DNA from: Pseudanabaena sp. Chao 1811
GTDB lineage: Bacteria; Cyanobacteriota; Cyanobacteriia; Pseudanabaenales; Pseudanabaenaceae
DNA length: 64,000 nucleotides
Assembly (NCBI RefSeq): GCF_027942295.1
Contig: NZ_CP101416.1
Span: 2,396,001 to 2,460,000, forward strand
Reading direction: 5' to 3'
The notes under the pieces were generated by a model, which did no database searches, was not told the origin of the DNA, and saw only the letters and a program-made list of their open reading frames with translations. The position numbers were made by a program, and so were the translations under genes. This document shows positions 1 through 64,000 of the stretch, piece after piece. Each line of letters opens with the position of its first letter. The first letter of the stretch is position 1.

Positions 1-1200
1 GACACAACGAGCAAATATTTCCACACCAGTAGCTAAAGCGATTTCATCAAAGTTAAACCGAGGATGATGGTGCGGATAGGCTAAGCCCTTATCTGAATTG
101 GCAGAACCAAGGAAGAAATAGCAACCGGGGACAGCTTCTAAAAAGAAGGATACATCTTCTCCCCCCATTGTTTGACATTCGGGAACGATACCTTCGGGGG
201 TTTCAATTACCGTTTCAGCAACAGAGCGAACTAATTCTGCGATCGCATAATCATTAATTACCGCAGGATAGAGCTTGTGATATTGCAGCTCATATTTTGC
301 TCCGTGAGCTGCACATATCCCCGCGATTACCTCCTCCAATCGAACGGCTAAATTTGCACCCACTTCAGGATTGAAATAGCGCACTGTGCCACTGATTCTG
401 GCAGAATCAGCAATTACATTTACCGCCGAACCAGCATGAAACTCACCAATACTAATTACCGCCGATTCAAGGGGACTGACATTGCGGGAAACAATACTAT
501 GCAGGCTATTGACGACTTGAGCGGCAACTAAAATAGAATCAATTGTTTGTTGGGGAAGTGCACCATGTCCGCCACGTCCAATAATTTTACAATGGAAATA
601 TTCGGTAGCTGCCATCAATGCGCCACTCCGCACACCAACCGTCCCAAGAGGCAGATTATTCCACAGATGTAAACCAATCAAGGCATCAACCTTGGGATTC
701 TCTAATACTCCTGCCTCAATCATCGGTTTTGCGCCCCCAGGACCCTCCTCGGCGGGTTGGAAAATAACTTTTACCGTACCGCTAAAATCGGCACGATGTT
801 CCCAGAGATATTTGGCAATTCCCAAAGCGATCGCTGTATGTCCATCATGACCACAGGCGTGCATCATATTATCGATTTGAGAGCGGTAACTGATGATATT
901 TTCTTCCTGAATTGGCAAAGCATCCATATCAGCGCGGATGGCGAGGACTTTGCCATTTCCCTTTTTTTTGCCCGTAATCGTAGCAACGATCCCTGTTTGG
1001 GCGATGCCTGTTTGATGAGGTATGCCCCATGCCGTTAATTTTTCGGTGATCGCAGTTGATGTGCGTCGTTCTTGAAAGCCTAATTCGGGGAACCGATGAA
1101 AGTCTCTACGCCATTGGACGAGGCTGGGCTGCATTTCGAGGATATCTTTCCGAATCTGGAAATTGGTATGGGTAGGTGAGGTAGTAGTAGCAAAGGTCAT
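1..1200 (-). CDS. M20-family amidohydrolase (N-acyl-L-amino acid amidohydrolase type), C-terminus beyond window
   Basis: The frame is open from an ATG at 1200 to the left edge, giving 400 codons, so only the last few residues are missing. The family consists of metal-dependent cytosolic hydrolases that remove acyl groups from amino acids or related conjugates such as hippurate. Visible landmarks are WRRDFHRFPELGFQE near the N-terminus, the metal-binding HACGHDGHTA around residue 115, QPAEEGPGGA, the dimerisation-domain motif IIGRGGHGALPQ, and MGGEDVSFFLE followed by YPHHHPRFNFDE near the end. Nothing is missing from the catalytic core that can be seen. The substrate cannot be told from the sequence. 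It is divergent from the next gene, with about 220 bp between them. Confidence 0.93.
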   Translation of the reverse strand, partial: MTFATTTSPTHTNFQIRKDILEMQPSLVQWRRDFHRFPELGFQERRTSTAITEKLTAWGIPHQTGIAQTGIVATITGKKKGNGKVLAIRADMDALPIQEENIISYRSQIDNMMHACGHDGHTAIALGIAKYLWEHRADFSGTVKVIFQPAEEGPGGAKPMIEAGVLENPKVDALIGLHLWNNLPLGTVGVRSGALMAATEYFHCKIIGRGGHGALPQQTIDSILVAAQVVNSLHSIVSRNVSPLESAVISIGEFHAGSAVNVIADSARISGTVRYFNPEVGANLAVRLEEVIAGICAAHGAKYELQYHKLYPAVINDYAIAELVRSVAETVIETPEGIVPECQTMGGEDVSFFLEAVPGCYFFLGSANSDKGLAYPHHHPRFNFDEIALATGVEIFARCV

Positions 1201-1280
1201 GGGTTTATGCGGCTTAATGGCAATAGAGAGTTTACTATCTCCAATATAACAAGCTCTGCTTTATCAGGAGTTCAGCATAG

Positions 1281-1355
1281 TTAAAACCCAAAACCAGATC
1301 TTGCGCCGCCCGCGTTGCAGGTGGCACAAGATTCTAGGCTTAGCTACTTATCAAC
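1281..1355. repeat. Degenerate hairpin element in the divergent intergenic space
   Basis: An imperfect hairpin spans about 1300-1335, with arms ATCTTGCGCCGCC and GGTGGCACAAGAT that pair if G-U pairs are allowed. The trailing sequence TTAGCTACTTATC resembles the right flank of the cleaner repeat at 2565-2655, which suggests an older copy of the same family. The rest of 1201-1420 must hold the two divergent promoters, but I could not assign -10 or -35 boxes with confidence. Confidence 0.35.
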
Positions 1356-1420
1356 TTGGCTAGGACGGGCTTAGTTTTTGTTATAGTCATCTTGAAATTG
1401 CGATATGTATCAGGCGAGAC

Positions 1421-2542
1421 ATGGATCAGCACGAACAAACAAAACTAATGGCGATCGCCCAAAAATTCTCGCCACAGCAACAGATCTCGAGGGTCAGCCC
1501 TTTTGGTAGCGGTAATATTAATGATACTTTTCTAGTGACATTAGCCTTGAATGAGCAAGGGATAGAAACTCAGTCTTTTATTTTGCAGCGCGTAAATACC
1601 AATGTATTTCGGGAGCCACAACTGGTGATGCAGAATATGCGGATTTACTACGAACATGTACGCGATCGCCTCAAAGATGTCCCCCTAGATCGCCGATGGA
1701 TTGTTCCGCAAATATTATCCACACATCAAGGTGAAGACTATCATCGAACTGAGAGTGGTGAATTCTGGCGATCGCTGAGTTTTATCGCGGATTCACAATC
1801 CTTTGATGTGATGGAAAATCGGGAACAGGCGCAAGAAGTTGGCTATGCGTTAGGGACATTTCATCATTTGACTAGTGATTTATTGCCAGAGAAATTAGCC
1901 GATACTTTAGAAGGTTTTCATATTACACCACGTTATCTTTTACAGTACGAGGAAGTACTTGCAAAGAGTAATATTTCTAAGTCTCCTGAAGTTGATTATT
2001 GTTTAAAAATTGTGAGTGATCGCAAGGGTTTAGCCTATATTTTAGAAGATGCTAAAGCTTTAGGGAAACTACCATTGCGAACAATGCACGGTGATCCGAA
2101 AGTAAATAATATTCTCTTTGATAAGCAAACTAATTTAGCAGTGAGTGTGGTCGATCTTGACACGATTAAATCAGGATTAGTCCATTATGACCTTGGCGAT
2201 TGTCTACGCTCTGGCTGTAATCCTGCGGGGGAAGAGATTGAGAACTGGGAAGGTATAGAGTTTAATACAGAACTTTGTGAAGCAATTTTGCAGGGCTATC
2301 TCTCAACAGCACGATCATTTCTGACGGAATATGATTATGACTATATTTACGATGCTATTCGGGTAATTACCTTTGAGTTGGGATTGCGATTTTTTACAGA
2401 TTATTTAGCAGGAAATGTCTATTTTCATGTCAAGTATCCTGAACATAATTTGTTGCGATCGCTAGTACAGTTTCGCTTATTGGAGAGTATCGAGGCTCAA
2501 GAGACAGTGATAAAACAAATAATTATTGAGGCAAGCAAGTAG
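1421..2542 (+). CDS. Aminoglycoside phosphotransferase/choline-kinase-fold small-molecule kinase (NahK-like)
   Basis: This is a 373-residue cytosolic kinase of the APH fold. The N-terminal GSGNINDTFLV stretch is a glycine-rich nucleotide loop, FILQRVN supplies the likely ATP-contacting segment, MHGDPKVNNILFD (about residue 222) is the Brenner-type catalytic loop, and VVDLDTIKSG is the metal-binding segment. The arrangement recalls N-acetylhexosamine 1-kinases, previously often mis-annotated as mucin desulfatases. A sugar or amino-sugar substrate is therefore an inference. It stands alone, with a strong palindrome 50 bp downstream. Drug resistance should not be inferred from the family name. 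Confidence 0.8.
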   Translation: MDQHEQTKLMAIAQKFSPQQQISRVSPFGSGNINDTFLVTLALNEQGIETQSFILQRVNTNVFREPQLVMQNMRIYYEHVRDRLKDVPLDRRWIVPQILSTHQGEDYHRTESGEFWRSLSFIADSQSFDVMENREQAQEVGYALGTFHHLTSDLLPEKLADTLEGFHITPRYLLQYEEVLAKSNISKSPEVDYCLKIVSDRKGLAYILEDAKALGKLPLRTMHGDPKVNNILFDKQTNLAVSVVDLDTIKSGLVHYDLGDCLRSGCNPAGEEIENWEGIEFNTELCEAILQGYLSTARSFLTEYDYDYIYDAIRVITFELGLRFFTDYLAGNVYFHVKYPEHNLLRSLVQFRLLESIEAQETVIKQIIIEASK

Positions 2543-2564
2543 AATTAGATTTACCACTTCTACT

Positions 2565-2655
2565 AAGTAGCTAGGTATAAGTAAACTAAAACTCTAGGTT
2601 CTGCCCGCATAGCGGGCAGAACCTAGGATTTAATTCTGAGCTACTTATCTTGCTG
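2565..2655. repeat. Nested palindromic element with 15-bp core hairpin
   Basis: The core 2594-2626 is a perfect 15-bp stem (CTAGGTTCTGCCCGC and its complement) with the 3-nt loop ATA. It is enclosed by a weaker outer repeat, AAGTAGCT near 2565 and AGCTACTT near 2639. It lies between two same-strand genes and could end transcription of the phosphotransferase gene, although there is no T-run directly after the stem. The nested form is that of a dispersed palindromic repeat. Confidence 0.6.
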
Positions 2656-2692
2656 TTGTAGTAAGATGTAATCAGCGAATGGAATTATATTC

Positions 2693-3274
2693 ATGGTTCA
2701 AGCTGCTCAGCCACAAGTTAAGTATCTCTCCTTCGAGGATTACTATGCCTATGATGATGGCACTAAAAATCGTTATGAACTAGTGGATGGAGAATTAGTT
2801 TTAATGCCGCCAGAATCAATCTTTAACTCTGATGTATCGATGCGGCTATTATTTGAATTGGGTAAATTTATTCCATTTCATTTGCTAAAATACAAAGAAA
2901 TTATGATCGAAGTAAATGGACGGAGAGCTAAGGTAAGAATTCCTGATTTGTTGATTTTGGGAGAAGAATGTCGGGCGGCGCTAGAAACCACTACAAGAGG
3001 AACAATTGTTTTCGATATGCCACCACCACTGGTGGCGATTGAGGTAGTATCGGCGGGGAGTGAAAATGAATCGCGAGACTATCGCTTCAAACGTTCTGAG
3101 TATGCAGCAAGGGGAATTGCAGAATATTGGATTGTCGATCCGATACGGAGCAAAATCACGGTGTTATCTTTGGTGGAAGGATTTTATGAAGAAGCGATCT
3201 ATACAGGCGATGATTTGATTAAGAGTGAAGTAGTTCCAGAAATAAAAATTAAAGTAAGCGATATTCTTTCCTAA
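2693..3274 (+). CDS. Uma2-family (DUF820) restriction-endonuclease-fold protein
   Basis: This 193-residue protein has the usual Uma2 plan. It opens with YLSFEDYYAYDDGTKNRYELVDGELVLMPPES, carries VRIPDLLIL in the middle, and has PPLVAIEVVSAGSENESRDYRFKRSEYAARGIAEYWIVDP. The D of PDLLIL and the E-V of IEVVS form the PD-(D/E)xK-like centre, and the K in FKRSEYA follows. The family is greatly expanded in cyanobacteria and its biological role is unsettled. The next gene starts 5 bp after the stop, so the two are very likely co-transcribed. Confidence 0.88.
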   Translation: MVQAAQPQVKYLSFEDYYAYDDGTKNRYELVDGELVLMPPESIFNSDVSMRLLFELGKFIPFHLLKYKEIMIEVNGRRAKVRIPDLLILGEECRAALETTTRGTIVFDMPPPLVAIEVVSAGSENESRDYRFKRSEYAARGIAEYWIVDPIRSKITVLSLVEGFYEEAIYTGDDLIKSEVVPEIKIKVSDILS

Positions 3275-3279
3275 AAACG

Positions 3280-3909
3280 ATGGAATCACCAAAGCAAATT
3301 CTCGAATTTCTTGATCGCCGCTTTAATGCGATTGAAATGCCTTGCTTAGGAAATATGAATATTGATTATGTTTCCTCAAGGTTGTTAGCATTTCGTGATG
3401 ATTCGCGTTGGTTGATTTTGTTTAACTCGATTACTTGGTGTCCTGCGGGACAGGGTTTAACGACTATCGTGGAATGTGTGGGTAATTGCGTTCAGGGTAG
3501 ACAAGGATTTGATAGCGATCGCACTTTTATTACTGGCAAAATTCAATATGATGAATTGCTAGAGCTTTACAATGTGCAGGTTCGCGATCAACTTATTGCC
3601 ATCAATGATCTAGATATTATTGCTCATCCTGATCTGTATGTAGATCGCGAGTTGGATATTGCGATCGCCTTATTAGAAAAATACCGTGAAGACTTACTGG
3701 CTTGTAGGGATGAATATGGAAAATTTATTCCTGAAGGAATGACTGAAGTTTTGTGTTTAGATGAGTGGCAGCATCCGAATTGGGACTGTCTACCAAGTCA
3801 AACTGAAAGTTTTCCAATGATTGCAGAAGTTCTATTTACAGGCAATTCTAATTTGTATAAGAAGCCACAAAACCCTAATACCGATTGGGCTTTATGGTTC
3901 CCTAAGTAA
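3280..3909 (+). CDS. Conserved hypothetical protein, possibly DUF7003-like
   Basis: This is a 209-residue soluble protein without signal or membrane segments. The part from about residue 20 to 75 (NIDYVSSRLLAFRDDSRWLILFN and VECVGNC) reminds me of DUF7003-type proteins, recalled from memory only. The remainder is acidic and rich in aromatic residues. It begins 5 bp after the Uma2 gene, so translation is probably coupled. Nothing catalytic can be recognised. It may simply be a passenger in the Uma2 transcript. Confidence 0.6.
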   Translation: MESPKQILEFLDRRFNAIEMPCLGNMNIDYVSSRLLAFRDDSRWLILFNSITWCPAGQGLTTIVECVGNCVQGRQGFDSDRTFITGKIQYDELLELYNVQVRDQLIAINDLDIIAHPDLYVDRELDIAIALLEKYREDLLACRDEYGKFIPEGMTEVLCLDEWQHPNWDCLPSQTESFPMIAEVLFTGNSNLYKKPQNPNTDWALWFPK

Positions 3910-4004
3910 TTTATAGTCAATTTAAATAGGGAGCAAAGGGAAAGGGAAGAAAATGCCATACAGTATAGAATTACGTCCCTTAATATGAAGTGCTAGCCGT
4001 GATT

Positions 4005-4116
4005 AACGTGAGTTCGATAACGCCATTTGCGCGGCGCTTTGCGCCGCGCAAATGGCGGAAAATGGTAAAAATCGCTTAGCGATTTTTACCATTTTCCGCC
4101 TTCGTCGAACTGACGT
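4005..4116 (+). repeat. Three-way-junction repeat element, copy 1
   Basis: The outer ends AACGTGAGTTCGAT and TCGAACTGACGT are near-complementary. Between them sit two long hairpins: 4022-4056, with a 16-bp stem around a TTT loop, and 4056-4098, with arms GGAAAATGGTAAAAATCGC and complement. A nearly identical 112-bp copy lies at 63692-63803, with six differences by eye, in the same orientation. A copy with the same ends but other inner hairpins lies at 11696-11846. No ORF fits inside, so this is a dispersed non-coding repeat. Confidence 0.85.
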
Positions 4117-4171
4117 GAGATTAAGTTCGATAGGTCATACTGACATTGTTAATAGAGTTTCTTTAATGAGA

Positions 4172-4693
4172 TTAGTTGATGATCTTGCCGAGAATAATTA
4201 AACTTTGTTCTCTACCATCTAATTCAGCAATTTGTGGTAAAAAGCCCCATTCCTCAAATCCAAAGCTCGTAAACAATTGCAAACTAGCGGGATTATGGGC
4301 AAAGATAAAGCCTACGAGTTTAGAGATATTTAGCTTGGGGCAGTTGGCGATCGCATGATCTAGCAATTTTTTGCCAATTCCTTTGCCTTGATAGTTAGGA
4401 GCTATATAAATACTGACTTCGGCGGTTTTGTGATAAGCAGGACGACCATAAAACATTTGCAAGCTGAGCCAGCCAATGATTTGTTCATTTTGATCGCTTT
4501 GAATATCGTGGCTACCAATAGTCATTACCCAGACGGGATAGCGATCGCCATGCGATCGAAACCAAGATCGGCGACTCTCAACGGAAATTGGTTCAAGGTC
4601 GGCAGTCGCAAGACGAGTGGGAATCGCCGCATTATAAATCTCAATAATTGCTGGTAAATCCGTCTCCACTGCCAACCGAATTTGCATATTCAC
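4172..4693 (-). CDS. GNAT-family N-acetyltransferase (phosphinothricin-acetyltransferase-like subgroup)
   Basis: This 173-residue cytosolic acetyl-CoA-dependent acyltransferase starts MNMQIRLAVETDLPAIIEIYNAAI. Motif A for acetyl-CoA binding is YQGKGIGKKLLDHAI at about residues 101-115, preceded by the strand AEVSIYIAP. LVGFIFAHNPASLQLFTSFGFEEWG is the usual motif B region. The pattern is that of the PAT/Bar branch, which acetylates small amines or amino-acid analogues, but the true substrate cannot be deduced. The gene is convergent with repeat copy 1 and is a single transcription unit. Confidence 0.88.
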   Translation of the reverse strand: MNMQIRLAVETDLPAIIEIYNAAIPTRLATADLEPISVESRRSWFRSHGDRYPVWVMTIGSHDIQSDQNEQIIGWLSLQMFYGRPAYHKTAEVSIYIAPNYQGKGIGKKLLDHAIANCPKLNISKLVGFIFAHNPASLQLFTSFGFEEWGFLPQIAELDGREQSLIILGKIIN

Positions 4694-4731
4694 TACTCCT
4701 GAATTGGGTGTTTTTTAACTTTTTAACTGAT

Positions 4732-4850
4732 GTTACGTGGAAGATGGTAAAGCCCTCACCCCTAGTCCCTCTCCCGCAGGAGAGGGGAATAAGAAAATAT
4801 GGGCTTTGCTCTGCGGGAGAAGGGGTTGGGGGATGAGGGCTTTACGTAAC
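4732..4850. repeat. Long imperfect palindrome of the CCCTCTCCCGCAGGAGAGGGG type
   Basis: The outer arms are GTTACGT at 4732 and ACGTAAC at 4844. Inside, TAAAGCCCTCACCCC pairs with GGGGGATGAGGGCTTTA, and a central hairpin CCCTCTCC..GGAGAGGG spans about 4766-4787. C/G-rich repeats of this wording are common between cyanobacterial genes. It fills most of the divergent space between the acetyltransferase and the DUF2993 gene. Confidence 0.65.
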
Positions 4851-4978
4851 GTCTCTGTGCTACGAAAACTTTAAAAACTTTATTTTACTGCGAGTCCCTT
4901 ACAGCACTTTACTATTTACCAAAACACTACGCCCCTTGCAACTTGCGATATGATTACAGAGATACTCATCGGCATATT

Positions 4979-5776
4979 ATGGAATTATTTGCTGGTTTAC
5001 TCACAACAGTTCTAGGTATTGCAGGCGCTCCTGGCATTGCGATCGATCGTGTTGCAACGGATTTTTTGCGGAGTCAAATTGTACGGGCAGATGTTTTAGA
5101 AGTACGTGTTGACAATGCTCCTAACTATCAGGTCTTATTGGGTAATGTCGATCGCGTTCGGGTAGCTGGTCGGGGAGTATACATTCTAGAATTCCTCCGC
5201 ATTGATCAGATCGATCTAGAAACCGATCCGATTAGCATTGACCCTAACAGTGTGCAATCAGGGAAGGTTGTTTTACGTCGTCCCTTACAAGCGGCTGTGC
5301 GCGTAGTGATGCGTTCTGAAGATATCAATACCGCCCTGCGATCGCCTAAAGTCCAATCTTCCTTTAAAAGTCTTAGTATCGATATCACAGGTACAAACAA
5401 AAATCCTGAAATTTTGGACTTGTTAAATCCTGAAGTAACTTTTTTGGAGGGCGATCGCGTTCGTTTAGCAGCAACTCTACAGGCCCAACCGACAGCCGCT
5501 AAACCGAAGCCCTCAGCACTCAATGTATCCATCAATGCTGAACTCAAAACCATTGGCGGTACTAGATTGCAAATCGTTAATCCTAAAATCGAACTAGAGG
5601 GAACTCCCGTACCTGAAAAGATTGCTCATGCCTTTGCAAAGGGCTTGAATAGCGTCCTCGATCTGCGTCAGTTGGAAAGTAAGGGTATCACGGCAAGAGT
5701 TCTCAAATTGGAAGTTACAGAGGGGAAAATGCAGGTGATTGGCTTTGCCAAAATGGATACGATTCCAAATCAATAG
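4979..5776 (+). CDS. DUF2993 (LmeA-type) phospholipid-binding domain protein
   Basis: I prefer the ATG at 4979 (MELFAGLLTTVLG) over an upstream TTG at 4943, because cyanobacterial members begin like this with a short hydrophobic N-terminus. The protein is then 265 residues. Diagnostic stretches are FLRSQIVRADVLEVRVDNAPNYQVLLGNVDRVRVAGRGVYILEFLRIDQIDLETDPI, typical of DUF2993. Actinobacterial LmeA binds phospholipids in the envelope, so an envelope lipid role is a family-based inference. A clear terminator follows at 5787. Confidence 0.85.
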   Translation: MELFAGLLTTVLGIAGAPGIAIDRVATDFLRSQIVRADVLEVRVDNAPNYQVLLGNVDRVRVAGRGVYILEFLRIDQIDLETDPISIDPNSVQSGKVVLRRPLQAAVRVVMRSEDINTALRSPKVQSSFKSLSIDITGTNKNPEILDLLNPEVTFLEGDRVRLAATLQAQPTAAKPKPSALNVSINAELKTIGGTRLQIVNPKIELEGTPVPEKIAHAFAKGLNSVLDLRQLESKGITARVLKLEVTEGKMQVIGFAKMDTIPNQ

Positions 5777-5786
5777 ATCCAATCCT

Positions 5787-5810
5787 AAAAATGGCTATGC
5801 CATTTTTTTT
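5787..5810 (+). terminator. Rho-independent terminator of the DUF2993 gene
   Basis: A 9-bp stem AAAAATGGC / GCCATTTTT with the loop TAT is followed by further T residues. It starts 11 bp after the stop codon. Confidence 0.75.
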
Positions 5811-5833
5811 GATATATCTGTCTAGACATATTT

Positions 5834-7750
5834 ATGAGCCAATGCCTCAACCCTAATTGCAATTACCAAAATTCAGAGCAATCGCCAAGATTGAACTTCT
5901 GTCAACAATGTGGCTCTAATCTCAAAATAGGCGATCGCTATCGGGCGTTGCGAATCCTCGGACAAGGTGGATTTGGTAGAACCTTTATTGGTATTGATGA
6001 GGCACTCCCTTCCTGTCCTACTTGCGTAATTAAGCAGTTTTTTCCTGCGGATCTTGATAGTGCGGTTAAGGCAGCAGAACTGTTTCATCAAGAGGCAATT
6101 CGTTTAGATGATCTGGGTAAGCATCCGCAAATACCAACACTGTTTGCCCATTTGGAGAATGACGGTAGGCAATATTTAATTCAAGAATTTATCGATGGAC
6201 AGGATTTATTAAAGGAGTTACAGGATCAGGGAGCTTTTAGTGAAGCCAAAATTCGGATGTTGCTGACGGATTTATTGCCAATTCTGCAATTTATTCATGA
6301 GCGCAATGTGATCCATCGTGACATCAAACCCGAAAATATTATCCGTCGCCGATTTCCTAGTAACTCTGGCTCGGTAGCGGCAGGAAGTCACGTATTAGTT
6401 GATTTTGGTGCAGCCAAGTATGTTTCCTCGGCTGCCATGATGCAAACAGGTACAAGAATTGGTAGCGCCGTTTATGTTTCTCCAGAGCAAGTGCGCGGGA
6501 AGGCGATCTTTGCTAGTGATATCTATAGTCTGGGTGTGACCTGTATTCATCTGCTGACCAATGTTTCGCCCTTTGATTTGATGGATATGGATGGGAATTG
6601 GATCTGGCGTGATTTTTTAGGAGAAAATTCCGTGAACCCCGTTTTAGGGGAAATTCTCGATCGCATGATTTTATCGGCTCCTAGTCAACGCTATCAGACG
6701 GCTCAAGCGGTTTTAAATGATCTAAAAAATGTGAACTCGCCTAGCCACCAAGCCTATGTGCCGCGATTTGCGAGACAGAATAATCAAAGAGCGATCGCGA
6801 AAACTAAGATCACACCAGTTACTGCACCGAAGCCCCTCATTCCTGCGATCGCCCCACAGCTATCACAATTTTCCTTTGAGACCGCAACAGTGATGGTCAA
6901 TCCTACTAAGAACCAAGTTGGTAATCTGGTTAAGCATCTTGGTATGGCGAAACTTTATTCAGCACAATTGCAGATTATTACCAAACAAAAAATTGGATAT
7001 TCCTATTTTGAAACCTTAGGAAATATCCAAGGTAAACCAATTGGTTTAGAAATGGTATTGATTCCCGCAGGCAAATTTCAAATTGGTTCACCAGCTAGTG
7101 AGGCTGAACATACCGCAGAAGAAAGCCCAAGACATGTGATTAATATTCCATCTTTCTTTATGTCGCGCTTTCAAATTACGCAAAGGCAATGGAAAGTATT
7201 AATGGATAATAATCCTGCGATTTTTATTGGGAATGTTGATCGTCCTGTAGAAAGTGTGTCATGGGATGACGTGCAGAGCTTTTGCCAAAAACTAGTTGAG
7301 CATACAGGTAAACCCTATCGTCTGCCTAGTGAATCGGAATGGGAATATGCCTGTCGTGCAGGAACAATTACCCCTTTTTGTTTTGGTGAGACGATCACAG
7401 CCAATCTCGCTACTTACAATGGCGCTATTCCCTACCAATATGCTCCTCAAGGAATTACTAATTCCACGACTACGGAAGTCGGTAGCTATCCTGCAAATGC
7501 CTTCGGGCTTCATGATATGCACGGCAATGTTTGGGAATGGTGTGAGGATACTTGGCACGATGACTATGATCTGCTGCCCAAGGATGGTACGGCATGGACA
7601 CAGGGCGGCGATCGCAGTTGTCGGGTAGTACGTGGTGGTTCATGGCGCGATCCTGCCTATTATTGTCGCTCTGCTAAACGTTATCGCAATGTCGCAAATC
7701 AAGGCGATCGCACTACAGGTTTTCGGCTTGCAGTTACGCTCAAGCCCTAA
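5834..7750 (+). CDS. Ser/Thr protein kinase fused to a formylglycine-generating-enzyme (FGE-sulfatase) domain
   Basis: The 638-residue protein has three parts. Residues 1-30 form a small zinc ribbon (CLNPNC...FCQQCG). Residues 36-300 are a Hanks-type kinase with GQGGFGRTF, the ATP-anchoring VIKQFF lysine, HRDIKPENII, DFGAAKY and SPEQVRG. Residues 400-638 are an FGE/SUMF1-like C-lectin-fold domain (GKFQIGSP, PSESEWEYACRAGT, HGNVWEWCED, VVRGGSW, TTGFRLA). Kinase-FGE fusions are known in cyanobacteria. The FGE part is probably a binding or sensing module, since true sulfatase maturation needs specific cysteines that I cannot confirm. It ends in a 20-bp palindrome shared with the convergent neighbour. 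Confidence 0.9.
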   Translation: MSQCLNPNCNYQNSEQSPRLNFCQQCGSNLKIGDRYRALRILGQGGFGRTFIGIDEALPSCPTCVIKQFFPADLDSAVKAAELFHQEAIRLDDLGKHPQIPTLFAHLENDGRQYLIQEFIDGQDLLKELQDQGAFSEAKIRMLLTDLLPILQFIHERNVIHRDIKPENIIRRRFPSNSGSVAAGSHVLVDFGAAKYVSSAAMMQTGTRIGSAVYVSPEQVRGKAIFASDIYSLGVTCIHLLTNVSPFDLMDMDGNWIWRDFLGENSVNPVLGEILDRMILSAPSQRYQTAQAVLNDLKNVNSPSHQAYVPRFARQNNQRAIAKTKITPVTAPKPLIPAIAPQLSQFSFETATVMVNPTKNQVGNLVKHLGMAKLYSAQLQIITKQKIGYSYFETLGNIQGKPIGLEMVLIPAGKFQIGSPASEAEHTAEESPRHVINIPSFFMSRFQITQRQWKVLMDNNPAIFIGNVDRPVESVSWDDVQSFCQKLVEHTGKPYRLPSESEWEYACRAGTITPFCFGETITANLATYNGAIPYQYAPQGITNSTTTEVGSYPANAFGLHDMHGNVWEWCEDTWHDDYDLLPKDGTAWTQGGDRSCRVVRGGSWRDPAYYCRSAKRYRNVANQGDRTTGFRLAVTLKP

Positions 7751-7788
7751 TGTTGTAACGCCCGCGTAGCGGGCGTTACAACATTAGG
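7746..7788. terminator. Bidirectional 20-bp palindrome between convergent genes
   Basis: A perfect 20-bp stem (left arm 7746-7765, right arm 7769-7788) with the loop GTA includes the stop codons of both convergent genes. It can serve as a terminator in either direction, although it lacks the usual T-tract. Its style matches the palindromic repeats elsewhere in the window. Confidence 0.6.
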
Positions 7789-10700
7789 ATTCGGGATGTT
7801 CTGTTAAGTCTAGTTCAAAGCTAAAAGTACTACCCTCACCGAGCTTACTCTGAACTGTAATTTCACCACCCATTTTTTTGACAAGATTTTGGCTAATCGC
7901 TAAACCTAAACCTGTACCTTGGTTTTTCATCACTTCTTCACCCGCCTGCTCAAATGACCAAAATATTCTACTAATATCAGAATCTGCGATCCCGATTCCC
8001 GTATCTGTAATCGCAAATCTAATCAACTCACGGAGGTTTCCTGATTGATGATCCTGTGATTGCGCCTTGCTCACTGCAATGGTGATTCCTCCAGTAGAGG
8101 TAAACTTGATGGCATTGCTCAATAAATTCAATAGGACTTGTCTTAAACGGTGTGCATCAGCATAGATATTTTCAGGAAGATCGGGGGCAAACTGAGTTGT
8201 CAAGGTCAGATTTTTATCAATAGCTTTGCGAGAGACCATATCCACTGTTATTTGCAGAAAATCCTCGAAAGATATTGTACTTGGCTGGATCTCCATTTTA
8301 TCAGCTTCAATTTTGGCAATATCAAGCAAATCTTGAATTAAGAACAGCAGATGCTGACTAGATTGATAAATCATCGTTGTAAATTCCTGTGTGTCCTTAT
8401 CTAGTTCCTCATTAAGTTGCAGAAGTTGTGTAAAACCCATGATCGCATTGAGCGGCGTGCGTAACTTGTTGCCCATGCTGCTAAGAAACTTACTCTTCGC
8501 TCGACTAGCTGCCTCAGAAGCGATTATTGCCTCAGATAATTCTTGATTTTTGGCAATCATTTGTTGCTTTTGGAGTTTCCGTTCAGTAATATCTTCGATC
8601 ACAATCAAAATCATTTTGCCAATATCACTCTGCTCAATTTGACAGGCATTGAGTAACATTGTGCGCGTTCCTAATTGCGAAAAATTTTGGGTGATTTCAT
8701 AGTCATGTACTGAAATATCCATCAACAATGTCTCATTAAGGAGCGATCGCATTTTAGGAATATCCCAATCTCTTCGTCCCAGATCGAAAATTGATTGTCT
8801 CTCAATCTGAGCAGCAGTCATTTGAAAAGTTTCATAAAAGGCACAGTTTGCCGTAATTACTTGTAGTTCAAAGTTAAGGACGATCAGGGGCTGTCGCAAA
8901 GTCTCTACGATCGCATTGGCATAGTTGCGGGCGGATTCTAAGGCGATCGCATTCCGTTTGAGCAAATTAATATCAATCAAACTGATCACAACACCATCAA
9001 TGCGATAGTCTGTAGTGCGATAGGGGCGAATCCGCAGACTATGCCAATGTCCTGTGCGATCTTGGACATCCTGCTCATAGGGAACCAAAGTATCAATTAC
9101 CGATGTCACTAGCTCGATTAGATGTGGAACATCAATATTGGTTTGAATATCGCTAAAAGGTCGTCCTACATCACTGGCAATCAAGTTAAATAGTTGCTCT
9201 GCCATCGGGGTAAACCGTCTAATTCGCAAATCGCCTGACAACATCAAAATCGGAATATTCACACTACTGAGCAGATTTTGCAAATCGTTATTGACTGCAT
9301 GTAATTGCATGTTGCGATTGCGTAACTCATCATTGATTGTACTCAGTTCCTCATTTGTGGCTTGAATTTCTTCCTTCGCTGTTTCTAGCTCTTCATTGGC
9401 ACTTTGTAACTCCTCATTACTAGATAAAAACTCTTCGCTAGCTACCTTGAGATCTTGATTAGTTGCCTCTTGAGACTCAATGATCGATCGCAAATATTCT
9501 TTAGTATTTTCTAACTCATAGGTGAGGCGAATGACTTCGCGTTCTGCTTCTGTTTGCCGTACTTTACGAGATTTTGATAGAGTCCTAATTTCTATGTTAG
9601 TGGATACAGATGGATTCGGACGACTCTCGAATAGCACTAAAAAAAAGCGATCGCTATTAATGCGAAGGGGGATCACATCGATCTTCACCAGTAGATTTTG
9701 CTGTATCTCAATGCCATCTTTACAAACGGGAATATTTTGGTATTTGGCACTATGAATCAGTGATCGTAACTCTAGCCTTAATTCTGAACGAGCCATTTTT
9801 AATAAATTCAAACTAGCTTTACCGGGGGCAGGCTCGAGAAAAGGGCTAGTCTGTCCTCGAAATTTTAAGATTTCCAAATTGGAGTCAACCGTCACACCAA
9901 CAGGAGCATAGCGATTTAAAACTACTTGATCTGCAATCTGTTCCAAATTGATATCATCAACTAATTCGGTTCCCTTCTCCAGATTTTTTGCTTCGGGGAC
10001 ATAAGTGCTTTTACCAAAGTTAAAATTCATCCGAGGCGGCGTGAGTTTACGCTGATAAATGCGATATTTTTTGTCAGTAATTTCAAACAAATCGGTGGCA
10101 TTACCAATCCCCTCAGAACTCCCCAAGATCAAAAAACTATCAGGATTGAGCGCATAGTGAAATATCGGCATGATCTTCTTTTGCAAGGATGGTTCTAAAT
10201 AAATCAGCATATTCCGACAACTGATCAAGTCCAACCGCGAAAAGGGTGGATCGCTAGTTAAGTTCTGCCGAGCAAATACGCATAGTTCCCTGACGGATTT
10301 ACCAATTTGATAGCCTCCCTGTACGGGCGTAAAAAAGCGTCTTAGTCGCTCTGGAGAGACATCAATTAGTAGATTTTGACTATAAATTCCCTGACGAGCC
10401 TTTTCGATCGCTATTTCGCTAATATCCGTCGCAAAAATTTGAATTGGATACCTCACAAGGTGTTCATCAAAAAATTCAAGTAAACAGATAGCAATGGAAT
10501 AGGCTTCTTCCCCCGTTGAACAACCTACTACCCAAATGCGAATTGGCAGATTAGAGGGTTTATTTTGACAAATTGTAGGAAATACTAATTTTTGGAGAGC
10601 GCTAAAGGATTCTGGATCCCGAAAAAAGCTGGTCACATTAATTAGAATATCGTGGTACAGTTGCTCAACTTCATGAGGATATGCTTGCAAATATTGGGCA

Positions 10701-11563
10701 TAGTCATTAAGTTTTTGGATATTCACCAGACCCATACGTCGTGAAATCCTCCGTTTGACTGTGCCTTGTTTGTACTGGCTAAAGTCTACGCCCATCTCAT
10801 CATGCAATAGCGAAAATATTTGGGTGAGCGCTTCTTGACTCTTCGCAAAAGTTGATGCAACTTCATCATCACATTCATCATAAGGATTCTCATCATCGAT
10901 CGCCATATTTGTAGTTTCACTTTTAATTTGGCTGATATTGACTAGTTCAGTCACGATCTCCGCAGGTGATAGGACAAAATCCACATAACCTGAAGTGATG
11001 GCAATCATGGGCATTGTTGGAAATTCCGCAGAGACAAGATCTTGCGCAAAGGTAACTCCCCCTACGGATTTGATTACTCCTAAACCTGCTGTGCCATCTT
11101 CGTTACTACCTGATAGTACAACTGCGATCGCGAGATTGCCACAATCTGCCGCCAAAGAACTAAAAAAGGCATCGATTGCCATATATTTGCCCCGCACGCG
11201 CTGCCGAGGTTCCAACTTTAATACTCCCTGCACCAAAGTCATCAAAGTATTAGGAGGAATCACATATACTGAGTTCGGCTCAATCCGCATTCCTTCACTA
11301 GCCTCATGCACAGGCATCTCTGTGGTACGTTGCAAAATCTCGCTTAATTGGCTGTCATGCTGTGGTGCTAAGTGTTGAATTAGTACAAATCCCATGCCCG
11401 TATCAGTTGGCAGATTTTGCAGTATTTTGGTAAATGCGTCTAATCCTCCTGCCGATGCGCCAATCCCCACAATCATGAAAGATTCTTGTCGATCTTGTTC
11501 AGGAGCTAATGATAAATCAGAGAAATCAGTTTCATTGGAATTCGAGTCTGGCTCGGAGATCAT
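7784..11563 (-). CDS. CheB-CheR-PAS-histidine-kinase fusion lacking the phosphoacceptor histidine
   Basis: This 1259-residue cytosolic signalling protein starts with a CheB methylesterase domain (about 28-215: GIGASAGG, LIQHLAP, SGSNEDGTAG, so the Ser-His-Asp set is present). A CheR methyltransferase domain follows (about 255-500: TSFFRDPESF, VVGCSTGEEAYS, RNMLIYL). Then come a heptad-rich coiled coil (about 655-755), two PAS-like domains, and a HisKA/HATPase module. The ATPase part is intact (N-box LLNLLSNAIKF, DTGIGI, GTGLGL). The H-box reads MGNKLRTPLNA, with Asn1032 (codon AAC at 8470-8468) where HELRTPLN is expected. No receiver domain is attached. Stand-alone chemotaxis partners are not nearby. 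Confidence 0.9.
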   Translation of the reverse strand: MISEPDSNSNETDFSDLSLAPEQDRQESFMIVGIGASAGGLDAFTKILQNLPTDTGMGFVLIQHLAPQHDSQLSEILQRTTEMPVHEASEGMRIEPNSVYVIPPNTLMTLVQGVLKLEPRQRVRGKYMAIDAFFSSLAADCGNLAIAVVLSGSNEDGTAGLGVIKSVGGVTFAQDLVSAEFPTMPMIAITSGYVDFVLSPAEIVTELVNISQIKSETTNMAIDDENPYDECDDEVASTFAKSQEALTQIFSLLHDEMGVDFSQYKQGTVKRRISRRMGLVNIQKLNDYAQYLQAYPHEVEQLYHDILINVTSFFRDPESFSALQKLVFPTICQNKPSNLPIRIWVVGCSTGEEAYSIAICLLEFFDEHLVRYPIQIFATDISEIAIEKARQGIYSQNLLIDVSPERLRRFFTPVQGGYQIGKSVRELCVFARQNLTSDPPFSRLDLISCRNMLIYLEPSLQKKIMPIFHYALNPDSFLILGSSEGIGNATDLFEITDKKYRIYQRKLTPPRMNFNFGKSTYVPEAKNLEKGTELVDDINLEQIADQVVLNRYAPVGVTVDSNLEILKFRGQTSPFLEPAPGKASLNLLKMARSELRLELRSLIHSAKYQNIPVCKDGIEIQQNLLVKIDVIPLRINSDRFFLVLFESRPNPSVSTNIEIRTLSKSRKVRQTEAEREVIRLTYELENTKEYLRSIIESQEATNQDLKVASEEFLSSNEELQSANEELETAKEEIQATNEELSTINDELRNRNMQLHAVNNDLQNLLSSVNIPILMLSGDLRIRRFTPMAEQLFNLIASDVGRPFSDIQTNIDVPHLIELVTSVIDTLVPYEQDVQDRTGHWHSLRIRPYRTTDYRIDGVVISLIDINLLKRNAIALESARNYANAIVETLRQPLIVLNFELQVITANCAFYETFQMTAAQIERQSIFDLGRRDWDIPKMRSLLNETLLMDISVHDYEITQNFSQLGTRTMLLNACQIEQSDIGKMILIVIEDITERKLQKQQMIAKNQELSEAIIASEAASRAKSKFLSSMGNKLRTPLNAIMGFTQLLQLNEELDKDTQEFTTMIYQSSQHLLFLIQDLLDIAKIEADKMEIQPSTISFEDFLQITVDMVSRKAIDKNLTLTTQFAPDLPENIYADAHRLRQVLLNLLSNAIKFTSTGGITIAVSKAQSQDHQSGNLRELIRFAITDTGIGIADSDISRIFWSFEQAGEEVMKNQGTGLGLAISQNLVKKMGGEITVQSKLGEGSTFSFELDLTEHPES

Positions 11564-11695
11564 TACTTTTGTTGATTATGATATCTTGAGCCTAACATCT
11601 AAATCTCAGAATTTGTCCTAAAAGTTCGTTACAGTCTTAAATCTCTTCCTTGAGATTGTCTAAGTGTCTAAAAGCGTGTTTGAGAAGTATCCTAC

Positions 11696-11846
11696 TTAAC
11701 GTCAGTTCGGGTTAAGCTAGCAAATTTTAAAAGCTCAAAAGTAAAAGCCTTGCTAAGCAAGGCTTTTACTTTTGAGCTTTGAGAGAGGGTTTGCGTAGCA
11801 AACCCTCTCTCAAAGCTCGTTTCAAATTATCCAGAACTCGCGTTAC
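11696..11846 (-). repeat. Three-way-junction repeat, divergent copy 3 (inverted orientation)
   Basis: Its ends, TTAACGTCAGTTCG and AGAACTCGCGTTA, match the reversed ends of copies 1 and 2. The two inner hairpins are entirely different: 11732-11783, with arms AGCTCAAAAGTAAAAGCCTTG and complement, and 11776-11816, with arms GCTTTGAGAGAGGGTTTGC and complement. Conserved ends with exchanged arms suggest a modular element. It lies upstream of the CheB/CheR kinase gene. Confidence 0.6.
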
Positions 11847-11878
11847 CTATCATAAATCTCTGCTTTTATACCTCCGCC

Positions 11879-12008
11879 CTAAGTACAGGACAAAAAGATT
11901 GAAACTCGCTCCCAGCAAGGATTTAATTCAATAGGCTCAAAAGCTTTATCTAGTAACGGTTTCAGGGTGTTTTGGCGTTCTATTTTTGATTTTTTATCCT
12001 GTACTTAG
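11879..12008. mobile_element. 130-bp MITE-like element with terminal inverted repeats
   Basis: The ends CTAAGTACAGGACAAAAAGA (left) and ATTTTTTATCCTGTACTTAG (right) are inverted repeats with few mismatches. The element is flanked by ACCTCCGCC and ACCTCCTAC, which agree at seven of nine positions and look like an aged 9-bp target duplication. There is no ORF inside, so it would need a transposase in trans. No transposase in the window has matching ends. Confidence 0.6.
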
Positions 12009-12164
12009 ACCTCCTACATAAGGAGGGAAACTCACATCTTCTTTGAGAGCAGCAAAGTCATGCTCAATCTTGCGAAAGTCAGGAGAATCAGGAGAATATT
12101 GAAAGCATTAAGTGAAGTGTGTAAATGAATGTCATGGGATGGGAAGTCTAGTACAGGGAGATTT

Positions 12165-12196
12165 AAGAGACAAGGGGCTTAAGCCCCTTGTCTCTT
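12165..12196 (-). terminator. Perfect 32-bp palindrome, probable terminator of glutamate synthase
   Basis: AAGAGACAAGGGGCTT is followed directly by its exact complement, ending 5 bp from the glutamate synthase stop codon. The stretch 12017-12164 holds nothing I can identify. Confidence 0.6.
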
Positions 12197-12201
12197 GTTA
12201 T

Positions 12202-15200
12202 TTAGCTGCCACCGATACGGGCAACATCACGGGAGTTGGCTTCAAAGGCGGCATTGAGGGCATCGTCACCACTCAAACCATCTTCCAAGGCTTCCTTAAT
12301 TGCTTGCAATACCCGCTTGTAATCCTTCGGCATTACCTTCACGAATTTAGGAACACTCGCATTCCAATCAGCGAGAACCTTCGCACCCTTAGCGCTCTCC
12401 GTATAGTCAACATGCTGCTGAATCAACTGCTTGAGATCCTTGATTTCTTCGGGATCTTCGAGTTTCTCTAAGCCGACCATTGAGGTATTGCAACGGGTTG
12501 CGAAGTCACCTGACTCATCGAGAATGTAAGCAACACCGCCACTCATACCAGCCGCGAAGTTCCGTCCTGTTAAACCGAGAACGACAACTTTTCCGCCAGT
12601 CATATATTCGCAACCATGATCGCCGATGCCTTCAACTACAGCATTTACGCCAGAGTTCCGCACACAGAAGCGTTCGCCAGCAATACCGCGAATGTAAGCT
12701 TCGCCACTAGTTGCACCATAGAAGGCAACATTACCTGCAATGATGTTCTCTTCGGCGACAAAGGTAGAAGCTTTGTGGGGATAGAGAATGATCTTACCGC
12801 CGCTTAGACCTTTGCCGAGGTAGTCGTTGGTGTCGCCTTCTAGTTCCATGGTTACACCAGAGGGAACGAATGCACCAAAGCTTTGACCAGCCGTACCTTG
12901 GAAATGCAGATGTACGGTGTCATCGGGCAATCCTTCCCAATGGCGCTTGGTAATTTCGTTACCGAGGATGGTTCCGACCGCACGATTGATATTCTTGATG
13001 GGAACTGTGGCATGGACAGGTTCTCCATCAACGATCGCTGCTTGGCATAAATCTAACAACACAGTCATATCAAGGGATTTATCCAAACCGTGATCCTGTG
13101 GGATTTGGGCATAGCGACCAACATCTTCACCGACTTCGGGCTGATAGAGAATCTTGGAGAAGTCTAAGCCTTTGGCTTTCCAATGCTCGACGGCTTGCTT
13201 GGCTTCGAGGACATCGGTACGACCGACCATTTCATCAAGGGTACGGAAGCCTAACTGTGCCATTAGTTCGCGCACTTCTTGAGCGATGAAGGTCATGAAA
13301 TTGACGGTGTGGGCGGGATCGCCTGTGAACTTCTCGCGCAACTGAGGATCTTGGGTGGCAACTCCGACGGGGCAGGTGTTGAGATGGCAGACGCGCATCA
13401 TGATACAGCCTAAAGTAACAAGGGGAGCGGTGGCAAAGCCGAACTCTTCAGCACCAAGTAAAGCGGCGATGACGACATCACGACCTGTTTTCATTTGTCC
13501 ATCGGTTTCCACAACGATGCGGCTACGGAGGTTATTGAGAACGAGGGTTTGGTGGGTTTCTGCGAGTCCGAGTTCCCAAGGTAAGCCTGCGTGCTTGATC
13601 GAGGTTTGGGGAGATGCGCCAGTGCCACCGTCATAGCCAGAGATCAGCACCACATCGGCATGGGCTTTGGAAACCCCTGCGGCGATCGTGCCAACACCAA
13701 CTTCCGAAACTAGCTTAACGCTGATACGGGCAGCGCGATTGGCATTTTTGAGATCGTGAATCAACTCGGCGAGGTCTTCGATGGAGTAGATGTCATGGTG
13801 AGGAGGTGGCGAAATTAAACCAACCCCTGGGGTGGAGTGACGGACTTTGGCGATCCAAGGATAGACTTTCTTGCCAGGAAGTTGTCCGCCTTCCCCTGGT
13901 TTTGCTCCTTGAGCCATTTTGATTTGAATCTCTTTGGCTTGGGAGAGATAGAGGCTAGTTACACCGAAACGTCCAGAGGCTACCTGTTTGATGGCGCTAT
14001 TTTTGGAATCACCTTGCTCGTTTGTCCATGTGTAACGTTCAGGATCTTCGCCGCCTTCACCTGTGTTGGATTTGCCACCAATGCGATTCATAGCGATCGC
14101 TAAAGCTTCGTGGGCTTCCTTAGAAATGGAACCGTAACTCATCGCGCCAGTTTTGAAGCGACGGAGAATGCTTTCAATAGGTTCTACTTCCTCAAGAGGA
14201 ATTGATTCACGGGATTTGAAATCAAGCAAGCCACGAAGGGTGAAATGCTGCTGATTCTGCTCATTGACCAGAGAGGAGTATTTCTTGAACTGCTCGTAAT
14301 TACCTTCACGGACAGCCTTTTGCAGAGCATGGATAGTTTCAGGACTGAACAAGTGGGCTTCGCCTTCCTTGCGCCATTGGTATTCGCCGCCAACATCGAG
14401 AGTATTACCACTAGCGGGACGGTCGGGGAAAGCATGGGTATGACGAGCGATCGCTTCTTTAGCGATTACTTCCAAATTAGCCCCTTCAATGCGGGAGGCT
14501 GTCCAAGTGAAGTATTGCTTGATTACTTCTTGATTCAAGCCAACGGCTTCAAAGATTTGAGCGCCGCGATAGCTTTGGATCGTGGAAATACCAATTTTAG
14601 AAGCAACTTTAGTTACGCCCTTAGTAGCTGACTTGATGTAGTTCTTAACCGCAGTTTTATAATCGACATTTACCAGCAAGCCTTGCTTGATCATGTCACT
14701 GATGCTTTCAAAGGCAAGGTAAGGATTGATCGCGCCGCAACCATAGCCAATCAAGAGAGCAAAGTGATGGACTTCTCTAGGTTCGCCAGATTCGAGGACG
14801 AGTCCGACTCTAGTACGGGTTCCTGTGCGGATGAGATGGTGATGTAAGCCTGAGACTGCTAGCAATGCAGGAATCGGTGCATTGTCAGGATTCACGCCAC
14901 GATCGCTTAAAATCAAAATATTCACGCCATCAGCGATCGCTTGATCTGCCTTTGCACAAATCTCGGCGATCGCTGATTCTAATCCCGATACACCCGATTT
15001 AGGATCGAACAAAGTCGAAAGAGTGACGGATTTAAAACCACCTTCGTTAATATGCTTCAACTTGGCAAATTCTGCATCGCTGAGAATGGGAGTCTTTAGC
15101 TCGATCAGGTGACAGCTTTCTGGTTCAGGTTTGAGCAAATTCCGTTCTGCGCCAATGGTCGTCTCTGCGGAAGTAATAATCTCTTCACGAATAGAATCGA

Positions 15201-16803
15201 TAGGGGGATTTGTAACCTGTGCAAATAGCTGTTGGAAATAATCGTAGAGAAGTTTGGGACGATTAGAAAGAACGGCAAGAGGAGCATCATTTCCCATTGC
15301 GCCTACAGCTTCCACGCCATCCCGCGCCATTGGTGTTAACAGCAAGCGCAAATCTTCAAAGGAATAACCGAAAGCCATTTGACGCTGTGTGAGGGGAATT
15401 GCTTCTGGTGCGGAGACTTCCGCATCCTTGAGACTAGCGATTTCGACCATATGCTGATTAATCCACTCACGGTAGGGATGCTCGGTCGCGATTTGATGCT
15501 TGATCTCTTCATCGGCAACAATCCGACCTTCCTGCATATTCACCAGAAACATGCGTCCTGGTTGCAAGCGCCCCTTGGATTCGATGCGTTCAGGTTCAAT
15601 TTGTAATACCCCTGCTTCCGAAGCGAAGATTACCAAATCATCCTTGGTGACATAGTAGCGCGAAGGACGTAAACCATTGCGATCCAAGACTGCGCCGATC
15701 ATTGTGCCATCGGTGAAGGCGATCGAAGCAGGACCATCCCAAGGTTCCATTAAACAGGAATGATATTCATAAAATGCTTTCTTCTCGTCACTCATGGACT
15801 CATGGGCAGTCCAAGGTTCAGGAATCATCATCATCATCGCGTGAGGCAGCGATCGCCCTGCCAGCACCAACAATTCTAAAGCGTTATCAAAAATCGTGGA
15901 GTCGCTACCTTCGATGTTAATCACAGGCTTGATTTTGGAAATGTCATCACCAAACAAATCCGACTCAAACATGGACTGACGGGCAATCATCCAGTTAGTA
16001 TTGCCGCGCAAAGTATTGATCTCACCATTGTGAGCAATGTAGCGGTAAGGGTGCGATCGCTCCCAGCTAGGGAAAGTATTGGTACTAAAGCGGGAGTGAA
16101 CCAGAGCCAGAGCGCTCTCCATATCGGGATCACGCAAATCATGGGCGTAGTACATTCCCACTTGTGCCGTCATCAACATCCCTTTATAAACGATGGTGCG
16201 ACAGGAAAGGCTAGAAGGATACCAGTAAGGATCAACGTTCGCGGCGCGAATGGCGGTATGGGCAAGCTTACGCAGTACAAATAATTTGCGATCAAAGGCG
16301 AGGTCATCAACAAGATCAGGCGATCGCTGGATAAATACCTGTTGCATAAAAGGCTCACTGGACTGAGCTGTTGCTCCCAAAGAGGAATTATCGGTGGGGA
16401 CATCGCGCCAACCGAGAACCTTCAAACCTTCTGCTTCTACTAACTTCTCAAAGATCTGTCTTCCCTTTTTACGCGCCTCAGCGTCGGGAGAAGCGTAAAC
16501 CATGCCAACCCCATAATGCCCTGCTTCAGGTAAAGTAATATTCTCTGCGGCTGCTACTTTTACCAAAAACTTATGGGGAATCTGCATCAAAATCCCAGCA
16601 CCGTCACCTGTATTTGTCTCACAGCCACAAGCGCCACGGTGCTCCAAGTTTTCTAGGATCGTCAGCCCCTGCTCGACGATCGCATGGGATTTTTGCCCTG
16701 ACTTATGGACAATAAAGCCGACTCCACAAGCATCATGTTCAAACTGTGGATCGTACAAACCTTGTTTTACTGGGAGTGCGTTGCTATTCATCATGGACTG
16801 CAA
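12202..16803 (-). CDS. gltB: Glutamate synthase large subunit / ferredoxin-dependent GOGAT
   Basis: This 1533-residue enzyme turns glutamine plus 2-oxoglutarate into two glutamates, the second step of ammonium assimilation. The class II glutaminase domain begins at Cys26 in EHDACGVGF, so a short propeptide must be removed. The FMN domain carries [16 protein letters not shown] and GGTGASP. The 3Fe-4S cluster ligands are in [15 protein letters not shown]. The C-terminal beta-helix is complete ([38 protein letters not shown]). No small-subunit gltD gene is adjacent. This fits a ferredoxin-dependent form (glsF) but does not prove it, since a distant gltD is possible. The start could also be Met4 or Met5. 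Confidence 0.95.
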
Positions 16804-17069
16804 AGGTGTGGTATCTAAAGGATTATGTGAGCTGGGACGTAATTGAAAGGTTACGAGGGCTACATTAGGATTGTACTAATAAATCTATGTCTTAGGTAAG
16901 ATGTCTTAAAAAAATGTTCATATCTAGGGGTTGTCAGTTCAGTGTTTTGCCGCCTTTATGTAGTTTTGATTACGCATTTGTTTGGGTGAGCCAATAGTCG
17001 CAGATTCGTAACTTTAAGCGAAGATCGCTCTATCATGGGCAATATCCAGATTTTTTGTGCAGCTTTTGT

Positions 17070-19865
17070 ATGCCTGCTCATTTACGCCATGTTTATAAAT
17101 CTCCACGCGATCGCCACCAGCTTTCTCTAAAGATATTGCTGATCGTTCCATTTGTGACACAGGTAATTGCGGCGGTGGGGATCACGGGCTGGTTATCAGT
17201 CCAAAATGGGCGGGAGGCAACACAGGAGCTAGCTCCCCAAATTGGGAAAGAAGTAACAAATACGATTGAAACCCATGTGCAGGGATATTTTGCTGCACCA
17301 TTAGAAATCTTGCAAGCCTATGGGTCAACGGCGCAGTCGGGAAATCTAGCTTTAGAAAATTTAGAAAATTTAGATAAATTATTTTGGCAGCAGATGCGCC
17401 AAGCTTCTAACTTATCTTTTTTCTATGCTGCCAATCCGCAGGGACAATTTCTTGGCGTGGAGCGTAGGGGCGAAAAGGATCTGGTGTTACATCGCTCTCT
17501 TTTTTCCGCGTCAGCATTAGCACGAAAAGCAGTTTATCGCTTAGATCCTAATGGCAAAGTCCTCGATCAGATTCAAGCGGATATTTACGATCCACGAGAT
17601 CGCCCTTGGTACAAAGAATCGGTGAAGGCAGGTCAAGCAGTTTGGAGTCCGATTTATCTATTTGTATCTCGCCCGATTTTAGGAATTACGGCTTCTGTTC
17701 CAGTCTATGGTGATTCTGGGAATTTACGGGGAGTTTTAGCGATCGACTTAACACTTTCGCAAATTGGTGATTTTCTGCGTCAGCTAAAAATATCAAAAAC
17801 GGGACAAGCATTTATTCTGGAACCATCGGGGGAAATTGTTGCCACATCAACCTCAGAATCTCCCTTTATTTCCACACCCCAAGGGCAAAAACGTATTCAT
17901 GCCCTCCAAAGTCAAAATCCTCTATTGCAATTAATAGTTCAAAATTTGCAACAACGTTATCGCAGTCTTACGGATATTCAGAATCATCAACAAATTCAAA
18001 TTCAATGGGAGGGGGCAACGCAGTATGTGCAGATTACCAGATTCCGCAATGCTCAAGGACTAGACTGGTTGCTAATTGTGACGGTGTCTGAGCAAGATTT
18101 TCGCGATCGCATTAATATTAATACCCGTAACACCATTGTTCTATGCGCCTTAGCTCTAGTCTTTGCTAGCTTGACAGGCTTTTATACTTCCAAATGGATT
18201 GCTAAACCTGTAGAGAAACTAATCGAAGCATCCCATTTATTAGCGACTCTATCTGCCTCCGCCGACCTTGCGAGTGGGCAGCCTTATCATCCCATTGAAA
18301 CTGCCAATGTGCGTGAACTATCCATTTTGGCAGAATCCTTCAATCAAATGGCGAAGCAATTGCAAGCTTCATTTACAGCACTTGCTCAAAGTAAAGATGA
18401 ATTAGAAGATCGGGTTGAACAACGTACTGCTGATTTAGAAGAATTATTGAGTTTGCAAAGAGCGACCCTTGAATCAATTGCCGATGGGATCTTAGCGGTA
18501 GATCAGTTAGGACGTATCACCAGCTATAACCAGCAATTTGTGGATATGTTTGCTTTGTCTGAAGATATCTTATCGATTCCCAATTATTCCCTGAGATTAG
18601 AATTTCTCGCGGAACAAATGCTCGACTCCCAAGACTTTATGCAGCGATCGCAAACTTTTTATAGCCATCCTGAATCAGAAAGTTACGATTTGCTGTCACT
18701 CATTGATGGCAGAGTCTTAGAGCGCTATTCCCGTCCTCAAAAGCTAGGGGCTCAGATTATCGGTCGTGTGTGGAGCTTTCAGGATATTACGGCTCGGGTC
18801 AAGGCTGAACAAGCTCTCGAAGAGCAGAAGACCTATTTACGATTGATTATTGATAGTATTCCCCAACAAATCTTTTGGAAAGATACCAATCTCGTCTTTC
18901 GTGGATGTAATCGCAACTGGGCAATGTATGCCCAAATCGATAATCCTGAAAGCGTAGTTGGTAAAACCGATTATGACCTAGTTCCTAATCCTCAACTTGC
19001 TAATACTTTCCGAATGCACGATCAAAAAATTATGGAATCGAATATTCCTGAAATGCACGTAATTCAGAAAAAAATTAATCCTGATAAGCAAGGTCAATCA
19101 ATTTGGCTAGATATTAGTAAGCTCCCAATTATTGATGCTGAGGGTAAAACTATTGGCATCCTAGGGGTATTGGATGACATTACGCAGCGTAAGCTTGCCG
19201 AAGAAGCTTTATATGCTGAGCAAGAGAAGTCAGAGCGATTATTATTAAATATCCTGCCTAAATTAATCGCCGATCGCCTAAAGCAATCACATGGGGTAAT
19301 AGCTGATAGTTTTGAATCCGTTACGGTTCTCTTTGCCGATCTCGTTAGTTTTACCAGAATGTCTTCGGAACTCTCTCCTCAAGATTTGGTTGATCTCCTA
19401 AATTTAATTTTTTCTAATTTCGATACGCTCTGTGAAATCTATGGCTTAGAGAAAATCAAAACTATTGGTGATGCTTATATGGTGGCAGGGGGGATTCCGC
19501 TCCCTAGAGCAAACCATGCGGAGGCGATCGCGGCGATGGCGTTGGATATGGTTAATAAAGTAGATGAACTCCGTATCTCGACAGGTAAACCCTTACAAAT
19601 CCGCGTTGGCATTCATACGGGGGCAGTAATTGCTGGTGTGATTGGGACGCAAAAGTTTATTTATGATCTTTGGGGCGATACCGTAAATGTGGCGAGTCGA
19701 ATGGAATCCCATAGTGAAGTTGGTAAAATTCAAGTTACTGCGGAGACCTATCAACTTCTCAAACATAAGTTTGATTTAGTTGAGCGGGGTGCTATTGAAG
19801 TTAAGGGTAAAGGTAAAATGCAGACCTATTGGCTCACTGGCAAAAAATCTATAACACCAAATTAA
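17070..19865 (+). CDS. Membrane-bound class III adenylate cyclase with extracytoplasmic sensor, HAMP and PAS domains
   Basis: I start at the ATG at 17070 (MPAHLRHVYKS) rather than a TTG 15 bp upstream. The order is: TM helix (about 21-43), a Cache-type extracytoplasmic sensor (about 60-340, with DPRDRPWYKESVKAGQAVWSPIY), TM helix, HAMP (about 360-430), coiled coil, two PAS domains (about 470-715) and a class III cyclase domain. The cyclase has the metal Asp in LFADLVSFT and IGDAYM. Its purine-selecting residues are Lys (EKIKTIGD) and Asp (YDLWGD), both of the ATP type, and the catalytic Asn/Arg lie in VNVASRM. It should make cAMP in response to a small ligand. The stop overlaps the phnE stop on the other strand. 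Confidence 0.92.
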   Translation: MPAHLRHVYKSPRDRHQLSLKILLIVPFVTQVIAAVGITGWLSVQNGREATQELAPQIGKEVTNTIETHVQGYFAAPLEILQAYGSTAQSGNLALENLENLDKLFWQQMRQASNLSFFYAANPQGQFLGVERRGEKDLVLHRSLFSASALARKAVYRLDPNGKVLDQIQADIYDPRDRPWYKESVKAGQAVWSPIYLFVSRPILGITASVPVYGDSGNLRGVLAIDLTLSQIGDFLRQLKISKTGQAFILEPSGEIVATSTSESPFISTPQGQKRIHALQSQNPLLQLIVQNLQQRYRSLTDIQNHQQIQIQWEGATQYVQITRFRNAQGLDWLLIVTVSEQDFRDRININTRNTIVLCALALVFASLTGFYTSKWIAKPVEKLIEASHLLATLSASADLASGQPYHPIETANVRELSILAESFNQMAKQLQASFTALAQSKDELEDRVEQRTADLEELLSLQRATLESIADGILAVDQLGRITSYNQQFVDMFALSEDILSIPNYSLRLEFLAEQMLDSQDFMQRSQTFYSHPESESYDLLSLIDGRVLERYSRPQKLGAQIIGRVWSFQDITARVKAEQALEEQKTYLRLIIDSIPQQIFWKDTNLVFRGCNRNWAMYAQIDNPESVVGKTDYDLVPNPQLANTFRMHDQKIMESNIPEMHVIQKKINPDKQGQSIWLDISKLPIIDAEGKTIGILGVLDDITQRKLAEEALYAEQEKSERLLLNILPKLIADRLKQSHGVIADSFESVTVLFADLVSFTRMSSELSPQDLVDLLNLIFSNFDTLCEIYGLEKIKTIGDAYMVAGGIPLPRANHAEAIAAMALDMVNKVDELRISTGKPLQIRVGIHTGAVIAGVIGTQKFIYDLWGDTVNVASRMESHSEVGKIQVTAETYQLLKHKFDLVERGAIEVKGKGKMQTYWLTGKKSITPN

Positions 19866-20677
19866 TCTGACTTAAACTTATTCCGCAATTGACTGCTTAA
19901 CGCATCAATACTAGTTACAACTACTAACAAAACCAGCATCATTGTCGTTGCTTTGTTATATTCAAAACCACGAATATAACTTACCAATTCAAAGCCAATC
20001 CCACCTGCACCGACTACACCTAAAACGGAGGCGGCACGAATATTGTATTCAAACATATAGAGCGTATAGCCAAGACAGAGTGGTAAAACTTGAGGCATCA
20101 CCCCATATTGAGCAATTTGCCACCATGAGGCACGGCTCACTTGCAAAGCCTCTAGCGATCGCCGATCAACCGACTCGATCGCTTCTTGATAAAATTTTGC
20201 CAAATAGCCAATTGTATAAATTCCTAATGCTAAGGTTCCTGCGGGCGCACCTAAGCCCGTTGCGGCGACAAAGAATAGTCCTAAAATAATTGATGGAACA
20301 GAACGGACAGCATTTTGGAGAAGATTAGCGAGCCAACGTAGCCATAATGGAGAAAGGTTGCGTGCGGATATGAGGGCAAGGGGAATCGAAAGAATTGCGC
20401 CAATCGTCGTTCCCCACAGAGACATTTGCACAGTCTCAATTAACGCCTTAATTGCTACATCTAAAATGCTCAGATCGGGCGGTAACAGGCGTGACAGAAA
20501 ATCTGTCATGTAGGGCAGACTAGTTTTGATTAATTCGGGATTAACCTTTAACCCATTTAATGACCAGATATAAGCCCAAACTAGACCAATAGTTACTAAG
20601 ACTCTGATGCCCCAGATGTTGTAGCGGCTAGAAGTAATTTTAGAAATATAGGGGCGAATCTGATCAGTAAATTTCAT
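19862..20677 (-). CDS. phnE: Phosphonate/phosphite-type ABC transporter permease PhnE
   Basis: This 271-residue inner-membrane permease has about six helices. It carries the binding-protein-dependent transport motif in the segment SVDRRSLEALQVSRASWWQIAQYGVMPQVLPL, where the EA..G loop contacts the ATPase. The ATG overlaps the phnC stop as TAATG, a sign of translational coupling. It is the last gene of the phnD-phnC-phnE operon. Confidence 0.93.
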   Translation of the reverse strand: MKFTDQIRPYISKITSSRYNIWGIRVLVTIGLVWAYIWSLNGLKVNPELIKTSLPYMTDFLSRLLPPDLSILDVAIKALIETVQMSLWGTTIGAILSIPLALISARNLSPLWLRWLANLLQNAVRSVPSIILGLFFVAATGLGAPAGTLALGIYTIGYLAKFYQEAIESVDRRSLEALQVSRASWWQIAQYGVMPQVLPLCLGYTLYMFEYNIRAASVLGVVGAGGIGFELVSYIRGFEYNKATTMMLVLLVVVTSIDALSSQLRNKFKSD

Positions 20678-21456
20678 TAGGCAGCGTTAGCAGGCTGAAA
20701 TTGAGACAGGCTTTGCAACCTAGCAAACTGTCTTTCAATATTTTGACAGTCCCCATCATACCAGACCTTCCCTTCATCAAGAATGATCGCTCTCTGGGCA
20801 TACTGGGCAGCTAGTGCGAGGTCATGCAGCACAACTACAACGGTCAACCCTTTGCTGTGCATTTCCGCTAGAGACTCCATCACTTGATTAATTCCCGATA
20901 CATCTAAGCCCGTTGTTGGTTCATCAGCGAGCAAAATATGGGGGGACTGGATTAAGGTGCGGGCGATCGCCACCCTCTGACGTTGACCACCGCTTAGTTG
21001 TCTTGCCTTTTGATAGATCTGCTCCTGTAATCCCAGATTCTGCAATAGTTGCATGGCAACACGGCGATCGCGTTGGGGAAAGCCCCAGAGACTTTGCCAT
21101 GTGGTCAGTTCACCGAGACATCCGCATAGGACGTTATCAAGGCAAGAAAGCTGATCGACTAAGCCGCCACCTTGGAATAGGAATCCAATATTTTTACGGA
21201 CTGATCCAATATGTCTCTGCTCAACGGGTATACCACATATTTGAATTTCCCCTTGGGTAATTGGCACTAAGCCAACTAGAGATCGCAGAAGTGTGGATTT
21301 GCCCGCGCCATTCATCCCCAATAAGGCGACAAATTCTCCATGATTGATCTGTAGATCAATCCCATTCAAAATTGGGCGATGCAATGTTGATTGATATTCT
21401 GTCCGCACATTGTGGCAAGCGATCGCAGGTAAATTATTTGCTAATACAGGTTCCAT
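20677..21456 (-). CDS. phnC: Phosphonate/phosphite-type ABC transporter ATPase PhnC
   Basis: This 259-residue ATPase drives the importer. Walker A is GMNGAGKST (about 47-55), the Q-loop follows in FLFQGGGLVDQLSCLDNV, the signature is LSGGQRQRVAIARTL, Walker B is HILLADEPTTGLD, and the switch His is in VVLHDLALA. It lies 74 bp downstream of phnD and overlaps phnE by one base. No C-P lyase or phosphite dehydrogenase gene is in the window, so the imported substrate remains open. Confidence 0.94.
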   Translation of the reverse strand: MEPVLANNLPAIACHNVRTEYQSTLHRPILNGIDLQINHGEFVALLGMNGAGKSTLLRSLVGLVPITQGEIQICGIPVEQRHIGSVRKNIGFLFQGGGLVDQLSCLDNVLCGCLGELTTWQSLWGFPQRDRRVAMQLLQNLGLQEQIYQKARQLSGGQRQRVAIARTLIQSPHILLADEPTTGLDVSGINQVMESLAEMHSKGLTVVVVLHDLALAAQYAQRAIILDEGKVWYDGDCQNIERQFARLQSLSQFQPANAA

Positions 21457-21530
21457 GATTTTAAGTTCTAATATTCTGAAGACAAATAACCTTATTGCCT
21501 AGCTAAGCTAGACAATAAGGCAATCAGGTT

Positions 21531-22550
21531 TTAGGGTTTTAGTCCCGCCCGTTGAATTGCGGTACGCATACTCGCTAAATGCGCCTCATGATCGACCTTG
21601 ACTAGCTGTGTGGAATTATAGAGACTACGGAATAATTCATTATTTGCAGGCTCATTTAGTTTCAGCAAAGCATTAATCAACTTTTCACGGATATCCGCAG
21701 GTACGCCGTCGTCAATGACAATTCCGTGAGCAGGTACATTAGGCACAGGATGAAGTACCCGTAATTTTTTCCCCTCTTCGGCGGTAATCCAAGGTGGAAG
21801 CAAAGCATATTCGGAAACTACGGCAACATCAGCTTGTTCTCGCAATACTGCTTGCAATGCACTGCTATAGCCATCCCCATAGGTAACTTTTCCGAAAAAC
21901 TGCTCTAAGCGATCGGGCCCATCTACAAACTTGAGTCCTACCAATTCACTCACAGGAAAGATAAAACCTGAACCAGAAGAACGAGAGGTAAATGCCATCC
22001 GTTTACCACGTAACTGTTCTAAGGTTTTTTGAGGATCGGACAAGGTTTTTAAAGGGCTTTCATCAGGAACGACAAATACGGCATTGTAAGATTTACCGCC
22101 CGAATAGTCAGCACGGACTTCCGCCAAGTACATTTTTGCGCCCGATAGCTGTTCTGCCTTAAGTGCAGCCCGACCACTTAGGAAGGCGACGCTGGCACGG
22201 TTAGCTCTGAGTGCTTCTACGGATGCAGTTTCGTCACCAATTACCCCCTTTACAGGAATTCCAATTTCTTTGGAGAGGATCGTAGAAACTTGGTCAACTT
22301 TAGTTTGTAAATCTTTGGTATCGCGACGAGTTGCAAAGGCGATCGTAATTTCTGAAATTGGTGCTTGGGCTGATGGGGTTGCCGCAGGCTTATTGTCTTT
22401 AGCAGGTTCCTTATCAGTAGTTTTTGTTGCTGTCTGGGTAGATTGTGCTGTAGGTGTTTGATTATTTTCACTACAGGCAGTCAAGCCTACTAATGTCACT
22501 AATCCTAGAGCTAGAGCGGTATTAATAGGTGAAAACAAATTTTTTTTCAT
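21531..22550 (-). CDS. phnD: Periplasmic phosphate/phosphite/phosphonate-binding lipoprotein PhnD
   Basis: This 339-residue solute-binding protein has a lipoprotein signal peptide. A KK-rich start is followed by a hydrophobic run and the lipobox LTAC (Cys about 26), then a Thr/Pro-rich linker to about residue 66. The body has the PhnD-family stretches ISEITIAFATRRDTKDLQTKVDQV and FTSRSSGSGFIFPVSEL, and a VPAHGIVIDDGVP region. It captures the substrate for PhnC/PhnE. It is the first gene of the operon, and a repeat-rich spacer of 445 bp precedes it. Confidence 0.92.
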   Translation of the reverse strand: MKKNLFSPINTALALGLVTLVGLTACSENNQTPTAQSTQTATKTTDKEPAKDNKPAATPSAQAPISEITIAFATRRDTKDLQTKVDQVSTILSKEIGIPVKGVIGDETASVEALRANRASVAFLSGRAALKAEQLSGAKMYLAEVRADYSGGKSYNAVFVVPDESPLKTLSDPQKTLEQLRGKRMAFTSRSSGSGFIFPVSELVGLKFVDGPDRLEQFFGKVTYGDGYSSALQAVLREQADVAVVSEYALLPPWITAEEGKKLRVLHPVPNVPAHGIVIDDGVPADIREKLINALLKLNEPANNELFRSLYNSTQLVKVDHEAHLASMRTAIQRAGLKP

Positions 22551-22660
22551 TGATATCTAGAAAGGCGATCGACTGGTTAAAAAGAATTACTTGCAATAAC
22601 TATTGAATTTAGCTTAAACCTATTTGAGAATTAAAGTCAATAATTTACATTTTTTTGTTA

Positions 22661-22777
22661 TATAGCTACAGTCACTTGTCTTAGGACAAATCAAAACCCA
22701 AGAATTGATTGGCGGCGCGGAGCGCCGCCAATCAATTCTTGGGTTTTATGTCTTAGTACACTTGGCGATAGCTATAG
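22661..22777. repeat. TATAGC-ended palindromic repeat with 26-bp hairpin
   Basis: The outer ends are TATAGCTA and TAGCTATA. Inside are CTTGTCTTAGGACAAA and ATGTCTTAGTACACTTGG. The core is a perfect 26-bp stem 22693-22718 / 22722-22747 with the loop GGA. Elements at 42108-42225 and 57983-58074 share the TATAGC edge, the AAACCCAA or AAGCCCAA stem base and a TTAGGACA or GTCTTAACA tract, so they appear to be one family. Confidence 0.6.
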
Positions 22778-22854
22778 ATCAAGGCTTACGCAATTACCTC
22801 ATAATTCAAAGCTGCCTTTTTGAATTTTGGGAAATTTTTGAGTTCTGATGGTTT

Positions 22855-22955
22855 GATATAACGCTTTTCAAGCAAGCGAGATACAGAGGATTGTGTCCTC
22901 ACCGAAGGCGGGGACACAATCCTGTACTTCACTAGATTGGTATACGCTATATAAA
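22855..22955. repeat. Palindromic element upstream of the membrane-protein gene
   Basis: The edges ATATAACGC (22857) and GGTATACGCTATAT (22939-22952) are roughly complementary. The inner hairpin has arms AGGATTGTGTCC (22887) and GGACACAATCCT (22912). It ends about 40 bp before the next start codon, so it may sit in the 5' leader of that gene. The spacer 22551-22995 holds this and the preceding element and no ORF I believe in. Confidence 0.45.
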
Positions 22956-22995
22956 ATGAAAATCACCGCTAAAGACCACAGCCGATAAAATTGCC

Positions 22996-23784
22996 ATGAC
23001 TGAAAACCAAATTCCCGAAGGTGCAGAGCGTGAAGTTAAAACGATGGGAGGTGCGGCGATCGATGGTACGCCGATCGCCTACATTATTGTCCTTGCTGCC
23101 GTTGTCACCGTTTTAGCCTTTGTACCTTTTTCGATTGTGCTTGGCTCAGGCAAAGGAATTCCCCTCAGCCAAAGTATTTACCCTTTGCTAGGTTGGTTGC
23201 TTGGACCTTTGGCTGGAGCCTTGGCAAGCGGCATTGGTACTTTGATTGGTGTGTTTTTAGCACCCTATACGGCAGGGGTTCCCGCGATCGCGATTTGGGG
23301 CGCAGTGATTGCTAGTTTTGCGGCGGGAGTAATGGGTGCTAGTCGCAAGCGACGATTTTGGTACTTAGGGTTAACGGTTCTCTTTGGGTTGGAACTAGCA
23401 GCCTATGCGTATTTAGCGATCGTTCGCAATGGCATCCCCGTAAATACCTTTATTTTCGGAGCCTTTATCGACTGGTCAGCATTAGTATTATTCCTACTGC
23501 CCACACGCACATTATTCGCTCAGTGGATTAGCAGTACCAGTTTTGTCAAAGTAGCGATCGGCATATTTGGCGGTACTTGGACAATTTGTGGATTGATGCA
23601 TCTCAGTCAAGTTCCATTTACCTACTATCTATTTAACTGGCCAGAACCAATTTGGAATACCTTAATTCCCATTATTCCTGTAGAAAATGCGATGCGTGGT
23701 TTGTCAGGAGCAGTGATTGGTACGGGGGTGATTTCAGGATTAAGAGCAATTAATTTAGTCAAGCCCAAGGAAGCGCTTTACTAA
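22996..23784 (+). CDS. Integral membrane protein, possibly ECF-transporter S-component-like
   Basis: This 262-residue polytopic protein has six or so hydrophobic segments. They begin at about residue 27 (AYIIVLAAVVTVLAFVPF), with Gly/Ala-rich loops such as YPLLGWLLGPLAGALASGIGTLIG. The pattern of small-residue helices and the GPLAGALASGIGTLIG stretch resembles substrate-binding subunits of energy-coupling-factor vitamin importers. This is a resemblance only: no ATPase or EcfT gene is adjacent and no ligand can be named. A DUF58 gene follows 57 bp downstream on the same strand. Confidence 0.55.
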   Translation: MTENQIPEGAEREVKTMGGAAIDGTPIAYIIVLAAVVTVLAFVPFSIVLGSGKGIPLSQSIYPLLGWLLGPLAGALASGIGTLIGVFLAPYTAGVPAIAIWGAVIASFAAGVMGASRKRRFWYLGLTVLFGLELAAYAYLAIVRNGIPVNTFIFGAFIDWSALVLFLLPTRTLFAQWISSTSFVKVAIGIFGGTWTICGLMHLSQVPFTYYLFNWPEPIWNTLIPIIPVENAMRGLSGAVIGTGVISGLRAINLVKPKEALY

Positions 23785-23841
23785 CTCTCATCCCAATTTC
23801 AATCTTGATTTTCCCTACACTAGAATAGGTCAAAAAATGAT

Positions 23842-25086
23842 ATGGCAAATAGCTCAAGCGATCGCAAACAGCGTAGTTCTAGACCGAAAAAAGTTTCTAA
23901 GCTTAAGCGCTTTTTTAAATGGTTAGAGTGGCGATTTGCGACACCAGAATTTATTGGGGGAATATATACATTCTTTACGCTGTTCTTCTTTATGGCGGCG
24001 ACTAATACCCTTGCGGGTTGGTTGTATGTCATTAGTGGCGTGAGCTTTGCGCTATTAATTGTGGGGGCAGTGATGCCAAAACGCTTACTGGCGGAAATCT
24101 CAGTGGTGCGATCGCCAATTGATCCTGTGAGTGTCGGTGATGATCTGTGGGTGGACTTGAGAATTCAAAATCTAGGTCGCACGGAAAAACGCCTACTAGA
24201 AGTTCGGGATGTTTTGCCAGAGTATCTCTCAAATATTTTGCAGCAGGAAGTAGTCATTGAGATGATTGCGCCACTTCAAGAATATCGATGGCGCTACGAA
24301 GCGAAAACTACTAAGCGTGGTGTGTTTTTATTTAGATCCACAGAAATTGCCACTTCCAGTCCATTGGGACTCTTTCGCAGTCGTCGGGCTTGCCCATCGG
24401 GACAGAAAGTGATTGTTTATCCAACGGTACTTCCATTGGAGCGTTGTCCTTTAGTTGATCAATTAGGAAATGATACCAATCCGCGCCAATATAGTGATGA
24501 TCACAACTATAGTAATGCGACAGAAGGTCTAACTAAAACCTTGCGCCCTTACCGTTGGGGTGATCCGACGCGGCTAATCCATTGGCGCACTAGTGCCAAA
24601 TTTGGGGAATTACGGGTGCGGGAATTGGAAGTAACAATTGGTGGTCAAGAAGTGGCGATCGCCCTTGACACTTCCGCTGGATGGCAGCCTCAAGCTTTTG
24701 AAGAGGCAGTAGTTGCCGCAGCTTCGCTCTATTTCTATGCCCAGAAATCCAAACTAAGCGTGAGGTTATGGACAGCAGAGACAGGTATAGTCCAAAGCGA
24801 TCGCGCAGTTTTAGAAACCCTAGCCGCCGCTAATGTTTCCGATGTCGCGACCCAAGTAGACATTCTCAAAGATATCCCTGATTTACCTGTGGTCTGGCTA
24901 TCCCATCGTAATGATAGCGTTGCCTATTTGCCCTTGGGTAGTCGTTGGGTACTCTGGCAAAATTCTGCAAAAGTAACTGTTCCTAATCAGCGATCGCTAG
25001 GTTTAACGATTGAAACGATATCTGATCCTGATGACGCAAGTTATAGATCTTTGCGATCGCAACTTCAGGAATATCTAACGCCATAG
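23842..25086 (+). CDS. DUF58 domain protein
   Basis: This 414-residue protein has a basic N-terminus and two adjacent membrane helices (about 38-75: GIYTFFTLFFFMAATNTLAG and VISGVSFALLIVGAVMP). A beta-rich middle follows, then the DUF58 signature RPYRWGDPTRLIHWRTSAKFGELRVRELE at about 233-262. DUF58 proteins usually accompany MoxR ATPases and von Willebrand A proteins. Neither is next to it here, so its partner is elsewhere or absent. A strong terminator follows. Confidence 0.85.
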   Translation: MANSSSDRKQRSSRPKKVSKLKRFFKWLEWRFATPEFIGGIYTFFTLFFFMAATNTLAGWLYVISGVSFALLIVGAVMPKRLLAEISVVRSPIDPVSVGDDLWVDLRIQNLGRTEKRLLEVRDVLPEYLSNILQQEVVIEMIAPLQEYRWRYEAKTTKRGVFLFRSTEIATSSPLGLFRSRRACPSGQKVIVYPTVLPLERCPLVDQLGNDTNPRQYSDDHNYSNATEGLTKTLRPYRWGDPTRLIHWRTSAKFGELRVRELEVTIGGQEVAIALDTSAGWQPQAFEEAVVAAASLYFYAQKSKLSVRLWTAETGIVQSDRAVLETLAAANVSDVATQVDILKDIPDLPVVWLSHRNDSVAYLPLGSRWVLWQNSAKVTVPNQRSLGLTIETISDPDDASYRSLRSQLQEYLTP

Positions 25087-25117
25087 TAAAAAGGGACGCT
25101 TCGCGCCCCTTTTTACT
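25085..25117 (+). terminator. Terminator between the DUF58 gene and hemW
   Basis: The arms AGTAAAAAGGG and CCCTTTTTACT surround ACGCTTCGCGC. The A and T runs allow it to work on both strands, which suits the convergent genes. Confidence 0.75.
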
Positions 25118-25118
25118 T

Positions 25119-26345
25119 TTACAAATTTTTGTATAGGTCAGCAATGATGATGTTGGAAAATAGCCAACCATCGGGAGGAACTAACATGATCCGAGTATCC
25201 TGTGATTGTTCTACCAAATTTACCCAGTTCTGAGATTGATAGGGATGGAGAATTTGCAAAGCGCGATCGCAAAGTTCTGTTCCATAATTTAATTGCAAAG
25301 CCTTTAAACTCAAGCCTTCCGCCAAGCGTAACCCCTGCATTAGCGTATCCATTAACTCCTCTCTATCGTCAATTACAGGAGCCGTAAAGCCAATTCCCGA
25401 TGATTGCCATTGCGCGATCGCATCGAGATATTCCCGCATTCTGCGTGGGCGATCAATTCTTTGGCGATTAATATAACTGGTCGCTCCCATACCCATGCCA
25501 TAAAAGGGTTGGTTATGCCAATAGGTCAAATTATGTTGTGCTTGATAACCAGATTGAGCGTAATTCGAGATTTCATAATGCTCATAACCTGCGGCAGGTA
25601 GCAACTCATGGGCGGCGATATACATCGCAACCGTATGATCTTCCGTTGGCAAGGGTTGATCACCTGCTTGATAGCGCTTACCAAAGGCAGTTCCCTCCTC
25701 GATGGTTAAGTCATAAACAGATAGATGGGTAGGTTGCAAAGCGATCGCTTTTTCGAGGGAGTCCTGCCAATCGGTCATTGTTTGATGGGGTAGCCCTGAG
25801 ATTAAATCTAAACTGAAGTTCTCAAATCCCGATTTTTGAATCGCATCTACTGCTTCATAAATTTCGGCAACACTATGACCACGACCACATACATCTAATA
25901 ATTCCTGCTGAAAAGCCTGTGCGCCTAAACTAATGCGATTGATGCCCAAACTGCGATAACCTTGCAAAGTCTCAAGACTAACTGTTCCTGCATTAGCTTC
26001 AAGGGAAATTTCGGCGTTAGAGGCGATCGCAAAATACTTGGTAATTGTTTCGAGAATCTGCTCAAGCTGTTTTACCGATAGCAAAGATGGCGTTCCCCCA
26101 CCGAAAAAGATAGTTTGCAATGGTTCAATAGGTGGAATCTCGGCAACAGTCAAAGCTATTTCTTGGCACAGCACATCCACATATTGCTGCTTGAGATTTT
26201 CGCCACCTGTCGTAATTGCGAAGTCACAATAAAAACAACGTCGCTTACAAAAGGGAATATGTAGGTATAGAGATTTAGGAAAGATTTGGCTCAAGGTAGC
26301 AATGCGGTATTTAATTGAATGTTGGCACAAAGTTCCAGCCTTCAA
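25119..26345 (-). CDS. hemW: Radical SAM heme chaperone HemW
   Basis: This 408-residue cytosolic radical SAM protein was long annotated as oxygen-independent coproporphyrinogen III oxidase-like. The cluster motif is CKRRCFYC (CX3CX2C) in LYLHIPFCKRRCFYCDF, starting about residue 33. It is followed by the SAM-binding FFGGGTPSLL and ISLGAQAFQ. CX3CX2C without the extra N-terminal residues of HemN points to HemW, which hands heme to target proteins. The long N-terminal extension MKAGTLCQHSIKYRIATLSQI may mean that translation begins further in than 26345. Confidence 0.88.
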   Translation of the reverse strand: MKAGTLCQHSIKYRIATLSQIFPKSLYLHIPFCKRRCFYCDFAITTGGENLKQQYVDVLCQEIALTVAEIPPIEPLQTIFFGGGTPSLLSVKQLEQILETITKYFAIASNAEISLEANAGTVSLETLQGYRSLGINRISLGAQAFQQELLDVCGRGHSVAEIYEAVDAIQKSGFENFSLDLISGLPHQTMTDWQDSLEKAIALQPTHLSVYDLTIEEGTAFGKRYQAGDQPLPTEDHTVAMYIAAHELLPAAGYEHYEISNYAQSGYQAQHNLTYWHNQPFYGMGMGATSYINRQRIDRPRRMREYLDAIAQWQSSGIGFTAPVIDDREELMDTLMQGLRLAEGLSLKALQLNYGTELCDRALQILHPYQSQNWVNLVEQSQDTRIMLVPPDGWLFSNIIIADLYKNL

Positions 26346-26624
26346 TCATTGGATAAAGAAATTATATAATTAGATTTAGAGACATGGGCGATCGCTAAAT
26401 TTATGGCTAAGCTTCGTGAAATGGGCATTGCTCTAGAAAGCCTATATTTCTTAGAAAAGGAGCTATGCCACAAAGTGAAGCTTTTCCTTTTGGTTGGTTT
26501 GAGTAATTCTACTTATTGAAAAAATCTAGTAAAAAATCAGCCAAAATAACTGAAAAGAGGTGTCTTGAATCGGCTTTAATTAAAAGAGCAATCGTCACAA
26601 CGCAAAGGAATTCACGGCATATAT

Positions 26625-28859
26625 ATGGGGATTGCAAGGCGAAAATTCTTGCAGGCGGGTCTGACTAGCCTGATCGGATGGCAATTTCTCACCCGCGATC
26701 GCGTGGCATTTGCCGCAGAGCAATTTGTCCGTCAAACTTCTGTCTCAGCACAACGGAAACGAGCGCTACTGATCGGGATTAATCAATATGAGGCAAAGGA
26801 TGATTCGCAAAACACTCCAAATTTTTCACAAAATACTACATCAAGTGGTTGGTTGCCCCTGCATGGCTGCGTCAATGATGTCGAGTTGCAGAGGGAATTA
26901 TTAATTCATCGTTTTGGGTTTGCCCCTCAAGATATTGTCACCCTCACCGATCGCGAAGCAACGCGGGCAAATATCAATGATGCGATTACAGAACATTTGG
27001 TAGCCCAGACACTCCCCGATGATCTGGTAATGATTCACTTTAGTGGACATGGCTCGCGCTTGGGAAACTACAATACACTGGTTCCCGTTGATAGTGGATT
27101 GCCTCAAAATCTCGAAAATTTGCGGGATATTACCCTACAGGAATGGCGCAGTTGGCTCCAGCAAATCTCAACAGATCGGCTGTTGTGTGTGATTGATGCA
27201 GGATTTTACTACCCGAATATCTCAACACTTGGTAATTTTCGCCTGCGATCGCGGGTTGGGCGTAATGACTGGCAAGCACCAACGGAAGTAGCCCAACTAG
27301 AGAAACAAGCGATCGGCACAATTTTACGGGCTGCATCGGGAGATATGCTCTGTGCCGATGCCCAATGGTCAGGATTTAGTAGTGGCGCATTTACCTATGC
27401 TTTAGTACAGCAGCTTTGGCAAATCACCCCTGCAACTACGATTAATGTGGTGATGAGTGATTTAGCAACCACCTTAGATCGGCGGGCGCTGCATAATGAC
27501 AATCTCTCCATTGACAAACAAATTGCGGCAATGGTGGAACTTGATCCTACAAAACAAAAAGCGATCGCTACTAGTACCTTTAACTCATTGTTAACAACTC
27601 CTGATTTTGGCTCCGATGGCGTAATTCTTAACAGCACTGATCGGCGTACGGCTGATATTAGCTTGGCAGGTTTCCCGATCACGGTTTTAAGTAATTACAT
27701 GGCAGGTTCCATTTTGCAGGTCATGGCAACCCAAGTTGCGGCGGCAACTCCTACAATCGCTAAGGAATCTGAAGCAACTCCCAGTCCATCTTCTCAACCA
27801 GTTGTAGCAGTTCCCCAAGCCACAGTCCAAGTTAAATCACGGACTGGGTTTAATGCCAAAGTTGAAATTTTAAATGATTATAGTAGTTTGCAAAAACTAG
27901 AAACAGGGCAGCTACTCCAAGAAGTTATGCGGGCTGTTTCGCACAATATCAAATTAGCGATCGCCCTCGATGGCGGCTTGAGCAAAATCGAGCGTGTTGA
28001 TGCCACTAGCGCCTTCTCGACTTTACCGAATATGTTTGGAGTCAATGCCAACGAGCAATGCGCCGACTGTCTCTTTGGCGTGCAATCGGCAAGCTATGGA
28101 TTATTTACGGTCGGACATACCCCCATCCTTGGCTCCTTTGGCTCCGTTGGTGAGTCCGTTGGTGTGGCTATCAAGCGATTACAACCCTTTCTCGAAAGCC
28201 TCCTTGCCGCAAAACTAATTCGTGCTACCGAAAATCAAGCAACATCGCATCTCAATGTCAAGGTGACGCTTAAGGCAATGATTGGTATGGATGAGCGCTC
28301 CGTGACAATTGCCAGCAAAGCTTCTGCCCGTGCAGGTCTAATCCCATCTAATACCGTCAATAATATTGCTCGGACAAAGCCCATCAATATAGGCGATCGC
28401 CTTGAATGCCAAATTGAAAACTTCAGCGATCAGCCCCTCTATGTGCGAATTTTTTGCCTCGATCCGAGGAGCAAAGTCCTCACCCCCAACTTTATCGCCA
28501 CTCCCTATGCCAACGATGGGGTAATTCCTCCTGCGGCAACCCTGACAATTCCCTATCCCAAAGCGCCTATGAATTGGGCAGTTTCCGCGCCGCAGGGAAT
28601 GGTTGATGTCCAAGTGGTAATTAGCCGATCGCCACTTTTGCAAGTAGCTAAGACTTTAGAAGCATCTCAACGCCAAGCTTCATCGCTCAATGGACTGATT
28701 GCCATTCCCAACCCACTCCAAGTTGCCCAAGCCCTCCTCGAAGATCTTGACCGTGCAGGCAAGCCCTCTGAGTTTGGCAATCTTGCGAATATCAGCGACG
28801 TATGGATGTTAGATGTCCAGCAATGGGCAACCTTCAATTTCAATTATCAAGTCGCATGA
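26625..28859 (+). CDS. TAT-exported caspase-like (C14) protein with catalytic Cys replaced by Gly
   Basis: The 744-residue protein begins with a twin-arginine signal (ARRKFLQAGLTSLIGW, cleavage after VAFAA likely). The p20-like domain covers about 45-310: KRALLIGINQYE, LHGCVNDVELQRELL, and HFSGHGSRL with the dyad His142. The place of the usual DxCHSG reads VIDAGFYY, so the catalytic Cys is Gly193 (codon GGA at 27201). The C-terminal half resembles the DUF4384-type region that follows caspase domains in cyanobacterial orthocaspases (GDRLECQIENFSDQPLYVRIFCLDP). It is probably a non-proteolytic pseudo-orthocaspase in the periplasm. The 279 bp upstream contain only weak short ORFs. Confidence 0.87.
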   Translation: MGIARRKFLQAGLTSLIGWQFLTRDRVAFAAEQFVRQTSVSAQRKRALLIGINQYEAKDDSQNTPNFSQNTTSSGWLPLHGCVNDVELQRELLIHRFGFAPQDIVTLTDREATRANINDAITEHLVAQTLPDDLVMIHFSGHGSRLGNYNTLVPVDSGLPQNLENLRDITLQEWRSWLQQISTDRLLCVIDAGFYYPNISTLGNFRLRSRVGRNDWQAPTEVAQLEKQAIGTILRAASGDMLCADAQWSGFSSGAFTYALVQQLWQITPATTINVVMSDLATTLDRRALHNDNLSIDKQIAAMVELDPTKQKAIATSTFNSLLTTPDFGSDGVILNSTDRRTADISLAGFPITVLSNYMAGSILQVMATQVAAATPTIAKESEATPSPSSQPVVAVPQATVQVKSRTGFNAKVEILNDYSSLQKLETGQLLQEVMRAVSHNIKLAIALDGGLSKIERVDATSAFSTLPNMFGVNANEQCADCLFGVQSASYGLFTVGHTPILGSFGSVGESVGVAIKRLQPFLESLLAAKLIRATENQATSHLNVKVTLKAMIGMDERSVTIASKASARAGLIPSNTVNNIARTKPINIGDRLECQIENFSDQPLYVRIFCLDPRSKVLTPNFIATPYANDGVIPPAATLTIPYPKAPMNWAVSAPQGMVDVQVVISRSPLLQVAKTLEASQRQASSLNGLIAIPNPLQVAQALLEDLDRAGKPSEFGNLANISDVWMLDVQQWATFNFNYQVA

Positions 28860-28871
28860 AATATAGCTGCA

Positions 28872-28909
28872 AAAAAAGAATTGTGGTGTAAAGCGCTGCA
28901 ATTCTTTTT
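28872..28909. terminator. Terminator between convergent caspase-like and xisI genes
   Basis: The arms AAAAAGAATTG and CAATTCTTTTT lie 13 bp after the caspase-like stop codon and overlap the xisI stop. Confidence 0.65.
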
Positions 28910-29246
28910 AACCTACAGCAAACTCGGTGTCAGCAAGAACTCTAAGAGGTTGAAATTCTAATACAATATCTTCCCTTGGTACGCCTAGCTTCAATAGTTC
29001 ATAGGCAATACTACCCTCAGTTCCATCATATTGAATCCAAATCTTTTCATCCTTGATATCTAGATGTAACAAACATCCATAATCTCTTATATCATTACGG
29101 CTCCAACCTACATAAACTAACTGATAGTGATCGCGCTCCACATCAAAAATAGTCTGAGCCTCAACATCCTTTGAAGATTGCATAGAAAGATTCGCTCTTG
29201 CCTGCATTAGCTATTGAATATATTGTCTATAAATTACTTTATCCAT
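28908..29246 (-). pseudogene. xisI: xisI (fdxN-element excision controlling factor family), interrupted by an amber codon
   Basis: The full frame from the ATG at 29246 reads MDKVIYRQYIQ, then TAG at 29213-29211, then LMQARANLSMQSS and a normal XisI body (DHYQLVYVGW, CLLHLDIKDEKIWIQYDGTEG, LGVPREDIVLEF). XisI proteins typically begin with such a YRQ helix, so the stop replaces one residue, most simply CAG to TAG. A restart at the ATG at 29207 would give a 99-residue protein without the first helix. XisI normally works with XisH, whose gene here is only a tail. Whether the shortened form is made is unknown. Confidence 0.8.
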
Positions 29247-29347
29247 TGATCAATAATCTCCTGTTCTAAGTCATAAACCAAAAGCTTAAGTTGACTGTGC
29301 TGCACAACTATATATTTCCACCTATCTTTTTCGAGAGTATGTTTCAT
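29234..29347 (-). pseudogene. xisH: xisH C-terminal remnant
   Basis: A 37-codon frame ends HSQLKLLVYDLEQEIIDQWIK, which matches the way XisH proteins end. Its stop overlaps the start of the xisI frame, as in intact xisH-xisI pairs. The nuclease-like body of XisH (about 100 residues) is absent; upstream lies the stop codon of the WD40 gene. The remnant therefore marks a deletion or rearrangement boundary at about 29348. Confidence 0.7.
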
Positions 29348-29348
29348 G

Positions 29349-31280
29349 TTATTTCGACGGGACTCCCCAAATCTGAAGTTGATCTGCAAATCCGTGAACT
29401 AAGTAAGCGCCATCAAGCGTCATCGCACTTGCGATACTAGCCTTACTAGATGAATCAAATGTATGTTGTGGTTGCGAGTGATGCCAATCCCACAAATTGA
29501 CACAACCATCGACACTGCTGCTCATCAGAGTCTTTCCATCACCTGTTAAAGATAGAGTATGTACAGCAGTTGTATGACCAATGAGCGATCGCACCAAATT
29601 CCCAGTCTGTAAATCCCAGACATTGATAGAACCATCGTCACTAGCACTGATCAGATGTTGTTGATTGGGTGTGATGACAAGCGATCGTATCGCTGTGTTA
29701 TTGACTTGAATCTGACGAATGCGTTCTCCTGTCTTATAATTCCAAACAAGAATTTGTCCATCTTGAGTGCCAATGATCATGGTTTGCAAATCGGGGCAAG
29801 GAAGGATTACCATAATACAAGTTGGTGGCCCATAAATAGTAAGAAGTCTCTCCCCTGAAATGCTAATGACTTCAATCCTCTGGAAATTAGCATAAAAGAA
29901 AATTTGTTCATCATGACTCATCGCTAATTTGGCATCAGTATGAATAGGGATTTCACAGGTTTTAATTACCTTTTTGGTCGCAAGACTCCAAATCTGGATA
30001 TAAGAGATGGAACTTGCAGTCGATTCACTTCTATCTGGATTCTCTTGAATACTACAAATTAACTTTTCTCGATTAGGACTTAGGGCAATATCTCGGATCT
30101 TCATTTTATGTGGGGTCAAATCTTGGATAAATAAATGCCCACGCCATAGGCGAATGATTCCTTGGTTAGCTATAATTATCGTTTGATTGTCGGCAGCAAA
30201 GCCTAAAAAAAAGTAGCCCTGCACATTTAAATAGCGACCATCTAAATAACTATGAATAGCCTGTAAACATTGCCCCGTAAAGAGATTCCACAATCGAATA
30301 CTACGATCTCCACTGTATGTAGCCGCTAATGTACCATCGATATTGGTGGCAATATCGGTGATTGGAGATTGATGATTGATGCGAATCACACCCCGTTCTG
30401 CACCCGTCAACAAATCGAAAGACTTGATCAAAAAGTCCTGACTATCGGTATGGACCGAACTTACTAATATCTGTCCATCTTGGCTGATATCTACACATGC
30501 AATTCGTCGATGCTGAACTGAGTGCCATCGCTTTTGATAATGCTTGTGTTTTTTGTAATACCAAACTCTAAATTCTGCGTCTGATCGGTGTGTACCAATT
30601 AAACAGTCACCATTAGAACCAAATCTTAACGGACCGAAGAGAGTTTCTTTTTCTTCTAGACTACTCTGATAAACAACAACTTCTTCATCACGATCAAGAA
30701 AATACAGTTTGACCCATTTCCCATAGCTCACAGCGATCGCGCTTCCATCTGGTAGAATCTCCATGTAAGTATAGGGAATGCAATAGCGAATCTCTTCACA
30801 GAAAATACTGTAATCAGATGCTGGTGCTTGATTGGGGCGATCTGTCAAAGTGATGGTGTGTACTAATTCCCCCGTCTGTGTTTGCCAAACCTTTACCATG
30901 TCATCTTTCCGCCCTGCTAGCCATTGACCATCTGGAGTCACAACCCAATCTGCAAAAACAAAGTCTTCGCTATGCACAGTCCCAATGATGCGATCACTCT
31001 CCAAATCCTGCAAGACAACAGTGCCATCTTCTCTGAAACTGATCACAATTTGACCATTTTTCGTGACTCTGATCCACTTGACCGATTCCCATTCAGTCAA
31101 AGTTCTGATCACAGCACCCGTTTGAGCATCCCAAACCGTTAACTTTTTCTGATTACGGCTTTGCCCCACAATTTTCTGTCCGTCTGGGGTCAATGACACC
31201 GAAGAGATATCCAGTGTTTCTATCTTACTCAAACACTGGAAAGATTTATAGTCAGGTTGTTTTGGCAAGATACTAGACAT
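29349..31280 (-). CDS. WD40 beta-propeller repeat protein
   Basis: This 643-residue soluble protein is built almost entirely of WD40 repeats, probably two propellers. Repeats such as KLTVWDAQTGAVIRTL, IRLWNLFTGQCLQ, ILVWNYKTGERIRQI, INVWDLQTGNLVRSL and VNLWDWHHSQPQ are clear. No kinase, NACHT or TIR domain is attached, so its role is as a scaffold with unknown partners. The C-terminus (LQIWGVPSK) looks complete and directly abuts the xisH remnant. Many blades are weak, which suggests divergence. Confidence 0.88.
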   Translation of the reverse strand: MSSILPKQPDYKSFQCLSKIETLDISSVSLTPDGQKIVGQSRNQKKLTVWDAQTGAVIRTLTEWESVKWIRVTKNGQIVISFREDGTVVLQDLESDRIIGTVHSEDFVFADWVVTPDGQWLAGRKDDMVKVWQTQTGELVHTITLTDRPNQAPASDYSIFCEEIRYCIPYTYMEILPDGSAIAVSYGKWVKLYFLDRDEEVVVYQSSLEEKETLFGPLRFGSNGDCLIGTHRSDAEFRVWYYKKHKHYQKRWHSVQHRRIACVDISQDGQILVSSVHTDSQDFLIKSFDLLTGAERGVIRINHQSPITDIATNIDGTLAATYSGDRSIRLWNLFTGQCLQAIHSYLDGRYLNVQGYFFLGFAADNQTIIIANQGIIRLWRGHLFIQDLTPHKMKIRDIALSPNREKLICSIQENPDRSESTASSISYIQIWSLATKKVIKTCEIPIHTDAKLAMSHDEQIFFYANFQRIEVISISGERLLTIYGPPTCIMVILPCPDLQTMIIGTQDGQILVWNYKTGERIRQIQVNNTAIRSLVITPNQQHLISASDDGSINVWDLQTGNLVRSLIGHTTAVHTLSLTGDGKTLMSSSVDGCVNLWDWHHSQPQHTFDSSSKASIASAMTLDGAYLVHGFADQLQIWGVPSK

Positions 31281-31596
31281 TATTGTTTACAGGGAACAAA
31301 TCAACAGCACGAATTATAAAGCGCAAAGGACTGTAAGCAATCGTAGGTAGGTGTTCTCGAAGATTGAAAAAACAAAAGTAATACTCAATTCGTTGTCCTT
31401 TGGTCTGCTTCTAGCAATTGGTAGAGATTCAGAGATGACACTAAAATATCAAGTGGACTGTACTGCACAAACGTTTTTTGGTTTTTATCTTCCTATTTGC
31501 ACAGGCGGCTATCCCTACGTTAGGGATCTAGCAACCTTAGACCAACATTTCTATAATGACTTTAGTAACAGATTGTAAAGTTTAAAAAATAAAAAA
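31281..31596. other. Intergenic space upstream of ftsH
   Basis: This 316-bp gap must contain the ftsH promoter and that of the divergent WD40 gene. I see no strong palindrome, RNA gene or convincing ORF. A 75-codon frame at 31351-31578 has no family resemblance and no good ribosome site. Confidence 0.5.
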
Positions 31597-33459
31597 ATGG
31601 CTGTAAAAAAAGAAGACCCCAAGCGATCGCGTGCTCGTCTGATTGGCAATGTCCTATTGCTGATCGGCTCAGGATTGCTCATAATAAACATCTTTCTCCC
31701 AAATCTGTTTGCTCCCGCCTTGCCTCGCGTTCCCTATAGCCTCTTCGTCCATGAGGTCGAAGAGGGGCATGTCGCAAGGGTATATATAGGACAAGACCAA
31801 ATCACCTATCAATTAAAAGGTGTCAGCCCCGAAGTTGCTGGAGATGTGATCTCCACTACACCTATTTTTGATTTGAACTTACCCGAACGTCTCGAAAAGA
31901 GTAACGTCGAATTTGCGGCAGCTCCTGTCAAAAAGGATAGCTGGTTTGGTACATTACTAAGTTGGGTCATTCCTCCCTTAATTTTTGTCGGTATTTTCCA
32001 ACTCTTTAGCCGTAACGGTGGCGGCGGCGCTCCTGGTGGCTTGCAAATCGGTAAGAGCAAGGCAAAGGTTTATGTTGAAGGTGAATCGACAAAGACTTTA
32101 TTTGGTGATGTTGCAGGTGTTGATGAAGCTAAGCAAGAACTCCAAGAAATTGTCCAGTTCCTCAAGACTCCTGAGAAATACACCAAAATCGGCGCGAAGA
32201 TTCCCAAAGGTGTATTGCTAGTGGGCCCCCCCGGAACAGGTAAAACCCTCCTCGCTAAGGCTGTGGCTGGTGAAGCAGGCGTTCCCTTCTTCAGCATCTC
32301 TGGTTCTGAATTTGTCGAACTCTTTGTTGGTGTCGGTTCTTCGCGAGTCCGTGACCTGTTTGAACAAGCCAAAAAACAATCTCCTTGTATCATCTTTATC
32401 GATGAACTTGATGCGATCGGTAAGGCGCGTTCTAGCGGTGGTATGTACGGCGGTAACGACGAACGCGAACAAACTCTCAACCAATTGCTTACGGAAATGG
32501 ATGGTTTCGGTGTAGATGGAACAACCGTAATCGTACTTGCGGCAACCAACCGTCCTGAAACCCTTGACCAAGCATTGTTACGTCCCGGTCGTTTCGATCG
32601 CCAAGTATTAGTTGATCGCCCCGACAAGAGTGGACGCTTAGCAATTCTCAAAATCCATGCAGCGAAAGTAACTCTCGACCAAAGTGTTGACCTCGAAACG
32701 ATCGCTACCCGTACGTCAGGATTTGCAGGTGCAGACCTTGCCAACCTCGTTAATGAAGCAGCGCTACTTGCGGCTCGTGCTGGACGTGAAACTGTCTTGC
32801 TCGAAGACTTTGCTGAAGCTGTCGAACGTGTAGTTGCTGGTCTGGAAAAGAAGAGTCGTGTTCTCAATGAGAATGAGAAACGGATTGTTGCCTATCACGA
32901 AGTTGGTCACGCTCTAGTTGGTGCATTAAACCCCGGAAGCGGCAAGGTTGAGAAAATCTCCATCGTGCCTCGCGGCATGGCGGCTCTTGGCTATACCTTG
33001 CAACTACCCACAGAAGATCGCTTCCTATTAAGCAAAGAAGAAATCGAAGCCCAAATTGCAACTCTCCTCGGTGGGCGATCGGCAGAAGAAATTATCTTCG
33101 GTAGCATTACTACTGGTGCATCCAATGACCTGCAACGTGCTACGGAACTCGCCGATAAGATGGTAACTAGCTACGGTATGAGCGAAGTCTTGGGACCTCT
33201 TGCTTACCAAAAGCAACAAAATCAATTCCTCGGTGGTATGGAGATGGCACGTAATGTCAGCCCTGCAACTTCGGAAGCGATCGACAAGGAAATCAAAACC
33301 ATCGTCGAAAATGCCCATGCCAAGGCGCTAGCGATTCTCAATGCTAATCGTGATTTGCTAGAGTCAATCTCTGAGAAGCTTTTGGAAACAGAAGTAATCG
33401 AGGGTGAATTCCTAACTGGTTTGCTAGCTCAAGTTAAACCTGCTGAAGTTAATGTCTAG
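31597..33459 (+). CDS. ftsH: ATP-dependent zinc metalloprotease FtsH
   Basis: This 620-residue membrane protease degrades damaged or unassembled membrane proteins; in cyanobacteria FtsH paralogues act in photosystem II repair. Two helices flank a lumenal or periplasmic loop (about 15-37 and 120-137). The AAA module follows, with Walker A GPPGTGKT (210-217), Walker [12 protein letters not shown] and the SRH ending RPGRFDRQ. The zinc site is HEVGH (from residue 434). The N-terminus is of the thylakoid or plasma-membrane type, and which paralogue it is cannot be told from this alone. A strong terminator follows. Confidence 0.96.
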
Positions 33460-33519
33460 AAATATCAATAAGTGCGTCGATGCAGTGGCAATCCATAAAT
33501 TGCTGTTTGTAAAGTCCTC

Positions 33520-33562
33520 ATAAACAAAAAACGAATCGCATTGCGATTCGTTTTTTGTTTAT
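33520..33562 (+). terminator. Terminator of ftsH
   Basis: ATAAACAAAAAACGAATCGC is followed after two bases by its complement with T-run CGTTTTTTGTTTAT. It lies about 60 bp after the ftsH stop. Confidence 0.8.
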
Positions 33563-33682
33563 GGTTAATTTTCTTTAGAAGTTTTAGCGATCGCATTATG
33601 TCAACAATCACTTCAAAAGGTAGAGATAAATTTACGGTTACTTAGTTTGTCGGCATAGTAGGAACTTTTTACGCTTGACAGG

Positions 33683-34735
33683 TTATTGCATATTGAATTT
33701 TGGTAGCCAACCAGCCTCACGCAATCGTTCCCACGCTACATGAATATGACGAGATTCAAACATACGTTTTCTAGTATTCCAATCATAGATTTTGGCGACA
33801 GCTAATTCTGCGGTTGTTGCTTCTTCTCTCGTGGCAACCCAATGTACCGTTGATAGCAATTCCATTCCAAAAGTTGTTTCAAATCCTTTAATCAGAACGG
33901 CAACACGATCAAACCTTAGCCTTGTAGACTCATGCTCTGCAAGAAATGATTCAGCTTGCTCAAAAGCATTAGGAATCAATTCTAGTGGCTTGTCTGGTCG
34001 ATCTTCAGCATCGCCATAGCCACTGATAAAATGCCCTTCAATATAACTGAGAACATGGCGTAGATTTTCAGCATAAGGACCATAGGGAGCCTTTTGATAA
34101 TTTAGCCGCAGAGGTTCGCCAGCCTCCTGCATAAAGTACATGAGCTTATGCACTTCTAACAGGGTAACGCTAGGATCCATAACAGCAGATAAATAGCGGC
34201 GCATCAGTCCTAATAGAGCGGCTCGTCCCACAGTCATATTTGGAACTTTACTCTCTTTGACCATCACACTAGCTTGAGGCGCACCTACAGGCTCAAATAG
34301 CAAAACAGCTACTTCTGGTAGGGACTGAAAAGCTTCAATAATTAGTGGACGTACATCTTCCCAGTTTAGACCACCTAAACCACAACCTAATGGAGGAATT
34401 GCGATCGAGCGAATCTGATGTTGCTGTACCACATTTATTAAATCTTCTAGCCCAGCCTTAATGTCTTCGATGTGGCTTTTGCTTTTCCAGTGGCGCTTAG
34501 TTGGAAAGTTGATAATGAAGCGAGGCGCATACAAACGATTCAGGTCATACACAAACATTTTGCCTGCTTGCACTTCGTTAGCTTTGCAAGCGGCTTCATA
34601 AACCTTGAAATTTTCTGGAAATGCTTTGCGGAATTGTAGTGCAATGCCACGACCCATAACGCCAACACAATTGACGGTGTTAACCAACGCTTCAGCGTCA
34701 GCTTTGAGGATATCGCCTTGAGTTAGCTCAATCAT
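33683..34735 (-). CDS. darG: DarG-type antitoxin: macrodomain ADP-ribosyl hydrolase with DarT-binding C-terminal domain
   Basis: The macrodomain (first ~155 residues) has GDILKADAEALVNTVNCVGVMGRGIALQF and PPLGCGLGGLNW, which bind ADP-ribose and remove it from DNA thymidines. The C-terminal ~185 residues (LMYFMQEAGEPLRLNYQKAPYGPYAENLRHVLS...) match the region that sequesters DarT. I take the ATG at 34735 as start, 4 bp after the darT stop; an in-frame ATG at 34756 would overlap darT. The frame is intact over 350 residues, although the toxin gene is broken. Confidence 0.9.
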   Translation of the reverse strand: MIELTQGDILKADAEALVNTVNCVGVMGRGIALQFRKAFPENFKVYEAACKANEVQAGKMFVYDLNRLYAPRFIINFPTKRHWKSKSHIEDIKAGLEDLINVVQQHQIRSIAIPPLGCGLGGLNWEDVRPLIIEAFQSLPEVAVLLFEPVGAPQASVMVKESKVPNMTVGRAALLGLMRRYLSAVMDPSVTLLEVHKLMYFMQEAGEPLRLNYQKAPYGPYAENLRHVLSYIEGHFISGYGDAEDRPDKPLELIPNAFEQAESFLAEHESTRLRFDRVAVLIKGFETTFGMELLSTVHWVATREEATTAELAVAKIYDWNTRKRMFESRHIHVAWERLREAGWLPKFNMQ

Positions 34736-34739
34736 GGGT

Positions 34740-35402
34740 TTAGCGTCTGCTATCAAAGTACCAATTAGGTTCTACGGCTATAACTGGTTTGTGGGCGACA
34801 TTTGCTAAAGTCGTCTTAACCTTTGTTGCCATCGTACTATTGATTATCCCAATTTTCTCAATCAATGTCCACGGAAAGACATCAAACATCAAAAACTCCG
34901 CTTGTTTCCCTTCCTTGATTTTAGCATCACGAAAATCTGAAGAAAAAACAGCACCCCAGTCAATCTCGTTAAGTTTAGAGGGGTGATTGTAAAAGTTAGT
35001 CAAGTAAGCACCTGCATTACCATTACTGAATGCCCAATTTACGCTGTTTGAGTTTGCCCAATTAATGACTTTATGGAAGTCGGCTTGCAAATGAACTATC
35101 GGTTGTTGACCTCCTTTCTAGCTAATATCAGGATGGTTTCCCATGTGTAGCATAAAAAGCATTATTGAACGTGGACAGAAGTAAAAAGGTACATACTGTC
35201 CAACCATTGTTTTTGGATGACATGGGACTTCTATCTCTTTGAGTCTTCTTTCCTTAATAGTGGACATTCCCACTAATGAACAAGAAAGACCTCTTGCTAC
35301 GCGGGTTGCATCTGAAACTAATCCCATATTGGCGGCAATATTTGGCAGGTTGTCGATATGGGTAATGTGATAAATCTTGGGACTGGGAGGGACTGATGCC
35401 AT
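34740..35402 (-). pseudogene. darT: darT-type DNA ADP-ribosyltransferase toxin gene interrupted by an amber codon
   Basis: A single frame of 220 codons runs from the ATG at 35402 to 34740, with one internal TAG at 35120-35118 (codon 95). The N-terminal part has KIYHITHIDNLPNI, STIKERR and VGQYVPFYFCPRSIMLFMLH. After the stop the frame goes on as KGGQQPIVHLQADFHKV and contains QAEFLMFDVFPW, where the Glu is the catalytic residue of the family. Relatives have Tyr before KGGQ, so TAT/TAC to TAG is the likely change. A terminated product lacks the catalytic Glu. It is followed directly by an intact darG. Confidence 0.85.
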
Positions 35403-35494
35403 TTAATTATACATATCCTTATATCACATCATTTCGATTAATGATTAAAAAGTAGAGATAGCTTTTTGCAGATGCCAAAAACTATATTCACACT

Positions 35495-36532
35495 TTATAC
35501 TCTCGAATATGGAACTCTATATTCAGAAGAAACACCATCTAATTGAAACTCTGCGTAGAGTGTTGCGTCGCCCTGCCAAGTTACTTTCCGAGTACTAGGA
35601 AACTCTAAAATCAATTCGGAGCCATGATCACTACAATAGTAAACAACATCAGGTGTTGCTTTAGAAAACTCATCTTTAAAGAAAAGTGATGGCAGACGGC
35701 TGATCTGCTTTGAAATTTTCTCTAGCTCTTGCCAATTAGAAGTAGACTCAATTACAACTACTGAAGGATGTAGATCTATTCTATGAGTATGTCGAACAGC
35801 CCTAATGATCGCTTTCTTTAGATAGCGACCAATACAATAGAGATTTGCAAAATGAAACCGCAAATCACGATTAAGAGAGATTGCAGTATCTCCCTTATGA
35901 TGAACGGCAAAATCAGCTCCAATAACTCCATCTGGCTGCATACCTTCCAGAAAATAACCAACTATACGAGCATTCGGGTAAGGGAATTGGATACCGCTTT
36001 TTAGATCTTGAACAACAATATCACGACCTCGTGAGTAAACCATTATTGAACGAAGTTGACCACCGTTGTGTTTGATTTTATTTACAATAATAGCCAATGG
36101 ATTTTTATAATCCTTGATATTTCTTTCAAAATCTTTGTAGGTAGGATGCTTAGCTTTCTCAAGCCAACGCTCCACAAAAAGTGTATTGTTAGCTCTTAAA
36201 TCAGGTGGGTGAAGTGTTTTAAGAATGCGATAACAATCATCAATATGAGACTGCATAGCGCTAAGTAACTCCTTCTGAAGATCTGGCAACTTATCTAATC
36301 TATAAGTCGGATTCCCATTAGCATCAAACAAGGCGTTAGATATTTGATCTAACTCGCTCAAAACAGATATGAAAGCTTTTACTATTCTATCTATTGAACG
36401 ATTATAAATTGAAAATGGATGATACTCTGTATGGTCAGGATGAAAAAGAATGCTATCAGGCAGATTCTTTAAATAGTTGAATACTTCAGGGTAGAGATTA
36501 CCGTCTTTATAAGTTTTACGCTCAATTTTCAT
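35495..36532 (-). CDS. Unrecognised protein, just downstream of an IS630 insertion
   Basis: I place the start at the ATG at 36532 (MKIERKTYKDGNLYPEVF). The longer frame to 36589 begins inside the insertion-sequence end and is not credible. The protein is about 345 residues, soluble, with a helical first half and a beta-rich second half (SRGRDIVVQDLKSGIQFPYPNARIVGYFLEG, DGVIGADFAVHHKGDTAISLNRDL). The end WQGDATLYAEFQLDGVSSEYRVPYSR is again beta-like. I recognise no family. The transposon sits 49 bp upstream of the start and has probably displaced the native promoter. Confidence 0.55.
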   Translation of the reverse strand: MKIERKTYKDGNLYPEVFNYLKNLPDSILFHPDHTEYHPFSIYNRSIDRIVKAFISVLSELDQISNALFDANGNPTYRLDKLPDLQKELLSAMQSHIDDCYRILKTLHPPDLRANNTLFVERWLEKAKHPTYKDFERNIKDYKNPLAIIVNKIKHNGGQLRSIMVYSRGRDIVVQDLKSGIQFPYPNARIVGYFLEGMQPDGVIGADFAVHHKGDTAISLNRDLRFHFANLYCIGRYLKKAIIRAVRHTHRIDLHPSVVVIESTSNWQELEKISKQISRLPSLFFKDEFSKATPDVVYYCSDHGSELILEFPSTRKVTWQGDATLYAEFQLDGVSSEYRVPYSRV

Positions 36533-36581
36533 GATTAACTTGCCACGCAATTGAATCTGAACACTTGTTTCACAACAGCTA

Positions 36582-37609
36582 CAGTCCATTGAGGGATTAA
36601 GTAGTACAGTAACAACACTTAGTAAACCAATTTTTGAAGAAATCTTTTTCTAACAAGTAAGGGAAAACGTTGATTAAATGCTGAAGTAGTTTTTGAGAAT
36701 GAGGTCTAAGCAATCTAATAAAATATTTGAGAACCGACCACATCATCTCAATTGGATTAAAATCAGGAGAATAGGTGGGTAAGTACAAAATCTTAGCACC
36801 TGTCGCTGTAATTGCTTTTGCGACCCCCTCAACTTTATGGCAGTTGAGGTTATCCATGATGATCCTATGCTCAGGACGTAATTTAGGTACTAGGTCATCT
36901 TGGACAAAGGTGAGAAAATCTGCTCCTTTCATAGAACCCTGAATCGTTTTCAGGCAAACAATCCCATCAACTGAAATAGCGCCAATTATTGTGTATTTCT
37001 GACCTTTGTAAAAGGGACGAAGACTGAATACTCTTTTGCCACATTCACTTCTTGCCACAGAGCGTTCCATCCCCTGCCATACTCCCGTTTCATCAATACA
37101 AATCAGATCTTCAGCTTTCACTTCATTCAATGCTTCCCAAAATTCACATCTTTGCTGTTGTACTGCCTCACTTTTTACCTTTTCATGGCGATAGGTCTTT
37201 TTTTTAGAGTGATGTTATGCCTCTGGAAAAATCGGCACATGCTGCCTGTGGTCACTGATACTCCTGTTTGTTCTGCTACTTCTTCACAGTACTGCCATAG
37301 TGTCCAATCTGGATGCTCTGAGACAATTTCGAGGATTTTCTCCTGATGCGCTTCGAGGGGACTTTTGATTGGACTACCTAATGGTTTGTGGTTTAGTTCT
37401 CCTGTCTCTCGGTATTGATTCAGTAGTTTTTGCACTGTTTTCGTCGCGACTTGAAATTGCTTCGCTACTTCCCGAATCGATGTATTTCCTGCTTCGTAGT
37501 TTGCTACGATCTTTTCTCTGAGATCTAGTGAGTAAGGTGCCATTTTTTACTCTCTTTTGGGTTTTGCTATCCTAGCTTATCTTGTACTACTCTTTCCCTC
37601 AATAGGCTG
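36582..37609 (-). mobile_element. IS630-family insertion sequence, complete, 1028 bp
   Basis: The ends are inverted: CAGTCCATTGAGGGATTAAG at 36582 and, read inward on the other strand from 37609, CAGCCTATTGAGGGAAAGAG. Both are followed by a shared GTAGTACA. The element is flanked by TA at 36580-36581 and 37610-37611, the target duplication expected of IS630/Tc1-mariner elements. It carries one transposase gene read with a -1 shift. All parts look intact, so it may be mobile. Confidence 0.85.
36597..37543 (-). CDS. IS630-family DDE transposase expressed through -1 frameshifting
   Basis: The first frame (37543-37175, 122 residues) is the helix-turn-helix half (SLDLREKIVANYEAGNTSIREVAKQF). It ends soon after an A8 run at 37205-37198. 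Slipping back one base there leads into a frame continuing KTYRHEKVKSEAVQQQRCEFWEALNEVKAEDLICIDETG, then MDNLNCHK and LPTYSPDFNPIEMMWSVLK, the DDE half. The slippery string A AAA AAA G is of the kind used by IS630 and IS3 elements, so this is most likely programmed rather than decay. The product would be about 315 residues. Confidence 0.85.
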
Positions 37610-37741
37610 TATAACTGCTCAGTTAGATAGAGAGCATCTATAGACTTAGCGATTTAAGATTGCTTGATTTTTCTTTGGTAAACATAGTCTTTGTCTATCT
37701 CCGTTTCATTAGCGAACAATCGTAACTTGAAATCAACTGAG

Positions 37742-38128
37742 CTACAGCCTCTTGTATGGTTGCACAGTTGTGAGATTTGGAATCACTGCATAGTGCTTGA
37801 CATTAAACGTATGTAACGGCACACCTAAAGAAATAGAAGTTTGACCAATCAAAGCATCAATCAAACCAAGACCATGACTGAGGTTATACTCTGCAAACAC
37901 TTCTAAAGCTTGATTACAAGTTTCGGCTGTCGCCCAGACAACCTCAAAATTAGCAATCAATTTTCGGACTTGCTGCAATTCAATCTTGTTATTACATCCC
38001 TGCATTAGTTCCATTGCCACATATCCAGATAAAGCAATCTTCTCATCCTCTAGAGATTCTAACCAACTAATCGCAGGAGGATATCTTCGCAGGAAATCGA
38101 TGATAATGTCACTATCCAAAAAGATCAT
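37742..38128 (-). CDS. PIN-domain ribonuclease toxin, VapC-like
   Basis: This 128-residue PIN protein has the expected acidic residues in MIFLDSDIIIDFLR, in VAMELMQG and in GLGLIDALIGQTS. PIN toxins of this kind cut tRNA or rRNA when freed from their antitoxin. Its start overlaps the end of the upstream antitoxin-like gene by 17 bp, the normal layout of a vapBC operon. It appears intact. The target RNA cannot be inferred. Confidence 0.87.
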   Translation of the reverse strand: MIFLDSDIIIDFLRRYPPAISWLESLEDEKIALSGYVAMELMQGCNNKIELQQVRKLIANFEVVWATAETCNQALEVFAEYNLSHGLGLIDALIGQTSISLGVPLHTFNVKHYAVIPNLTTVQPYKRL

Positions 38129-38378
38129 AACGTTTCGCTTGAGATTGTTCGCGCAACTGCCGAGCGTAGGTCAGACTATCCTTAATATCAGTACGATTTT
38201 CCCACACACCAATTAACCCAGAATTTAGTAATTGACGAGCAGTAAAAGTTTTTTTAGGCTCAGGCAAAGGAGAAAGCGAAACTACTACATCAACCTGTTG
38301 CCCTTGAAAAACAGGCAGATTGCTTAGATGAATTTCACCGTCTTTTTCTATAGTTTGTTGTAACCGAATTGCTTGCAT
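38112..38378 (-). CDS. VapB-like antitoxin
   Basis: This 88-residue protein has an N-terminal beta-strand DNA-binding-like part (AIRLQQTIEKDGEIHLSNLPVFQGQQVDVVVSL) of the AbrB/DUF104 style. The C-terminal helix region (TDIKDSLTYARQLREQSQAKRYD) is likely to clasp the PIN partner. The gene precedes and overlaps the toxin gene. Assignment rests on position and general shape more than on a strong family match. Confidence 0.75.
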   Translation of the reverse strand: MQAIRLQQTIEKDGEIHLSNLPVFQGQQVDVVVSLSPLPEPKKTFTARQLLNSGLIGVWENRTDIKDSLTYARQLREQSQAKRYDLFG

Positions 38379-38452
38379 AGCTTTATATTTCCTGCTTGTG
38401 CATACATTCTTAAAGCATATTTTAGATTATAGCCGAATTCAAACTCTTAGTA

Positions 38453-38495
38453 ATTTAGGTGATTAGCAAGAAAATTTCTATCTAATCACCTAAAT
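38453..38495 (-). terminator. Stem-loop after the ribonucleotide reductase gene
   Basis: The arms ATTTAGGTGATTA and TAATCACCTAAAT form a 13-bp stem with a 17-nt loop, 19 bp downstream of the stop codon. Confidence 0.55.
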
Positions 38496-38513
38496 CATTA
38501 TGTTGAAACGAGC

Positions 38514-41500
38514 TTATGGCTTCTGTTCAGGGAACATACACTTATCAGAATCGCAACCCGCAGGGCCAGCATCCATCAACTCACCCGAATCATAACGCAA
38601 CAAACTTGCGTAAAAATCATCAGACTTGCGACGTACTAGCACCTCAGCACTGAGCTTCTCATAAGTTGCCTTATCGATTGGTTCAAAGGGCAAACGGGGG
38701 AAAGTTTGCAGATCATCAAAACGCGCTAATAGCGCCGCCGAGATATAACCCTCATCATCACGAATCGCTTCGTAAATCTTCTTCCCTAAAGGCTCGATTT
38801 CATGCTCGCGCAATTCCAAAGTTGCGGAAGTATTATGGCGAGTGTAATGCTTCTGCACCTGCATATAGAAATCAAACTGCGCCATCACATCGAACTTACT
38901 GATTTCCACCTGATCAGCACCGTCAAGGTCAGCCCAAGAAACACTCACAGGAATCTCCACCAACCATTCCGTACATCTCGGATCGAAAGGATCGTTTAGC
39001 AATTGTCCATTCTCATCCTTATCCGATTGCGAAGGAATGATGCTATAGCCATAGTCCATGCAAGCCCGTGCCACAGGATCTTCCTTACGGAAAGTGATCC
39101 GACGGATAAAGCGCTGCGCCTTCGGCGGATGCCATCCAGGGGAAGCACCAGTCAGTAAGGATTTTGTGCCTGCTGGTTGAGTTGTCGTGCAACGATTCGG
39201 GCGGCGTAAACCATGCGCGTCGCAATATTCCCAAACCGTCTGATGCACAATCTCACGCCAGCGATTTAGATAATCAGCTTCCTTCTCTTTGAAGTCTAGC
39301 CCCTGCACCGTGTCAGGACGACCTGCTTCCCACCAACGCAACCATTCCACACCAAAGGCATGAACGAAGAAATCAAATAGTCCTGTGAAGGATACACCCA
39401 CAATTGGGTCAACTTCACGGCTAAATTGATAGCGTTCTTCATTGAAGAGATGATTGAGCAAAGCCGCGACAGATAAAGCACCTGCCTTAAAGGCTTCTTC
39501 CTGTTCTTTCTCATTGCGAGGATTGAGTTGATTGAGATGCACCTCAGACAAATTGCAATGGAAGTCAGCCCCAGTTATTTCACCACAAGGATTGAGAGCA
39601 TAACGCTGTAATCTGTGTTCTAACTCACGTTCAGTGACTTCGGTCTGCTGCGATCGCAACCATTCTTTTCCTTCGCCTTTCACATAAGCCGCTAAGAAAT
39701 CACGCTTTAGTTCGGGAGTTGTAATCAAGTCTGCGTTAGAACGGGCGATCGCTTCACCCGCCCATTGAATTGCTCCTTCACCTGAATAATATTGCTTACG
39801 AACAGCATCAATACATTCTTGTTCAGTGGGTTTACGATGGAATACTCTTGTGTGGTTCGCCATTCTCAAAGCATCGCGCTCAGGATCGATGCGCCAGTTA
39901 CCTGCTTCATCCTGCTGCCAGAGATTATCCTTTGCGACAGAACCGAGCGCATCTTCAGAAGAGAATTGCCTCATACCTGCACTGTTTGAAACAAGAATAC
40001 CTTCACAAACAAACTCATGAATGGAAGCAACTTCAATGTCATAAGTCGGCGCAACTCTGACATCAAACTCAACTGATTTTACCTTTACAGGAATTAAATC
40101 TGTGCATTCAGGAATATATTTCTTCACTGTGAGTGCAGGCATTTGTTTGTGAACTGCCCCCCAATGATACTGATAGGTATTTACAATCGGTCTGACCATT
40201 GATTTTGGAAATCCATGATCATTAAATGACTTAGGACGAACTTTTTGGATTTGAGCAAAACGTAATGAATAAGTGGAAAACAAGTTAGCTGTTTTATCAA
40301 AGGCTGTTTCACCAACAGTGACTAGTTCACCTTCCCATTTACCTGTGCGCTTGCGTGTAGAATGACACAACCTAGCTGTGATCCCTAATGAAGCATAGAC
40401 CGATTGAACTTGACGCAAGAAATCAGAATGCACTGATGCAACTAACACGCCTTGACTAAAACAACCATCAGCATCTGCCAACCCAGCTAGGTATGCTTCA
40501 CGGATATTAGCAGTTGCCAACAATATGCAGTCAGGGATGTTAATCGAAGTAAAGGCTTGTTTGAATTGAGATAGATACTGATTGAGCGCACTAGAGTTGA
40601 ATTGAAGTTCAAAAGCCTTCGCTTTAGATTGTTCTGGTGTTCTCAGCGTATAAGTATCTAATCCAAATAGTTCTCCAACAGCGATGAGTTTATCAATGAT
40701 CTGTTGTTGGTCTTCAGAAATTCGGAACCGCACGCGCCAACCATCACTTCCAACCGAGCCATCACCGTGCAAATAGCCAATGAAGTAGGCGACATCTGCG
40801 GTAAGTGCAGGAATAGTGATTCGTTTAGCATTCGGAGCTAACGTTCCTTTGAATTCTGGCAATTCAGTCGCAGTACCAGTAATGGCTTTTGGTACAAATA
40901 TCAATCGGTCATCTGCCTTGAGATCTTTAGCTTTAACCATCCGATATGCGCCATATACATCTTCCAAGACTGCAACTTTATGGTCAGGTGTGCATTCAAA
41001 ATAGCCGTCTTCGGTTTTGATTCGGCAAAGTGATTGTCTACCTTGATCAAAGAAGTTAGTAACAGGATAGAATCCCTTACTGGTTAGCACCCGATCTCCG
41101 ATCCGAATTTTTTCAATTGGTACTAATCCAGATTCACTATGAACCAATGCCCCAGCAGGGAGACAACGACGAATATTACCAGCTACGATACAAACGGCGG
41201 CTTCATCGATGAGGATGCAGCACTCAACTGAGGTGAGTTGACGACCGATCGCTTTATTTAAAATGCTGGCGCAGCGATCATAAAGCGTAGGCAACTTGAC
41301 AGGATTTGCCATGCCGCCGAAGCCTTTGAGGGGTTCACCACTGGGGCGGACATCGCTGATGTCAACGGTGATTTGAACGGGCTTGGATGCGTCAAACTTT
41401 TCATCGCTAGATAGCTCTAGGAGAGACTGGTAGGACTTGACCCAACCTTGACGACTATCGCCAACATGGAACTTAACTGCATTATTGGCATAGTCAAACT

Positions 41501-41999
41501 CGACTTCGGTATTGTGGCGACGCTTTTCGACGGGGGTTGCCCCGATCGCACCGATGACATTGACTTGTAACTGGTTACGAATTACTGGCAATTGGCTGAT
41601 GTACTGCGGCTCTAATACGCCACCCGTGCCAGAGCCTTGCATGGCGAGATCCATCATCAAGCCAAAGGAGCGCCAGTCGATGACATTGGTGCTGGTGCAG
41701 TTGTAGGAGCCTGAGAAATTTTCAGGTCGATCAACCCAATCTGTACCACCGACCCACAACCAACGCCCAGAGGTGAGGGATTTAAGCTGCTTTTGCATCT
41801 TGTCGATCAGGTCAGCTTGTTCTTGGGTCAGCTTGCCTAGTGTTTTTAAACCTGTAAGTGTGCGATCGCATACCTCCGCCCAGCTTTCCCGCTTATTATT
41901 ATATTTGCGGCTATAAGTCCTGAAAAATACGGGGTAAGCGGCAGGAGCGCTGTCGGGGAATCTAACCTCTTGGGAGAGGCGAATAAATTCTTGCACCAT
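38514..41999 (-). CDS. nrdJ: Adenosylcobalamin-dependent ribonucleoside-triphosphate reductase (class II), intein-containing
   Basis: The frame codes 1161 residues, of which 394 are an intein, leaving a 767-residue enzyme. This is the size of monomeric class II reductases that reduce NTPs using B12 radicals. Host landmarks are FSGSYNCTSTNV (first catalytic Cys), MQGSGTGGVLEP, NPCGEI (radical Cys), TTQPAGTKSLLTGASPG and the C-terminal redox pair in GCDSDKCMFPEQ. The host sequence is interrupted after GNIRR and resumes at SAGMRQFS. No cobalamin riboswitch is apparent upstream. It makes dNTPs for DNA synthesis and depends on B12 supply. Confidence 0.95.
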   Translation of the reverse strand: MVQEFIRLSQEVRFPDSAPAAYPVFFRTYSRKYNNKRESWAEVCDRTLTGLKTLGKLTQEQADLIDKMQKQLKSLTSGRWLWVGGTDWVDRPENFSGSYNCTSTNVIDWRSFGLMMDLAMQGSGTGGVLEPQYISQLPVIRNQLQVNVIGAIGATPVEKRRHNTEVEFDYANNAVKFHVGDSRQGWVKSYQSLLELSSDEKFDASKPVQITVDISDVRPSGEPLKGFGGMANPVKLPTLYDRCASILNKAIGRQLTSVECCILIDEAAVCIVAGNIRRCLPAGALVHSESGLVPIEKIRIGDRVLTSKGFYPVTNFFDQGRQSLCRIKTEDGYFECTPDHKVAVLEDVYGAYRMVKAKDLKADDRLIFVPKAITGTATELPEFKGTLAPNAKRITIPALTADVAYFIGYLHGDGSVGSDGWRVRFRISEDQQQIIDKLIAVGELFGLDTYTLRTPEQSKAKAFELQFNSSALNQYLSQFKQAFTSINIPDCILLATANIREAYLAGLADADGCFSQGVLVASVHSDFLRQVQSVYASLGITARLCHSTRKRTGKWEGELVTVGETAFDKTANLFSTYSLRFAQIQKVRPKSFNDHGFPKSMVRPIVNTYQYHWGAVHKQMPALTVKKYIPECTDLIPVKVKSVEFDVRVAPTYDIEVASIHEFVCEGILVSNSAGMRQFSSEDALGSVAKDNLWQQDEAGNWRIDPERDALRMANHTRVFHRKPTEQECIDAVRKQYYSGEGAIQWAGEAIARSNADLITTPELKRDFLAAYVKGEGKEWLRSQQTEVTERELEHRLQRYALNPCGEITGADFHCNLSEVHLNQLNPRNEKEQEEAFKAGALSVAALLNHLFNEERYQFSREVDPIVGVSFTGLFDFFVHAFGVEWLRWWEAGRPDTVQGLDFKEKEADYLNRWREIVHQTVWEYCDAHGLRRPNRCTTTQPAGTKSLLTGASPGWHPPKAQRFIRRITFRKEDPVARACMDYGYSIIPSQSDKDENGQLLNDPFDPRCTEWLVEIPVSVSWADLDGADQVEISKFDVMAQFDFYMQVQKHYTRHNTSATLELREHEIEPLGKKIYEAIRDDEGYISAALLARFDDLQTFPRLPFEPIDKATYEKLSAEVLVRRKSDDFYASLLRYDSGELMDAGPAGCDSDKCMFPEQKP
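39984..41165 (-). other. Intein with LAGLIDADG homing endonuclease inside nrdJ
   Basis: The 394-residue insert begins with Cys (CLPAGALVHSESGLVPIEKI) and ends ILVSN, with Ser as the first downstream host residue. Splicing blocks visible are the N-terminal block A and block B (YFECTPDHKVAV, with the TPDH of a TxxH motif). C-terminal block F is APTYDIEVASIHEFVCEG. The two endonuclease motifs are YFIGYLHGDGS and YLAGLADADGCF, so homing activity is plausible. The penultimate residue is Ser, where most inteins have His before the final Asn. Confidence 0.93.
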
Positions 42000-42107
42000 A
42001 AAAATGCTTCTATTTTAACGTTGAGTCAGATAATACCTTAACTCACATTTAGCGGCGAAATTCAATCAAAATTTATTTGTCACACTATTAGTGGATTTTT
42101 CTTTAGA

Positions 42108-42225
42108 AAACCTATAGCAATAAAAGGGTTGCTTAGGACATAAAACCCAAAAGTAGCAACCGCTACTTTTGGGTTTTGAAAAGCAAAAGATGAGAGATAG
42201 CTCAAAACGATATCTCTCATCTTTT
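42108..42225. repeat. Double-hairpin repeat of the TATAGC family
   Basis: It begins CTATAGCAATAAAAGGG and contains TTAGGACATAAAACCC. Hairpin one has 16-bp arms at 42142-42157 and 42162-42177 with loop AACC. Hairpin two has 15-bp arms at 42185-42199 and 42211-42225. The gap 42000-42308 upstream of nrdJ contains this and the next stem-loop and no ORF. Confidence 0.6.
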
Positions 42226-42277
42226 ATTTTTATTTGTCTTTTACTATGCTTGATGAAATAAATTTCCCCCACAAAAT

Positions 42278-42302
42278 ATAAGACTCGCAATGCGAGTCTT
42301 AT
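42278..42302 (-). terminator. Stem-loop ending the cinA transcript
   Basis: ATAAGACTCGCA and TGCGAGTCTTAT are exact complements separated by a single base. It lies 6 bp beyond the stop of the small frame at 42309-42452, which follows cinA. Confidence 0.6.
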
Positions 42303-42308
42303 GTAACC

Positions 42309-42452
42309 TTAATGGCGATGGTTGCGACGTGAGTTATTTCTTACTGGTATCGGAATCAACTCAGGTTGGGGATGGTTTTGTCCCAAAAGGGATTCCAAAA
42401 CACGATTTAGAATTTCGCCGATCTCTTTCAGTGCTTTCTTGATCGCTTTCAC
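42309..42452 (-). CDS. Possible small protein (47 residues) downstream of cinA
   Basis: A GTG start at 42452 has an AGGGAG ribosome site 9 bp upstream. The peptide begins MKAIKKALKEIGEILNRVLESL, an amphipathic helix, and ends in a basic tail NNSRRNHRH. It starts 34 bp after the cinA stop and is followed by a terminator-like hairpin, so it lies within the same transcript. I know no homologue, and it could be non-coding. Confidence 0.45.
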   Translation of the reverse strand: MKAIKKALKEIGEILNRVLESLLGQNHPQPELIPIPVRNNSRRNHRH

Positions 42453-42485
42453 TATGCTTGGCTCCCTATCATCATCTAGGTTTAT

Positions 42486-43745
42486 TTACCCAATCATAAC
42501 AAATCTTTTTCTAAACAAATCTAAAGCTGAGCTTACAGTTGCCATTCTGATCCAATTTCTACCTCTAGAGGGACTAAACCGCAACTCGATCGCCTCGACT
42601 TTGCCCTGAGGATCAGCGATCCCGACATAAACTAGCCCCACAGGTTTAGTCTCTGTGCCACCCGTTGGACCTGCGATCCCCGTAATGCTAATGCCCCAAT
42701 CAGATTTAAGTTTTGACTTCACCCCGATCGCCATTTGTTCGGCAACGATCGCACTAACAGCACCATATTGATCGAGAGTTTGGTGATCGACATTTAACAA
42801 ATCAGCCTTGACTTCATTGCTATAGCTAATCACACCACCGAGGAAATAGCTGGAGCTACCTGATACCTCTGTTATTGTTTGCCCTAACCATCCACCTGTG
42901 CAGGACTCGGCAACGGCGAGGGTTTGTCCGCGTTCTTGTAAGAGTTTACCTGCCACACTTGCTAAGGTTTCCTCATCAGTACCATAGCAAAACTCGCCTG
43001 TGAGTTCGCGGATTTCCGCTTCGACGGGGGCAATTAAGGCGATCGCCTCTTCTTGAGTATTGGCTCTTGCCGTAATCCTGAGTCTGGCTTGTCCATAGTT
43101 GGCATAGGGTGCAACTGTGGGATTTTTAAGATCGAATAAGTGATTGACTTTAGTTGCTAATGCTGATTCAGCGATCCCCCAGTACAGCAACACTTTGGAG
43201 TGAAATATGCCTTGTCCATAATTTCTGGCTTGCAACAAAGGGGCAGCCGTTTGCTCCCACATCGGATATAGCTCACTCGGTACACCGGGGAAGGTGAGAA
43301 TTAATAAATTGGGTTGGGGTTCCCAGATCATGCCGGGGGCAGTACCAACGGGATTATGTAAAATTTCAGATCCCTTGGGTAGCAAGGCTTGTTTGCGATT
43401 GTTGGCAGTAAGTTGGCGACCAGTTTGCGCTGCCATTTGCTGAATGCGTTCCCAAATTTCGGGACGCTCTTCAAGGGGGGTATCAAAGAAATTAGCGATC
43501 GCCTCGGTGGTGAGATCGTCAGGTGTGGGTCCCAAGCCACCAGTAGTAATGATTAAGCTAGAGCGACTAGCGGCAATTTCTAGGGCTTGATGAATGCGAT
43601 CGGGGTTATCTCCAACAACGGTTTGATAAAAATGTGGGACTCCCAATAACGCCAACTGTTGAGCTAGATATTGAGCATTACTATTCAGAATTTCGCCCAG
43701 TAATAACTCTGTCCCAATGCAAAGAATTTCCGCACCTGCATTCAT
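42486..43745 (-). CDS. cinA: CinA family protein (MoCF-like domain plus nicotinamide-nucleotide amidase domain)
   Basis: The 419-residue protein has the N-terminal CinA/MoCF domain (AEILCIGTELLLGEILNSNAQYLAQQL, TTGGLGPTPDDLT), which in relatives is an ADP-ribose pyrophosphatase. Its C-terminal PncC-type amidase domain (VAESCTGGWLGQTITEVSGSSSYFLGGVISYSNEVK, SITGIAGPTGGTETKPVGLVYVG) deamidates nicotinamide mononucleotide in NAD salvage. Both halves look complete. The old name refers to competence, and any role in DNA uptake here is uncertain. Confidence 0.93.
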   Translation of the reverse strand: MNAGAEILCIGTELLLGEILNSNAQYLAQQLALLGVPHFYQTVVGDNPDRIHQALEIAASRSSLIITTGGLGPTPDDLTTEAIANFFDTPLEERPEIWERIQQMAAQTGRQLTANNRKQALLPKGSEILHNPVGTAPGMIWEPQPNLLILTFPGVPSELYPMWEQTAAPLLQARNYGQGIFHSKVLLYWGIAESALATKVNHLFDLKNPTVAPYANYGQARLRITARANTQEEAIALIAPVEAEIRELTGEFCYGTDEETLASVAGKLLQERGQTLAVAESCTGGWLGQTITEVSGSSSYFLGGVISYSNEVKADLLNVDHQTLDQYGAVSAIVAEQMAIGVKSKLKSDWGISITGIAGPTGGTETKPVGLVYVGIADPQGKVEAIELRFSPSRGRNWIRMATVSSALDLFRKRFVMIG

Positions 43746-43759
43746 ATACTGTATTTCAC

Positions 43760-43800
43760 TAAAAAATAAAGGGGTCGCTTAGCGACCCCTTTATTTTAGT
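43760..43800 (-). terminator. Terminator after khpA
   Basis: ACTAAAAAATAAAGGGGTCGC and its complement form a stem of about 20 bp with an A/T-rich base, overlapping the khpA stop codon. Confidence 0.8.
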
Positions 43801-44167
43801 TAATGATTTCACGTCGCTTCGGTTTTTCAACATTGATCCGAGGACGCTCGACCTGTACTTGTTGGCGTTCTCGACGCTCTGAGTTACTGTCTTGAGAGTC
43901 ATCGGAGGTTGCGTTGGGGGTTGGGTCAAAAACTTCAAATCTGGCGCTATGACCAACTTCTTGGGCTGCGGTCATGACAACTGTCCGCACCGCTTGGATT
44001 GTTCGTCCCCCTTTGCCAAAAACTCGCCCTCGATCTTCTGGATCGAATGCAACTCTGATCCAGACGCGATCGCTTTTGCTATTTGACTCAAAATCTACCC
44101 GCAAGGCATCTGGATGAGCTAGTAATGGCTTTAGCAAAAAACTAATTAAGGAGTTATAGTCGGGCAT
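43796..44167 (-). CDS. khpA: KH-domain RNA-binding protein KhpA
   Basis: This 123-residue protein has a single KH domain (about 1-80) with the GxxG loop as FGKGGRTIQAVRTVV. Its charged, Arg/Gln-rich disordered tail (SNSERRERQQVQVERPRINVEKPKRR) is longer than in firmicute KhpA. It lies 71 bp downstream of rpsP, the common rpsP-khpA arrangement. It probably binds small RNAs or ribosomal RNA. Confidence 0.92.
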   Translation of the reverse strand: MPDYNSLISFLLKPLLAHPDALRVDFESNSKSDRVWIRVAFDPEDRGRVFGKGGRTIQAVRTVVMTAAQEVGHSARFEVFDPTPNATSDDSQDSNSERRERQQVQVERPRINVEKPKRREIIN

Positions 44168-44238
44168 TTTTTAGTTAGGCATTGCTGTTAGGCAAAAACT
44201 TATAATTATTTTATTTTAATTATTTTATTAATTATGTT

Positions 44239-44487
44239 TTAAGCGCTAACGAGATCGAATACCTTAGCTTTTTCGAGGATGCGACGTACTGTATCAGTGG
44301 GTTGAGCACCTTTTTTGATGCGATCGACGATCGCAGGTACATCAAGTTGGGTTTCTTTGGTACGTGGGTTGTAGAAACCAAGCTCGGCAAGGGGACGACC
44401 ATCGCGGCGGCTGGTGCTATTGACAACTACAATGCGATAGCTGGCTTCAAACTTCTTGCCAAATCGCTTTAATCTCAACTTAATCAT
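44239..44487 (-). CDS. rpsP: 30S ribosomal protein S16
   Basis: The 82-residue protein [45 protein letters not shown] is a full-length S16, needed for assembly of the 30S body. It is first in the rpsP-khpA operon and divergent from the glycosyltransferase gene. Confidence 0.98.
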
Positions 44488-44607
44488 GGGTTTATGGCTC
44501 TAAAATTCTGCGTGATTCGGTTCAATATTTTAGCAGAATTATTACTATAGCATGATCATAATTTGTTTTCTGCTTCAATTAATCTAAATAACATAGATCC
44601 TAAAGCA

Positions 44608-45558
44608 ATGTCTCATAGTCCTATTCTAAGCATTTGTATTCCAGCTTATAACCGCCCACTGTGGTTTCACCGAGCTTTAGAATCGATTGTGATAGGAAAT
44701 AAGGAATTTGAGTCATCCGTGGAAATTGTTATTACGGATGACTCAAGCACTCAAGAATGTGAAGAAATTATGAGGCAAGTTTGCTGTCAATGGTCTGGTC
44801 AATGTATCTATGAACATCATCCAGTTCGTTTAGGCATGGTGGAAAATTGGAATCGCGCAATTAGCCTCACCACAGGACAGTATATAGTCGTTCTTCATGA
44901 TGATGACTTTTTATTAAAGGATGCTATTACTAACATCCTTGCAACAATCAAAGCCGTAAATCATCCTGTTCTTTTATTTGGGGTTGAGGTAGTGGATGAG
45001 CAAGAAAGAGTCATGAAGCGGCAGATTTTTAAAGAAAATCAGTGGTTATCGCCACGAGATGCGTTGATAAGCCTATTGTCAAACTCGTCTTTTGTAAGAT
45101 TTCCTGCGATCGTGGTCGCCCGTTCTGCTTTTGCAGAAATGGGAATGTTTCGGACTGAGTGGAGAGAGCCTTGCGATCTGGATATGTGGATTAGGCTATT
45201 TAGTCGATATGGTGTGTATTGTCTACAAGATGTCACAACAGCCTATCGAGTTCATGATCAAGCTTTGACAATGGGCGTATTCAATGAACAAACAATTAAC
45301 CTATTATTAGGTTTGTTTGCGGAAGTGAAACAATTAAATATTTTAAGTTCAGAGGAAATTGTAAGTTGTAAAGCATTGTTTCTGTATCAGTTTATTTTAG
45401 CGGGAGCATGGCGACAGTTAAAACGAGGAAGGTTACAAGAATTTCGGAGAGTAATGGAATTAATGGATATTTCCGAGGTTAAAAATTTACCCTGTCCTAA
45501 AAAATGGTGGATGCTAAATTCTATCTTTAGAGTTTTGTCTAACGGACTACGCATCTGA
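44608..45558 (+). CDS. Family 2 glycosyltransferase
   Basis: I use the ATG at 44608 (MSHSPILSICIPAYNRPLWF) instead of a TTG at 44563. The roughly 316-residue GT-A enzyme has LSICIPAYNR, the nucleotide-sugar-binding VITDDSS, and the metal-binding DDD in VVLHDDDF. The C-terminus lacks a membrane segment. It faces the rest of the glycan locus from the opposite strand, and its last codon lies 11 bp from the stop of the convergent gene. It probably adds one sugar of the same glycan. Confidence 0.88.
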   Translation: MSHSPILSICIPAYNRPLWFHRALESIVIGNKEFESSVEIVITDDSSTQECEEIMRQVCCQWSGQCIYEHHPVRLGMVENWNRAISLTTGQYIVVLHDDDFLLKDAITNILATIKAVNHPVLLFGVEVVDEQERVMKRQIFKENQWLSPRDALISLLSNSSFVRFPAIVVARSAFAEMGMFRTEWREPCDLDMWIRLFSRYGVYCLQDVTTAYRVHDQALTMGVFNEQTINLLLGLFAEVKQLNILSSEEIVSCKALFLYQFILAGAWRQLKRGRLQEFRRVMELMDISEVKNLPCPKKWWMLNSIFRVLSNGLRI

Positions 45559-45569
45559 ACTGTCGGTAA

Positions 45570-47426
45570 TTAGTTATTCAAGTTAATTCTATAGTCAAGG
45601 TGATTGCGCGAAAGATGAGGACTATAGCAAGGGTCATAATCTATATACTTCTTCCATTTTGTCTGCATATATTTAATTTCAGCATTAAATCTTTTCAGCT
45701 TTTCTGGTGTATCATCGTGACCTCTGCTTTTAGATTCATGATGATAAAGTTTAACGTGAGGTAAGTAGATATTTCTATATCCTTTTTCAATTATTTTTAG
45801 ACAAAAGTCTATATCATTAAAAGCAACAGATAACTCTTCTTCAAAACCATTTACTTCATAAAAAATTTCTTTCCTGCACATTAAACAAGCACCAGTTACA
45901 GCTAGATAATTGTTAATTGTTTGTATCTGTCCGAAATAATTAATAGAATCTTGTTTGAAATGTTTATGACAGTGATCTGCAAGTCCTCCCATCCCTAAAA
46001 TAACTCCTGCATGTTGCACAGTATTATCAGGATATAAAAGTAGCGAACCAACTGCGCCTATTGTATGACGCTGAGACTGCTCAACCATTGCATTCATCCA
46101 ATCTGCATTTATGATTTCAGTATCATTGTTTAGAAACAATAAATACTTACCTTCGGCAAATTGAACTGCATAGTTGTTAATCTTAGAATAATTAAAAGGA
46201 ATATCATATTTATAAACTTTAATCCTAAATGGTTCTTTAACTTGCCATTCTTTAATAGCTCTAATAGCATGGTTTTCTGTACTTCCGTTATCAACTAAGA
46301 TTACTTGATAGTTGGGATAATTAGTTTTAGAAAAGATAGAGTTAAGACATCTATCTAAGACTTTCCCTAAATTCTTAGTTGGAATGATAATACTAACTAG
46401 ATCGCATTCTTTTATTTGGTAACGGGGAATATAGTAACCGTTTTGAATTGATACTGATTCACATGCTGTATCTCTTCTATCAATTGCCTCGAAAATTGCT
46501 CTACAAGCTAAATTTGATATAGAATTTGATTTAGATCTTAAACGTTCATGATAAAGAATCTTAGAAACATGGTAAATTGCAGATGTTTGTTCTGTAAAGC
46601 GTAGCAATAAATCATAAACTTTTCCTTCATTAAACTCTTCCCTAAATCCCCCTATTTGAAGAATCAATTGTTTTCTATAGATACCTAAAGAGCCAGTATA
46701 CATTCTAGATAAAAAACTATCAGGACACCAATCTGGCTTAAAAAATGGGTTTTTTAAATATCCTTGATCGTCTATTTTATCTTCATCTGAATAAATCATA
46801 TCAGCATTAGGATATTTGTTTAGCTCTAATACCATTTGATAAATTGCATCATGGGTCAATAAGTCGCCATTCTCTATTAGAGATATAAATTCTCCATTTG
46901 CAATTTCTATAGCATTATTAAAATTGTCAGAATCATTATTAGTTTGATTGTCAAAAACTTTAATTTGCTCATATTTTGCAATATAATTTCCCAAAATATG
47001 ATTGATTTCAGAATCTACTGATATATTCTTTATTACACATAATTCCCAATATGGATAAATTTGATTAGTAATAGATTCAAGAGTATCTTTAAGATACAAA
47101 AAATTGTTCTGGTCAATGGGAAGTATGATACTTATAACTGGCAGATAACTAAATTGATATAGAGTTTTTCGTAGATGTTTAATATCTGAGTTTCTAGGGA
47201 AATTCCTTATCAACCATAAGTAATACATATGATTTTGGGAAAAAGGGATTTCAGGTATGATTTTTAGCTTATATACAAAGCGCCAAATGATCGACAGAAT
47301 AATTCTTGAAAACTTGTTTCTAAGTTTAAAAACAAATCTAACTATAGGATATAAAAAATTAGTTTTTACAAGTATAGACTTGATTCTATTTTTTAGAATA
47401 ATTGAAATATTGATAATACTCATCAT
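45570..47426 (-). CDS. Two-domain family 2 glycosyltransferase (rhamnosyltransferase-like)
   Basis: This 618-residue protein has two GT2 domains. The first (about 95-310) has VISIILPIDQN and the DED motif MIYSDEDKID. The second (about 340-590) has VSIIIPTKNLGKVLDRCLNSI, VILVDNGS, the DxD-like LNNDTEI and GFEEELSVAFNDIDFCLKI. Such tandem enzymes build O-antigen-like chains, often with rhamnose. It is last in a run of genes with short spacers (12 bp from the preceding gene). The base composition is A/T-richer than in neighbouring housekeeping genes, consistent with transfer. Confidence 0.88.
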   Translation of the reverse strand: MMSIINISIILKNRIKSILVKTNFLYPIVRFVFKLRNKFSRIILSIIWRFVYKLKIIPEIPFSQNHMYYLWLIRNFPRNSDIKHLRKTLYQFSYLPVISIILPIDQNNFLYLKDTLESITNQIYPYWELCVIKNISVDSEINHILGNYIAKYEQIKVFDNQTNNDSDNFNNAIEIANGEFISLIENGDLLTHDAIYQMVLELNKYPNADMIYSDEDKIDDQGYLKNPFFKPDWCPDSFLSRMYTGSLGIYRKQLILQIGGFREEFNEGKVYDLLLRFTEQTSAIYHVSKILYHERLRSKSNSISNLACRAIFEAIDRRDTACESVSIQNGYYIPRYQIKECDLVSIIIPTKNLGKVLDRCLNSIFSKTNYPNYQVILVDNGSTENHAIRAIKEWQVKEPFRIKVYKYDIPFNYSKINNYAVQFAEGKYLLFLNNDTEIINADWMNAMVEQSQRHTIGAVGSLLLYPDNTVQHAGVILGMGGLADHCHKHFKQDSINYFGQIQTINNYLAVTGACLMCRKEIFYEVNGFEEELSVAFNDIDFCLKIIEKGYRNIYLPHVKLYHHESKSRGHDDTPEKLKRFNAEIKYMQTKWKKYIDYDPCYSPHLSRNHLDYRINLNN

Positions 47427-47437
47427 AAATCTTTTAT

Positions 47438-48595
47438 TTATTTTTTGTTCGCATTCACATCAATTGAGGATTTTAGTCTAGATTTGAGTAGCTTTTTTAA
47501 TGAAAACCAAATATTTCGCAGTTTCCAAAACTTACTCCTTGTGATGCCATTTAATTCGGCTTTTGCTTGGACTAATTCATTTTTTATCTGGGTTAGTTCA
47601 TTCTGCAATTTTGTAATGCTATACAAATCAATTGTGCCAGTTAACTTTACAAAATCTTTATAGCTTAGAATATTTTGTATGTCTTTAGAATTTAACTTGT
47701 CAAAAATCACGCTTAATGCAAAATACTTAACTGCAAAAATTTCAATATTTAGCATTAATTTAGCAATTAAATATTGACGTATATTATTGTTGATATTTTT
47801 TTGATCATTAAATACTTCCATTTGATTGATTTCAGGAAATATCGTGTCTAAGTGATTAGTGACTTCTAGAGAGAGAAAATTATTATAAATCTGAGAAAGT
47901 TCTGCTGTTGATCTGATGTGGTTCTCTAATCTATTTCCACTAGCATTAGCTTCATTGTCACGGACTCGAAAACAAATTAATTCTTCTGGAATAATATGTA
48001 TTTCGTATTTTTGGCATAGTCTAATCCAAAAATCAAAATCTGGTAATTGGGCAAAACGAGGATCGTATAAACCTACATTTTCATAACATTCTCTGCGAAT
48101 AAGAATACTTGGATGGCAAAGACAATTACCATTATAGAAAAAATAATTTAGCCATTCAAATCTATTGCGATTTGGCTGTATAAAAATATTTTTATAAAAA
48201 TGTTCTCCTTCAAAATCATCACTATTATCATTGATAATCTTTGCATAGCTAAATACTGCACCGATTTCAGGATGACTATTTAGAAAATTTAGTTGTATTT
48301 CGAGTTTATTAGGTAAAAAGACATCATCAGAGTTTAAGAGTGCAATAAATTTACCAGTTGAATTTTCTATGCAATTATTTACTGTAAGACAAGCACCCTT
48401 GTTCTCTGAAAAGACAAACAACTTAATTCGAGGGTCTGTGAATTCTTTGATTAAGTTAACTGATTTATCACTAGAGCCGTCATCAGTAATAACAATTTCA
48501 AAATCTTTATAGGTTTGATCTAAGACACTTTGAAGAGCTTCAGATATGTATTTCTCGTGATTATAAGACGGTATAACAACTGATATTGTAGGCAT
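47438..48595 (-). CDS. Family 2 glycosyltransferase
   Basis: The 385-residue protein begins MPTISVVIPSYNHEKYISEALQSVLDQTYKDFEIVITDDGSSD, the standard GT2 opening, with the metal motif ALLNSDDVF. A C-terminal coiled coil (about 325-360, LQNELTQIKNELVQAKAEL) ends in a basic tail KSRLKSSI, a common membrane-associating arrangement in such loci. The gene starts 4 bp after the preceding stop (48600), so it is co-transcribed. Confidence 0.9.
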   Translation of the reverse strand: MPTISVVIPSYNHEKYISEALQSVLDQTYKDFEIVITDDGSSDKSVNLIKEFTDPRIKLFVFSENKGACLTVNNCIENSTGKFIALLNSDDVFLPNKLEIQLNFLNSHPEIGAVFSYAKIINDNSDDFEGEHFYKNIFIQPNRNRFEWLNYFFYNGNCLCHPSILIRRECYENVGLYDPRFAQLPDFDFWIRLCQKYEIHIIPEELICFRVRDNEANASGNRLENHIRSTAELSQIYNNFLSLEVTNHLDTIFPEINQMEVFNDQKNINNNIRQYLIAKLMLNIEIFAVKYFALSVIFDKLNSKDIQNILSYKDFVKLTGTIDLYSITKLQNELTQIKNELVQAKAELNGITRSKFWKLRNIWFSLKKLLKSRLKSSIDVNANKK

Positions 48596-48599
48596 ATTC

Positions 48600-49841
48600 T
48601 TATATCATTTCTAACTTATTTTGATGTAAGTGTTTTTGAATAGAATCACTGTTGGCAATACTAAAGCGAATAATATTAACTACCTTAGCGATATCTTCTG
48701 TATTGATAGATGTTCCTGTGGGTAACAACATTACACGTTGAGTTAATTTTTCTGTTTCAGGAAGTAGTAATCCTGCATGGGGAAAATAAGATCTGTAAGG
48801 TTCCATTCTATGGCAACTAGGATAAAAGTAACGTCGAGCCATTACATTTTCTGCCTCAAGTATTTTTACCAGAAGATCACGATTTACGTTAGCTATAGTT
48901 TCGTCAACTTCTAGGACAATATATTGATAATTACAGCGTTCTCCGTTTTGATAGGGGAATATAGATATCCCTTTTATATCAGAGAGTTCTTGCTTGTAGC
49001 ATTGATAGTTACGATGATTAATCTCAATAAATTCTTCTATGCTTTCTAGAGATGTTAGCCCCATTGCCGCAGAAGCTTCGCTCATCTTGCCATTTGTGCC
49101 AATATAAATCACATTGTCTAAACCAGCAAAACCAAAATTATTCATTAGACGGAGCTTTTGGGCTAGTTCGTCATTATTAGTTACAATTGCCCCACCCTCA
49201 AAAGCATTAATAAACTTTGTAGCGTGAAAACTAAAAACTTCGGCTTCTCCAAAATTTCCAATCATCTGCCCTTTATACGAACAACCAAACGCATGGGCAG
49301 CATCAAACATCAGTTTTAAGTTATGCTTTTCTGCAATTTCGCTCAATGTTTCAACATTACAGGGATTTCCCCACACATGAACCCCGATGATGCCTGAAGT
49401 ACGCGGGGTAATCATTGCCTCTAGTCGATAGGGATCAATGGTATGTGTTTTTGGATCAATGTCACAAAATACAGGTGTAATTTCTTGCCATTGGAGTGCG
49501 TGAGCAGTAGCAATAAAAGTAAAGGAAGGTACTAGGACTTCGCCTGTTAAGCCTAATGCGCGAATAGCTAACTCTAGAGCAACTGTACCGTTACAGTTAG
49601 CAATGCAATGTTTGACTCCAATATAGTCAGCAATTCTTTGCTCAAACTCTTGAACAAATTTGCCATTATTGGTCAACCATTTGCGATCGAGCATATCGTT
49701 CATGCGATCTAGTAAGCTTTGTCTATTGCCAATATTCGGACGACCAACATGAAGCCTTTCCGTAAAAGTTGGTATTCCTCCTAAAAATGCTAAATCTTTA
49801 ATCTCACATTTAAGTTTAAGATGATTTATAACAAAATTCAT
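48600..49841 (-). CDS. DegT/DnrJ/EryC1/StrS-family sugar aminotransferase
   Basis: This 413-residue PLP enzyme converts a nucleotide-linked keto-sugar to an amino-sugar. The cofactor lysine lies in VFSFHATKFINAFEGGAI. IANCNGTVALELAIRALGL binds phosphate, and FIATAHALQWQEITPVFCDIDP is typical. The N-terminal extension resembles that of VioA/WecE-like enzymes. Together with the N-formyltransferase immediately before it in the transcript, it points to an N-formylated amino-sugar. Confidence 0.93.
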   Translation of the reverse strand: MNFVINHLKLKCEIKDLAFLGGIPTFTERLHVGRPNIGNRQSLLDRMNDMLDRKWLTNNGKFVQEFEQRIADYIGVKHCIANCNGTVALELAIRALGLTGEVLVPSFTFIATAHALQWQEITPVFCDIDPKTHTIDPYRLEAMITPRTSGIIGVHVWGNPCNVETLSEIAEKHNLKLMFDAAHAFGCSYKGQMIGNFGEAEVFSFHATKFINAFEGGAIVTNNDELAQKLRLMNNFGFAGLDNVIYIGTNGKMSEASAAMGLTSLESIEEFIEINHRNYQCYKQELSDIKGISIFPYQNGERCNYQYIVLEVDETIANVNRDLLVKILEAENVMARRYFYPSCHRMEPYRSYFPHAGLLLPETEKLTQRVMLLPTGTSINTEDIAKVVNIIRFSIANSDSIQKHLHQNKLEMI

Positions 49842-49881
49842 TATTTCTGGCTAAAGAATTACGATAATAAAAAAAACTGTC

Positions 49882-50574
49882 TTATAGGAGTCTCAAACTT
49901 ATTTCAAATCGCTTCTGACCCACTAATATTTCTAATCCACTATATCCATCAAACGTCAAACACCGAATTAATTTAATTAATTCTTTCCCTTCCATTGTTT
50001 GCCAGTGATCAGTTGTCTTTAATCTTAAAAAGTCTTGCTTACTATGGTATGTTCCTATCCCTCTTTGTGGTAGTGCTGGCAAGTGTATCCCATCAGCAAT
50101 TTTATCAAAATATTCTAGGAATAGCTGTTTCTCAGCTTGCCTAATACGAGCAAATAATAAGTCACCTGTATCACTTTCGCTATATTCTACTTGGATTTGA
50201 GAAACAATATCGCCTTCATCAATACCTTCATTGATTTCATGTAAAGTTGCTCCTGCTGGTGTATCTTCCCATAAAGCCCAAAAAATTGGATAGTAACCTC
50301 TTCCCCAAGGTAAATAGGAAGGATGTAAATTGTATATCTTTTTGTATTTGGAAATCACAAAAGGTTTAAATATTTTAGGGTAATGAATAGAAATTGCATT
50401 AGTAGAGTTTATAAATTCAACTAAATTTGGATTCTGATTGGAAACATTAATATTTAAGCTTTGAGCTTTTTCAAAGATTGATTTATCAAAAGTAAAAACC
50501 TGATTAGTTCTATTTGATGGAACCTGTTCTAAAGCCCACAAACCGATATCACCACCAAGGTATAGATCAATCAT
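49882..50574 (-). CDS. Formyltransferase-family protein, probable amino-sugar N-formyltransferase
   Basis: This 230-residue protein has the formyltransferase triad: Asn and His in YNLHPSYLP / TLHEINEGIDEGDIV and the Asp in EGDIV. It uses formyl-tetrahydrofolate to modify an amine. It lies in order between the methyltransferase and the aminotransferase genes, which suits an N-formylated sugar such as those made by VioF-type enzymes. It is shorter than methionyl-tRNA formyltransferase and lacks its C-terminal domain. Confidence 0.88.
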   Translation of the reverse strand: MIDLYLGGDIGLWALEQVPSNRTNQVFTFDKSIFEKAQSLNINVSNQNPNLVEFINSTNAISIHYPKIFKPFVISKYKKIYNLHPSYLPWGRGYYPIFWALWEDTPAGATLHEINEGIDEGDIVSQIQVEYSESDTGDLLFARIRQAEKQLFLEYFDKIADGIHLPALPQRGIGTYHSKQDFLRLKTTDHWQTMEGKELIKLIRCLTFDGYSGLEILVGQKRFEISLRLL

Positions 50575-50579
50575 TATTT

Positions 50580-51218
50580 CTAATCCTTTATAGCTTCACA
50601 AATTAATTTTGAATCTTTTCGAGTCTCTAAATTATTTAATTCTGTGACTTCACTGACACCCCACTCTACATCCTTAATGATCCTAAAACCTGCCTCTTTT
50701 ATTCTTCGATGCAGTTCTTCTCGATCATACATCCATTGATGTCCCCACCATCGGAAAGAAATGTTAATCATTTCAGCACGGGTTTTAATAAATTCATGAC
50801 CTTCCCATTTTAACCAGTCTTGATCTCGCCAATTTTCTGATTGATATTTATCCACGGTATATTCTAATGACGGCATTGCTATCCGTAAAACCCCATTAGA
50901 TTTTAAAATACGGTGACATTCTTTTAAAAAGAAAATAGCTTGCTCAATAGATAAGTGTTCTAAGAAATGTTCGTTATAGATTAATGAACAAGAATTACTT
51001 TCAAGGAATGGTAAACCATAAGAAGTATCCCAAATAATATCAACTACTTGGCTTTGCTCTTTGTCTATATTAATCCAGTCATCCAATCTAATAGAACCAC
51101 AACCAATGTGTAATTTATAAGGAGATTTATGATTAGATAGTGTTTTGTTGATTGATCTAATTTTTGTTTTTCTATTTACTTTGCTTAGCAAGCTACTTAG
51201 ATTTTTGATAATACTCAT
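50580..51218 (-). CDS. SAM-dependent methyltransferase of the glycan locus
   Basis: This 212-residue class I methyltransferase has the SAM loop LHIGCGSIRLDDWINID and the later motifs NEHFLEHLS and ECHRILKSNGVLRIAMPSLEY. The EHLS plus W-rich tail (FRWWGHQWMYDREEL) is typical of small methyltransferases in O-antigen or capsule loci, where they can cap chain ends. It is 5 bp from the next gene and 15 bp from the ABC ATPase gene. Confidence 0.88.
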   Translation of the reverse strand: MSIIKNLSSLLSKVNRKTKIRSINKTLSNHKSPYKLHIGCGSIRLDDWINIDKEQSQVVDIIWDTSYGLPFLESNSCSLIYNEHFLEHLSIEQAIFFLKECHRILKSNGVLRIAMPSLEYTVDKYQSENWRDQDWLKWEGHEFIKTRAEMINISFRWWGHQWMYDREELHRRIKEAGFRIIKDVEWGVSEVTELNNLETRKDSKLICEAIKD

Positions 51219-51232
51219 CGACTCACCTTAAA

Positions 51233-52504
51233 TTAATGATTTACAGTTTTAATTAAGTCATCATTATTAACTTCTAATGACCAATCTAGTTTTGGTCTTA
51301 CAATACCAATCCATTCTCCATACCAGTTTCCTTCTCTCTCAATATCGTGAACCTCAAAAAAAACAACATCATCTATATCAAGAAGTGGAATTGAAGTGTC
51401 TTTAACTATTAAAACTCTAAGTCTATAAGTGTCATTGTTAAAAAAGTTAGGAGGAATATGGCAGCTAGTTTTAATTAGTCCTATTGGAACTTGCTGAGGC
51501 TCTGAAAAAGAATTAAAAACACAAATATTATCATTTGTATAAATAACGTAACTAATATTTAATAATGTATTTGGAATGTAGTTCCAATATTCAAACTCTA
51601 TGGTAAGTGAAGTGAGAACGGTTATTTCTTTAGTCTCATGCGGTTGGGAAGGTAAAATCGCAACCCTATGTAATTTCGCTTGTTCATTTCCAGGGGCAGT
51701 ATCTGGACTGTGCCAAATCCTTTCAAGCTGATATTTTTGAGCAATATACAAATACTTAGAAGCTACTTTATTGATAGTGTCAGTGTAGGATATAGAGCCA
51801 TTTTCCAGCCAGATTCCTTTTTGACATAGACTTTTTACAGCAGTCATATTGTGGCTGACAAATAGAACTGTCTTACCTTCATTTTTACTTACTTCCCCCA
51901 TCTTCCCCAAACACTTTTTCTGAAATGATGCATCCCCAACAGCTAACACCTCATCCACAATCAAAATCTCAGGCTCTAGGTGTGCGGCTACTGCAAACGC
52001 CAACCTCACATACATCCCCGATGAATAGAACTTAACAGGTGTATCTAAAAACTTCTCCACCTCCGCAAACGCCACAATCTCATCAAACTTGCGGCTGATT
52101 TCAGCACGCTTCATCCCCAAGACCGCACCATTCATAAAAATATTTTCGCGTCCCGTTAACTCAGGATGAAACCCCGTCCCCACTTCTAATAGTGACCCTA
52201 CACGCCCCCTAATAATTACCTCCCCCGAAGTTGGACGCACAATCCGCGACAGAATTTTTAATAAAGTGCTTTTCCCCGCGCCATTGCGACCAATAATCCC
52301 CACTACTTCACCCTGATTAACATCAAAGCTGACGTCCTTTAAAGCCCAAAAATCTTCAGACTGAGACTGTCCCCACTCACCCCGCAGTAACCCCTTAAAC
52401 CCATCCACCAAATCTTCCCGCAAGCTATGGTAAGGCTTCGGCGTAGTTGACCGAATCTGGTAACACTTACTTAAATTGCTGACCTGAATTACTGGTTGCG
52501 TCAT
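51233..52504 (-). CDS. Polysaccharide ABC exporter ATPase with C-terminal glycan-binding domain (Wzt-like)
   Basis: The 423-residue protein has the ATPase domain (about 1-240): Walker A GRNGAGKST, signature YSSGMYVRLAFA, Walker B LIVDEVLAVGD and the switch His in LFVSHNM. Its C-terminal Wzt-type beta-sandwich (about 270-410) normally recognises the modified end of the chain. It energises export through the permease at 52930-53754. A decayed DUF29 gene now separates the two. Confidence 0.93.
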   Translation of the reverse strand: MTQPVIQVSNLSKCYQIRSTTPKPYHSLREDLVDGFKGLLRGEWGQSQSEDFWALKDVSFDVNQGEVVGIIGRNGAGKSTLLKILSRIVRPTSGEVIIRGRVGSLLEVGTGFHPELTGRENIFMNGAVLGMKRAEISRKFDEIVAFAEVEKFLDTPVKFYSSGMYVRLAFAVAAHLEPEILIVDEVLAVGDASFQKKCLGKMGEVSKNEGKTVLFVSHNMTAVKSLCQKGIWLENGSISYTDTINKVASKYLYIAQKYQLERIWHSPDTAPGNEQAKLHRVAILPSQPHETKEITVLTSLTIEFEYWNYIPNTLLNISYVIYTNDNICVFNSFSEPQQVPIGLIKTSCHIPPNFFNNDTYRLRVLIVKDTSIPLLDIDDVVFFEVHDIEREGNWYGEWIGIVRPKLDWSLEVNNDDLIKTVNH

Positions 52505-52520
52505 ATTTTTTTAATAACAG

Positions 52521-52813
52521 CTAAGTCAAATTAATATCGCGTTCCAATACATCTCCAATAGTATAGGTGCAATCAGTTGGCATATCTAAGCCAGTTTCCC
52601 CGATCGCATCCAATCGACCAGTTTCATAAACTTGATGTAAATATTCATCCGTTAAATAGAGTTTGAGACTTGGTCTATCCCGCAAATATTTCTTATATTG
52701 AGTCGTTCCCGTTGGATTGTGGTTTGCCAAATCCTTGAACGGAACTGTGGTTGATAGTCCCACTTTAGTAAATGATGCACAATCAAACTCATACTATACC
52801 CAATCTTGAGCCG
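52521..52813 (-). pseudogene. DUF29 relic, truncated at its N-terminus and frameshifted
   Basis: From about 52813 one frame reads RLKIGYSMSLIVHHLLKWDYQPQFRSRIWQTTIQRERLNIRNI, clearly DUF29. At about 52683 the homology moves to a second frame: LRDRPSLKLYL...YETGRLDAIGETGLDMPTDCTYT. One lost base explains it. The first ~40 residues of the family are missing. An 80-codon frame starting at 52763 exists but its first 25 codons are out of frame with the family. Confidence 0.8.
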
Positions 52814-52929
52814 TATTGAGACTAATCTAACTTGTGATAAAGGCTTGTTTGTACAGCATATTATCTATTGTGTGTCTCCAAAACTGGGGATGATAGTTTT
52901 TCATGTGCAATGTAGAACATTATTAATTG

Positions 52930-53754
52930 TTAAATATAGTCTGCAAAACCACTTTCTACAGACCGAAATATCCATGCACCTAAAGTAAAGGTAGCGATCG
53001 CGCACAAAGATGACCAACCAAACCCAAGCCAACTAAACGTGGTCTGTCCAGTCACAGCAAATCGAAACACATCTAAAAATCCTGCCATTGGATTGAGATA
53101 GTACCAAAACAAAAACTGTTTAGGCACAATCTGTACAGAATACACAACAGGCGAAGTATATAGCCAAACCTGAATTAAAAATGGGATGAGGTATTGAAAG
53201 TCTCGATAACGCACGTTGAGCGCAGCTAAGATCATTCCTACTCCTGTGGCTAATACCATCGTCATAACCATCACAGGTGGGACTAATAATAAGCCCCATT
53301 CTGGACGCATTCCATAGATAAAAGTAAGAGGTAATAGCAAAAATAAAGAAACCACAAAGTCAATCCATGCTGAACCCACTGCTGCTAAAGGAATAATTAG
53401 TCTTGGAAAGTAAACTTTGGTGATTAACTGCGCCTCCGTCAGTAAACTTGAACCAGAACGACTAACTCCTTCTGAGAACAATCCCCACAAGACTAAAGCT
53501 GAATAACAAAAAATAGGATAGGGAACTCCATCGGAAGGAATTTTAATTAGATTGCCGAAAATAATATTAAAAATTGTCATGGAGACCAAAGGCTGAATCA
53601 GCACCCAAGCAATCCCAATTACGGTCTGCTTGTAGCGTACGGTAATTCTTCGCAGCATCAGCATATATAACAATTCACGATATTCCCAAAACTCATGAAT
53701 TCCTTCACCTAAAGATGTATTTTTTGAGCGGATAATAGTTACTCTAGAATTCAT
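52930..53754 (-). CDS. Polysaccharide ABC exporter permease (Wzm-like)
   Basis: This 274-residue ABC-2-type membrane subunit has about six helices. It has the usual opening EYRELLYMLMLRRITVRYKQTVIGIAWVLIQPL, the central LWGLFSEGVSRSGSSL and the end LNPMAGFLDVFRFAVTG. With the Wzt-like ATPase it exports the undecaprenyl-linked glycan. It is the first gene of the glycan transcript. Confidence 0.92.
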   Translation of the reverse strand: MNSRVTIIRSKNTSLGEGIHEFWEYRELLYMLMLRRITVRYKQTVIGIAWVLIQPLVSMTIFNIIFGNLIKIPSDGVPYPIFCYSALVLWGLFSEGVSRSGSSLLTEAQLITKVYFPRLIIPLAAVGSAWIDFVVSLFLLLPLTFIYGMRPEWGLLLVPPVMVMTMVLATGVGMILAALNVRYRDFQYLIPFLIQVWLYTSPVVYSVQIVPKQFLFWYYLNPMAGFLDVFRFAVTGQTTFSWLGFGWSSLCAIATFTLGAWIFRSVESGFADYI

Positions 53755-53830
53755 ACCGTTAGTTAACCTATTGGATCTGGAAATTTTTGAAGATGGAGAA
53801 ATCTGAACTCATAAGTAGAAGATGACTCTC

Positions 53831-54907
53831 TCAGTATTTTGGAATGATGTAGGATTCGATCGCTCTTAATAACTGTTCCTGTGTCCAATTTTGATAGAGA
53901 TTGGCGGCGATCGCTGCACCACCAGCACCAACTCCTTCCTTAACAAAGCCTTGTTCATAGGCACGTAACTGTGGAAAATTAGCTTTAGCAAAGCTCAGTT
54001 TGGTTGCAAGTAATGGTACATCTTGTACAGCTAAGGCTAGATCTATTGTATTGCCTGTGGGATCTTCGGCAACCCATCGGGTTGTGCCGATCGCGATTGC
54101 TTCAGGATGCCATGTGAGATTTTGATATTGTGCGATCGCTCTTGCTAGAGCATATACCGCTAGCATTTGTGTGCCGCCTGCGAGCAAGACTCCTGCATGA
54201 CGACTAGCGGTGATCGCCATGCCTGCGACTACAATTTGCATGGGATCGCCCAAGGTTGCCACGATTTCAAAGGGTGTTGCCTCTGCAGAGAGATGTTCCA
54301 ATCCTGACTGTACGATATTCCATTTTTGAGCATGGTTACAGGTGGGATGGGAGCTATTGATTTTATCCTTAGCATCTATTCCTAAAGCAGTGAGTACAGC
54401 CAGAGCTGTTGTTGTCCCACCAACCACACATTCACTGAGAATTACATAATCTCCTGATTGTGCTAACTTCTCGCCCCATACTAAGCCCTGTACAAATAAT
54501 TGCAGTACGGTTTCTATGGGTAGAGCCTTGCCTGTACTCACGCACTGAGCAGGTAGACCATTAAGGGCAATCGCCTTAGTTGCATCTGTCGGAGCGATCG
54601 CTAAACCTGCATCAAAAATAAATAGGGGTAATGACTGTGCGGCAACAACCGCACGGGAAATTAAGACGGGTGATGCGCCTGCCACTAGAGGTGGTAAAGG
54701 GAAGTTGATATTTTTACCTGTGGCAAGAAATTCGGCATCAGCGATCGCTGTATATTTACGGTCTTCAGGTGTGGCTCCTGCGGCGGAGATATTGGGAATG
54801 AGTCCTGTTTCAGTAAAACCCAACACACAGGCAAATACTGGGCGTTTACCTCGATAGGTCTTAAGCCAAGCTTTGGCTTTTTTACGTTGTGTGTAGATTT
54901 TGATCAT
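53831..54907 (-). CDS. UPF0284 / TIGR00303 protein, CobT-like phosphoribosyltransferase family
   Basis: This 358-residue protein is related to nicotinate-nucleotide dimethylbenzimidazole phosphoribosyltransferase and is found in most cyanobacteria. Landmarks are VFACVLGFTETGLIPNISAAGATPEDRKYTAIADAEFL, ILSECVVGGTTTALAVLTALGI and VGAGGAAIAA. A role in activating or attaching the lower-ligand base of cobamides is inferred from the family. It is notable that a B12-dependent reductase is also in this window, though not linked. Confidence 0.9.
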   Translation of the reverse strand: MIKIYTQRKKAKAWLKTYRGKRPVFACVLGFTETGLIPNISAAGATPEDRKYTAIADAEFLATGKNINFPLPPLVAGASPVLISRAVVAAQSLPLFIFDAGLAIAPTDATKAIALNGLPAQCVSTGKALPIETVLQLFVQGLVWGEKLAQSGDYVILSECVVGGTTTALAVLTALGIDAKDKINSSHPTCNHAQKWNIVQSGLEHLSAEATPFEIVATLGDPMQIVVAGMAITASRHAGVLLAGGTQMLAVYALARAIAQYQNLTWHPEAIAIGTTRWVAEDPTGNTIDLALAVQDVPLLATKLSFAKANFPQLRAYEQGFVKEGVGAGGAAIAANLYQNWTQEQLLRAIESYIIPKY

Positions 54908-54942
54908 TAGTCTTTTATAGCAAAAGGATTGCTTGGCAAACC

Positions 54943-55092
54943 TTAACTATTGCTTTTTTGTTTGCGACAGCGATCGCTACAATATTTCACCTCATCCCAA
55001 CATTTTTCCCATTTCTTGCGCCATGTAAAGGGCTTGCCGCAAACTATACAATCTTTGCTTGGTAAAAAGGATTTATTGCCTTTGTGAGTCAT
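54943..55092 (-). CDS. DUF2256 small zinc-ribbon-like protein
   Basis: This 49-residue frame is [43 protein letters not shown]. The two C-containing pairs (CIVC, CSDRC) suggest a zinc site. The KxCxVCGRPFxWRKKWxxxWxxVxYCSxRCR plan is that of DUF2256. The function is unknown. The gene lies 36 bp upstream of the UPF0284 gene, so co-transcription is likely. Confidence 0.9.
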
Positions 55093-55239
55093 GTTATATT
55101 TTTAACTTATTATTTGGAATATGGCTATTTGAGTGAAATTGAAAGTAGTAATTAAGTGGCACTGGTCAGTTAATTAGTGTGGCAATAAAATCCCCTTGAG
55201 GATAGTAATTCCAGCATAGAAACGGGACGATGAAAAAGT

Positions 55240-55678
55240 CCGATTGTCATAGTAGGAGTCTTGTTCTTGCGCAAGCCGACATGAGAGCGTACCCAATTGG
55301 GAACTAAGCATTGTGCTCTGATATTTGCAGGTGGGATAGATACAGAGACTTTTCTTTTTTTTCGTTCGCGCAATTCTTTTTCCTGATCTATGGAAAGGTG
55401 CGGTTGTCATTATGGATAATCTCAATGTTCATACTAATCTATTAGTTATAGAGGCGATTGAGTCTGTTGGTGCGAAGGTCTTGTTTCTGCCTACCTATTC
55501 TCCTGAGTAAAATCCTATTGAAATGTTTTGTTCAAAACTAAAGGCTTTTTTACGCAAACTTAAGCCTAGAAATAGAGCGGATTTAAATACTGCTGTTTCT
55601 AGTTTCATTGCTTCTCTTCAGCAAAAATACCTTCTTGGTTATTTTATTGAGACTGAAGCTCGTACCGTACTTATCTGA
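55240..55678 (+). pseudogene. IS630-type transposase relic
   Basis: From 55385 the frame reads DLWKGAVVIMDNLNVHTNLLVIEAIESVGAKVLFLPTYSPE, then a TAA stop where Leu is normal, then NPIEMFCSKLKAFLRKLKPRN to a TGA at 55678. This is the C-terminal DDE part. The stretch 55240-55384 shows traces in shifted frames. It differs from the intact IS630 element at 36582. No ends could be found. Confidence 0.75.
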
Positions 55679-55683
55679 AAACT

Positions 55684-55878
55684 GCAATACTAGCTCTAAA
55701 TGAATTAACCCCTCCATCAGTTATTCGGATTCGGATTGAAGGTTTAAAAGCGGAGACACGGAAAAAGTTTTTGTTAGCCGTAATAATTGAATGTATGGAA
55801 GACTTGCAAAATGGATTAGCTATCACCATTGATCCTAATCGCGTTCGTATCCGTAAACTACAACTAATTCCTAATTGA
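55684..55878 (+). pseudogene. DUF5615 (PIN-like) C-terminal remnant
   Basis: A frame without a start reads PPSVIRIRIEGLKAETRKKFLLAVIIECMEDLQNGLAITIDPNRVRIRKLQ, like the ends of DUF5615 proteins, which are PIN-like and often toxin partners. Its N-terminal half has been replaced by the IS relic that ends 5 bp before. It cannot be functional as it stands. Confidence 0.6.
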
Positions 55879-55892
55879 GTACTCCTAAACCT

Positions 55893-56015
55893 ATGACCCA
55901 GACTATTGAGAAAAAATCTACGCTCTGCGATCGCAATTTCAATTTGTGGTTAGAAGAGGCGATCGCAAAGTTAAAAGCTGGTGATTTTCAGAATCTCGAT
56001 GTAGAGAGGCGTTAG
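55893..56015 (+). pseudogene. DUF29 N-terminal fragment
   Basis: A 40-codon frame reads MTQTIEKKSTLCDRNFNLWLEEAIAKLKAGDFQNLDVE and then breaks to RR and a stop. DUF29 proteins continue at this point with NLIEEIE. The remaining two thirds of the gene are not downstream; a DUF29 tail without a head lies at 52521-52813 on the other strand. Confidence 0.65.
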
Positions 56016-56064
56016 AAGGTGTATTTCTAGAAGACAAGCATAGGATTCAAAATTCCTATTTCAA

Positions 56065-56361
56065 TTATTTCAACTTATCTAATGCTGATTTTGCAACTTT
56101 TTGGGCTGCTTTCTGAATGCGGCTGACGGTTTTAGAAACCTGTTTTTCTAAATTTTTTTCCACATTCTCTAGAGCTTCATTGACTGACTCTACTGCCCAA
56201 CTGTCAAATTCTTCGAGACGATCGCGAACCACATCAACCTGCTTATCAACAGTCTTGTGAGCTTTTTTAATATTTTTTTGGTACTGCTCTTGTGCAACAT
56301 CAGCGACAGTATGTAGGGTTTTCTCGATCTGATGTTTGATATCTTTAGACTTTTTGGGCAT
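56065..56361 (-). CDS. Lysine-rich amphipathic helical protein
   Basis: I take the ATG at 56361 (MPKKSKDIKHQIEK), which has AGGAG eight bases upstream. The 98-residue product is almost all helix with long heptad patterns (VDKQVDVVRDRLEEFDSWAVESVNEALENVEKNLEKQVSKTVSRIQKAAQKVAKSAL). It is rich in Lys and Val and has no Cys. It resembles apolipoprotein- or phasin-like coiled-coil proteins in general style only. No function can be assigned. Confidence 0.65.
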   Translation of the reverse strand: MPKKSKDIKHQIEKTLHTVADVAQEQYQKNIKKAHKTVDKQVDVVRDRLEEFDSWAVESVNEALENVEKNLEKQVSKTVSRIQKAAQKVAKSALDKLK

Positions 56362-56469
56362 AGCGACAACTCCTGAGTGGTTCACTGCAAAAGTATAGTT
56401 TTAACTATAATACTAGTGCGATTGCCACTCTTACAGATGAATAAATCAAAGCTGTAAGACACTGATGTA

Positions 56470-57801
56470 ATGATTCGCAACAAAGATAAAAGACCAAAGC
56501 CCATGACTCTAGTTAATTCTTTCCCTAATCCAGATTTCTATCAACAGGGTTTGGCAAAAGCGAAGTCGGGCGATCGCTATGGCGCAATTCAAGCTTTTAG
56601 CAATGCGATCGCGGCTAATCCTAAAAGTGTAGAAGCATATTATCAGCGTGGATTGATTCTCTTTGACTTAGGCGATCATCAAGGGGCGATCGCTGACTAT
56701 AATCAAGCCCTGAGCCTCAAACCCGATGCAATTGATGTTTATATTGCACGAAGTATAACGCAGCTAGCACAGGCTAATCTCATCGCTGCCCAAGCTGATA
56801 TTGCCCAAGCCCTCGAAATTAACTCCAAGTCACCCATAGCCCATCAATTATTAGGCTTGATCTATAAGCAGCAAAACCAAATCGAAAAGGCGATCGCAAC
56901 CTATAAAAAAGCTGCTAGCCTATTTTTAGAACTTCGTGATGAGGAGAATTGTCGTCGTTGCATTGAGAGCTATAAACCTCTAGAAGGGCTGTTACCGCCT
57001 TCAACGGAGGATATCTTTGCGAATGTCCAGCAAAAAATTGATAAGAGTGATTATACAAATGCCTTAATCGATCTCAATTGGCTGCTACAAATCGAACCGA
57101 AAAATGTTAAAGCTTTCTGTCTGCGTGGTTTAGTCTTGGGTAAATTAGGAGACCCACAGAGTGCGCTCAAAGATCTCAATCAAGCGCTATTTTTAGAACC
57201 GCACAATCCTGAAGTCCGTGTTGGTCGCGGCAAAATTCGGGCAGAAATTGGTGATGCTCAGGGGGCGATCGCTGATTTTAATGAGTTACTACGCGAATAT
57301 CCTAGCAATAGTGAAATTTATACAAATCGTGCTAAAGCCTATCTAAAGCTTAAGGACTATCGCACAGCAATTGAAGATTTTTCAAGATCGCTGGCTCTCA
57401 ATAATCAAAGTCCGCAGCTATATTGCGATCGCGCTGAAGCAAGATATGACTTTGGTGATCTCAAAGGGGCGATCGCTGATTATCAACAAGCCGCCAATAT
57501 TTGGTTTAACCAATCGATCATGGATCGTTATCGCTATGCTTTAGATCGCATTAATCTTTGGCAATCGGAACTTGATAAACAAGATAAGGACGCTAAGCGT
57601 CAACAGGATAAAGCGGCGGCAACAGTTGATTTAATGCAGATGCCTAGTTTGGAATTGCAACAGCGTTTACTTAGTCTAGTAGGTGGCAATATGGCGATCG
57701 CGCAACGTCTGATCGATATTGCTAAACAAGAAAACCCAAACATGCCTGAGGTTTGGTATTGGCAAAAAGTAGTTTTCGACCTAGAAAGCGATCAAAAGTA
57801 A
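56470..57801 (+). CDS. Tetratricopeptide-repeat protein
   Basis: This 443-residue soluble protein has at least eight TPR units in two blocks (about 20-145 and 180-340), for example AKSGDRYGAIQAFSNAIAANPKSVEAYYQRGLILFDLGDHQGAIADYNQAL. A charged linker and a short C-terminal domain (LQQRLLSLVGGNMAIAQRLIDIAKQENPNMPEVWYWQKVVFDLE) follow. This tail is common in cyanobacterial TPR proteins. It is a protein-interaction scaffold with unknown partner. Translation may start at the ATG at 56503 instead. Confidence 0.88.
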   Translation: MIRNKDKRPKPMTLVNSFPNPDFYQQGLAKAKSGDRYGAIQAFSNAIAANPKSVEAYYQRGLILFDLGDHQGAIADYNQALSLKPDAIDVYIARSITQLAQANLIAAQADIAQALEINSKSPIAHQLLGLIYKQQNQIEKAIATYKKAASLFLELRDEENCRRCIESYKPLEGLLPPSTEDIFANVQQKIDKSDYTNALIDLNWLLQIEPKNVKAFCLRGLVLGKLGDPQSALKDLNQALFLEPHNPEVRVGRGKIRAEIGDAQGAIADFNELLREYPSNSEIYTNRAKAYLKLKDYRTAIEDFSRSLALNNQSPQLYCDRAEARYDFGDLKGAIADYQQAANIWFNQSIMDRYRYALDRINLWQSELDKQDKDAKRQQDKAAATVDLMQMPSLELQQRLLSLVGGNMAIAQRLIDIAKQENPNMPEVWYWQKVVFDLESDQK

Positions 57802-57835
57802 AAAAGCGTTTCTAGGCAACGCCTTTTTACTTTTA
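57795..57835 (+). terminator. Terminator of the TPR gene
   Basis: AGTAAAAAAGCGTT and AACGCCTTTTTACT form a stem with one bulge, overlapping the stop codon. Confidence 0.65.
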
Positions 57836-57842
57836 GTGTTTA

Positions 57843-57914
57843 AGCCCTCAACGGGATTTGAACCCGTGACCTTTCCCTTACCAAGGGAATGCTCTACCCC
57901 TGAGCCATGAGGGC
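57843..57914 (-). tRNA. tRNA-Thr (anticodon GGT)
   Basis: The minus strand gives a 72-nt cloverleaf. The acceptor arms are GCCCTCA and TGAGGGC with discriminator T, the D-arm is GCTCAGGGGTAGAGC, the anticodon loop is TTGGTAA (anticodon GGT, reading ACC/ACT), and the T-arm is ACGGGTTCAAATCCCGT. CCA is not encoded, which is normal in cyanobacteria. Confidence 0.96.
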
Positions 57915-57982
57915 GTTTTTTTGACGCTTTGTAATTATGACACAATAGTGTGCATTTATTGCAAGATTAGAAAAAATATTTT

Positions 57983-58074
57983 TATAGCGATCGCAAAGCC
58001 CAAGAAGAGAATAGCGCCGCTATTCTCTTCTTGGGCTTTGATTTTGTCTTAACACAATCAATGACAATTATAGC
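57983..58074. repeat. TATAGC-family palindromic repeat
   Basis: It starts TATAGCGATCGCAAAGCC and has a 22-bp perfect hairpin 57994-58015 / 58019-58040 with loop GCC. It then runs through TTTTGTCTTAACACAA to AATTATAGCC. Order and wording mirror the elements at 22661 and 42108. Confidence 0.55.
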
Positions 58075-58117
58075 CTTACAACTCTCGACCCAAAATTTGG
58101 AGATTTTCATTAAAAAA

Positions 58118-58143
58118 CAGTCGTAGAAATATTTCTACGACTG
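58118..58143 (-). terminator. Terminator of the pil operon
   Basis: CAGTCGTAGAAAT and its exact complement form a 26-bp palindrome. On the minus strand it is followed by a T6 run. It lies 38 bp beyond the pilQ stop. Confidence 0.8.
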
Positions 58144-58180
58144 TAAAAAGGAGTGCAAATGAAAAAGATGGCTCTAAAAC

Positions 58181-60520
58181 TTACTGAGACTTACGTTGAT
58201 TGCTATCCAACACCTTTTGAACTTCTGGTCCAGGTTGGTAGGTATAACCCCAGTTTGCATTTTGACTATCATCAATAATGCGTGGCGTTACGATAATAAT
58301 CACTTCATTGCGGATACTCTGATTTTGTTCTTGGCGGAACAAAGCACCAATAATCGGCAAATCACCTAAGAATGGAACTTTAGTTAAAATTTGGCGATCT
58401 GTATCCCGAATAATACCAGAGAGAACAAGAGTTTGACCATCCCTGATCCGAATTTGTCCAGAATTAAGAGTGCGCTTAGAGATTAAACCTTGTGAGGTCT
58501 GAACACCTAATACAACACCTAGTTGCTGAGTCGTAACTAGAGCACTAATACTCGGCGATACTGAGAAGTTAATAAATCCATTGTCATCAACACGTGAAAC
58601 ATTAATATTTAATGTCAAACCTACTGGAGACGTAGTTACGGTTTGCGTTGGGAAATTCTGCGTTGTAGTACCACTTGTAACGGAAGTGATAGTAACTGTA
58701 TTCGCAGTCACTACATCTTCTGTGAGCGCAACTGTTGCTGACTCACCTTCTTGGACTGTTAATGTAGGGTCGGTAATTACTTTAGCATTCCCACTCACTA
58801 CGCGAGCGCTGAGTGAGCCGAATAGTCTTTGAGGTGAAGTAAGAATTGATGGAATAGTAGTCGCATCATTAAAATTCAATGACAATACACCAGATGTCGA
58901 TGAAATTGCTGTGCCAGTTCCACTTCCATCAGTGTTGCTTGCATTAAATGAAAGAGATGAGCCAATTGTCTGGTTCTTGTCTAGATTTACCTCGACAACT
59001 TTCACGTTAACAGCCACTTGCCGCTTACGCAAATCAAGTCGAGCGAGTTGAGCCTCGGCAAATTCAACTTGTTTCGGACTACCAATCAACGTTAGTGAAT
59101 TCCCTCTTTCTTCAGCGATTACTTGTAAGCCTTTCAAAAGTGGAGTCGCACCAGATTCAGCAGTAATAGCAACTGTTTCTAGAGTTGGAACCGCTTCTGT
59201 TGGAATATTAACGACTACTTGGGATGCTGTTCCAATTTGTGCTGTTTGGGTTCCAGGAATCGGACGCTGGCGATTCACAACACGGGATGCACCTAATCCA
59301 ATAAGATAGGCTGATGCCTCACCAACTGTAATTTGGTTAAGGCGATAGCTTTTAGTGACTAAGTTTTTGAGGGTGACAGGTAGCTTCGTTGCAACAAAAA
59401 TTGTTTGCCCAATACGATTTGCTTCTAACCCAGAGATTCTTAATACGTTATTGAAAACATCTTGAGCAGTTTCGTTCTCAATTGAGAGACTCACTGGTTG
59501 CTTTAATCCTGTAGTAGTAGTAGATCCTGCTGTGGGGGCTGCACCAGCTGCCGCAGGAGCTTCTGCGGAAACAACACTCAACCCAGCAACACGCCCAATT
59601 AATGTTAAAACTTCGATCGCTGGGGCATCACGCAAGGTAATTCTTGGTACACGCTCTGCTGTACCAAGATCGACAATATCGGGACGGAGCTTAGCAGTGC
59701 TGGTTGCAATGTCGCCAACAGGAGGAGTCCTTAATTGGCGAAACGGTGGCACAACTCCAGGGACACGTCCTGGTAATTGTGGAGTGACTGGATTAGCGAC
59801 AGGCGGTGGAACAGTGTTATTGTCACTGGTCTGCGCAACACGAGTCTTGCCATCGGCAGACGTAATAGTAATCTTTGGCTCAAATAATGGTTTACCAAAG
59901 GAAGATGGGGCAGCCGTAGCTTGAGCTGTTAGGACTTTATTAGTTTCTGATGGATTTTGTTGACTGTTAACGACTCCAGATTCGGGGGCATTTGCAGATG
60001 ATATAGAACTACTTTGGATGGCTGAAGGCTGTGTCTCTAGACTTAAAACTAAGCTATCACCAGTATCTTGACGCTTGATTAGCTCTTTGAGTACTTCTGG
60101 ATCAACAGTATTTACACGAATCCGTACCTTATTTGCTGCGTACTGAGTTGCCTCAATGGAAGTAATACCAGGCATTGGATTTGACTGAGTATAGCTCGCA
60201 TTACCATTACCGAGTTGCAACTGTGCGCCATTGAGGACAGCCACCCATGATTTGCCTTGGCGGGTATAGGTGACTTGTGGGCGATCGCTGCTAGCAAAGT
60301 TCAAAGTGAGATTCAGGCGATCGCCTGTCACACTAGTATTAATATCGGTAATGCGACTGGCAACAGCAACAACATCGCTTTGGTTGGCTGAGACTTGAGT
60401 TTGAGCTTGACTAGGGGCGATCGCTAATGCTTGTGGGCAACTAGCCGCAATTAGAAACCAGCAAGCCAGAGACTTTCCACTCAATTTTTTATCCAACCTA
60501 TCATTCAACTTGGCATTCAT
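58181..60520 (-). CDS. pilQ: Type IV pilus secretin PilQ
   Basis: I choose the ATG at 60520 (MNAKLNDRLDKKLSGKSLACW), which has GAGGAG upstream; the frame continues to 60595 without a better site. The 779-residue outer-membrane pore has a signal peptide, an AMIN domain (about 60-165), and a Pro/Thr-rich linker. N-domains of the STN/secretin type (ITLRDAPAIEVLTLIGRVAGLSVV) and a secretin domain ending TKVPFLGDLPIIGALFRQ follow. It passes the pilus through the outer membrane, for motility and DNA uptake in cyanobacteria. It is last of pilM-N-O-Q. Confidence 0.95.
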   Translation of the reverse strand: MNAKLNDRLDKKLSGKSLACWFLIAASCPQALAIAPSQAQTQVSANQSDVVAVASRITDINTSVTGDRLNLTLNFASSDRPQVTYTRQGKSWVAVLNGAQLQLGNGNASYTQSNPMPGITSIEATQYAANKVRIRVNTVDPEVLKELIKRQDTGDSLVLSLETQPSAIQSSSISSANAPESGVVNSQQNPSETNKVLTAQATAAPSSFGKPLFEPKITITSADGKTRVAQTSDNNTVPPPVANPVTPQLPGRVPGVVPPFRQLRTPPVGDIATSTAKLRPDIVDLGTAERVPRITLRDAPAIEVLTLIGRVAGLSVVSAEAPAAAGAAPTAGSTTTTGLKQPVSLSIENETAQDVFNNVLRISGLEANRIGQTIFVATKLPVTLKNLVTKSYRLNQITVGEASAYLIGLGASRVVNRQRPIPGTQTAQIGTASQVVVNIPTEAVPTLETVAITAESGATPLLKGLQVIAEERGNSLTLIGSPKQVEFAEAQLARLDLRKRQVAVNVKVVEVNLDKNQTIGSSLSFNASNTDGSGTGTAISSTSGVLSLNFNDATTIPSILTSPQRLFGSLSARVVSGNAKVITDPTLTVQEGESATVALTEDVVTANTVTITSVTSGTTTQNFPTQTVTTSPVGLTLNINVSRVDDNGFINFSVSPSISALVTTQQLGVVLGVQTSQGLISKRTLNSGQIRIRDGQTLVLSGIIRDTDRQILTKVPFLGDLPIIGALFRQEQNQSIRNEVIIIVTPRIIDDSQNANWGYTYQPGPEVQKVLDSNQRKSQ

Positions 60521-60763
60521 AATTACACTCCTCTTGCTCCTTGCGGAACTCAATACGCTTAAATCTTTGTAGTAAATCTGTAAAAACTGGAACATGTCCT
60601 AACGAAAGGAACGACACAACCAAGACAGAATTGACGCGATTATGGGTCGAGATTATACCATACTTTGTCAATTTCAAATCAAAAAAATAATAAGCCCTAC
60701 CTATAACTCAAGGACTACCTCTTTGTCATTTAGGTAGGCATACTTGTTATTTTTTATTTATTG

Positions 60764-61516
60764 CTATTTTTTGGCTGGTTGCGCTGCAGCCGCAGCTGCC
60801 TTAAGTTCCGCTTCACTTAGTGGCACAAAAGCCTCTAAAGTAAAATCAGCACCAATCAACGGTGGTAAGACATCAAGAATCTCTTTCTCCTTACCAGGGG
60901 CAATTGGACGAGAGAATTTAAATTTCTCGGTGGGAAGAGCTTTCTTGGATAATTTTAAGTTTTTGACCACCAGCAAGGGCTTCAAACGTTCAATTTTTTG
61001 AATTGTGTTTAATACATCTTCAAACTTGCCATCAAACCCAATCGTGAACGAGTAGGTATTGTACTGTGGTCCCTTAACCGGTTCTGCGGGCTGAAAAACT
61101 CGCATTGTGCCTGCTAATTCATAGGCAAAATCTGGGGGTAACGCGATCGTAATAGTTTTGGGGATCTGCTCTTGGATATCTCTCATCAGCGTATCAACGT
61201 TATCTACACTGGGTAAAAGAGATAGAACAAATAGATTTTGTTTATTGGCATCCTCAATCTTTTGAGCAATATTGCCCTTACTAGCGACCTTCTGCTCTAA
61301 GGCTACAAGACCAGATTTTTTAGTTGCAATATTTGTTTGTCCAGATTGCACTTGATCCCAGAGAGGTTGTACATAAGATGTGCCAACATAGGCAGCAAGT
61401 CCGATGCCACCAATTCCTATGAGAATTCCTAAAATTTTGGAAGTTAAGGTGATCCCAAATAAAGTAATACCACCTGCACCCTCATCAATCCCTGAAACTG
61501 CTCCAGCGTTTGTCAT
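60764..61516 (-). CDS. pilO: Type IV pilus inner-membrane protein PilO
   Basis: The 250-residue protein has one membrane helix (about 28-48: ILGILIGIGGIGLAAYVGTSYV). A periplasmic coiled coil (LVALEQKVASKGNIAQKIEDANKQ) and a ferredoxin-like domain follow (NTYSFTIGFDGKFEDVLNTIQKIERLKPLLVVKNL). It pairs with PilN to align the inner- and outer-membrane parts of the machine. It starts 1 bp after the pilN stop. Confidence 0.9.
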   Translation of the reverse strand: MTNAGAVSGIDEGAGGITLFGITLTSKILGILIGIGGIGLAAYVGTSYVQPLWDQVQSGQTNIATKKSGLVALEQKVASKGNIAQKIEDANKQNLFVLSLLPSVDNVDTLMRDIQEQIPKTITIALPPDFAYELAGTMRVFQPAEPVKGPQYNTYSFTIGFDGKFEDVLNTIQKIERLKPLLVVKNLKLSKKALPTEKFKFSRPIAPGKEKEILDVLPPLIGADFTLEAFVPLSEAELKAAAAAAQPAKK

Positions 61517-61517
61517 T

Positions 61518-62231
61518 TTATTTGATTACTCCTTGTTGTTTTAATAGATTGACTCTTGCAACTAGCCCATCGGCTCCCAATTTTTGTAGTTGAGGTAATA
61601 GTTCGGCAGGGCTTTTGGAAGTAACAGTTGTTTGAATTTGAAAGTTAACCAATGTGAAGTTTTTCTCTACTGTTGCGGGTTGCAAAGTTGATGAAACCAG
61701 CTTTGTTTTTTCTCCATCTAACAGAGGTGATGCCTTTAGCAATAACAGATAGTCGTTTAACTCGTTATAGTTAGTAGCTGTCCCATCTAAACTCAATGTT
61801 GATAGTGACTGACTAGGATTTTGTGGGGTTGCAGGTATGGATGTTTGAGCAATCGACCTAATCTGAACCGTGATAGGTGTACGCTTTCTAATATCGTCAG
61901 AGATGGCACTCACAGGGAGATTGCCCACAAATAGACTTAAAAGTTGTTCAGTTCTGGCTTGTATTGCTTGGAGTTTCTTTTCTTGCTCCTCTAGCCCTTT
62001 GAGCTTGCCATTAAACTCTGTCTCTTTAGCGGTTAAAGTTGCTAATTCTTGCTGTATTCCCTCATTAGCAGAGTTGAGAAAGAAAAATGCACCGCCAACT
62101 AAAGCTAGTGCTACTACAGCTACCGCACCTCCATAGATTAAAAACTGGGAGTCAGCGATCGGTTGTCGCTCCACTGCCTGCGCTTCAGCAGCAGCTCGAT
62201 CATTTAAAAAATTAATATCAAGTGTATACAT
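61518..62231 (-). CDS. pilN: Type IV pilus inner-membrane protein PilN
   Basis: This 237-residue protein has the PilM-binding N-terminal motif as DINFLNDRAAAEAQ, then one membrane helix (about 30-52). A coiled coil (IQQELATLTAKETEFNGKLKGLEEQEKKLQAIQ) and a periplasmic domain with SLSTLSLDGTATNYNELNDYLLLLKASPLL follow. It lies between pilM (6 bp) and pilO (1 bp). Confidence 0.92.
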   Translation of the reverse strand: MYTLDINFLNDRAAAEAQAVERQPIADSQFLIYGGAVAVVALALVGGAFFFLNSANEGIQQELATLTAKETEFNGKLKGLEEQEKKLQAIQARTEQLLSLFVGNLPVSAISDDIRKRTPITVQIRSIAQTSIPATPQNPSQSLSTLSLDGTATNYNELNDYLLLLKASPLLDGEKTKLVSSTLQPATVEKNFTLVNFQIQTTVTSKSPAELLPQLQKLGADGLVARVNLLKQQGVIK

Positions 62232-62237
62232 AGATTT

Positions 62238-63347
62238 TCAAACCTCCCTCAAACCTAAACCTAGAGACACAGACATCGCCATACGATCTTGGATGGGAAT
62301 ATCACCATCAACGGATACACCTATAGCAGTAAGTGGATCGATCGCACTTGCAGCAATACCGAGGCGTTGGCTAAAGAATTCGTTCAACTGACCAATACAA
62401 GAGCCAGGGCCTGCAATCAATAGCTGAACTACATCTGAACCAGGAGATTGACTAGTATAGAAATCAATAGAACGGCGCAATTCATCGGAAAGGTCACCAA
62501 CAACCCTCATGATTGCTGCATCACCAGGAGTATTGCCTCCACCTGCTAAGCTCGCAGTGTCCATAGATTGCACAGGTACAACCGTTGAACTCAGCATTTC
62601 CATATCCGTTGTCCGCCGTGGTGGCAGATTAATTGCCCGTAACTGAGCATTTTGAATTTGCGCTGTGCCAATTGGGAAGGTTCTAGAAAATTGCGGTACG
62701 CCATCAACAGTTACAGTAATTTCTGTTGCTTCATACTCAATATCAACGATCGCCACAGCTTCCGCGAGAGTACTAAATCTTGATAGCTCATTGTGCATTG
62801 CTCGAATCAGTGCAAAGCTACTGACTTCCACAACGTCAACCTGTAGCTGCGCTATTTCTAGAGCTTGCATATAGCTGTCGGTTACTTCCTTAGGCGTTGC
62901 CACCATCAGGATTTCAATGCGCTCGATACCGTCATCATCCAATGATGTACCTAGCTTTTGATAGTCCACGTCAGCATCTTCACGGGGAAATGGTAAGTAT
63001 AGGCTAGCTTCTTGATTGAGTACCATTTCGCGTAATTCCAAATCAGGAATCTCCGCAGGTAAGCGAATCAAGCGACTAACCGTCTCACGACCAGGTAGAG
63101 CTGTCGCAACTTTCTTGGCCTTTACTTTTTTCTCTGCAAGCAAACTGCGAATACTTTCTCCCAGCGCTACAGGATCGAGAATGCGCCCTTCTTCAACAAT
63201 TCCTTCAGGAAGCTCAACGCTACCATGCGCCACTAACTTATAGGAAGATTGCCCCTTACGGCGCAATTGAACAAGATTAACTTTCTCGGAAGTAATTTCG
63301 ATTCCGATGCCTTTTTTAGACTTTCCGCCAAACTTTAAGCCGAACAT
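62238..63347 (-). CDS. pilM: Type IV pilus assembly ATPase-like protein PilM
   Basis: This 369-residue actin-fold cytoplasmic protein has GIGIEITSEKVNLVQLRR for the first phosphate loop, SRFSTLAEAVAIVDIEYEATEITVTVDG for the second, and LLIAGPGSCIGQLNEFFSQRLG. It binds the N-terminal tail of PilN and nucleates the platform. It is the first gene of the operon, and a promoter is expected in 63348-63450. Confidence 0.94.
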   Translation of the reverse strand: MFGLKFGGKSKKGIGIEITSEKVNLVQLRRKGQSSYKLVAHGSVELPEGIVEEGRILDPVALGESIRSLLAEKKVKAKKVATALPGRETVSRLIRLPAEIPDLELREMVLNQEASLYLPFPREDADVDYQKLGTSLDDDGIERIEILMVATPKEVTDSYMQALEIAQLQVDVVEVSSFALIRAMHNELSRFSTLAEAVAIVDIEYEATEITVTVDGVPQFSRTFPIGTAQIQNAQLRAINLPPRRTTDMEMLSSTVVPVQSMDTASLAGGGNTPGDAAIMRVVGDLSDELRRSIDFYTSQSPGSDVVQLLIAGPGSCIGQLNEFFSQRLGIAASAIDPLTAIGVSVDGDIPIQDRMAMSVSLGLGLREV

Positions 63348-63515
63348 AAGCGTGTCTTTACGAGTTTTGTAGCTTTTGTAGCACTGGGCATACTAAACAA
63401 TGGAGGGATTATAGACTGTAAGTGTCTATTGTCAATAGGACAAGAAAAAATAATCATGTCCAATGTCGTAGATGTCTGATTTTGCCTTGTTTCTTATAGA
63501 CGATTTTGGTCGTTT

Positions 63516-63574
63516 TAGCAAACAAAATAAAAAAGATTCGGACAATGCCCGAATCTTTTTTATTTTGTTTGCTA
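63516..63574. terminator. Long A/T-rich palindrome upstream of pilM
   Basis: TAGCAAACAAAATAAAAAAG plus GATTCGG pairs with its complement over about 27 bp around ACAATG. Its A- and T-runs are those of a strong terminator. It would end transcription arriving from the gene at 63823 and insulate the pil operon. Confidence 0.7.
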
Positions 63575-63691
63575 TGACTAGTTAGTTTAGGACAAGCACA
63601 AAAGCGCGATCGCTGTAGAGTTTTTGCAATCCAACTGGACTTTTGTGAGACAGGGGAGTAATCCAACTGTTTTGAAATATTTTTTTAAAGT

Positions 63692-63803
63692 AACGTGAGT
63701 TCGATAATGCCATTTGCGCGGCGCGAAGCACCGCGCAAATGGCGGAAAATGGTAAAAATCGCTTAGCGATTTTTACCATTTTCCGTCTTCGTCGAACTGA
63801 CGT
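63692..63803 (+). repeat. Three-way-junction repeat element, copy 2
   Basis: It has the same length, orientation and second hairpin as copy 1 at 4005. By eye six bases differ: one near the left end, four in the loop region of hairpin one, and one near the right end. The four changes turn the TTT loop and its closing pairs into a GAA loop with a C-A mismatch, while the 13-bp base of the stem is unchanged. Confidence 0.85.
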
Positions 63804-63822
63804 TCAAATACTAGAAATATTT

Positions 63823-64000
63823 TTATTTGCTCTTTCGTAGTTCCATTTGCTTGGCTTGGATTAAACCTCGTAAATAGGGGTTCTGTCTTTGCTCACGGGT
63901 AATCTGGTTAAACTCTTTGTTGGTAAATCCCCGTTGATGAATTTCTTTTTCGGTAAAGCTCCGCAACTGACTACAGAGATCCTGTAAAAATTCGGGTGGT
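63823..64000 (-). CDS. C-terminal part of an unidentified protein, cut by the window edge
   Basis: The frame is open from the right edge to the TAA at 63823 and reads PPEFLQDLCSQLRSFTEKEIHQRGFTNKEFNQITREQRQNPYLRGLIQAKQMELRKSK. It is charged, helical and free of rare features, and it looks like coding sequence. I do not recognise the family. Its terminator is probably the palindrome at 63516. Confidence 0.6.
   Translation of the reverse strand, partial: PPEFLQDLCSQLRSFTEKEIHQRGFTNKEFNQITREQRQNPYLRGLIQAKQMELRKSK

Follow-up and report, generated by a model that had tools for sequence, protein, structure and literature searches.

Loss of the phosphoacceptor histidine from a CheB-CheR-PAS sensor kinase in one Pseudanabaena lineage

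What becomes of a sensor histidine kinase, fused to a chemoreceptor methylesterase and methyltransferase, once the residue that it phosphorylates has been replaced? The question is raised by a gene of Pseudanabaena sp. Chao 1811 in a stretch of 64,000 nucleotides (contig NZ_CP101416.1, positions 2,396,001 to 2,460,000; hereafter the window, in whose numbering all coordinates are given unless marked otherwise). The loss of the H-box His is real, is specific to this lineage and affects a known kind of protein. The explanation we favour, with a probability of roughly 0.58, is that the histidine-kinase end of this CheB-CheR-PAS fusion recently became a pseudokinase in this Pseudanabaena lineage. 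The kinase part is probably dead, and the methylating and demethylating enzymes look intact.

Domain architecture and the altered H-box

The gene is present as a single copy in the 4.73-Mb, one-contig genome; of 94 places that match the protein, the only full-length match is the gene itself, and the 93 others match from residue 742 onward, in the PAS or kinase parts. Its features are collected in Table 1. A coiled-coil-like stretch, recognized by eye, precedes the first PAS domain in the long middle part of the protein. The CheB residues S37, H64 and D156 correspond to the Ser-His-Asp catalytic triad, and the motifs NVTSFFRD, GCSTGEEAYS and CRNMLIYL, read in the translation, to the CheR and SAM-binding motifs. 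Both enzymes are predicted to be active on the strength of these motifs, which agree with the earlier claim that the CheB and CheR active sites are intact. The same claim for the ATP-binding boxes also held, with N1150, DTGIGI and GTGLGL, as the N, G1 and G2 boxes, all read within HATPase_c. The F-box is FWSF rather than FxPF (P1203S, 7955-7957), a change common to the His-bearing protein of the sister genome (G021, 91% identity; hereafter the sister), unlike the other aligned HisKA orthologues.

Table 1. Features of the CheB-CheR-PAS kinase gene, in window coordinates.
Feature	Coordinates	Strand	Residues	Support
CheB-CheR-PAS-PAS-HisKA-HATPase gene	7784..11563	-	1259 aa	Open ORF; Pfam
CheB methylesterase domain	10943..11470	-	32-207	Pfam 178.3 bits; S37/H64/D156 present
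CheR_N + CheR methyltransferase	10067..10828	-	246-499	Pfam 55 and 179.1 bits
PAS domain 1	8969..9283	-	761-865	Pfam
PAS domain 2	8582..8914	-	884-994	Weak Pfam matches, 23-24 bits
HisKA (DHp) domain	8303..8500	-	1022-1087	Pfam 54.4 bits, cut-off 26.9
Altered H-box triad G-N-K replacing S-H-E	8465..8473	-	1031-1033	Codons GGC AAC AAG
HATPase_c domain	7802..8158	-	1136-1254	Pfam 94.5 bits, above cut-off

A Ser/Thr protein kinase fused to a sulfatase-modifying-factor (FGE) domain (5834-7750) is convergent with the gene and lies 33 nt from its end, and a large ORF that looks by eye like a glutamate synthase occupies 12202-16803. Elsewhere in the window, a ribonucleotide reductase-like ORF (38514-41999) has matches to intein-splicing and LAGLIDADG endonuclease domains, the former just below its cut-off, and is probably a B12-dependent reductase with an intein. 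A caspase-domain (metacaspase-like) protein with DUF4384 is encoded at 26625-28859.

The H-box reads FLSSMGNKLRTPLNA, and residue 1032 is encoded by AAC (8470-8468) in an open frame on the minus strand, exactly as the sequence-only reading of this DNA had reported. The change is broader than the loss of His alone, since all three residues of the S-H-E triad have been replaced, by Gly-Asn-Lys, and the triad codons differ from those of the sister (AGT CAT GAG) at five of nine nucleotides. The HisKA profile scores 54.4 bits here against 70.5 bits in the sister. The protein thus has the HisKA and HATPase_c domains of a HisKA-type kinase and lacks the phosphoacceptor His; the first DHp helix contains no other His, and H1071 remains in the second. 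The Glu that follows the acceptor His ordinarily belongs to the motif for catalysis and phosphatase activity in these kinases. Because the change from S-H-E to G-N-K removes both the phosphoacceptor and the adjoining acidic residue, loss of autokinase and of HExxT-type phosphatase activity is to be expected, HExxT being described as the transmitter phosphatase motif of histidine kinases (PMC5992135). The protein should be incapable of autophosphorylation, of phosphotransfer and of acting as a transmitter phosphatase. The earlier prediction that the usual route of autophosphorylation is closed to it finds good support in the missing acceptor, the lack of another His in the first helix and the missing Glu. 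Judged by sequence, this is a naturally occurring pseudo-histidine kinase, in a variant form with CheB and CheR fused to it.

A protein that still worked as a kinase through another phosphoacceptor would have an intact ATPase domain and H1071 to draw on. The second-helix His belongs to a motif common in HisKA proteins and is not known to act as a phosphoacceptor. With no His in the first helix and the acidic neighbour lost as well, we find such a kinase scarcely credible.

Distribution of the asparagine and variation at the output end

Among 26 Pseudanabaena genomes, one has Asn, 20 have an orthologue of the HisKA form with His, one (G009, locus L048) has a HisKA_2 kinase in place of the HisKA form, and four (G001, G002, G039 and G040) have no orthologue match at thresholds of E 1e-180 and 1e-120. 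A comparison of orthologues had been proposed with the sequence-only reading; it places the Asn in a single genome and not in the family, since each of the 20 other genomes of the genus that have the HisKA form carries His. Across the 39 loci examined, some of which represent one genome from two collections, 35 align over the H-box and all 34 besides that of the window have His. The four that do not align are L048, L050 and two fragments with the N-terminal half only (L055 and L066); loci L069-L135, mostly kinase-end-only matches, were set aside in this survey. A strict DNA-level search for the Asn H-box, M-x-N-[E/K]-L/F-R-T-P-L/F, which required an exact match and so could overlook Asn set in a different sequence context, found it in one of 291 sampled genomes of the class, the window's own, and a similar pattern was found in one of the 26 genus genomes. 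The His form of the class-wide pattern occurs at 462 places in those 26 genomes (summed from the table). As far as these searches go, the H-box Asn appears to be private to this genome. In the open-access PMC literature (titles and beginnings of abstracts), none of the matches listed names a natural Asn H-box or a CheB-CheR-PAS fusion as a pseudokinase.

A change seen in one assembly invites the suspicion of a sequencing or assembly error at the H-box, and the genomes examined included no other one from this species. Such an error would have to introduce several substitutions within 9 nt of a one-contig genome with 99.69% completeness, and of the five nucleotides that differ from the sister, two lie at third positions and are silent, the kind of change that real divergence produces. 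Comparable clusters also occur elsewhere, in genes of conserved order: across 8901 codons of 17 ORFs compared with the sister, 25 overlapping three-codon windows have at least five nucleotide differences, and 11 overlapping windows, one at a doubtful N-terminus, have all three codons changed. We therefore regard an error as very improbable. Since such clusters also occur elsewhere, clustering is neither evidence of error nor, by itself, of selection; the cluster alone is not unusual by rate, but its position on the catalytic triad is.

The orthologues (L031-L047 and L207), which carry S-H-E, represent the same gene, are 68-91% identical over their full length and share the domain order of the window's protein (Pfam run on L031 and L033). 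Their output end is labile. Of the 19 full-length HisKA forms of the genus, the window's included, 13 end in a C-terminal receiver and six do not, the window's clade being among those without. Response_reg was confirmed in L033 and the other receivers were assigned from a length of >1400 aa and receiver-like tails, the genus fragments L051 and L052 being left out of the count. When L048, L049 and L050 are scored as lacking the receiver, its distribution over the tree calls for four gains or losses. The kinase itself varies too, as L048 carries a HisKA_2 kinase and L050, from another family of the class, carries none: its gene ends after the second PAS domain at a stop codon well inside the contig stretch, with no kinase ORF of >90 aa within 1.5 kb after the stop. 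L050 is the single kinase-free relative seen. Because the receiver, the HisKA_2 swap and the absence of a kinase vary among relatives, the CheB-CheR-PAS part is the stable core in those relatives that were seen.

Selection and divergence from the sister

Between the window gene and its sister there are 228 synonymous and 116 nonsynonymous differences, and dN/dS is 0.12. Amino acid changes polarised by L032 number 39 on the window branch and 32 on the sister branch. At 484 positions that are invariant in 17 other orthologues (a set that includes one fragment, L051), the window lineage alone changed six (Q46K, A190T, I827V, S1031G, H1032N and E1033K), which include the three of the triad, and the sister alone changed three, none of them in the kinase. 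We looked for relaxed selection on the kinase end of the window branch in counts of synonymous and nonsynonymous changes against the sister and did not see it: outside the triad, the kinase region has 18 synonymous and 13 nonsynonymous changes on the window branch and 16 and 13 on the sister branch, with 20 sites that could not be polarised. In the CheB-CheR and PAS parts, too, the two branches do not differ significantly.

As a rough estimate, a simple Poisson bound, which assumes dS to be split evenly over both branches, leaves room for no more than about 10% of the window branch to have evolved neutrally in the kinase region. With constraint on this region, the triad aside, matching that in the sister, the loss of His either is recent or has been accompanied by lasting constraint ever since. 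Decay of the kinase region is no faster than in the sister, and a useful pseudokinase would show this pattern too. Two other changes at invariant kinase positions, at 1172 and P1203S, are shared by both sisters, and a mild loosening of the ATPase part may on this account predate the loss of His.

The same figures bear on early pseudogenisation, in which the whole protein is being lost and the H-box is the first casualty. Three invariant residues changed together and kinase output modules have been lost or swapped in some orthologues, as such decay might have it; the 1259-codon frame is intact, however, under the low dN/dS given above, and the CheB-CheR and PAS parts show no departure from the sister branch. 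We consider decay of the whole protein improbable.

Silent divergence from the sister is about threefold the gene average in HisKA (dS of 1.07 vs. 0.34, with 23 synonymous differences in 66 codons), and a small conversion tract around the H-box is for this reason possible but unproven. The best other match to the H-box DNA in the same genome (G000:C1:2178148-2178195, 85% identical over 48 nt) lies inside the kinase gene L029, which reads AGC CAC GAG and was ruled out as donor of the Asn.

Among the 93 other matching places in the genome, the H-box was aligned in 84 and read by translation in eight of the remaining nine, the ninth (L198) comprising the PAS part only; in L174, L175, L184 and L196 the presence of His was judged from the lack of an alignment flag alone. 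One other kinase without the H-box His was found among those checked, L190 (G000:C1:1290608-1291282, minus strand), which reads LPQELNTPL with Gln (CAG) in its place. His (CAC) is present in the sister's copy of L190, which is 93% identical, and His is likewise found in the 17 further relatives that were aligned (18 of the 23 matches in six genomes were fetched). A further candidate, L178, had been flagged by alignment and was rejected when its translation was found to have His (AHDFNN). Two losses since the split from the sister, His to Asn here, in a kinase core that otherwise stays constrained, and His to Gln in L190, could be taken to mean that the strain is converting sensor kinases to pseudokinases by selection, the dead CheB-CheR-PAS kinase then sensing the state of a response regulator or of ATP and directly setting chemoreceptor methylation, an idea that we hold to be a long shot.

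Comparison with known pseudokinases and possible function

A different account of the constraint is that the protein is a functional pseudokinase in the manner of DivL, in which the dead DHp-CA part persists as a binding module for a partner kinase or a phosphorylated response regulator and relays this to CheB and CheR through the PAS coils. DivL of Caulobacter is described as having Tyr at the H-box site, neither kinase nor phosphatase activity and a sensing role; its homologues are reported to share the Tyr, apart from a single named one with Ala (PMC4211667). A DivL structure is among 20 solved sequences that match the window's kinase core (E 9.2e-21). Like DivL as described there, the window's protein combines PAS with DHp-CA, has its phosphoacceptor His replaced and retains the ATP boxes; unlike DivL, it has Asn in one genome, has also lost the Glu and carries a CheB-CheR front.

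RetS of Pseudomonas aeruginosa, which also matched among the solved structures, is described as a non-autophosphorylating hybrid kinase that acts on another kinase, with a degenerate ATPase and an intact HExxT H-box (PMC5992135), the reverse of what is seen here. In Corynebacterium glutamicum, a form of ChrS with a frameshifted ATPase domain is reported to promote signalling via a paralogue (PMC9491836). Kinase activity was lost by mutation in that form, as predicted for the window's protein, and a signalling effect was retained; unlike the window's protein, the ChrS form arose in laboratory evolution and is damaged in its ATPase domain instead of its H-box.

DivL and ChrS (PMC4211667; PMC9491836) show that a dead kinase end can still signal, and the constraint outside the triad and the intact ATP-site boxes would suit a kept function of this kind. 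A recent loss accounts for that constraint equally well, however, and the adjoining genes, for the Ser/Thr kinase-FGE protein and the glutamate synthase-like ORF, supply neither a response regulator nor a partner kinase. Whereas the loss of His in DivL is long settled across homologues (PMC4211667), here it is confined to one of the genomes examined, and the case for an established pseudokinase function is the weaker for it; the conservation that would mark such a function as settled is missing. We regard a functional pseudokinase of this kind as unlikely, although it deserves serious consideration.

Under a recent conversion to a pseudokinase, which we prefer, the change from S-H-E to G-N-K would abolish HExxT-type phosphatase activity along with autophosphorylation. 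Folding and dimerisation of the DHp and ATPase domains would probably be preserved, and ATP may still be bound, their fold being kept either because the loss is recent or because it still helps to hold the protein together. The PAS and DHp coils would provide dimerisation and control of CheB and CheR, and whatever the PAS domains sense would reach chemoreceptors solely by way of the methylesterase and methyltransferase fused to them. MCP domains are matched at seven places in the genome with E of 0.001 or lower, and six of these exceed the family cut-off. Of the three roles that had been offered for the protein, action mainly through CheB and CheR agrees best with the relatives, given that L050 has no kinase end and L048 a swapped one; for a dominant partner or an ATP-gated switch we found no positive support.

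The window's genome thus provides a form without the His beside a 91%-identical sister with an intact triad, in a gene whose kinase end has been swapped or dropped in some relatives. The pair offers a simple test of what the transmitter domain contributes when CheB and CheR are fused to it, and of the steps by which kinases become pseudokinases.
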